Of a stretch of 30,764 bases of DNA, positions 1 through 30,764 are shown one piece after another. The notes below the pieces were generated by a model that saw only the letters and a list, made by a program, of their open reading frames with translations, was not told where the DNA came from and did not search any database. How positions within the stretch are numbered: position 1 is the first letter of the stretch; each line of letters begins with the position of its first letter. A program made the position numbers and the translations under genes. This DNA comes from a virus: the IMG/VR virus record IMGVR_UViG_3300027797_000090, positions 1-30,764 of that record, one strand, 5' to 3'.

Positions 1-1190
1 CTCCTATATACTTAATTGGAGGTGCCTCGGTAAAGAGTGTAGGAAGCACGAATTGCACAAACGGCGACGAGGGTTGCGGTGGTGGGTTCGGTAATAGCAT
101 ACTAATTAGTACTCCAGAGGGAGTGGTTATACGTCTTGCTCATTTAAAGGCAGAGAGTATACCACCCAACATCGCGGGCCTCACCACATCCTCCGGAGGA
201 GGTAAGAACAACCCGACCATTCAGGGCTCCCCAACAGCCAACGGCCTTAATGTGGAGACCAGCTTCAACGGAGTGCCAAGGGCTCTGAGGATCATCCCTG
301 GCCGCACTATCCTCTCATTTATCACCAACTACGACTCGTGGGTGGAGGAGGGAAGGCCTACAACCACTGACCCTGGAGTCTGGATTGCCGGGCGATTCAA
401 GAACTGGTTTGTTAATGAGTGCGACTATAAGTGGAGAGATGGCAACCTCAGAGTCCAGATCGAGGGTGTAAGCGCCTGGGGCTCCACGACAATCACCGTG
501 CCTACATTCGATAACTACCTAAAAGGTCTTCAGGGCGCTGGTGATATAAAGATGACGAGCAACTACTACGATTACATAAGGTCCCTGGGAGGACTGAGTT
601 GGAAGACCGAGGATGGCAAGGACTCTACCGAGGTGAATTGCCCAGAATCCCAGCAACTAAGCGCCGCTCTCAGTCAGGGTTCCAACTCCACAGATCCTGG
701 AGCCACGGATACTAAGGGTTCGTACCCCGCGGCTAATTGCAAGACCGGAGATGCCACAAAAGATGCCATTATAAACGCGCTCTACTCCGCCGGCCTCAAA
801 ACTCCTAACGCTTTTGCCGGAGCACTAGGAAACATACAAGAGGAAAGCCAATTTAACCCCAACATTCATAATACTTCTATCCAAGGAGTTACTTGCGTAA
901 CGGACTCCGGAGTACCCGAGAAGTGCTACGGACTGGTACAGTGGGGTGGCTCTCGCAAAACTCAAGCCATTGCGAAGTGCGGGCAGACAAGTACTCTGCA
1001 GTGCCAGCTCGAGTTTGTCGTACAGGAGATAAAGCAGCGAGGTGGTGGATTGGTGGAGGGCATGAATTCATCAAGAACGGCGTCAGCCGCCGCTGAGATC
1101 TGGAGACGTAAGTACGAGGTGGCAAGTGGAGGAATCGCTAAAAGACAGCAATTTGCCGAGCAGATCGTGAAGCAAATTACCTGCTCATGA
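1..1190 (+). CDS. Tail-associated cell-wall hydrolase (M23-like remnant plus phage tail lysozyme domain), 5' partial
   Basis: The reading frame is open from base 3 to the left edge, so the GTG at 123 is probably internal and the gene begins outside the window. The first ~50 visible residues end in a Gly-rich GGGFGNSI...LAHL pattern that resembles the second half of an M23 (LytM-type) endopeptidase, including one of its conserved histidines. A middle part of ~130 residues is unrecognised. The last ~140 residues resemble the phage tail lysozyme family, with GNIQEESQFNP carrying the likely catalytic Glu and a GLVQWGG motif. In such proteins this domain cleaves murein during tail penetration. The spike-like protein at 5212-8133 has no obvious lysozyme domain, so this protein may supply that activity. 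Its stop overlaps the next start (ATGA). The lysozyme call is firm; the M23 call is tentative because the N-terminus is missing. Confidence 0.75.
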   Translation, partial: PIYLIGGASVKSVGSTNCTNGDEGCGGGFGNSILISTPEGVVIRLAHLKAESIPPNIAGLTTSSGGGKNNPTIQGSPTANGLNVETSFNGVPRALRIIPGRTILSFITNYDSWVEEGRPTTTDPGVWIAGRFKNWFVNECDYKWRDGNLRVQIEGVSAWGSTTITVPTFDNYLKGLQGAGDIKMTSNYYDYIRSLGGLSWKTEDGKDSTEVNCPESQQLSAALSQGSNSTDPGATDTKGSYPAANCKTGDATKDAIINALYSAGLKTPNAFAGALGNIQEESQFNPNIHNTSIQGVTCVTDSGVPEKCYGLVQWGGSRKTQAIAKCGQTSTLQCQLEFVVQEIKQRGGGLVEGMNSSRTASAAAEIWRRKYEVASGGIAKRQQFAEQIVKQITCS

Positions 1191-1888
1191 TATACAAGGC
1201 CCTAGCCAGCGCTATCATGGGCGCGGTACTATCCAGCACCAAGAAGGAGGTCATTAATGTAGCCCAGCGTCGCATTGCTCAGTCGCAGATGGAGGGAATG
1301 CGCAAGGCAATGCTTTCCCACGTCGCGGAGAAATACGCTGAGGAAGCGGAGCACAACTTCTCCCAGTACATAAGAGCGCTGGAAGCGGCGACGGTTGACA
1401 TAGAGTATAAGGGGAAGCCTGGCGAAGCGCTCATCATGCGGGCCGAGAGCGCCGTCAAGGAACTCGAGGGGTATATTGAGGCTCAGAATCCCAACGGCGC
1501 CGTGATCCAGTTTCTGCAGCGTAGGTACAAGGAGGAGGGCGTACGGATTATCTCAGGTAGGCTGTACGCCGGGCACTACGTTAATCGCAAGTCCCAGGGC
1601 ATCTACGAGGTCCTCAACCGCATGGGCTATGCTAGTGGGGTGGATAGGAGAAAGCCCTGGCTGACTGGGCAAAAAACCACCGATGGGCTGGAGAATATGC
1701 TCGCCGACGCGGCGCTGGAGATCTTCGATGTGATGTTCGATAACGTCGATCTGAGTTCCGACATGGCCAACCTCAACTTCTCCGGAGTGGGCGATCAGGT
1801 GTCAGAGAAGCAGGAGAAATCCGCAGGGAGTGGGTTTGCTACAAGCGCTCCAGCACGGCCCAAGGGCAAACGTAAGCGCAAGCGCTAA
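1187..1888 (+). CDS. Hypothetical protein with basic C-terminal tail
   Basis: I do not recognise this 233-residue protein. It is coupled to the upstream hydrolase by an ATGA overlap, so a virion or tail-assembly role is an inference from context. The first ~110 residues are helix-rich and charged (alternating AEKYAEEAEH-type runs, possibly coiled coil). The middle (~residues 105-165) contains a conserved-looking stretch rich in Arg, Tyr and Gly. The end is Ser/Gly/Ala-rich and finishes in a strongly basic KGKRKRKR tail that could bind nucleic acid or an acidic partner. No signal peptide or membrane segment is evident. Its TAA stop shares two bases with the TAG stop of the convergent gene on the other strand (CTAA at 1885-1888), leaving no room for a separate terminator. 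Confidence 0.6.
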   Translation: MIYKALASAIMGAVLSSTKKEVINVAQRRIAQSQMEGMRKAMLSHVAEKYAEEAEHNFSQYIRALEAATVDIEYKGKPGEALIMRAESAVKELEGYIEAQNPNGAVIQFLQRRYKEEGVRIISGRLYAGHYVNRKSQGIYEVLNRMGYASGVDRRKPWLTGQKTTDGLENMLADAALEIFDVMFDNVDLSSDMANLNFSGVGDQVSEKQEKSAGSGFATSAPARPKGKRKRKR

Positions 1889-2583
1889 CCGTAGTACTTA
1901 GACCCCTTCTCTAGGTTGGCTTTAACGCTCAGCACTTGGAGTTGGGCGTTGATCATGTGGTAATCGAACCATCTCTCGGCAAGATCGGTGTCCCTGAAGT
2001 AACACTTGGTGCCTCTACAGTGCACCTGGATACTTTCCAAATCCACCTTTTCGTCCCTGCACCACTCCTGCACCATGTTCTTGAACGGGTACTTGTGATC
2101 GATGTGGAACATAGCCGCCTCGATGAAGTCCCCACTAATAGGGCATTTTAGCGGTTTCTTTTTGAGCTGGCGAAGTACACTGAGACGGAACGTCTTGATC
2201 TGTGGATCGATGATCTGCCTCATGGCCACCAGGGCATCCTTCTTGTTCTGCTTGTACTCCGGCACCTCCACCGCTCTGGGGAAGAGCTCCTCCGCGACCT
2301 TGCCCTTCCCCAACCACACCTCCCGCTTAGACCTCGGAGTTATCATCACGATACCTCGCACAGCTCTCCCCTGGAACTTCTTATTGCGGATCTTGTACCT
2401 GACAGCACCACGATCCTTTATGGCCTTCCAGCGGGGGATGAGTTCCATAACCTCGTTAAGGAACTCCTCGTCTGTGCCTCTGACGAAGTAATTACACTCC
2501 GTCCCTGAGGCTACTTCACCCCACTTTTTTTCGAAGCCGCTTTTGGTGTAGGCAGTTCCTTGGACGGATACTGTGCGTCGCAT
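1885..2583 (-). CDS. DUF3223/DCL-family-like protein with HNH-like C-terminal region
   Basis: The C-terminal half has the pattern CPISG...FHIDHKYPF...WC...D, followed by CRGTKCYFRD, LAERWFDYH and a final ANLEKGSKY. I associate this with the conserved C-terminal extension of DUF3223/DCL-type proteins, whose paired His/Asp (HIDH) and Cys residues look like a degenerate HNH or zinc site. The N-terminal ~110 residues would hold the small DUF3223-like alpha/beta domain. Molecular function is unknown; nucleic-acid binding or cleavage is an inference. The gene is last in the thioredoxin-sigma-DUF3223 operon, and its first 73 nt overlap the end of the sigma gene in another frame. The next in-frame Met is at 2448 and would remove the overlap, but would lose the conserved-looking YFVRG-DEEF stretch. 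The 2583 start is therefore kept with reserve. Confidence 0.55.
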   Translation of the reverse strand: MRRTVSVQGTAYTKSGFEKKWGEVASGTECNYFVRGTDEEFLNEVMELIPRWKAIKDRGAVRYKIRNKKFQGRAVRGIVMITPRSKREVWLGKGKVAEELFPRAVEVPEYKQNKKDALVAMRQIIDPQIKTFRLSVLRQLKKKPLKCPISGDFIEAAMFHIDHKYPFKNMVQEWCRDEKVDLESIQVHCRGTKCYFRDTDLAERWFDYHMINAQLQVLSVKANLEKGSKYYG

Positions 2584-3263
2584 AAGATAAACTCTATCAG
2601 TTGCTCGGAGTAACGCTTGATGTCCTCAGCGTTGCGTAGGTGTGGGTTCTTACGAACCAGGGTGGAGACGCTTCTTTTCTTCACAAGGTAGTCTGTGAGA
2701 AAGGCTTCGTCGGCTAGTTCAAGGTCCGTGATCTTGTGCAGGAGCTCGTTATGCGAGACCATCAGATCCTCCATACTGAGCTCAGACTCGTACTTCGGCT
2801 CCACGATGTTAGAGTACTCCGTGATCTGCGAGAAACTCATGGCAAAAGCCTGGCGAACCGCCCGGACTTTTTTCACTGAGATCTGGATCTTCTCCGCGAT
2901 AGTGTCATCGGTGACGTCTGGATCGGCGATGAGGTACTTGCGAATCTTCAGGTAGAGGTCGGAGTACGAGCGGGGAATCTTAACCAGGCGACTGTTATCG
3001 CGGAGGTAGTTAAGCATATGAAACTGCAGGCATCTATTCACCCAAGTGGAGAAGTTAGCGCCCTTACTCTGGTCCCACGAATCGTAGATACGTACAATAT
3101 ACTCCAGCGCAGCGTCCCTAAGCTCCTCGTAAGGCAACCCTGTAAAACTGGAGATCTTCCTAGCTGCCTGATTGGCCTTCCACATCTGAGAGATGATCAG
3201 GCGGTCTCGCTCGGTCTCCCTAATCGAAGCGCGACGCGGATTTGCGGTAAAGTTTACGTTCAT
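2511..3263 (-). CDS. Sigma-70 family RNA polymerase sigma factor, probably late (gp55-like)
   Basis: Residues ~45-100 match sigma region 2: an ELRDAALEYIVR helix, FSTWVNRCLQ, then LRDNSRLVKIPRS, the usual junction with region 3. Residues ~110-140 (DVTDDTIAEKI...KVRAVRQA) form a helix-turn-helix like region 3. Residues ~185-235 (FLTDYLVKKRSVSTLVRKN) look like a shortened region 4. The 250-residue length exceeds T4 gp55 (185) and is closer to a compact sigma-70. Sigma factors direct host core RNA polymerase to promoters, and in T4-type phages the gp55 member recognises TATAAATA. An exact copy of that motif lies at 12657-12664 in front of the baseplate operon, which supports a late-gene role. 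The start overlaps the thioredoxin stop by one base (TAATG), implying translational coupling. Confidence 0.8.
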   Translation of the reverse strand: MNVNFTANPRRASIRETERDRLIISQMWKANQAARKISSFTGLPYEELRDAALEYIVRIYDSWDQSKGANFSTWVNRCLQFHMLNYLRDNSRLVKIPRSYSDLYLKIRKYLIADPDVTDDTIAEKIQISVKKVRAVRQAFAMSFSQITEYSNIVEPKYESELSMEDLMVSHNELLHKITDLELADEAFLTDYLVKKRSVSTLVRKNPHLRNAEDIKRYSEQLIEFILCDAQYPSKELPTPKAASKKSGVK

Positions 3264-3580
3264 TAGTTAGATTTCTCTATGGATCCGATGATGAAGTCCT
3301 TGAGTTGGGTCTTGGCGAGAATCCCGTCGGTATTTATGCCTAGTAGCTCCGCCTCGCTGTCAAACACGGCAAAGTTCGGCGTCCCATCACACTCGATCTG
3401 GTCACAGAACACCCACTCATCGTCGGTAACATCCCACTCCCCGAACCCGATCGTGTAGTGCGGGTACTCCTCGGCGAGTTCGTTGGCCGTCTCCGCCCAG
3501 ACGGGTTTCATAGCGTTGCAAGCAACGCACCCAGGCTGGTGAAAAAAGACAACTTTGTATTTGAATTGTTGATCTGTCAT
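3263..3580 (-). CDS. Thioredoxin-like protein
   Basis: This is a compact 105-residue thioredoxin fold. The N-terminal strand (KVVFFHQP) leads to CVAC at residues 18-21, then the MKPVW helix, a central WDVTDD strand and GTPNF, whose Pro is the expected cis-proline. The dithiol motif is CVAC rather than the CGPC of host thioredoxins, so redox potential and partner choice may differ. The usual substrates of phage thioredoxins are ribonucleotide reductase and host proteins; here the RNR genes lie about 18 kb away. The gene is first in a three-gene transcript (thioredoxin, sigma, DUF3223-like) behind an extended -10 promoter. An AAGGAT ribosome-binding site lies 11 nt before the ATG. Confidence 0.85.
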   Translation of the reverse strand: MTDQQFKYKVVFFHQPGCVACNAMKPVWAETANELAEEYPHYTIGFGEWDVTDDEWVFCDQIECDGTPNFAVFDSEAELLGINTDGILAKTQLKDFIIGSIEKSN

Positions 3581-3601
3581 GGCTTTTTGTATCCTTGCAA
3601 G

Positions 3602-3623
3602 TAATACGTTATGTATTATACCA
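3602..3623 (-). promoter_or_regulatory. Extended -10 promoter with inverted repeat, upstream of thioredoxin
   Basis: Read on the minus strand, the sequence is TATGGTATAATACAT: a TGG extension followed by a perfect TATAAT (complement of 3615-3620). A 6-bp inverted repeat (TAATAC 3602-3607 / GTATTA 3613-3618, 5-nt loop) overlaps the -10 box and could be an operator or a 5' hairpin. No good -35 is visible, as is common for extended -10 promoters. The same TGRTAKAATA motif appears before several other genes in the window. Confidence 0.6.
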
Positions 3624-3635
3624 TATAAACATGCG

Positions 3636-5252
3636 TTACAGGTACTTAGTTGTGGACGACGAGCTACCTCGGTTCGCTCCTATAAGTCCAATATCGCTCG
3701 ATCTGCGCCGGCTCCCTCCGTTGAAGTTGGGGTCGTGGACTAAGCGTGGCAATCTTCCCCTATCGCCTCCGTGAACAGTCCTTCCTCCCATCATCTCGTC
3801 CCTGTACACCGTGACTCCGTACACGAACGCGTCGACAAAGTCGTCGTTTTTGATAAAGGGGAAGGATGTGAGTTCGGAGACGCGTTCGGCGAGGAAGGGA
3901 AGGTTCTCGTACAGGGACACGACCCCGTCCTCTACCAGGGGCGCGATCGCGTTAGCCCTGAGCACCTTATCCTTGTTCGGAACCAGCTCCTTAATGGAGA
4001 TGTTGACGGTGCGCTTAAGCGTTTGGATGAGCGGGACACCTTGTGCCCTGCCCTCGATGTAGATGCATCGTATCTTCCACTGCTTGATAAGCTGCGGAAA
4101 GATCTTCTCAAGGTCCGGAAACTCCAACCTATCCAGGATGTAATGAATCAGGTGGAGTTTGGAGTTGCCCCTATCGTACCCCCAGATACATATGGCCGTG
4201 TAGTCGTTCATTCTCTCCGCCTTGTACGCGGTATCGATCGTAGCGTATATAAATCCGTACTTGCTCAGATTCCTGGTGTGGTAATCAAACCAAGTCTCCT
4301 TAAAGATGGCACCCTGCTCACCAGCTGGGCGGCCCTGATATAGGGAGTTAAAATCCTTGTCTCCGATGGATTTGCGAATAGACTCCAGGTTTTTTACCGG
4401 GAAGAACTCGGGCCAGTGCGACTCTCCGAGCTTTCTACCAAGCACGTCGTTCTCCTCGTCAATGCACAGGGCGGGTACGTTAAGCTCCTTCCAGCCCTCT
4501 GGGTCGGCCTTGAGAAGCCTGCCGATCACATCGTCGACGTGGAACCTAGTGCCCATGGAGATGATAGCGTGGTTAGGTAGTCCACGCGTCAGGAACTGAG
4601 CCTGAGTCCACGAGAAGGTCGATTCCATAACCGTGGCGGAGTTACCATCCGCTAGAAGGTCGTCCAGAAGGCCCACACCAGGTAACTCGTCGTCACTAAT
4701 AACGCCAAAACCAAAACCAGTAACGCTACCGCCAGCCGAAGCGATCTTAATAAGCCCGCCATTGTTATTACGTATCGCGCTGAGGTTGCATTTGTCCCGG
4801 TCTGTCTCGCATTCTGGAAAGAGCCACTTAAACTGCTCGTGAGAGATGTACTCGATAACCGCCCTGGAGTTCTCGCTAGTGAGCTGGAGGGCGTACGAGC
4901 TCATAATAAACTGGGCTGTGGGACTCCTGCCCATCTGCCAGGACGGAAAGATCTTGGAGATGAGCAGGGACTTTCCAGTACGTGGAGGAAGGGAGATGGC
5001 GCTCTGCTTGTACTCCTCCTCCTCTCCGTCTCCGATCTTCTGGAGAAAGTCGCCGATAACGTTGTGCACCTTGAAAGGAGTGAACTTACCCGCGATCGGA
5101 ACCTCACTGGTAATATACCTAGCGTAAGTGAGAAAATCGGTACGGCATTTCAGCCTTAGCAGTTCCTGTTTATCGGAGGCGGATAGAGACTTGATGTCTC
5201 CCTCCATCTCCTTAACAGTTTGCTTCTCCGCTTTGACTTCTGCCTTGTTCAT
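3636..5252 (-). CDS. terL: Terminase large subunit (TerL)
   Basis: This is the DNA-packaging motor: an ATPase that pumps DNA into the prohead and a nuclease that cuts the concatemer. Walker A is SLPPRTGKSLL (residues ~87-97). An acidic LLDDLLADGNSA loop (~195-206) resembles the D-rich Walker B/post-Walker B region of TerL proteins. The motor motif SMGTRFHVDD lies at ~232-241. The C-terminal RNase H-like nuclease starts at ATIDTAYKAERMNDYTA (first acidic residue) and continues through YIEGRAQGVPL to DDFVDAFVYG, which supply the other acidic residues. The 538-residue length is typical. The start at 5252 overlaps the upstream spike gene by 41 nt. Met17 at 5204 would avoid this, but AAGGAG then abuts the ATG with no spacing, so 5252 is preferred. 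No small terminase subunit is seen next to it. Confidence 0.92.
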   Translation of the reverse strand: MNKAEVKAEKQTVKEMEGDIKSLSASDKQELLRLKCRTDFLTYARYITSEVPIAGKFTPFKVHNVIGDFLQKIGDGEEEEYKQSAISLPPRTGKSLLISKIFPSWQMGRSPTAQFIMSSYALQLTSENSRAVIEYISHEQFKWLFPECETDRDKCNLSAIRNNNGGLIKIASAGGSVTGFGFGVISDDELPGVGLLDDLLADGNSATVMESTFSWTQAQFLTRGLPNHAIISMGTRFHVDDVIGRLLKADPEGWKELNVPALCIDEENDVLGRKLGESHWPEFFPVKNLESIRKSIGDKDFNSLYQGRPAGEQGAIFKETWFDYHTRNLSKYGFIYATIDTAYKAERMNDYTAICIWGYDRGNSKLHLIHYILDRLEFPDLEKIFPQLIKQWKIRCIYIEGRAQGVPLIQTLKRTVNISIKELVPNKDKVLRANAIAPLVEDGVVSLYENLPFLAERVSELTSFPFIKNDDFVDAFVYGVTVYRDEMMGGRTVHGGDRGRLPRLVHDPNFNGGSRRRSSDIGLIGANRGSSSSTTKYL

Positions 5253-8133
5253 AAGTAATCTGGTCTAGTAGTGAGGAGATCGAAGGGGTCGTAGGAGCTT
5301 GGTCTAATACCGACGACGGTAGCTTAGCGGCGAATAGAGACTCCGGGACGGGTGGCGTGGGAGAATTTATCCTAGATTGGAGCGAGTCATTAAGAGCTTT
5401 TTTCTTATCACGCTTGGTAAGGCACTTATCGAAGACGTTGGGAAGATCTACTGGAACGATCCCGAGAACAAACTTTGTCAGATCGACCAGTCCTCCTCCG
5501 GGCTCTAGTTCCTTCCACTCCTTATCCGCGGTTTTTAGAAACTGACTCGTGATAAATGTTGCCTCCTTTTTAGAGAGGCTATTCAAAGCGGCTATGTTGG
5601 TTATGTTTTTGAACACCCCAGCTAGGCTGTCAGTAACTGCGACTTTAGCACTACCGCCCTTCTTCACCGCATCGAGTTTATTAACGTAAGCGTAAACATC
5701 CTTAATAGCTTTAGACGTAGTTATGATGCTGACGAGCGTTTTGGAGAAAAATGACTCCGGCCCGTCTAGCATCTTGTTAATGAGCCGGTACTGCGCGTCT
5801 ATGAGCTTCCTCTCCACCGACTCCACTTTTGTGATGTTATTGTCGGTCTGCTTAAAGGCCTTTTCTATAGTCTCGAAGGTGTACATCATCTCCGTCCAGA
5901 GCTCTGGCCAGTCGGCGTTTTTGGCACTGTCGATCCTATCGGCCATCTCCCCGAGCCTTTTGACGTTCTGGATGAGCTGGGTTAGATCGGACTTGTTCGG
6001 AATGCAGAGCTCCTCCCCAAGCTTCGTCGGGATAAGGTCCAGGACTTTCGCTACTATATTCTCGTTGTTCTTTGTTGGGTCACCGTCAGGCGCGTACGAG
6101 CTGGCGCTATTGGCCACAACGTTTCCGCACTTCTCCAACAATGAGTTGCCGTCCGAATCCTCAAAATGCTCGGTCTTGCGGCACTTGGGGTCACACGGGC
6201 ATTCGCCACCTCCTCCCTTACCAAACAGTCCCTTCGTCAGACCACCAAGCAGTCCGGCCACTGGATTGGAGCCGAGAAGCGAGCCCAGACTCTCCAGGCC
6301 GATCCCACCCTTCAGTACGTCGGCGAATTGCTTGCCTAGACCTATGGCCTGTAGCGCCGTGGAGGCGAGTTGCGGGATGTCTGTCGCTCCGCCACTGAAT
6401 TTGGCTATTCCTGGCAGGTTGGAGAAGGACGCCAGGGTGGAAGCCACTTCCCCAAGATCCCCGGAGTTTATCGCTGATGTGATGCCCGAAGCGACGGAGG
6501 CCGTGACTGGGATGATCTTTTCCAGCGAGGATACCGCCTCGTTGAGCGGAGTGGATCCAGACTGTCCAACACCCCCACCGATAATGCTGTTTATTGCCTG
6601 GGGTTGAGATCTTAGCACCGCCGCCCCTACCGACAGAGCCGGCTTGATCACGTCAGCGATCTCGGCGGGCAACTGGGAGAGCTTTAATGCGGATGCTGTG
6701 TCCAACGCTCCGGCAATACCACCGGCCATGTAACCAAAGTACACAGATGAAGCCTCCGGAGACAGCGCTCTGATGCTCTGATTCAGCGCGGTCTGACCGA
6801 TATTCTCTAGAGACGCGCCAACGGAGTCGTTCTGCACGCCTCTGAGCAACTGCGCTCCTACATCTCCTAGTGTGGTGAGTACACCCTGCGTGGTTGAGTC
6901 TATAACCCCGGAGGAGCTCAGAGCTGAGGAGATCTGAGACACGATGCTATCTACGGGCAGGGTGCCGTTATTAACTATGACAGTCTTCGCGATATCGGTG
7001 AGTAGCTTAGCCCCATCAAACGCTCCGGAGAGCGCATTAGCGGCCTTAAGTGCCGCTCCCAACGGTGTTGTTGGTAGAGCTGCTGGGATGGCCTTAGCTG
7101 CCATCTGTAGCACCTGGGCCGCTGAGTTTCCTACAGAGTCACCCGCCTTCATCCCGCTCTCCGTTGCCAGTCCCTCCATAGGCTTTTTACTATCCAGGAA
7201 CTTCTCTTTTGTTATGGGAGCATCCTGACGGTGAAACTGAACCGGCTCTCTTTTACCCGGGTTGATCCACTTCATCTGCCCTTGGTACCTAAGGCAGGAG
7301 ATCCTCTGAGAGTTTAATCCCTCGTCAAGGATGGCGTCCATGCCGTGGGTTTTCTCCGTGCAGTCCGGCAAAAGCGTCCTTGTGAATACAGGAGTGGCTC
7401 CATTGGGTCTCCAATTATAGCTTCCATTTTCGTCCTTTCCGCATTTAATCTGGAATGTTCTGAACTTCCTATCCTCCGCAAAATCCCTAACATCTCCGTC
7501 AAGCGCCTGATTACACTCGGGAATGCCTTTCTTCTCGGAGTAGTTCGTGGCGGCCGGGCTGGAGACCCCGGGATCAAATCCCTTCTCCACCCACTTGCTG
7601 TTAGTCAGGGATTTCCAGTTCCAGACTTCCTCCCCTCCCTCCTGAGGGTTATTCTTTCTCATGCAGACAACAAGATCCTGGTTGATCTCATTCTGAAGAA
7701 GATAGATTCGGCCTGCGTTTCCTTTGTTACACCTCATCCCCTGATCGCCTGGAGACTGAGGTGACCTATAGGCGCCGCTCTGCTCATTAAGAGTCGTAAT
7801 CTGTACCGGTGACCCTCCAGACGCGACGTTAGGATTCTTATTAAAGAACCCAAGCACAAACGCGTCCCCGGAGTTTCCGTGAGCCTTTCCGATGAGGCAG
7901 TTGGAGCCTATGAGCTGGGCACTTAGCAGACCCTTACCACTACCAAGCACGTACACCCAGTCGCCAGTTGTGCCGTCCTGATACTCGACCTTTACCCTCC
8001 CGAGCTTCTTCGGGTCGGATACCGATATAATCGTAGCAACTTCATTGAATGGGTCCGAGTACACTCCGCCCATCGCTTCTGATGTGCGAGATGATAACTC
8101 CTTTATCTGCTGAAATTCGTCAAAAAATCCCAT
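5212..8133 (-). CDS. Baseplate spike/hub protein with gp5-type OB fold
   Basis: Residues ~30-105 (VATIISVSDPKKLGRVKVEY...WVYVLGSG...GDAFVLGFF) match the N-terminal OB domain of T4 gp5, VgrG and GpV spike proteins, which seats the central spike on the tail hub. The remaining ~860 residues show no lysozyme motif. They include a Trp/Cys-rich region (~120-310), a long Ala/Ser/Gly/Leu-rich segment (~330-640) and a GGGGECPCDPKC cysteine cluster near residue 645 that might bind a metal. A helical, charged C-terminal part follows (~690-973). At 973 residues it is much longer than T4 gp5 (575), so it may also act as a hub or tail-centre scaffold. The gene lies between the tail protein I-like gene and terL, overlapping terL by 41 nt. 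The OB call is sound; the rest is unassigned. Confidence 0.75.
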   Translation of the reverse strand: MGFFDEFQQIKELSSRTSEAMGGVYSDPFNEVATIISVSDPKKLGRVKVEYQDGTTGDWVYVLGSGKGLLSAQLIGSNCLIGKAHGNSGDAFVLGFFNKNPNVASGGSPVQITTLNEQSGAYRSPQSPGDQGMRCNKGNAGRIYLLQNEINQDLVVCMRKNNPQEGGEEVWNWKSLTNSKWVEKGFDPGVSSPAATNYSEKKGIPECNQALDGDVRDFAEDRKFRTFQIKCGKDENGSYNWRPNGATPVFTRTLLPDCTEKTHGMDAILDEGLNSQRISCLRYQGQMKWINPGKREPVQFHRQDAPITKEKFLDSKKPMEGLATESGMKAGDSVGNSAAQVLQMAAKAIPAALPTTPLGAALKAANALSGAFDGAKLLTDIAKTVIVNNGTLPVDSIVSQISSALSSSGVIDSTTQGVLTTLGDVGAQLLRGVQNDSVGASLENIGQTALNQSIRALSPEASSVYFGYMAGGIAGALDTASALKLSQLPAEIADVIKPALSVGAAVLRSQPQAINSIIGGGVGQSGSTPLNEAVSSLEKIIPVTASVASGITSAINSGDLGEVASTLASFSNLPGIAKFSGGATDIPQLASTALQAIGLGKQFADVLKGGIGLESLGSLLGSNPVAGLLGGLTKGLFGKGGGGECPCDPKCRKTEHFEDSDGNSLLEKCGNVVANSASSYAPDGDPTKNNENIVAKVLDLIPTKLGEELCIPNKSDLTQLIQNVKRLGEMADRIDSAKNADWPELWTEMMYTFETIEKAFKQTDNNITKVESVERKLIDAQYRLINKMLDGPESFFSKTLVSIITTSKAIKDVYAYVNKLDAVKKGGSAKVAVTDSLAGVFKNITNIAALNSLSKKEATFITSQFLKTADKEWKELEPGGGLVDLTKFVLGIVPVDLPNVFDKCLTKRDKKKALNDSLQSRINSPTPPVPESLFAAKLPSSVLDQAPTTPSISSLLDQITYEQGRSQSGEANC

Positions 8134-8185
8134 AAACCCTACTCTAATTAGATTTCAACTACTCCACTGGGAGATAGAATCCCCC

Positions 8186-10333
8186 CTAGAGAACCTCGGG
8201 CTCGAAGAACGCGTCTCCCACAGCCCACAGATCCGCGGAGAGATACGCGTACTGTACTCTTGCGTTGAGGTTGGATGGGGCCCAGGTCTCCGCGATGTAA
8301 GAGGCTCTGTCCCAGGACTTACCGTTCCTATTGTAGTAGTAGGGCACTCTAAAGAATACGTTGCGACTCTCACTCACGCTACTGACCCTACTCACGCCGG
8401 CTACGAGCTGGTTCGTGTAGTTTTCCACTCTGGCATCTTCCACCGTTCCCACCTGTATAACATCCTGCTTGTAGGGTATGAGTATAGGAGCGGAGATCTC
8501 CGCGTTTCTCAGTCCCGTCTTCGGCCTAAATATCTTCCTCTCTAGATCCACGACCTGCAGCTCGGCCGAAGTGTGCGCTTTTAACCCGAACACAGACGAG
8601 AGAAACGCGAGGCCCAGTAGACTTCCTTTCGCCTCTATAAGACCGTTCCACAGGGATTTGTCCACTCGGACCATATCCGTATAGAATAGAAGGACCGACC
8701 CCGCCGTTTCGGAATATGTTTTAGCCCTGAATACGTTGTTCTCATCGGAGATAGTCCCTATCTCATCTAGTTTTATGCTAAGCAAGTTGTCTCTACGACC
8801 CGACCAGGTGGAGAAAGCGTCCCAGGATAGTAGGGAACCGCCCCACGCCGTTGTCTCGGTATTGAGTGCCCACTCCGGTTGGTTGAATGGAAACTGCTCG
8901 AGAGCTTCGCCCTTTGCCGTGAGAACCTCTCCTAGAGCCGGAACGTCCACGCTGCTCTCCCGATCCCACCAGCCGAACGAGTTCTTGATGAATGCTCTTT
9001 TCACCTTATCGTCCCACAGCTCGTTCCACAGATCCCCGAAAAGTCCCACATGCTGAGCTAGCCAGTCAAGGAGAGCTGGGTTGCAAGTATCAGGGTCTAG
9101 ATAGTCGGCGTAGAAAGACGCTATGGAGTCCTTCTTTTTCGATAGGAACTCGTCGGTTCCGCTGACCAACCACTGCGTAGGAGTCTCAATGTCCGAGAAA
9201 GACGGGTCGGATCTGTAACCTTCGGCCAGTCCTGGCAACCGTGAGTATACCGGCCTGGAGATAGACTCCTTGCCAAACGAGATACTCGGAGAGAGCAGGG
9301 AGCTCTGGGTCACCTGCAGAACGCTGTTGAATAGAGCCTTTACTCTATCGTAGACTACGGAGATCAGATCCAGACCGTCGTACACTCTAGCCAACCTGTA
9401 GGAAAACTCCTCGTTGATTATGTCGGCGCACCTCTCCGCCCACTCAGCATCCAGATCGGAGAAGCTCTCCAATAGCGCGTCCCGTACCTGCTCTGTTGCC
9501 GTGACGTGGAGCCGGTCATTAAGGTACCCTTCGGAGGTCCCAGGATACGCTGAGATGATGGTGTTCTGTACGAACCTTACCTTTCTGTCTGAAAGACCTA
9601 CCGTGGTCGTAACAGGCCTTCTAGTCACGCTCTCGAGTCTCTTATCCGTGGTTACTATGGCGGTGTCTATAAAATCCTCCGAGTAGTAGAATCTAGGAGG
9701 TAGGTAGATCTTTGCGAACGCGCTTGCGGGCTTATTCACAGAGACTTTCGAAGGAGCTCCTGTTCCTGAGTAGGTGGTGTAGTGCCCTCTGAGAATCGTC
9801 TTTAGAACTACCAGTGGCTGAGCTGGTAAGTAATATACTACAGGAAGCGAGGGGGTACCGTAGGTGTTCTTTGACGTGTACTTCCACTTGCCCTCGTTGA
9901 CCCGCTCCAGAGTACCTATGATGCATTTGCCCGCATCGCACAGCGAGTCGGTACCGGCACCCGCCTGGCATTTTAACCCATGCCTTGAGCAACTCTCCAT
10001 CCCAGCATGCTCCGTGCCACCCATGGGCACCCCGTGGGAATAGACCGGGTAGGTGCTTCCGGTTCCCAGCGGGCCGGATACTACGCTCTCGGAGTACACG
10101 TGGCCGATATTCTTGTACTTAAATCCGTTGATTCCTATATTACCGAGTTCGCGGTTTATGACAGACTGCCTTTCGGCATTTATGTTTCTACGCGCTGAGA
10201 AGTCCACGGACCCCAACTTATGGGCAAAAATACGACTTTTTTTCGTTCTGTCAAACTCTACGATTATATGCCCAGGTGAGAGCGCTGGATTACGACTCCT
10301 GCCATTGAGGCTATTCCACGCCGAAGTGTTCAT
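8186..10333 (-). CDS. Tail protein I-like baseplate protein (P2 gpI family)
   Basis: Around residues 405-455 the sequence reads FYADYLDPDTCNPALLDWLAQHVGLFGDLWNELWDDKVKRAFIKNSFGWW. This is the signature of P2 tail protein I-type domains (a xYLP..LDWLA..vG pattern, then R..Ik.s), which attach to the baseplate wedge and anchor fibres. The ~390-residue N-terminal extension has a Cys/Gly-rich insert (residues ~110-140, several Cys) and no recognised family. The C-terminal ~200 residues look beta-rich and structural. P2 gpI is about 180 residues, so this 715-residue protein is a much enlarged relative, perhaps combining roles like those of T4 gp7. Its start overlaps the stop of the baseplate J-like gene by 4 nt, in the conserved J-then-I order of contractile tails. 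Confidence 0.75.
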   Translation of the reverse strand: MNTSAWNSLNGRSRNPALSPGHIIVEFDRTKKSRIFAHKLGSVDFSARRNINAERQSVINRELGNIGINGFKYKNIGHVYSESVVSGPLGTGSTYPVYSHGVPMGGTEHAGMESCSRHGLKCQAGAGTDSLCDAGKCIIGTLERVNEGKWKYTSKNTYGTPSLPVVYYLPAQPLVVLKTILRGHYTTYSGTGAPSKVSVNKPASAFAKIYLPPRFYYSEDFIDTAIVTTDKRLESVTRRPVTTTVGLSDRKVRFVQNTIISAYPGTSEGYLNDRLHVTATEQVRDALLESFSDLDAEWAERCADIINEEFSYRLARVYDGLDLISVVYDRVKALFNSVLQVTQSSLLSPSISFGKESISRPVYSRLPGLAEGYRSDPSFSDIETPTQWLVSGTDEFLSKKKDSIASFYADYLDPDTCNPALLDWLAQHVGLFGDLWNELWDDKVKRAFIKNSFGWWDRESSVDVPALGEVLTAKGEALEQFPFNQPEWALNTETTAWGGSLLSWDAFSTWSGRRDNLLSIKLDEIGTISDENNVFRAKTYSETAGSVLLFYTDMVRVDKSLWNGLIEAKGSLLGLAFLSSVFGLKAHTSAELQVVDLERKIFRPKTGLRNAEISAPILIPYKQDVIQVGTVEDARVENYTNQLVAGVSRVSSVSESRNVFFRVPYYYNRNGKSWDRASYIAETWAPSNLNARVQYAYLSADLWAVGDAFFEPEVL

Positions 10334-11613
10334 AGTGTGTACAGGTTCTCGTAGTAGAACGTTAGGGGAGAGAAGTCATTGATAGAGGTAAACGCGATCT
10401 GAGCTCTGTACAACTTGTAGGATACGATAGGCGAGAAAGCCTTCTGGACCTGGTTGTCGGAGTTTACTGATCCTAGGTAGGAGTAGTCACAGCCGGTGCT
10501 CGTTTCCTCTCCAGAGAACCCCGCGCAGAACCCTTCGATAGAGGAGGAGTCTTTTACCATGCTACGAGCGGTTACGTTATTCACCGACTTGACAAAGTCA
10601 AAGTCGTATAGACGCCTGACCAGCTCTTGGTACTCGAGGTCGGCGCCTAAAGCGAGGGAGCGTGGGTCGATGTAGTTTCGCATAGCTTCCAGCACCTGAG
10701 AGGCTAGGAAATCCGAGCCCACGCCTATCGCCTCTGGATCGTAGAGTACGTCCACAACCAAGTCGACTGGGATTATCTCCGGCGAAAGGAACGAGATGTT
10801 GGTGCCGAGAGTCACCCTAGGTCTCATAGAGTCTATGAGATACGATAGGTTCGAGGAGCTGAGTTCATTGCCGTTATCGTCTCCGACGCAGATAACCACG
10901 TTTCCGGAGAGCAGCTCGCTTAGACCGAATCTCTCCTCGTAAGTTAGTACTTTTACGATGCTAGTCTCGGGGACAAGGGTCCGAACCTCGTTCTCAAAGT
11001 CCACCGAGGTTGTCAGGTTTCTCCTGCTAAGAACCTCGAAAGCTCTGCTCTTCATCCCTGAGACGGACTCCGTATCAGTACCTCCGACCGCTGGCTGCTC
11101 GTTACTCAGGAATTCCAACCCGGCAAAGTTCCTCTCGATCTTATTGATCTCGCCCGTGTTAACGTTGTACGCGCTTCCCCATCTCTCAGACTGGCACGAT
11201 ACCGTACCGGAAAATTCCGCCTCGGGGATCCTTACCTCGGACAGAGTGACGAACACCTGATTGCCGTTGGCGATGAGTTTCGTGCCTTTTGGAATTATCA
11301 GGACTCTCTGGTAGCCGGGGACTTTGTAGAAGGTAACGTCGGCGAGAGCTCGGCTCCCAACCTTTCTCTGCACTCCAAGTTGTCTCAGCCACTGAAGGCT
11401 GAATGCCTCGGGAAGGTTGTTCAGGTAGTATAGGAGCTCGGCCTGGGCAAATGCCTGGCCCTCTGTTATGGCGGATAGCGGCGAGGCTGGAGTGAAGTCA
11501 TTAAGCTCTCCTCCAGACTCCAGAAAGATTCTGGCCTGTAGTGCCCTGACCAACGCCTCCGTGTTGCGGCTGTCAAGCTGCAGTGGTAGTATCGGACCGT
11601 AGATGTTAGCCAT
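10330..11613 (-). CDS. Baseplate J-like / gp6 wedge protein
   Basis: This is a baseplate wedge component of the Baseplate_J family (P2 gpJ, T4 gp6), which forms the ring that dilates on host contact. Diagnostic features are the N-terminal LNDFTPASPLSAITEGQAFAQAELLYYLNNLPEAF region (residues ~37-72), the VTFYKVPGYQRVLIIPKGTKL beta segment (~92-112), and GTDTESVSGMKSRAFEVLSRRNLTTSVDFENEVRTLVP (~178-215), where the family's typical R..a...l...g..T..DfE motif occurs. Length (427) is normal for gpJ-like proteins and below T4 gp6 (660). A 1-nt overlap (TAATG) with the preceding gene and a 4-nt overlap with the next show translational coupling in one operon. Confidence 0.85.
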   Translation of the reverse strand: MANIYGPILPLQLDSRNTEALVRALQARIFLESGGELNDFTPASPLSAITEGQAFAQAELLYYLNNLPEAFSLQWLRQLGVQRKVGSRALADVTFYKVPGYQRVLIIPKGTKLIANGNQVFVTLSEVRIPEAEFSGTVSCQSERWGSAYNVNTGEINKIERNFAGLEFLSNEQPAVGGTDTESVSGMKSRAFEVLSRRNLTTSVDFENEVRTLVPETSIVKVLTYEERFGLSELLSGNVVICVGDDNGNELSSSNLSYLIDSMRPRVTLGTNISFLSPEIIPVDLVVDVLYDPEAIGVGSDFLASQVLEAMRNYIDPRSLALGADLEYQELVRRLYDFDFVKSVNNVTARSMVKDSSSIEGFCAGFSGEETSTGCDYSYLGSVNSDNQVQKAFSPIVSYKLYRAQIAFTSINDFSPLTFYYENLYTL

Positions 11614-12638
11614 TAGAAAGCGGTGGTAAAGTTACGAGCTGCTGGATTAAGTCCTCCCTGAGGATCCTTGTTATCCGTCTCAAAAGTAGGTACTAACGAC
11701 GTGTCTATCAGATCACCGTTGGACATTGTTGCGGGGTCGAAGGTCGTGAAACCGTTGAACTTCTCCCCCATCAGTGAGATGGCGTACACATCCCTGTCGG
11801 CTTGGAGGTTGTCTGGGAACTCGTTCAGTATCGACGATGCCGGTACGGAGCCATTACCCGTGGAGACCTCGGAGACCGAGAGAGCGCCGAGGGGGTTGTA
11901 GAGCGCTTCGAGAGGAGCGGATGACAGGTACCCTACGTACCCGCCGCTTACCGAGTTTATGAGGTCCGTTGGCATAGATGTACTCGTCAGGCCGGGGAAC
12001 GCAATGTCGTTCCAGTAGTCCCTTGGGGAGATGTACCCGCTTGAGAAGTCCACCCCTCTGTAATCGGCTCCCAGATCCACCGAGCTCTCCAGGTCTATCC
12101 TGGCACCCGATGGAGGAACTGATATCTTGGTCTGCGGATTGTTAGAGGCTATCTGGGCAATGAGGTGGGAATCAGTACCCACCCCTGGCTCCTCGGAGAT
12201 CATGGACGTGATCGCCCCAGTGATTTTACCGGAGTCGGCGAGGTTCGGCAGAGTGCTTCTTACCGCTAGGCCAACATAGTCCGATAGAGACAGTCTGTAC
12301 TTCTCCACAGAATCCAGTGCTCCGAAGAAGTTTCTCTGCAGGCTGGGGATGATCCCCGCCCTCCAGTCCGCTCCTAGGTTGATATCGATGTAGTTGGCAA
12401 AATCGACATCGTCGGAGTACTGCGCCTCTAGGGCGCTGAGCACGATCCCCATGAAGCGCTCCTTAGTTCCAAAGAAGCTCTCGAAGATATCCGAGGGCCT
12501 CTGCGTGTTTAGGAACTTAGTTGGAGACTGCGAGTAGATCTGATTCTGCACCTCTCTGAAGTACTCAGGGTCGCCGTAGGAGACCGCAGCGAGCCCTCCT
12601 AGAGTGCTAAAGTCGTCGGTGACGTATCCTGTCTTCAA
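11613..12638 (-). CDS. Unknown structural protein, first gene of the baseplate operon
   Basis: I do not recognise this 341-residue protein. It has no transmembrane segment or signal peptide, is rich in Ser, Gly, Asp and aromatic residues, and looks like an all-soluble virion component. Its position just before the baseplate J-like gene, with a 1-nt overlap, suggests a wedge or tail-sheath-terminus protein (inference). The start is a rare TTG at 12638: an in-frame TGA lies two codons upstream, and no other start codon is close. An AGAAGG sequence about 11 nt before it is a plausible ribosome-binding site. A T4-type late promoter lies immediately upstream, so the leader would be very short (~12 nt) and transcription would overlap that site. 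Confidence 0.65.
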   Translation of the reverse strand: MKTGYVTDDFSTLGGLAAVSYGDPEYFREVQNQIYSQSPTKFLNTQRPSDIFESFFGTKERFMGIVLSALEAQYSDDVDFANYIDINLGADWRAGIIPSLQRNFFGALDSVEKYRLSLSDYVGLAVRSTLPNLADSGKITGAITSMISEEPGVGTDSHLIAQIASNNPQTKISVPPSGARIDLESSVDLGADYRGVDFSSGYISPRDYWNDIAFPGLTSTSMPTDLINSVSGGYVGYLSSAPLEALYNPLGALSVSEVSTGNGSVPASSILNEFPDNLQADRDVYAISLMGEKFNGFTTFDPATMSNGDLIDTSLVPTFETDNKDPQGGLNPAARNFTTAF

Positions 12639-12656
12639 AGCTCAGATGCCCTTCTC

Positions 12657-12664
12657 TATTTATA
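12657..12664 (-). promoter_or_regulatory. T4-type late promoter (TATAAATA) for the baseplate operon
   Basis: The plus strand reads TATTTATA, so the minus strand carries TATAAATA, exactly the late promoter consensus recognised by gp55-type sigma factors in T4-like phages. It sits 19 nt before the TTG start of the first baseplate gene in a 79-nt divergent intergenic gap. On the plus strand the overlapping bases 12661-12666 spell TATAAT, a possible -10 for the fibre cluster that starts at 12718. The two promoters would then share bases and compete. A -35 element is visible on neither side. Confidence 0.6.
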
Positions 12665-12717
12665 ATTTAAACCGCGAAAGGTAGGTTAAAGGTTATCAGA
12701 CACACTACTCGTTGTCA

Positions 12718-13275
12718 ATGGCGGAAGCAACGCACCAGCAGATTACAACGTCGCTGCCCGGAGAGGAGCCATTTATCGGCGATCTCGACGAAGGCGAAAT
12801 CTGCGTTAACGTTGCGGATGGCAGGATATGGTCCGGAGACTCGATTGGCACTCCTATCGAGCTCGGTGGAGCGGTAAAAAACTCACCGATGGGGTCACTG
12901 CTAACATCAAACTACTTAGATGTTGACGTTACTTCCGCGGACAATCTGCCTATTGCGAACACTAATCCTCTGGATATTCCCCCGGGTTTTTACAGGGAGC
13001 AACGCATCTTTCTCCGGTTCACGCAGACTCCGCTACAGAACTTCCAAACCTACTTCGATTACCCCGTAAACTGGGGAGTCGATGCCAGTTGGAAGTTTGG
13101 CACTTCCGTGGTCACCTGGGGAGGAGAATCCGATCAGCTAGACTTTCAAGCTGATAATCCTATAGATTTCTACAGAACCCAAGGAAGAAAGATCCTTGTA
13201 GAATTGAGCTCTTTCGGGCCCAGCGCAGAGTGGGTAGGAAGACTACTCTGGGTTAGTTCAACTTCCGAGACATAA
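12718..13275 (+). CDS. Short tail-fibre or adaptor protein with Mtd-like N-terminal motif
   Basis: This is a protein of ~185 residues. Residues ~22-52 (LDEGEICVNVADGRIWSGDSIGTPIELGG) match the short repeat found at the N-terminus of many phage receptor-binding proteins, typified by the Bordetella phage major tropism determinant (G-E-I-x-x-N-x-x-D-G-R-x-W-x-G). The remaining ~130 residues look like a beta-sandwich (aromatic, Thr/Ser-rich) without a recognised family. It lies directly before the giant fibre gene with an 11-nt gap. A role as an adaptor, collar or small fibre linking the giant fibre to the baseplate is inferred. The in-frame TTG at 12712 gives only two more residues, so the ATG at 12718 is chosen. 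No clear Shine-Dalgarno sequence is present. Confidence 0.65.
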   Translation: MAEATHQQITTSLPGEEPFIGDLDEGEICVNVADGRIWSGDSIGTPIELGGAVKNSPMGSLLTSNYLDVDVTSADNLPIANTNPLDIPPGFYREQRIFLRFTQTPLQNFQTYFDYPVNWGVDASWKFGTSVVTWGGESDQLDFQADNPIDFYRTQGRKILVELSSFGPSAEWVGRLLWVSSTSET

Positions 13276-13286
13276 AGCTTCTCACC

Positions 13287-16200
13287 ATGCTAGACAAGAT
13301 TCAGTTCCAGAACGGAACGATCGTAACCAAAGAATATCTCAACGAAACGCAGAAAGGCTCGAGTTTCTCGGCTGCTACTGTACGTTCCGACTACTACGCC
13401 GAGCCGACAGAAGGCGAGCATAGTGGCTGGAAGATCGGCCAGCGCGATAGTCTCAAGGACTGGGAGATTGCGGACCCCCGCGAGGATAACGAGTCGGCGC
13501 TTGGCCGCCTCGCCCACGACGGCATTGTCCTAAACTCGTACAACCCAACCACTGGGGCGAAAGTATGGGGCCCTCCGGCCATTGCTGAGACAAGTCCTGG
13601 AAGCGGAGTGTACGGTGTCTGGGTGGAAGCGGGTAGCATCGTACTAAGCGACGGTCAACCGATCTCCTGGAGCGTGCAGTTCGTACAACTGCTTAGCGGC
13701 GCAGAAACAAACTATATCTTTATCGACGAGCAGGGAGCCAGGGACAACATTGCGGATGATGTAGCCGTAGAGCTCTCCATAGGATCCTCGTTGCCTTCCG
13801 TATCGCAGCCTCACGTACCCCTCGCCAAGCTCGTACTGAGCGCCGACGGAGCTTCTCTTGACACTGATGCTGACGGCAGCGTTGTAGGTGCCGGGTACGT
13901 TGACCTGAGACCAGGCCTGTACATTGGCAACCTTAACACCTACCCTCGCACGCTCCGCAACACGGCGATCAAGAACGACTCCTACGTTGCCAAGAGCTGG
14001 GAGAGAGTCATCGCCGACACGTCCAACGGTTCGCTGATCGTATCGCTTCCCTCGGCTCCTACGGACTCCGACCGGATCGCGATCGTCGACATCTCGGGGA
14101 CTTTCGACCGCTTCCCCATCGTCATCAGGCCCGGTGGAGACACTAAGATCTCCAACTCCGTAGACGACTGGATCATTAATATCAGAGACGCCCACATCGA
14201 GCTGTTCTACCACGCCGCCACCTCCGAGTGGAAGTTCGAGGAGACTCCTGGCGGAGACTGCTCCCCTGTCCTCGGTACTTTCCTGAGCTGCGGAGGGCGC
14301 GAGTTTATCGGCCAGAGACTGGCTTCCGAATGCCCCGACGGGCAGGCGGTACCAGCAATCTATCCTAACCTCTCCGACGGAGACTACCGCTACGAGGCCT
14401 CGTCCTCTAAGTGCTATAAGGAGTTCTACCCAACGGTCGCGGTGTACGCGGACGGTCAGGGCGGTCTGATCAGAGTCCAGGACGCTCCCAGATGCGATAA
14501 AGTCGGGGCCTCAGTCGACCCACAGGTACGGAACATCATCTACGTCGACCCGGCAACCGGCGACGACTCCATCTCCAACAGTGGAGTGTCGGACTCGAAG
14601 CCTTTCCGCTCCATCGAGAGGGCGCTGGTAGAGGCGGTTAGAGAGAGCCGCAGATCCGGGCAGTACAATGACCGCTACGACCGAGTGGTCATCGAGCTCT
14701 CTCCTGGCGATTACTACGTCGATAACTCTCCGGGCACCGGAAGCGTTCCGGGCCTCACGGCGAATTCGGGGCTTATCCAGCGTACTCCGACAGGATTCAA
14801 AGTCCTATTTGTGGAGAGACTAGACCGTGCTATCACGATCCAGGTAGATTCACTTAGCCCTTCCGCAACCCAACCTCCACTTGCGCTCAACCTGGGCCGC
14901 ATCCTGTACTCACAGGGCGGCGGTGTTGGTAATATCGCGAAGATAGAGAAGGAGAGTCTTAACTCCTCTATATGGAAAGTGACTCTGGAGTACGTTAGAG
15001 GAAGCTTCTCCGAGAACGACGAGCTGTTCTACGATAACCTTTCGCTCCTTAACCCCACAGGTGGCGGACTCGTCGTCCCTCGTGGTATCTCGGTCAATGG
15101 CGTGGACCTACGTAAAGTTCGGGTGAGACCGATGTACGTGCCGGAGCTTAATCCTGTACAGGAGGAGTCCCAGCGCCTAAAATCCTCCATATTTAAAGTG
15201 ACAGGGGGCAGCTACATCTCCCTCATCACTTTCACTGACAACCCCCAGATCCACAGAAGCCACAACACCGTAACCTCGGTGACTTTCGCCTCTCAGGCGG
15301 AGATTGCCGGTAGTTCCGTAGAGGCTTCGTACTACTCCAAACTCAATAGCCTTTTTGGCCAGTACGACGGATGGGGAGCGCAAGGCCTCGAGGCGATCTC
15401 CGCAGAGACCACAATCGTGGCTCCCATCTACGATTCCAAGAACCTACGTCAGACCGACGCCGAAGAGAACCAGACCGGGATCCCGCTGGGCGACTCACGC
15501 GCTATTTCCGCAGTAGCTTACCCTGGCGCCACTCGAATCAAGGATCAGGGATCGAGCGATCAGAGAGCTTTTGATCTACCAGACATCAACTCCACCAGGT
15601 CCTCATCGCCTTACGTCTTTAACTGCTCGGTGAGATCCATCTTCGGCCTAAACGGCCTGCACGCGGACGGATCTCTAGTGGCTGGATTCAAGTCCATGGT
15701 GACCGCGAACTTCACCCAGGTATCGCTGCAAACAGACCCGACCTGCTTCAACTCGAGCTCGTACTACCTCGACCCTCCCACCAATAAGAATTCTGGTGAC
15801 GGAAAGCAGTACCGACCCTGCCCTCCCGATCCTTTCAAGTACCGCCACTTTGGCTTCAAGGGAAGCAATAACGCTACTATCCAGATCGTTAGCTGCTTTG
15901 TGATTGGCAACGCGGATCACTTTGTGTCAGAGAGCGGAGCCGATCTCTCCATCACAAACTCCTGCTCCGACTTCGGAGATGTCTCGCTACGCTCTGTAGG
16001 ATACAAGACGAGATCTTTCAGTCAGGACGAGGGCATTCCCGCCGCTTCTTACGGCGGAACTAAGATCATCGAGGTGATTCCTCCGAAGCCCCTATCGTAC
16101 ACATCTCCAGCGGCTGGCGTAAATCCAACCCTAGTAGACACCGAGATCAACACCGGGCTGGTACTTGACTACACAAGGACCCAGAACTGGTACGTGGCTA

Positions 16201-18932
16201 ATTCCCCCAACGCCACACCACCAAGCATCATAAGAATCTACTTCTCAAACTCCAGCCTAACCGTTCCGTTCACGGCCTCTACTTACGTTCCTTCTTCTTC
16301 AAGGATGGGATTTGGCCAGTTCTCGTTCACGAGAAAGAAAGCTGATGGCACTTACGAGCTGTCTGGTGGAACTTCTAGAATAAATAGAAAGAGACTATTT
16401 ATTAAAGGATTCAACGAGAACGGAGATTCGATCCTGTACACCGGGGACATTCAACTTGTTACATCGACCGTATCTCCTGGCTTTGAGTACCTCGACGATT
16501 CTTCCAAGATCTTCGTGTGGGACGCTCAGCAAGGAAGCTGGTTCGTAAATGTGAGAACTTCCGGCGTGGTGGAAGAGGCTGTAGACACCGACGGAGACGG
16601 GTACCTTCTCAAGAAAATCGATTACGCTTTCCGTTACAAGATCCTGTCCCAGCCCGTCGGAAGCCAGGTTTTCTACAAGACTCTGGACTTCATGTTCCAG
16701 CGCGCGTCTCTGACAACTATCCGTGGAATAGACCGGAGAAAGTCCGACGAGCGCGTGTACAGAATCGTAATCGAGGGATTCTCCAGAGACCTGGGAATGA
16801 GAAGACCTCAGAACTTTTATATTCTGGAGAAGCAGTTTGGCGTAACTGGTTACCCACTGAATGGAAGCTCGGTGCTTCAGGACGATCCTCTCACCATCTC
16901 GCAGATCAGAGACTACGACGAGGTCTTCGATCCAGTCGCCTACAGGAAGAGAATCGCGGAGAAGGGAAATTCTGATGGTAAGTTTGTAGCTTATCTTACG
17001 CAGGGAACCCAGGCACGTAAAGTGGCTAGCGGGGACCTGTACCCTAAACTCGACTCCGACGAACCCGAGCTAACTGCCGATCCGATCAACTCTATCACAA
17101 GAGAAGCGCTGGTCGCGATGGCGGCTCGTCCTGGAGTCTTTCTAAACAAGAGCATTGAGCCTTCCGCCGACCCCATTCAGCTTAAAGTCCGGTCCACATC
17201 GGCCACTACCGGCATCCTGATCGGTCTACGCAGACCGTCTATCATCCGTGCCTCTGGCCACACCTGGGAGTGGACCGGGTACCTTAACTACGATACCGCC
17301 TTCCCGACTTTCCAGGGAGAGCCACTGGAGCAGGACTTTGCTCTTGGCAAGATTATCGTGGAGGAGCAGGGAGGCAAGGTCTACGCTACCGGCATGAACG
17401 AGGAGGGCAGTTTCTACATCGGTACGACGGTCTTCGATCTGAGAACCGGAGAGCAGTTTGCCATCCCGCTCGAGGCGGACAACGAGCCCGGCTCGGTAAC
17501 GAACCAGATCTTCAATAGCGTAGTTGTTAAGTCCAGCCTGGCTCTAAACGACGGAGCTGGAATGTACTTTGGAAATGATACTAATATCTACTTCGACTCA
17601 AGCACGTCCTTTAACACAACAACCGGACCTATTACGGCAAGTCAGACTCCACTTCCCGAAGTCTACTCCTCCACATCTAAGGCGGGCTTAGTCCAACTAG
17701 CCGACGACTCGGTCATCAGAGGAGCGCTGGGAGGCGGAAATCAGGGCATATCGGAGAGAACTGTTGTAACTGCACTTGGACTAGCTAAGGAACTTAATGC
17801 TAGATTCGATAATACCATCTCCGCTGGTACTGGAATCACAGTAACATCCGCGGCGGTTGAACTGCCAGGTGGTGATCCAAACACCGTTGCTGATAACATT
17901 ACCCAGTTCATAATCACGGCAAAAGAAGCCTCCGCGGACCAGAAAGGGATCATCGAGATCGCTACTGAGGCCGAGGTAAGGGACTTCGTGCGCGACGACC
18001 TGGCGGTCACCCCGGCGACTCTCATCAGGGCGTTAGGAGACTCTATCAAGGGAGTGGCGAACCTGAGACTGAGCCTCAGCGCAACTTCGGCAGTGCCCGA
18101 CACTAACCAGAGTGGCACTGCGCTCTACATCCACCCGTACAACGGAAACGAGATCGCTCTATATAACGATGATCTTGTTACTCCTAGTAAGAGTCGGTGG
18201 TATATTCTTAAGTTCGACGGTGTTCAGACACGGTACCTGACAAGCACGGGGTTGAGTGATGGGGCTCCTTTAACCGCGGATACCCAGTACGATATCTACC
18301 TGTACAACAGCGGAACAATAAACGCTCCGGTACTAACTGTAGAGTACGTTGCGTGGGGATCGGGTCAATCGGCTCCTGCAAGAACCCTCCATGATGGCAT
18401 CCAATGCAAGAATGGAGACAAGACCAGGAGATTCGTGGGAATTGTTCGCACCACCACCGCTGGTAACTCCGCCATTGATCTTGGTGGGTTAATTGGAACG
18501 GCTCAAGCTACAAGTTTCCCTAAACTGTACCTGGCAAACCTATACAATATCTACGACACTCGCGCAGTTTATTTCTTTGCAAATTCTTGGAACGCCACTA
18601 CAAGCACATGGTCTACTCCTGCTGGTTACGCTACAGCCCCTAGAGTTAGTTTGGTTCAAGCAAATAATACCCTCGTTACGGCTTTTCTAGACATCTACAG
18701 TAACACTACGGGAGGAGCAATTGCTTACGTTGCTCCAGGCATTAATGCACTTACGCCTCCCGAAGATGCTTTTTACGGAGAGACTCAGGGGAATAATCAG
18801 ACTGTAGGTTCTCAATGGGCACGTTCGCTACCCAGCGGATTACATAACATCTACTATCTTTACCAGCAGTCTGGCGGTAATACCATAAATGAGCACCCCG
18901 CTCATGGTATGATAGTGATTGCCAAGATCTGA
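13287..18932 (+). CDS. Giant tail fibre / tail adhesin (1881 residues)
   Basis: This is the longest gene here. Residues ~230-310 carry a beta pattern (SNGSLIVSLPSAPTDSDRI...IDISGTF) typical of T4-like tail pin and fibre proteins. Residues ~415-900 start with IIYVDPATGDDSISNSGVSDSKPFRSIERALVEA, a hallmark of right-handed beta-helix (pectin lyase-like) modules. Near ~1463-1585 are two fibre repeats of the type SKAGLVQLADDSVIRG and QKGIIEIATEAEV...AVTPATL, usual in trimeric tail fibres. The last ~290 residues (from ~1590) are a Tyr/Asn/Thr-rich globular domain with YIHPYNGNEIALYN, probably the receptor-binding tip. From about nt 18120 the codons become visibly more A/T-ending than upstream, as expected for an exchanged tip. 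Cys pairs near residues 325-375 may form disulfides or bind metal. No SD is seen. Confidence 0.85.
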   Translation: MLDKIQFQNGTIVTKEYLNETQKGSSFSAATVRSDYYAEPTEGEHSGWKIGQRDSLKDWEIADPREDNESALGRLAHDGIVLNSYNPTTGAKVWGPPAIAETSPGSGVYGVWVEAGSIVLSDGQPISWSVQFVQLLSGAETNYIFIDEQGARDNIADDVAVELSIGSSLPSVSQPHVPLAKLVLSADGASLDTDADGSVVGAGYVDLRPGLYIGNLNTYPRTLRNTAIKNDSYVAKSWERVIADTSNGSLIVSLPSAPTDSDRIAIVDISGTFDRFPIVIRPGGDTKISNSVDDWIINIRDAHIELFYHAATSEWKFEETPGGDCSPVLGTFLSCGGREFIGQRLASECPDGQAVPAIYPNLSDGDYRYEASSSKCYKEFYPTVAVYADGQGGLIRVQDAPRCDKVGASVDPQVRNIIYVDPATGDDSISNSGVSDSKPFRSIERALVEAVRESRRSGQYNDRYDRVVIELSPGDYYVDNSPGTGSVPGLTANSGLIQRTPTGFKVLFVERLDRAITIQVDSLSPSATQPPLALNLGRILYSQGGGVGNIAKIEKESLNSSIWKVTLEYVRGSFSENDELFYDNLSLLNPTGGGLVVPRGISVNGVDLRKVRVRPMYVPELNPVQEESQRLKSSIFKVTGGSYISLITFTDNPQIHRSHNTVTSVTFASQAEIAGSSVEASYYSKLNSLFGQYDGWGAQGLEAISAETTIVAPIYDSKNLRQTDAEENQTGIPLGDSRAISAVAYPGATRIKDQGSSDQRAFDLPDINSTRSSSPYVFNCSVRSIFGLNGLHADGSLVAGFKSMVTANFTQVSLQTDPTCFNSSSYYLDPPTNKNSGDGKQYRPCPPDPFKYRHFGFKGSNNATIQIVSCFVIGNADHFVSESGADLSITNSCSDFGDVSLRSVGYKTRSFSQDEGIPAASYGGTKIIEVIPPKPLSYTSPAAGVNPTLVDTEINTGLVLDYTRTQNWYVANSPNATPPSIIRIYFSNSSLTVPFTASTYVPSSSRMGFGQFSFTRKKADGTYELSGGTSRINRKRLFIKGFNENGDSILYTGDIQLVTSTVSPGFEYLDDSSKIFVWDAQQGSWFVNVRTSGVVEEAVDTDGDGYLLKKIDYAFRYKILSQPVGSQVFYKTLDFMFQRASLTTIRGIDRRKSDERVYRIVIEGFSRDLGMRRPQNFYILEKQFGVTGYPLNGSSVLQDDPLTISQIRDYDEVFDPVAYRKRIAEKGNSDGKFVAYLTQGTQARKVASGDLYPKLDSDEPELTADPINSITREALVAMAARPGVFLNKSIEPSADPIQLKVRSTSATTGILIGLRRPSIIRASGHTWEWTGYLNYDTAFPTFQGEPLEQDFALGKIIVEEQGGKVYATGMNEEGSFYIGTTVFDLRTGEQFAIPLEADNEPGSVTNQIFNSVVVKSSLALNDGAGMYFGNDTNIYFDSSTSFNTTTGPITASQTPLPEVYSSTSKAGLVQLADDSVIRGALGGGNQGISERTVVTALGLAKELNARFDNTISAGTGITVTSAAVELPGGDPNTVADNITQFIITAKEASADQKGIIEIATEAEVRDFVRDDLAVTPATLIRALGDSIKGVANLRLSLSATSAVPDTNQSGTALYIHPYNGNEIALYNDDLVTPSKSRWYILKFDGVQTRYLTSTGLSDGAPLTADTQYDIYLYNSGTINAPVLTVEYVAWGSGQSAPARTLHDGIQCKNGDKTRRFVGIVRTTTAGNSAIDLGGLIGTAQATSFPKLYLANLYNIYDTRAVYFFANSWNATTSTWSTPAGYATAPRVSLVQANNTLVTAFLDIYSNTTGGAIAYVAPGINALTPPEDAFYGETQGNNQTVGSQWARSLPSGLHNIYYLYQQSGGNTINEHPAHGMIVIAKI
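16379..16403. repeat. Perfect 9-bp inverted repeat inside the fibre gene
   Basis: AATAAATAG (16379-16387) and CTATTTATT (16395-16403) are exact complements separated by 7 nt, in an A/T-rich island within otherwise G/C-rich coding DNA. Both strands therefore read AATAAATA, one base from the late-promoter motif TATAAATA. It could be a hairpin in the fibre mRNA, a cryptic promoter or chance. The encoded residues (RINRKRLFIKG) are ordinary. Confidence 0.4.
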
Positions 18933-18937
18933 TCCGC

Positions 18938-19249
18938 ATGCTCAACTTCTCCAGATCTGCCTCCGGCAAGAGGGCTAGAGCGCCGCGTTGGTGGGGGAGG
19001 ATGGTGGACCTGCTTCCGTCCTTCTCCGCGCCGTGGCTGGAGCCGCAGGAATGGACGGAGGGCCTAGCTCGCAAGTGGGTGGATTCCATCCCCTCAAAGT
19101 GCCCGTTCGAGCGCCAGGTGTGGTGGGGAAACACCCTGCTGCTCTATGTACCGCCGCTCTGCCCGCTCAATCCGTTCTCCGGCCAGCTCTACTCGATCCG
19201 CCTCGAGGCCCAGACCTACCTAGTTGGCTTAAACCAGTTTAAAGACTGA
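18938..19249 (+). CDS. Mo-dependent nitrogenase C-terminal domain-like protein (cyanobacterial family)
   Basis: This 103-residue protein contains IPSKCPFERQVWWGNTLLLYVPPLCPLNPFSGQLYSIRLEAQTYLVGL in its last ~55 residues. The spacing of CPFER, a hydrophobic strand, PPLC, LNP and the final helix matches the family known as Mo-dependent nitrogenase C-terminal (IPaqCPFERdi...hIPpLCkLNPlYeql...LRF.al.yL). Despite its name this is a small cyanobacterial domain of unknown function and is not part of the nitrogenase enzyme. Its presence is the best host clue in the window. It lies 5 nt after the fibre gene, so it is probably cotranscribed with late genes. The two Cys and basic N-terminus (RSASGKRARAPRW) might suit metal or nucleic-acid binding, but nothing proves it. 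Confidence 0.7.
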   Translation: MLNFSRSASGKRARAPRWWGRMVDLLPSFSAPWLEPQEWTEGLARKWVDSIPSKCPFERQVWWGNTLLLYVPPLCPLNPFSGQLYSIRLEAQTYLVGLNQFKD

Positions 19250-19279
19250 CATACCACCCGGCCGATTTGGACCCGTTTG

Positions 19280-19288
19280 TGGTATAAT
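19280..19288 (+). promoter_or_regulatory. Extended -10 promoter for the SSB-like gene
   Basis: TGGTATAAT (TGn extension plus perfect TATAAT at 19283-19288, followed by AC) lies 61 nt before the start codon. The only -35-like hexamer (CTGACA, 19246-19251) is 31 nt away, too far. The ~100-nt gap 19250-19349 contains this promoter and an A/G-rich leader ending in AAGAGAGAAACAC before the ATG; nothing else is evident. Confidence 0.6.
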
Positions 19289-19349
19289 ACTAAGAGAGAC
19301 GGGAAGAAACCCCCTGCTCCAAAGAGACACCAACCCAAGAGAGAAACAC

Positions 19350-20288
19350 ATGACCGCAGCTACATTTTCCGTTACGACCATCGACCTGAGCACCAACGCT
19401 GCACAGCTCGCTCCGCTCGCTGGCCGGGAATACACCTCGGAGTACACCTCGCTCCCCAACGCCAACCTTCCTAAGGCTCTGCGTAAGGACCTCAACAGCA
19501 TCTTCCAGTTCCTCACCGACGAGGAGCTTCCTCTCGACGAGAACACCTTCCTCATCAAGTCGCGCGACGGCGTCTACTTCCGTCTCTTTGGCCCGGTGCT
19601 TAAGGCCGGCGCTGAGGGTGTCGAAGGAACCTCCGACAATCAGCTCTACATCCAGTGGGGCCCTCGCTACATCCCTCTGACCACGGTGAAGGGTGGCTTC
19701 ACCAAGGCCGATGGTACCGAGATCGAGGCAGAATTCGGCTCCTATAACTTCTCAGGACGCGGCGAAGATCCCGCTCTGTTCATCAGCGTTGACGTCGAGG
19801 ATGGCCAACTCGTCCTTCCCGTAGCGGTTCGCTTCACCGACTGGGAGAATCCTACCGAACCCAAAGCCCTCAACGCGCTTCTGAAGAAGAAGCCCGACGA
19901 CGTGATCGCCCTCGTGCAGAAGGTTGCCGCCAAGGGCACTGGATCCGGTGGCCCACGTATCGATGCCGATAGCGAAGTCGACTTCCGTGACCTGGAGGTT
20001 CAGGTCCCCTACGAAGTGATCAATTACTACCCATGTAAGACTTCGTACGGTCTGACGTACCGCATCATGATCAACAACTTCCCTGAGGAAGGGCAGGTTG
20101 CCGGGGCATGGGCTCACAGCTCCATCCGCCCTCTGCTCTCCACTAAGCCGGAGATCACCCGCGAGAAGCCCGCGACTCTGACCCTCCGCTCGAAGGAGGA
20201 GCTCGATGCTGGCAAGATTCGGATCCGCTCCACGCTGCTCCTGTCACGCCAGGAGTCATCCGACGAAGACCTCAATCTGGATTTCTGA
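19350..20288 (+). CDS. Unknown 312-residue protein; candidate single-stranded DNA-binding protein
   Basis: I do not recognise the family. The protein is soluble, beta-rich and aromatic in the middle (e.g. QLYIQWGPRYIPLTTV at ~92-107, VINYYPCKTSYGLTYRIMIN at ~226-245). It ends in an acidic tail, SSDEDLNLDF, finishing in phenylalanine. An acidic C-terminus with terminal Phe is characteristic of T7 gp2.5 and of bacterial SSB, where it contacts replication partners. The gene has its own extended -10 promoter and a strong intrinsic terminator and uses G/C-ending, host-like codons, all signs of an abundant protein. Its neighbours include RNR and nucleotide-metabolism genes, and no other SSB is seen in this window. 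These facts suggest an SSB-like role, but that is inference; a structural protein or scaffold is not excluded. Confidence 0.6.
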   Translation: MTAATFSVTTIDLSTNAAQLAPLAGREYTSEYTSLPNANLPKALRKDLNSIFQFLTDEELPLDENTFLIKSRDGVYFRLFGPVLKAGAEGVEGTSDNQLYIQWGPRYIPLTTVKGGFTKADGTEIEAEFGSYNFSGRGEDPALFISVDVEDGQLVLPVAVRFTDWENPTEPKALNALLKKKPDDVIALVQKVAAKGTGSGGPRIDADSEVDFRDLEVQVPYEVINYYPCKTSYGLTYRIMINNFPEEGQVAGAWAHSSIRPLLSTKPEITREKPATLTLRSKEELDAGKIRIRSTLLLSRQESSDEDLNLDF

Positions 20289-20320
20289 GTCCTGAACTCG
20301 GTCTTCTAACCGCTATAAAG

Positions 20321-20347
20321 GCTCCTCGTAAAGAGGGGCTTTTTTTT
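20321..20347 (+). terminator. Rho-independent terminator after the SSB-like gene
   Basis: Stem GCTCCTC (20321-20327) pairs with GAGGGGC (20333-20339), 7 bp with one G-U pair, around a GTAAA loop, followed directly by eight T (20340-20347). It lies 32 nt after the stop codon and isolates the upstream gene as a monocistronic transcript. Confidence 0.9.
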
Positions 20348-20369
20348 GTCTTGACTACACGGCTACCGG

Positions 20370-20401
20370 GTTTAAAGACCTAGTACAGTACTGTTTATCG
20401 C
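20370..20401 (+). promoter_or_regulatory. Repeated leader element (GTTTAAAGAC, 22 nt, ATG), copy A
   Basis: GTTTAAAGAC occupies 20370-20379 and the start codon follows exactly 22 nt later. The same 10-mer, again 22 nt before an ATG, is found at 28537, and a third copy lies at 19237-19246. The leader also holds a small inverted repeat (AGTAC-A-GTACT). A TTGACT at 20351 could be a -35. The element may be a promoter or a translation signal; its function is unknown. Confidence 0.4.
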
Positions 20402-20947
20402 ATGGACCAAGAACTACGGATCCCCGAGGGCTGGAGCAAGGTGAATTACGCCGAGCCCGGTGCCGACACGGGGAAGACCAAAAAGAACCTGGAGTTGGTC
20501 AAACCCGGCCCCCAATCCGGCGAGGACGACATGCACTCCAAGTACGTTGATCCCGAGGGGGAGTTCGGCGCGGCTAAGGTGGGTGGTGGAGAACCCGCCT
20601 CCTACCAAGGCCCCCACAACGCGGACATGAACCCCGAGGGCAAACCCGCCTATGACATAGGTCAGCTTCACGTCGCTCCCGGCGAGGTGGTGGTGGAGCA
20701 GGGCGTCCAGCACCGCAGAGCCTACTACCTTGTCATGAACCCCGACGAGGAGACTTTCTACTCCGTTGTTCCCAAGGTGAAGAGCTCCGCGGAAGAGTAC
20801 CGCAGTCCGAAGAAGCGCACGCGCTCCGAGGCGCTGGAGCTGGCGTACAAGGTTCTCAATGCCACTCTGGCGGATTCGATCTCCGATCAGATGCACTACA
20901 CCTACCCCGAGTCGGAGATCTCCAAGTCCACAGCTAGCCGGCACTAG
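20402..20947 (+). CDS. Hypothetical protein
   Basis: This 181-residue protein is not recognised. The first ~95 residues are Gly/Pro/Glu-rich and probably disordered (for example GPQSGEDDMHSKY, PEGEFGAAKVGGGEP). Residues ~105-165 look folded: QHRRAYYLVMNPDEETFYSVVPKVKSS forms a likely beta hairpin, followed by the helical SEALELAYKVLNATLADSI. No signal peptide, membrane segment or metal motif is present. It starts the stretch between the terminator at 20321 and the metallophosphoesterase, behind the GTTTAAAGAC leader and with no clear Shine-Dalgarno sequence. It may be transcribed separately from the RNR genes, which have their own promoter at 20984. Confidence 0.6.
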   Translation: MDQELRIPEGWSKVNYAEPGADTGKTKKNLELVKPGPQSGEDDMHSKYVDPEGEFGAAKVGGGEPASYQGPHNADMNPEGKPAYDIGQLHVAPGEVVVEQGVQHRRAYYLVMNPDEETFYSVVPKVKSSAEEYRSPKKRTRSEALELAYKVLNATLADSISDQMHYTYPESEISKSTASRH

Positions 20948-20983
20948 ATGTGGCCACGGTCTTCGACCGGTGGAACCAACTCA

Positions 20984-20992
20984 TGGTAGAAT
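20984..20992 (+). promoter_or_regulatory. Extended -10 promoter for the metallophosphoesterase-nrdB operon
   Basis: TGGTAGAAT (20984-20992, followed by AAGAG) is the TGRTAKAATA motif with one change from TATAAT. A TTCGAC at 20962-20967 could be a weak -35 at 19-bp spacing. It lies 24 nt before the GTG start, so the leader is short. Confidence 0.5.
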
Positions 20993-21015
20993 AAGAGAAC
21001 CCAATACGAGCCCAA

Positions 21016-21753
21016 GTGCAGAACGTCCTGCTGATCTCCGACATCCACTCCAGAGACGATGCCCTCGACCGGCTCGTGGACAAGCTCTCGGGAGCGATAA
21101 GCTCCGGAGCCCACCTAGTCTTTCTAGGAGATTTGTCAGATTGCCGGGATAAACTGTACAGGCCGAAGTGCTCCTTTCTTAAGGTATACAAGCTGGTTCG
21201 CCAGCTCTGCGATGAGGGTTACGCCACCCTCCTCCACTCCAACCATGCCCAGAACCTCACTGACATGTACCTGGAACGTAGAAATGTCCGCAAGGGCATA
21301 GTGGGATTTAAGGATACCATAGCAGAACTCGGGACTTTGGACGAACCTACTCGGGACGAGATGATCCTGTGGTTGGATTCGAGGCCTCTTACATACACTT
21401 ATACTTCCGAGAACGGAAAAACCTATAAAATCGCGCACGCCTTCTACCAGAAGGATATCGAGGCGAAATACTCCGAAGGAGGACTGTCTCCGGAGGAGGT
21501 CGATCTCACTCTCCGTGGCCGCAAATCCACGTGGCTGTGGCAGGGTCGGCAGATCACAAAGCGCACAGGGTTCTGGCGTAACCCCCAACGCTGGGGAGCC
21601 ACGGGGTCGGACGTCCTGTGCTCCGGCCACTGGGCCCAAGTAATAACAGAACCTAACTGCGTAGTCAACGATCCTGGTGGCAATGCCACCGACGGAACCC
21701 TAGGCGTATTTGACTGTAACAAACACCAACTCACCGTATACGAGAACAGATGA
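21016..21753 (+). CDS. Calcineurin-like metallophosphoesterase
   Basis: This is a two-metal phosphoesterase of the PPP/calcineurin-like superfamily. The visible motifs are SDIH (Asp9, His11), LGDLSD (Asp39), SNHAQN (Asn76-His77), AHAF (His141) and SGHW (His205), in the canonical order. The third motif normally reads GNHD/E but here is SNHAQN, lacking the usual Gly and acid. Together with an insertion of about 60 residues between motifs 3 and 4, this suggests a divergent substrate. Candidates are phosphoprotein, 2',3'-cyclic phosphate or nucleotide hydrolysis; the sequence does not decide. It starts with GTG and overlaps nrdB by 4 nt (ATGA), so it is translationally coupled to RNR and may act in nucleotide metabolism or in switching host signalling. 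Confidence 0.8.
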   Translation: MQNVLLISDIHSRDDALDRLVDKLSGAISSGAHLVFLGDLSDCRDKLYRPKCSFLKVYKLVRQLCDEGYATLLHSNHAQNLTDMYLERRNVRKGIVGFKDTIAELGTLDEPTRDEMILWLDSRPLTYTYTSENGKTYKIAHAFYQKDIEAKYSEGGLSPEEVDLTLRGRKSTWLWQGRQITKRTGFWRNPQRWGATGSDVLCSGHWAQVITEPNCVVNDPGGNATDGTLGVFDCNKHQLTVYENR

Positions 21754-22757
21754 GCAGCATTCTAGAGCACAACAGGATGGTCTTTAAGAAGGACACGGGG
21801 TTCGATTTCCCCGAGTTCTACGACTACTACGAGAACACCGTGGCGTCAGTTTGGAGGCACCAGGAGGTGGCTATGGAGGGAGATCTGAGAGACTGGCAGT
21901 TTAACTCAACACCCGACGAAAGAGCGGTTATAGCCGGGATTCTAAAGGGCTTTGTGAGTGCTGAGCTCGGCATCGGCTGTTACTGGGGGAACGAGGTTTG
22001 CCGGATTTTCCCCAAGCCGGAGATCCAAGCCATGGCCCGCGCGTTCTCGTTCTTTGAGACCATCCACGCCGCGGCGTACTCCTACCTCAATGACGTCCTA
22101 GGGCTTAAGGAGTACGAGGAGTTCATCAACGATCCTATCGCCTGCTCCAAGATCGATTCCTTCTTCCAGGAGTACGAGGATAAGGTGTCACTGGCCGTGT
22201 TCTCGGGCGCTGGTGAGGGCGTGTCGTTGTTCAGCTCCTTCGCCGTGCTACTGAGCTTCAACAAGGATGGCCGTTATAAGGGCCTCGCGCAGATCATCTC
22301 GTGGTCCGCTATCGACGAGCAGACTCACTCGGAGGCCGGGTGCGCGCTCTTCCGCCGGTTGGTTGACGAGACGGGGCTTACTAAATCCGAGGAGCAGTCG
22401 ATCTACGAGGGCTTCCACCTTGTGGTGGGTAAGGAGTTCGCTTTCATCGACCACATCTTTAACTCCGCGAGTATCTCCTCGATTGTTGCGGACGAGTTGA
22501 AAGCTTACATAACCAACCGCGCCAACGAACGGCTACTTACTCTCGGGCTAGAGCAGATATTCCATCTCTCCACCGAGGAAATTTCAAAAGCCAAGTCTGT
22601 CAGCGCCTGGTTCGATCCGATGATTAGAGGAGCGAGCAGTTCGGATTTCTTTGCCCAGAGCAAATCCGGCGACAATTACGTTGCAAAGCCCACTCAGGAT
22701 TACATGAGTGTCGATCTTACTTCACTCGATCTGGAGTCCTGTCTCTCATACACCTAA
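21750..22757 (+). CDS. nrdB: Class I ribonucleotide reductase beta subunit
   Basis: NrdB generates the radical for reduction of NDPs to dNDPs by NrdA. By alignment of spacing to E. coli NrdB, the di-iron ligands are Glu72 (in SAELGIG), Glu103 and His106 (in FFETIH), Glu156 (in GAGEGVSLF), and Glu190 and His193 (in AIDEQTH). The radical Tyr is Tyr110, four residues after His106. The first ligand is Glu where E. coli has Asp84, while the tyrosine is kept. The 335-residue length is slightly short for the family. The last residues (DLTSLDLESCLSY) form the flexible NrdA-binding tail. It is coupled by a 4-nt overlap to the metallophosphoesterase and separated from nrdA by two small genes and an HNH endonuclease. 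Confidence 0.95.
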   Translation: MSSILEHNRMVFKKDTGFDFPEFYDYYENTVASVWRHQEVAMEGDLRDWQFNSTPDERAVIAGILKGFVSAELGIGCYWGNEVCRIFPKPEIQAMARAFSFFETIHAAAYSYLNDVLGLKEYEEFINDPIACSKIDSFFQEYEDKVSLAVFSGAGEGVSLFSSFAVLLSFNKDGRYKGLAQIISWSAIDEQTHSEAGCALFRRLVDETGLTKSEEQSIYEGFHLVVGKEFAFIDHIFNSASISSIVADELKAYITNRANERLLTLGLEQIFHLSTEEISKAKSVSAWFDPMIRGASSSDFFAQSKSGDNYVAKPTQDYMSVDLTSLDLESCLSYT

Positions 22758-22772
22758 CACCACCGAGGGTTT

Positions 22773-22934
22773 ATGTCTATCTCCGAGCCTTTAAGACTGG
22801 GACACGGAAAATGGGTGGTGAATACCCCCAATGGCGCAAAAATCTTCGAAGACGGCGAAACGGCCGAGGACTTTTACCTGATTAACAAGAACAGAGAAGA
22901 AAGAAAATCTCATGGCAATCAAACCCAACCCTGA
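22773..22934 (+). CDS. Small hypothetical protein (53 residues)
   Basis: This short frame begins at ATG 22773, 15 nt after nrdB, and overlaps the next gene by 23 nt. The product contains LGHGKWVVNTPNGAKIFEDGETAEDFYLIN, which reads like a small beta-hairpin plus helix domain, followed by a charged tail (NKNREERKSHG). It has sensible composition and fills a gap between adjoining genes, which supports it being real. The function is unknown. Confidence 0.5.
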   Translation: MSISEPLRLGHGKWVVNTPNGAKIFEDGETAEDFYLINKNREERKSHGNQTQP

Positions 22935-23115
22935 CAGAAACGAGCAGCTTATGATCGCTGATCACGGCACCACGTGCTTGATCACAGACGTCAGAGCCGA
23001 CCTGTATATGAGCAGGGCGAGAAAGAGAAAGAGCGTCCCACCCACCGACCGGTTCTCAAGGCCCTGCGGTGGACCCGGCGGATTCGACGATTTCGTGGAA
23101 CGCTGGCATGAATGA
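22912..23115 (+). CDS. Small hypothetical protein (67 residues)
   Basis: This protein is not recognised. It is basic in the middle (YMSRARKRKSVPP) and Gly/Pro-rich near the end (RPCGGPGGFDDFVERWHE). It overlaps the preceding small gene by 23 nt and the HNH gene by 8 nt, consistent with a cotranscribed run from nrdB. An AAGAAAG sequence just before the ATG may serve as the ribosome-binding site. Confidence 0.5.
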   Translation: MAIKPNPDRNEQLMIADHGTTCLITDVRADLYMSRARKRKSVPPTDRFSRPCGGPGGFDDFVERWHE

Positions 23116-23524
23116 CTTCACAAAGCCCGATGGCTGGAGGGTTAAAGGCCGGGATCAGGGAGGACGTGACTACTCCGACTCGGGTCCGCGCTGGAAGCAG
23201 TGGAAGGACTCCCCCTACGAGGTGAGTAGTACGGGCCAGGTGCGCCGTAAGGGCGACACCGAGAACCGCAAGCCTCGCGATGATGATCGTAAGCACCAGA
23301 GAATGAACCTGACCTGGGATGGCAAACGCGAAGAACCGCCTCTCCACCAGATGGTGATGGAATTATTCGGCCCTCCAAAGCCCCAGGGAGAGCATATCGT
23401 AATCCTCCACAAGGACAACGACGGAACCAACAACTCCATCTCTAATCTGAAGTGGGGTACAAGGTCCCAGAACGTGCAGCAGGCTCACGACGATGGCCTG
23501 ATCAAACCCAAGAAAAACAAGTAG
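23108..23524 (+). CDS. HNH endonuclease with NUMOD4-like DNA-binding motif (putative homing endonuclease)
   Basis: From the ATG at 23108 the product has 138 residues. An N-terminal W..SPYEVSSTGQVRRKG motif matches the NUMOD4 module found in phage homing endonucleases. It is followed by LHQMVMELFGPPKPQGEHIVILHKDNDGTNNSISNLKWGTRSQNVQQA, the HNH core (H..N....N..W.T...N). Such enzymes nick or cut DNA at allelic sites and spread themselves. Insertion between nrdB and nrdA fits their known preference for RNR genes. An in-frame GTG at 23069 would extend the protein by 13 residues but lies inside the upstream gene, so the ATG is preferred. Confidence 0.85.
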   Translation: MNDFTKPDGWRVKGRDQGGRDYSDSGPRWKQWKDSPYEVSSTGQVRRKGDTENRKPRDDDRKHQRMNLTWDGKREEPPLHQMVMELFGPPKPQGEHIVILHKDNDGTNNSISNLKWGTRSQNVQQAHDDGLIKPKKNK

Positions 23525-23559
23525 TTAGTTGGTTGGTATAATAACTGTTACCAACTAAC
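23524..23559 (+). promoter_or_regulatory. Promoter with a -10 box inside a perfect inverted repeat, upstream of nrdA
   Basis: GTTAGTTGGT (23524-23533) and ACCAACTAAC (23550-23559) are exact complements, 10 bp with a 16-nt loop. Within the loop lies TATAAT (23537-23542), preceded by TGG (23534-23536) as an extended -10. The repeat begins on the last base of the HNH stop codon. It could be an operator for a repressor, a weak terminator for the upstream unit or both. A partly repeated TTGGTTGG allows a shifted pairing. Confidence 0.6.
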
Positions 23560-23578
23560 CAAGCTACACAGTCATTTT

Positions 23579-23587
23579 TGATATAAT
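23579..23587 (+). promoter_or_regulatory. Second extended -10 promoter upstream of nrdA
   Basis: TTTTTGATATAATAGA contains TGA plus TATAAT (TATAAT at 23582-23587), 23 nt before the nrdA ATG, so transcription would give a leader of ~16 nt that retains an AGGA ribosome-binding site. It lies 45 bp downstream of the first nrdA promoter, giving a tandem arrangement. Confidence 0.55.
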
Positions 23588-23609
23588 AGATTACTAGGAA
23601 TCCGCTACT

Positions 23610-25523
23610 ATGTCCGAGCTACAAGTCCCTGAGTGGATGTCCAAGGAAGCCATCAAAACCCTCTCGAAAGGCTACCTGTATCAGGGAGAGACTCCCAGAG
23701 GAATGTACGAGAGAGTGGCCAATCAAGCGGCCAAACTTCTCAACTATCCCGAGCTCTCGCCGGATATCTTCGAGATGCTGTGGAGAGGGTTCCTAGGACT
23801 CGCCACTCCCGTGGCCAGTAACTTCGGCACGTCACGTGGCCTTCCGATCTCGTGCTACTCAAACCATATCTCGGATTCCGTACCCTCCATCTACTCCCAC
23901 CTGAAGGAGTCCGCCGCTCTCTCGCAGTACGGCGGAGGTGTTGGCACCTACTTCGGGGACATTCGCCCCGCCGGTGCTCCCATCTCGTCTGGTGGTAAGA
24001 GCACCGGGGTGGTGCCTTGGATGAGGCAGTTTGACCAGTGCGCCTCCGTAGTCTCCCAGGGTGGTGTGAGACGCGGCAGTTTTGCCCTGTACATCCCAAT
24101 CGACCACCCAGATCTTCTGGAGATCCTACGCTCCAAGGACCACTCACAGGGCGATCCCAGAGGCTTCATCGACAGCAATATCGCCGTTACGGTGGCTGAT
24201 GAGTGGGTGGAGAGTATGCTCGCCGGTGACCTGGAGAAGAAAAAGATCTTCGGCGAGGTGCTCAAGATGAGGCTCGTGTCAGGGTCTCCGTACATCATCT
24301 TCATCGACAACGCCAACCGCGCCAATCCGGATTGCTACGTTCAGCGCGGGCTGAGTGTCAAGCTAAGCAATCTCTGCTCCGAGATCTTCCTTCACACCGA
24401 CGAGAACCATACTTTCGTCTGCGTTCTCTCATCTCTCAATCTGTCCCGCTGGGATGAGTGGAAGGACTGGACAGGACCCGCCACGGGCAAATCGGCTCCC
24501 GAGCTGGCCGTGTACCTCCTAGACGCGGTGGTGGAGGAGTTCTGCCACAAGGCCGAGCGTATCACCTCCATGGGAAGAGCGGTGAGATTCGCACGCAAAT
24601 CCAGGGCTCTAGGCCTGGGCACAATGGGCGAGCATGCTCTCTACCAGTCCAAGCACCTCCCGTTCGCCTCGGATGGCGCCAGAGCGCTGAACACCGAGAC
24701 TCACAGATTTATCAAGGAGAAGGCACTAAAGGCCTCCCGTGACATGGCCGCCACCTACGGTGAGCCTGAGTGGTGCCAGGGCACCGGCCTACGCCACACG
24801 CACCTCATGGCCATCGCCCCCACCAAATCCAACTCAGTCATCTGCGGAGCTGGGAGCGAAGGCATCGAGCCCATCGACGCCAACTACTACGTTGCCAAGC
24901 AGGCCAAGGGGACATTTGTTCGCAAGAACAGGTACCTGGTAGAGCATCTCGACCGCATCGGCCGTAATACCGACGAGACGTGGGAGTCGATCCTCGAGTT
25001 CAGGGGATCGGTACAGCATCTCGACTTTCTCGACGACTACTCCAAGGAGGTGTTCAAGACGGCCCGGGAGATTGACCAGTTCGAGATCATCCGCCAGGCA
25101 TCGGACCGCCAGAAGTTTGTCTGCCAGGGCCAGTCAATCAACCTCTTTCCAGATCCTGAAAGCACACCGGAGTACCTGTTCAAGCTTCACTTAAGCGCTT
25201 GGAAAGCGGGCCTGAAGTCCCTCTACTATCTCAAGAGCCAGTCCCTCCTCGTCAAGAAGAAAAAGCCAGGGCAGCAGAAAGTGGCCAAAATCGTCACTAA
25301 GACGGACTGCCCCTACTGCTCCATGGCCAAGTCGTTGCTTCGCAGCCAGGGTTGGACAATCAACGAGGTGGATAGGGCAGACGTTCCCGACTCCGAGTGG
25401 GAGTGGAAGACAGTGCCCCAGATCTGGCTTAATGACCGCTATGTCGGGGGGTATAAGCACCTCTCCGAAATGCTTGGGAGTGGTGAGAAAACTTACGGGG
25501 AATGCGCGGCCTGCGAAGGTTGA
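23610..25523 (+). CDS. nrdA: Class I ribonucleotide reductase alpha subunit with inserted glutaredoxin domain
   Basis: This is the catalytic subunit that reduces NDPs. Active-site residues are visible: Cys82 (ISCY), Asn254, Cys256 and Glu258 (SNLCSEI), Cys271 (CVLSSLNL) and the radical-transfer pair Tyr539-Tyr540 (KSLYYL). There is no N-terminal ATP cone, so dATP-type activity control is probably absent. After residue ~545 a Lys-rich linker leads to a complete glutaredoxin domain (~557-622): CPYC at 567-570, TVPQIW at 601-606 with the cis-Pro, and GGY at 613-615. The protein then ends in ECAACEG, with Cys632 and Cys635 as the swinging redox tail of NrdA. The glutaredoxin thus lies between barrel and tail and could re-reduce the tail within the same chain. 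Two tandem promoters precede the gene. It is shorter than E. coli NrdA (761) despite the added domain. Confidence 0.95.
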   Translation: MSELQVPEWMSKEAIKTLSKGYLYQGETPRGMYERVANQAAKLLNYPELSPDIFEMLWRGFLGLATPVASNFGTSRGLPISCYSNHISDSVPSIYSHLKESAALSQYGGGVGTYFGDIRPAGAPISSGGKSTGVVPWMRQFDQCASVVSQGGVRRGSFALYIPIDHPDLLEILRSKDHSQGDPRGFIDSNIAVTVADEWVESMLAGDLEKKKIFGEVLKMRLVSGSPYIIFIDNANRANPDCYVQRGLSVKLSNLCSEIFLHTDENHTFVCVLSSLNLSRWDEWKDWTGPATGKSAPELAVYLLDAVVEEFCHKAERITSMGRAVRFARKSRALGLGTMGEHALYQSKHLPFASDGARALNTETHRFIKEKALKASRDMAATYGEPEWCQGTGLRHTHLMAIAPTKSNSVICGAGSEGIEPIDANYYVAKQAKGTFVRKNRYLVEHLDRIGRNTDETWESILEFRGSVQHLDFLDDYSKEVFKTAREIDQFEIIRQASDRQKFVCQGQSINLFPDPESTPEYLFKLHLSAWKAGLKSLYYLKSQSLLVKKKKPGQQKVAKIVTKTDCPYCSMAKSLLRSQGWTINEVDRADVPDSEWEWKTVPQIWLNDRYVGGYKHLSEMLGSGEKTYGECAACEG

Positions 25524-25549
25524 CATACAGCGCTTATCCATGATAGAAT
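25520..25549 (+). promoter_or_regulatory. Sigma-70 type promoter for the dUTPase-like gene
   Basis: TTGACA (25520-25525) and TAGAAT (25544-25549) are separated by 18 bp, and TGA precedes the -10 as an extension. This is the only promoter in the window with a perfect -35. It begins inside the nrdA stop codon and lies 29 nt before the next ATG. Confidence 0.7.
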
Positions 25550-25578
25550 AGATTCAAACTTTACTTAACAAGAGCCCC

Positions 25579-26085
25579 ATGACCACCTCCTTCGACTACG
25601 TGCAGTTTGTCAATGCCGGGTTTGACGCTCAACAAAAGTACTCCTCTAAAGTCAACGAGTTGGGTCCTAATGACCTGCTTGCAATCGACAAGATGGCGGA
25701 GCTTGGTCTCGCTAGTCACGCCGATGGCCTCTCTTTCCGTTACCAGAAGATGATCGAGATGTTCGGTCACATGACCGAGGAGATGATCGAGGCTCGGGTG
25801 TATGTTCCGCGACGGAGCTGGAAGAATCGAGAGCGTAGCTTTATGGACGATTCCGATCTTCGTAAGGAGTTCATCGCTGAGATGTACGATATCCTCCTTT
25901 TCCACCGGGCCATCCTCGCATACGGAGGAGTGACCGGTGAGGAGTTCGCTAAAATCGCCGCAGAAAAGCAGGCTTATAATCAGGTCCGTCCAGACCACAA
26001 CGTCAATGGCACTGCCGTGGTCGCCGCCTCTCCCTCCGAGGAACTCTCCGGCCAGTGCGAGTCGGCCTCATTCAGTGATGGCTAA
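25579..26085 (+). CDS. Dimeric dUTPase/MazG-like all-alpha nucleotide pyrophosphohydrolase
   Basis: This 168-residue all-helical protein has two acidic metal-binding helices typical of the superfamily: TEEMIEA (Glu67, Glu68, Glu71) and KEFIAEMYDILLF (Glu97, Glu101, Asp104). They are joined by a segment with SWKN, like the WK of dimeric dUTPases. They are followed by GGVTGEEFAKIAAEKQAYNQVRPDH, which supplies the Lys130, Asn134 and Arg137 used for phosphate contact. The family hydrolyses dUTP, dCTP or other NTPs to monophosphate and pyrophosphate. Downstream of RNR it would keep dUTP low and feed thymidylate synthesis. The exact substrate cannot be read from sequence. The C-terminal ~25 residues are Ala/Ser-rich and probably disordered. 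Confidence 0.7.
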   Translation: MTTSFDYVQFVNAGFDAQQKYSSKVNELGPNDLLAIDKMAELGLASHADGLSFRYQKMIEMFGHMTEEMIEARVYVPRRSWKNRERSFMDDSDLRKEFIAEMYDILLFHRAILAYGGVTGEEFAKIAAEKQAYNQVRPDHNVNGTAVVAASPSEELSGQCESASFSDG

Positions 26086-26263
26086 AGCCCCTAAACAGCG
26101 ACTCGTCTATAGTATAGACGAGGAAAGCAGATGCGAAAACTGCACCGGACGAGGCTTTCTAATCGTCCAGCACACGTCCCCAGACGGGTACGTAGAACCT
26201 AACGAAGTACAGGAATGTGGTATCTGCGATGGCACAGGCAAACGCAACCCGGATAAAAGTTAA
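26078..26263 (+). CDS. Small zinc-finger protein with DnaJ-type CxxCxGxG motifs (61 residues)
   Basis: The product reads MAKAPKQRLVYSIDEESR, followed by CENCTGRGF and, 27 residues later, CGICDGTGK. Two CxxCxGxG-type knuckles make one four-cysteine zinc site, like half of the DnaJ cysteine-rich region. No J domain is present. Stand-alone copies occur in phages and may act as small chaperone-like or nucleic-acid-binding proteins. It overlaps the dUTPase-like gene by 8 nt at its start and the following HNH gene by 35 nt, so it belongs to the same transcript. Confidence 0.65.
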   Translation: MAKAPKQRLVYSIDEESRCENCTGRGFLIVQHTSPDGYVEPNEVQECGICDGTGKRNPDKS

Positions 26264-26714
26264 CGCCCAAGTACTGGTGCTTAACGCATCGTACGAGCCG
26301 ATTCACATCACGTCGTGGAAGAGGGCTATCGTCCTCCTGCTCAAGGAGAAAGCGGCGATCATCTCCGAAAAAGTTATAAGGCTCGTGGAGTTTGTGAGGT
26401 TGCCCCTCTCCAAAATGCGCATCTCGAAGCCGTCGAGGGCGATGATATATGCGAGGGATCAGAGCAAGTGCCAGTACTGCGGTTCGACGAGGAAACTTAC
26501 CATCGACCACGTTATTCCTAGAAGCAGAGGTGGTCTTGATACCTGGGACAACATGGTGATCGCCTGTAGCAAGTGCAACACCTTTAAGGGCGATAAACTT
26601 CTGGAGAGCACGGGCATGAGGCTTCTTCGCAAGCCTGGTGCCCCCGCCAACAAGATCCTGTTCGCTGTTACGCAGGCCCAAGATCCTGAGTGGCAGCAAT
26701 ACAACTACTGCTAA
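26229..26714 (+). CDS. HNH endonuclease of a cyanobacterial type
   Basis: The N-terminal VLVLNASYEPIHITSWKRAIVLLLKEKAAI and the C-terminal CQYCG...LTIDHVIPRSRGGLDTWDNMVIACSKCNTFKG define a zinc-bound HNH nuclease (two CxxC pairs, DH, N). This full-length two-part architecture is common among cyanobacterial chromosomal HNH proteins, so host origin is plausible (inference). The ATG at 26229 is preferred to the in-frame GTG at 26217. Either start lies within the zinc-finger gene. A free-standing nuclease of this kind may be a selfish element or help in DNA processing; no intron or intein is visible around it. Confidence 0.85.
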   Translation: MAQANATRIKVNAQVLVLNASYEPIHITSWKRAIVLLLKEKAAIISEKVIRLVEFVRLPLSKMRISKPSRAMIYARDQSKCQYCGSTRKLTIDHVIPRSRGGLDTWDNMVIACSKCNTFKGDKLLESTGMRLLRKPGAPANKILFAVTQAQDPEWQQYNYC

Positions 26715-26723
26715 GAACCACTC

Positions 26724-27290
26724 ATGAACTTTTACTTCTCATTCGGAAAGAAAAAGCCATCGGAAAAATCGACGATTATCTCCGCGGCGTTTATCTGGGG
26801 ATTTATAGAGACCGTCATGGATCCGCTGCTGGACTTTATCAACCGCAAGGTGGTCGGTAAGTTCGGTGGAAGGAACCTCAGGCTGGTCTTTGACGAGCTG
26901 GATATCTTCTGGCTGAGAAGTGCTGGGAGTAAGCAGTACTCGGAGTCGGACGCGCGCCTGATCATCTCGATGCTCGTAAAGTCAGTCGAGGACGATAAAC
27001 TCACCCGCAAGGAACTCCTAGCGCTCGTCGACTTCATCCAGAGAAAGTGGGTTCCCACCGCCGCTCTTGAGAAGACTTTTACCCAGACCGACGAGGTCAT
27101 AGAGGCGCGTGTAGAGGCCACTGTGGACCAGGCCATCGAACTCTACGAGAAGGCATACATGGAAAGACCACAGACCCCAGAGGAGTTTGTGGCCAGTACC
27201 GCCGAGATAATCTTCCACGAGCCGGATGGTAGTGAAGCCCAGGAGCTCCTGGGCGGGATGATGCAGATCAGGAATAAGCTGATCTACTAG
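26724..27290 (+). CDS. Hypothetical protein
   Basis: This 188-residue protein is unrecognised. It opens with a basic FGKKKPSEKS stretch followed by STIISAAFIWGFIETVMDPLLDFI (residues ~16-39), amphipathic to hydrophobic and long enough to be a membrane-associated helix. It is interrupted by Glu and Asp and may simply be a helical core. The rest is charged and helical (RKWVPTAALEKTFTQTDEVIEARVEATVDQAIELYEKAYM). It follows the HNH gene by 9 nt and converges on the methyltransferase gene with a 4-nt gap between stops. Confidence 0.6.
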   Translation: MNFYFSFGKKKPSEKSTIISAAFIWGFIETVMDPLLDFINRKVVGKFGGRNLRLVFDELDIFWLRSAGSKQYSESDARLIISMLVKSVEDDKLTRKELLALVDFIQRKWVPTAALEKTFTQTDEVIEARVEATVDQAIELYEKAYMERPQTPEEFVASTAEIIFHEPDGSEAQELLGGMMQIRNKLIY

Positions 27291-27304
27291 GCGCTTAGAG
27301 CGCC
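27290..27304. terminator. Palindrome between convergent genes, possible bidirectional terminator
   Basis: GGCGCT-TAG-AGCGCC forms a perfect 6-bp G/C-rich stem with a 3-nt loop and covers both stop codons (TAG at 27288-27290 on plus, TAA at 27295-27297 on minus). Neither side has a T tract, so it is not a standard intrinsic terminator. It may pause RNA polymerase or protect 3' ends. Confidence 0.35.
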
Positions 27305-28494
27305 CAGATCGGCTCCATGGTGTTCTTGGAGGTGGTGTTGTTCTGGCGTAGGATCGCGCCATTAGGAGCCTCCACCCACTCTCGCTCTCCGTTCAGAGCG
27401 GAGACAATCTCTTCCACCCAGTCCTTCGCCGTGCACGCGGGAACGTTCTGGCAGATTACGTTACTATGCTTGGTGGGGATGGAGACTTTCGCCGCGTAAT
27501 CGCTCGGGAAACCCATCAGCCCCAAGCCCTCGGCCACAGTCAACCAGCGGTCCTCGTAGGGGTGCATGAGATGGGGAAGTGACTTCCACATCAGCGACTG
27601 CGTCCTGAACCAGGCGAGCTTCATGCTCCCGTCCATAATATTCTTACCGGCCTTCTTCTTCTCGAGTGTGTAATTGAGCCAGCGATTGGTGCGCTCGTCC
27701 TTCACCACACGAGCGGCCTCCTCCAGCCAACCCGACTCGTAGATAACGTTCCAGGTCGATGTCATACGCGTGGCCGCTACTTTGGACAGGATGTCCTGCT
27801 TGGTGCAGCCACCGTACTTGTTCTCGATGAACTGCCACAGCGGATCGGAACTAGGCGTTCCCTTCGTGCTCACGAGCTCCGACGAAGCGAACTGACCCTC
27901 CTTCAGGAACTTGTGGAAGGGCTTGAAGTCCCGCTTGATAGGGGCTAGTAGAGGGACCTTACTGCCCTGCCACAGAAAGAAGAATGAGCGGGTCCGTTCC
28001 TGCGGCACACTATGATTAATCGAGGTGGTCTTAATCAGACTCATCGAGTAGCCGTGGGACCGCGCCAGGGAGTTGATCCGCTCGGCAAACTCCTCTCCCA
28101 TCTTGGAGTAGAGTGCCGGAGCGTTCTCCACCATCATGGCCTTAGGCTTGATCTTCGTCATGGCGAACTCCGCGCCGTTGTACATGTGCATGTTGCTGGG
28201 CGCCGAGCAACCACGTGGGTTGTTCGCCTTGTCACCGGAGGTGGTGTTGGCCATGGAGAGGCCGGCGCATGGCGGCAGGCACGTTACGATGTCTACGTAC
28301 TTGGTGGGGTAGTTGCCCTCGTCTAGATTGTGGAAGGGGGTCTTGTCAAAGTACTTCAGGCAGTACTGGTCGTTGGCGCCAAAACTATCGCTCCACGACG
28401 CTATCCACTCGGGATCGCAGTTCAGGGCCATAGTTGTTCCTACAGCGCTTCCCCCGACTAGAGGGATGATGTGTCCGTGGGAGTAGGTAGTCAT
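27295..28494 (-). CDS. DNA cytosine-5 methyltransferase
   Basis: This 399-residue enzyme transfers a methyl group from SAM to cytosine C5. The motifs appear in family order: a motif I-like GGSAVGTTMAL (residues ~14-24), TCLPPCAGLS with the catalytic Cys76, ENAPAL at 123-128 (motif VI), SVPQERTRSFFF around 162-173 (motif VIII), and a final NVPACTAKDWVEEIVSAL (motif X-like) ahead of a short tail. The target-recognition part (~200-320) is variable and its site cannot be read. No partner restriction enzyme is adjacent, so it is probably an orphan enzyme protecting phage DNA from host restriction. Translation may start at TTG 28512, adding six residues, but the ATG at 28494 fits better. It is the only minus-strand gene in this half of the window. 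Confidence 0.88.
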   Translation of the reverse strand: MTTYSHGHIIPLVGGSAVGTTMALNCDPEWIASWSDSFGANDQYCLKYFDKTPFHNLDEGNYPTKYVDIVTCLPPCAGLSMANTTSGDKANNPRGCSAPSNMHMYNGAEFAMTKIKPKAMMVENAPALYSKMGEEFAERINSLARSHGYSMSLIKTTSINHSVPQERTRSFFFLWQGSKVPLLAPIKRDFKPFHKFLKEGQFASSELVSTKGTPSSDPLWQFIENKYGGCTKQDILSKVAATRMTSTWNVIYESGWLEEAARVVKDERTNRWLNYTLEKKKAGKNIMDGSMKLAWFRTQSLMWKSLPHLMHPYEDRWLTVAEGLGLMGFPSDYAAKVSIPTKHSNVICQNVPACTAKDWVEEIVSALNGEREWVEAPNGAILRQNNTTSKNTMEPIWAL

Positions 28495-28536
28495 AGCAAA
28501 ATTCTTATTCAAAGGACCTTAGACTGAAACTCTTAG

Positions 28537-28568
28537 GTTTAAAGACTACTGATTAGGCGTTAGTACGC
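28537..28568 (+). promoter_or_regulatory. Repeated leader element (GTTTAAAGAC, 22 nt, ATG), copy B
   Basis: GTTTAAAGAC is at 28537-28546, with 22 nt to the ATG at 28569, exactly the spacing seen at 20370-20402. The end of the leader is also alike (a GTTA/GTTTA run, then CGC-ATG). The element lies in the divergent gap between the methyltransferase and the large right-end gene. A minus-strand promoter for the methyltransferase is not evident. Confidence 0.4.
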
Positions 28569-30764
28569 ATGCTGGACCAGGTTGATAAGCCCGAGGATTG
28601 GGGCGTAGCTAGTAAGGATGAGTGGGTAGCGGACAGGCTCCTTGACGGTGAGGCGACAATGCCCGCGCTCGAAGGCCGTGATGTAGTGGGATTTAGTGAG
28701 AGCGTAGATTTTGCCGTTAAACTCGCTCCCGGCAAGCCTGCGGGGGTTCAGCAGTGGACAGATGAGGGTGGCAGACCCGTTAAATTCAATCCGTCTACAA
28801 AGTCCTGGTACCATATCGATCAATCGGCAAAGAAGGACCTTCAGAAAAAGCTAGGTACCCAGGAACAACAGGGTAAAAGACCCGCGCCTAAAAGCGAAGA
28901 GAAGCCTCGGCCTAAACCCGCGCCTAAGCAGGAAGGAAAATCGGTGTCACCTCCGACACCAGCTCCGGCTCCTAAACCCCAACCACCACAACAGCCCAAA
29001 GAAGAAGTTTCGCAGAAACAGCAAGAACCTCCTCCTGAAAAATCTCAGGAGCAAAGCACTTCCCAAGACCCTTACGCGATAGATCAGTCAACTTCTCAGT
29101 CTATATCAAGAGTAAAAGATCTCAGCTCCATTCCAGCAACAGATCCCACGTTCAGATCAGGCCAAGTAGCGTTTAAACAGATAGACGAGCATTATTCCAA
29201 ACAGTCCTCTAATGATGAGGCTTTGTCCAGATTATCGGGTAAAGGAGGCTTTGGTAATAAGGTAATGACTGCTCTGCTAAAAGACTTTGATCTTGATCAG
29301 CAGATAGAGATTAAAAAGAAAACGTTTGTAACACCTCGCGAGGTTCTTCAGCAAGCCGGTCTTGACGTGAATAATCCCGAAAGAGTAAAGAAATTTCAGT
29401 CTTTGCTTGAAGGACTTAACTCTCACTTAGGTCCTGACGGCAACTGGAAAACATCTCCTGTTCATTCCCTATCCGAAGGGTTAGGGTTTTTTGAGGCAGA
29501 GCATATCCAGCACAGAGCAGATATGACCGATTCGGGCACGTCTCCATCGGACCTGAGAGTGAAAGCTTTTTCCGTAGGAGCCGATTTTGACGACTCTTCA
29601 TCCTGGGCGGATATGTCTCCTGGGGAGATAGATCTTGCTTTTCACCTCCTTCCAACCGGGGCTCAAACAGCGCTGAAAAAGAGCGGATCTCCAGATAAGT
29701 ACTACGATCCTTTATCGCCAGACGGACAGAGCAAAAACCCAACAGATCTACGCGGGAGGCTGGCTTTATTTATGTGGGCCAAACAGGGTGGAAGGGACGG
29801 CTATTCCTTGTCGGGTATGCAAAGATCCCCTGGAGAATTTCAAGTGGAGCACGTGCAGGACTTATCGTCAGGAGGCAAAGACACAGCGTCTAATTTTGTA
29901 ATGCTACTTAAGAGGGTTAACGAGCCTAGATCTAGTTTGCCACTGCCAACTTTTGTAGACCAAGCTTCTAGGAGAGCAAAAGAAGTGCAGAAGAATCTTG
30001 CCGATCCTAGCGGCGAATTCTTACAGACAAGGCTCAAAGCGCTTCAGCAAAGAGGAATACACGACTCTCTGAGCGATAGTTCTAATCCCCTGATGGGCTC
30101 TCTTTCTTCGCTCTCAAGCCCCGAATTCTTCAGGTTAATACAGAAAAATTCTGAGTCATTACCAGAGAATCTTAGACCATCCGCCGATGATTTTAACAGG
30201 TTCGCTGACAGCGTAAACTCCATAACAGATCCCACCACAAAAATCGCGGATCTTAATGCACCTCAGATGAATCAGCTTCTGTCCTCCATAGAGGAATTTG
30301 GAGCTGATCCAGATAAAGTAAAGGAGTACGTGGGAAGGTCCGTATTTAATAACTACCACGATGGTAATAGAATACAATCTATAAAATCCGATGGTACTAT
30401 AGTGGCTGGTAGAGGGGGTACTAATGGAGCTCCTGCTCCGTTACAGTTTCTGGAGAACAGACTTTTAGGCAGACCGGAATCCGTAACTCCTGAGGACTAC
30501 CAAGCCGGACTGTCATCTGTCTCCAAAGCGCATGATGATATAAGGAACGCTCGAAATTCTTTGATCGAGCAAGGGGGCGGGGATTTTGCTGAATTTCACG
30601 AGGCTCTTGGTCAGTCTTTAATGACAATATGCGGTTTGAGTGATTCCTCGCCGGAGTGGATAAAAAATCGGAAGATTAGCACCAGAGATCTTACGCGGAC
30701 AATCGAAAACTACATCGGAACTTTCCCACCAACAAGACCTGTAAGGGGAGACCTTGCTAGTTTG
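28569..30764 (+). CDS. Large proline-rich protein with HNH-like core, 3' partial
   Basis: The frame runs open from ATG 28569 through the right edge (732 codons, no stop); an in-frame TAG at 28554 supports this start. Residues 1-100 include VQQWTDEGGRPVKFNPSTKSWYHID, a small folded-looking unit. Residues ~100-165 are a Pro/Lys/Gln linker (repeated PAPK, PKP). After this comes a Ser/Asp-rich body with FEAEHIQHRADMTDSG near 309. Near 424-455 the protein reads EFQVEHVQDLSSGGKDTASNFVMLLKRVNEPRSS, which has the EH..DLS.GG.D...N pattern of HNH nucleases but an Asn/Arg-rich end instead of the last His. Codons are markedly more A/T-ending than in neighbouring genes. It could be a virion-borne nuclease or structural protein; function unknown. 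Confidence 0.7.
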   Translation, partial: MLDQVDKPEDWGVASKDEWVADRLLDGEATMPALEGRDVVGFSESVDFAVKLAPGKPAGVQQWTDEGGRPVKFNPSTKSWYHIDQSAKKDLQKKLGTQEQQGKRPAPKSEEKPRPKPAPKQEGKSVSPPTPAPAPKPQPPQQPKEEVSQKQQEPPPEKSQEQSTSQDPYAIDQSTSQSISRVKDLSSIPATDPTFRSGQVAFKQIDEHYSKQSSNDEALSRLSGKGGFGNKVMTALLKDFDLDQQIEIKKKTFVTPREVLQQAGLDVNNPERVKKFQSLLEGLNSHLGPDGNWKTSPVHSLSEGLGFFEAEHIQHRADMTDSGTSPSDLRVKAFSVGADFDDSSSWADMSPGEIDLAFHLLPTGAQTALKKSGSPDKYYDPLSPDGQSKNPTDLRGRLALFMWAKQGGRDGYSLSGMQRSPGEFQVEHVQDLSSGGKDTASNFVMLLKRVNEPRSSLPLPTFVDQASRRAKEVQKNLADPSGEFLQTRLKALQQRGIHDSLSDSSNPLMGSLSSLSSPEFFRLIQKNSESLPENLRPSADDFNRFADSVNSITDPTTKIADLNAPQMNQLLSSIEEFGADPDKVKEYVGRSVFNNYHDGNRIQSIKSDGTIVAGRGGTNGAPAPLQFLENRLLGRPESVTPEDYQAGLSSVSKAHDDIRNARNSLIEQGGGDFAEFHEALGQSLMTICGLSDSSPEWIKNRKISTRDLTRTIENYIGTFPPTRPVRGDLASL

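Follow-up and report, generated by a model that had tools for sequence, protein, structure and literature searches.

We analysed a stretch of viral DNA of 30,764 nucleotides, referred to here as the window, which makes up a 30.8-kb record of a cyanophage-like virus. Within it a phosphatase gene, nrdB, an HNH gene, nrdA, another HNH gene and a DNA methylase gene follow one another, in an order that resembles that of Cyanophage S-TIM54. The nrdA gene (23610-25523, plus strand) is a single uninterrupted open reading frame starting with ATG, and it encodes a 637-residue fusion of NrdA, the large subunit of ribonucleotide reductase (RNR), with a glutaredoxin (Grx). The RNR barrel (PF02867, E 1.6e-99) ends at residue 541 and is followed by a disordered linker, a complete glutaredoxin (PF00462 at residues 561-612, E 1.7e-8, above the curated cut-off) and the terminal motif ECAACEG. 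In nucleotide coordinates, all on the plus strand, the linker (residues 545-556) occupies 25242-25277, the Grx domain (residues 557-622, with CPYC at 567-570, TVPQ at 601-604 and GG at 613-614) occupies 25278-25475, and the C-terminal tail (residues 623-637, with ECAACEG at 631-637 and the redox CxxC at 632-635) occupies 25476-25520. A sequence-only reading had drawn attention to 25270-25523, which comprises the end of the linker, the Grx domain, the tail and the stop codon. The domain order that it described, with an intact dithiol Grx and an intact terminal CxxC, is borne out by the open reading frame, the Pfam matches and the motifs, and its residue numbers for CPYC, ECAACEG and the tyrosine pair Y539-Y540 are correct. 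HNH endonuclease genes flank nrdA on both sides (23069-23524 and 26217-26714, both on the plus strand), as they also do in S-TIM54.

The barrel carries the residues expected of a catalytic subunit. The active-site cysteines C82 (23853-23855) and C271 (24420-24422), the thiyl-radical cysteine C256 (24375-24377) and the tyrosine pair that closes the barrel, Y539-Y540 (25224-25229), all encoded on the plus strand, are invariant among aligned relatives. We take C82, C256 and C271 to correspond to E. coli C225, C439 and C462, respectively, and the tyrosine pair to be the radical-transfer tyrosines. The best sequence match in the PDB is 6dqw, the class Id alpha subunit of Flavobacterium johnsoniae (E 8e-143), and an AlphaFold2 model of the window protein matches this structure with Z 52.6 and an rmsd of 1.3 A over 503 residues. 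Both share a barrel free of the ATP-cone; the Flavobacterium protein differs in having no Grx, and the fold match stops at residue 544 of the window protein. With no N-terminal ATP-cone, with class Id proteins as its nearest solved relatives, and with the three active-site cysteines, the tyrosine pair and the C-terminal CxxC all present, the window NrdA is the large subunit of a class I RNR, of the NrdAi or class Id-like kind. The radical-generating partner subunit is encoded by nrdB (21750-22757, plus strand), whose product is predicted to be class Id/NrdBi-like from its matches to class Id NrdB sequences; its PDB sequence matches include 6cwo, 6sf4 and 5olk. The RNR of the cyanophage S-TIM5 has likewise been placed in subclass Id (PMC6370689).

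The structure of the fusion was predicted with AlphaFold2 from 40 fused sequences. Unfused sequences were left out of the prediction and of the tail counts given below because MAFFT misplaced their tail cysteines onto the CPYC of the Grx domain. The whole-protein model has a mean pLDDT of 88 and a pTM of 0.82, with a confident barrel and a confident Grx domain, and pLDDT falls below 50 at residues 545-555 and 625-637. The Grx domain therefore appears to be tethered by two flexible segments, both predicted to be disordered, and the linker is usually also the fastest-changing part of the protein in comparisons with relatives. Modelled alone, the Grx domain has a mean pLDDT of 77 and matches E. 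coli Grx3 (1fov) with Z 10.2 and an rmsd of 2.2 A over 70 residues at 36% identity. Its best structural match, the hybrid Prx5 of Haemophilus influenzae (1nm3, Z 10.7), is tied with other glutaredoxins, namely Francisella Grx1 and E. coli Grx3 (both 10.2). We understand hybrid Prx5 to be a Grx fused to the enzyme that it reduces, the client there being a peroxiredoxin, presumably with no separate swinging CxxC arm. Among the NCBIfam redoxin models it matches glutaredoxin 3 best, at a score below the full-length cut-off, and NrdH-type redoxins, to which the domain may still be akin, are absent among the structural matches listed for it. Judged by its fold, its CP(Y/W)C motif, its TVP cis-proline loop and its GG motif, the domain is a dithiol Grx of the Grx3/GrxC type, and the presence of glutathione-site residues predicts that it uses glutathione (GSH).

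A search for the same insertion in other NrdA proteins found it in isolated cyanophages, S-TIM5/S-TIM54 and S-CBWM1, and in dozens of IMG/VR contigs (group A). Identity to the window protein over essentially the full length, Grx and tail included, is 70% for S-TIM5/S-TIM54 and 54% for Synechococcus phage S-CBWM1. Like the window, S-TIM54 and S-CBWM1 combine a barrel, an inserted Grx and a terminal CxxC with an nrdB gene upstream of nrdA, and the proteins of these phages are annotated merely as NrdA or as RNR alpha subunit. The photosystem gene psbA was found in 11 records of the window's clade, which identifies those phages as cyanophages. The fused layout is neither an artefact nor unique to the window. 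A misassembly or sequencing error that joined two genes, for which we found nothing in favour, has a negligible chance of explaining it and is ruled out, because isolate genomes and many contigs from separate metagenomes show the same frame and order. A chance match or a frameshift is ruled out by the Pfam matches, the independent contigs and the action of purifying selection on the Grx domain, as indicated by dN/dS values of 0.06-0.15 in the only comparisons whose synonymous sites were unsaturated; here too the linker was usually the most changeable part.

Our first survey yielded 109 complete NrdA open reading frames, 78 fused and 31 plain, with some contigs entered twice. The 78 fused frames contain 56 distinct tails, every one of which (56/56) has CP(Y/W/F)C, TVPQ and a terminal CxxC. 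Among 40 aligned fused NrdA proteins, C567, P568, C570, K574, T601-Q604, G613, G614, C632 and C635 are invariant (40/40). The tail CxxC lies 16-27 residues beyond the GGY motif, a segment that includes helix 3, and in the window protein about 10 residues separate the end of the Grx domain from the first tail cysteine.

The same layout is also present in a second, distant set of NrdA proteins (group B). Phage C48C1 shows this domain order as well, and its NrdA shares just about 35% identity with that of the window. An IMG/VR scan with the C48C1 Grx and tail as the query returned 530 related stretches. Among the best 80 of these 530, 75 are fused and carry the CxxC by a strict pattern, and one of the remaining five, L262, is likewise fused and has SVPQ. 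Delftia phage PhiW-14 and the Acinetobacter phages nACB2 and SH-Ab 15599 also possess the fused layout. In two Acinetobacter phage fusions (L289 and L290) CPNC replaces CPYC and SVPQ replaces TVPQ, and the redoxin properties of these fusions may differ from those of the CPYC type. Grx domains are 55-58% identical within group B, and only 36-42% identical to the Grx of the window. Grx helix 2 is nearly absent in the window's clade, where CPxC and TVPQ are 32-37 residues apart, as against 39-40 in group B; this near-loss could alter activity. The unfused relatives Melnitz and AD45, whose tails terminate in EECVACQG and DTCLACEG, respectively, show a comparable linker motif next to the barrel, and the fused tails of group B retain this motif between barrel and insert. 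The similar linker motif and CxxC end in the unfused proteins argue that the Grx was inserted within a pre-existing flexible tail.

In order to place the fusions relative to one another we built trees from the barrel only, with the columns of the insert excluded. A branch (100*) sets off the fused clade of the window, and the fusions of group B fall in a distant clade among unfused phages. A single clade of all fused NrdA proteins, specified before tree building, was rejected, being 291 log units worse with a p-AU of 1e-63 on a quick tree in which long branches are present. An enlarged tree requires at least four changes of the fused state. From these barrel phylogenies we conclude that the layout arose at least twice, once in group A and once in group B. 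A single ancient gain followed by many losses is conceivable but needs more changes on the tree. Within group B, where the Grx domains are 55-58% identical as noted, either one gain followed by losses or transfer of the domain is possible. A contig scan that relied on short exact motifs found no cellular counterpart of the complete Grx-plus-tail query; its hits were either free Grx genes or plain ends of NrdA, and a cellular source may still exist. Among sister phages, L097 has a Grx in its NrdA tail, whereas in L104, L110 and L117-L123 the tail is plain and a different Grx gene, a free one, directly follows nrdA, which suggests that a fused copy was replaced by a free one or the reverse.

In class I RNR the C-terminal cysteine pair of NrdA re-reduces the active site, and a redoxin recharges the pair (PMC6187632). 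We consider it highly likely that the fused Grx, which sits on the redox arm itself, serves as NrdA's dedicated reductant and recharges the C-terminal cysteine pair with electrons from GSH; the electron path, the dependence on GSH and the benefit to the phage are what we infer. Turnover would oxidise the active-site pair C82/C271, which the terminal pair C632/C635 would reduce, becoming oxidised in turn. The fused Grx would then reduce C632/C635, with C567 as the nucleophile and C570 as the resolving cysteine, acting within the same chain or on the partner chain of the alpha2 dimer. Two host glutathiones would re-reduce the Grx. Even if the relay were independent of host Grx levels, as the sequence-only reading supposed, it would still draw on glutathione and glutathione reductase of the host.

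A flexibly linked Grx might instead reach the barrel and reduce the active site directly, with no second relay, leaving the terminal CxxC as a mere leftover. A leftover should decay, yet the CxxC is kept in all 56 of the distinct fused tails and across at least two lineages of separate origin, and we give this alternative very little credence. A folded domain is, moreover, unlikely to fit into the narrow NrdA active site. The invariable retention of the CxxC favours the relay over direct reduction. Within the relay reading itself, the Grx may reduce the tail of the other alpha2 chain or of another NrdA, a variant that we entertain tentatively. The short segment of 16-27 residues between GGY and CxxC points in this direction, and relatives with a free Grx suggest that such delivery is workable; against this, both tethers are predicted to be flexible and delivery within one chain would also be allowed. 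With only about 10 residues between the Grx and the first tail cysteine, neither reduction within the chain nor reach of the active site is guaranteed.

The remaining redoxin genes of these phages bear on whether NrdA is the client at all. No second Grx was found in 39 of 40 fused phage records, many of which are fragments; the exception, G028, has extra ones. This single-Grx set includes S-TIM54, S-CBWM1, C48C1, PhiW-14, nACB2 and SH-Ab 15599, which were deposited as complete genomes. As most of these phages have no Grx besides the fused one, this domain could conceivably be a general glutaredoxin with its main clients elsewhere in the infected cell. We regard this as unlikely, because in at least two lineages the Grx was placed between barrel and tail while the CxxC kept its terminal position, which suggests that NrdA is the client, as does the barrel-side linker motif that group B fused tails share with unfused relatives. 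Relatives such as Atu_ph07, Phosso, SCTP-2, RcXuper and L110/L121, which are unfused, have a free Grx gene near nrdA. In Atu_ph07, Phosso and SCTP-2 a related NrdA is followed directly by the Grx gene; they differ from the window in that the Grx is a separate protein and the NrdA has its own short CxxC tail. For some unfused relatives no Grx was found anywhere in the record searched, which indicates that a phage Grx is not obligatory.

Counting against the main reading, a thioredoxin-like protein encoded by the same phage might serve the tail. This small thioredoxin-fold protein with a CVAC motif (3263-3580, minus strand; PF00085, E 8.5e-9) adjoins the terminase gene and is a possible alternative reductant, as judged from its sequence. 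Its family is also present in S-TIM54 and three IMG/VR relatives; it was not found in S-CBWM1 or G011, and the protein had no PHROG match. The relay from GSH through Grx and CxxC to the active site, as the sequence-only reading had proposed, stands as the best reading of these data, and it is strengthened by the cysteines invariant in all fused homologues, by the lack of another Grx in nearly all fused phages and by the second independent lineage.

Covalent joining of a Grx to a class I RNR subunit is already known. The Grx-NrdB fusion in Facklamia that the sequence-only reading gave as an example is confirmed by PMC6187632, according to which the Grx fused to NrdB in Facklamia ignava reduces RNR with GSH by a dithiol mechanism. 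In Facklamia ignava and Francisella (PMC6187632) the Grx is N-terminal on NrdB, whereas in the window it lies inside the redox arm of NrdA. PMC6187632 devotes a single sentence to Grx::NrdA fusions, reporting them from 'two viruses' and giving no particulars in its text; these are probably S-TIM5 and PhiW-14, since both have RefSeq records and this layout. PMC6370689 mentions a fused Grx for the beta subunit only. In the open-access literature we found no account of a Grx placed within the arm, of how widespread the fusion is or of its repeated origin. The existence of Grx::NrdA fusions is therefore already known, whereas their position in the arm, their wide occurrence and their repeated emergence appear undescribed in that literature.

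Because class I RNR usually has a disordered C-terminal arm, the way in which this arm travels between the active site and its external reductant is difficult to observe. When the reductant is part of the arm, as in this natural enzyme, the geometry is more limited, and the protein offers a ready construct for trapping arm states. On balance we lean towards the view that in phages a Grx came to be built into the swinging RNR arm repeatedly, on at least two occasions, and that a covalent relay from GSH through Grx and CxxC to the active site replaces a free phage Grx, giving a tethered system in which the elusive tail-reductant and tail-active-site states could be trapped. The hosts of S-TIM5 and other cyanophages have class II RNR (PMC6370689), and for this reason a phage class I enzyme may lack a matched host reductant. 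The fusion shows how a phage may feed electrons to a class I RNR in such hosts.

Relatives of the window NrdA also carry probable inteins at two different sites, each directly before a catalytic cysteine; the window copy has none. S-CBWM1 NrdA differs from it in having an intein before the thiyl-radical cysteine. Probable inteins lie directly before C256 in L002, L005, L027, L031, L043, L092 and L093, and directly before C82 in L059, L061, L062, L064 and L101.
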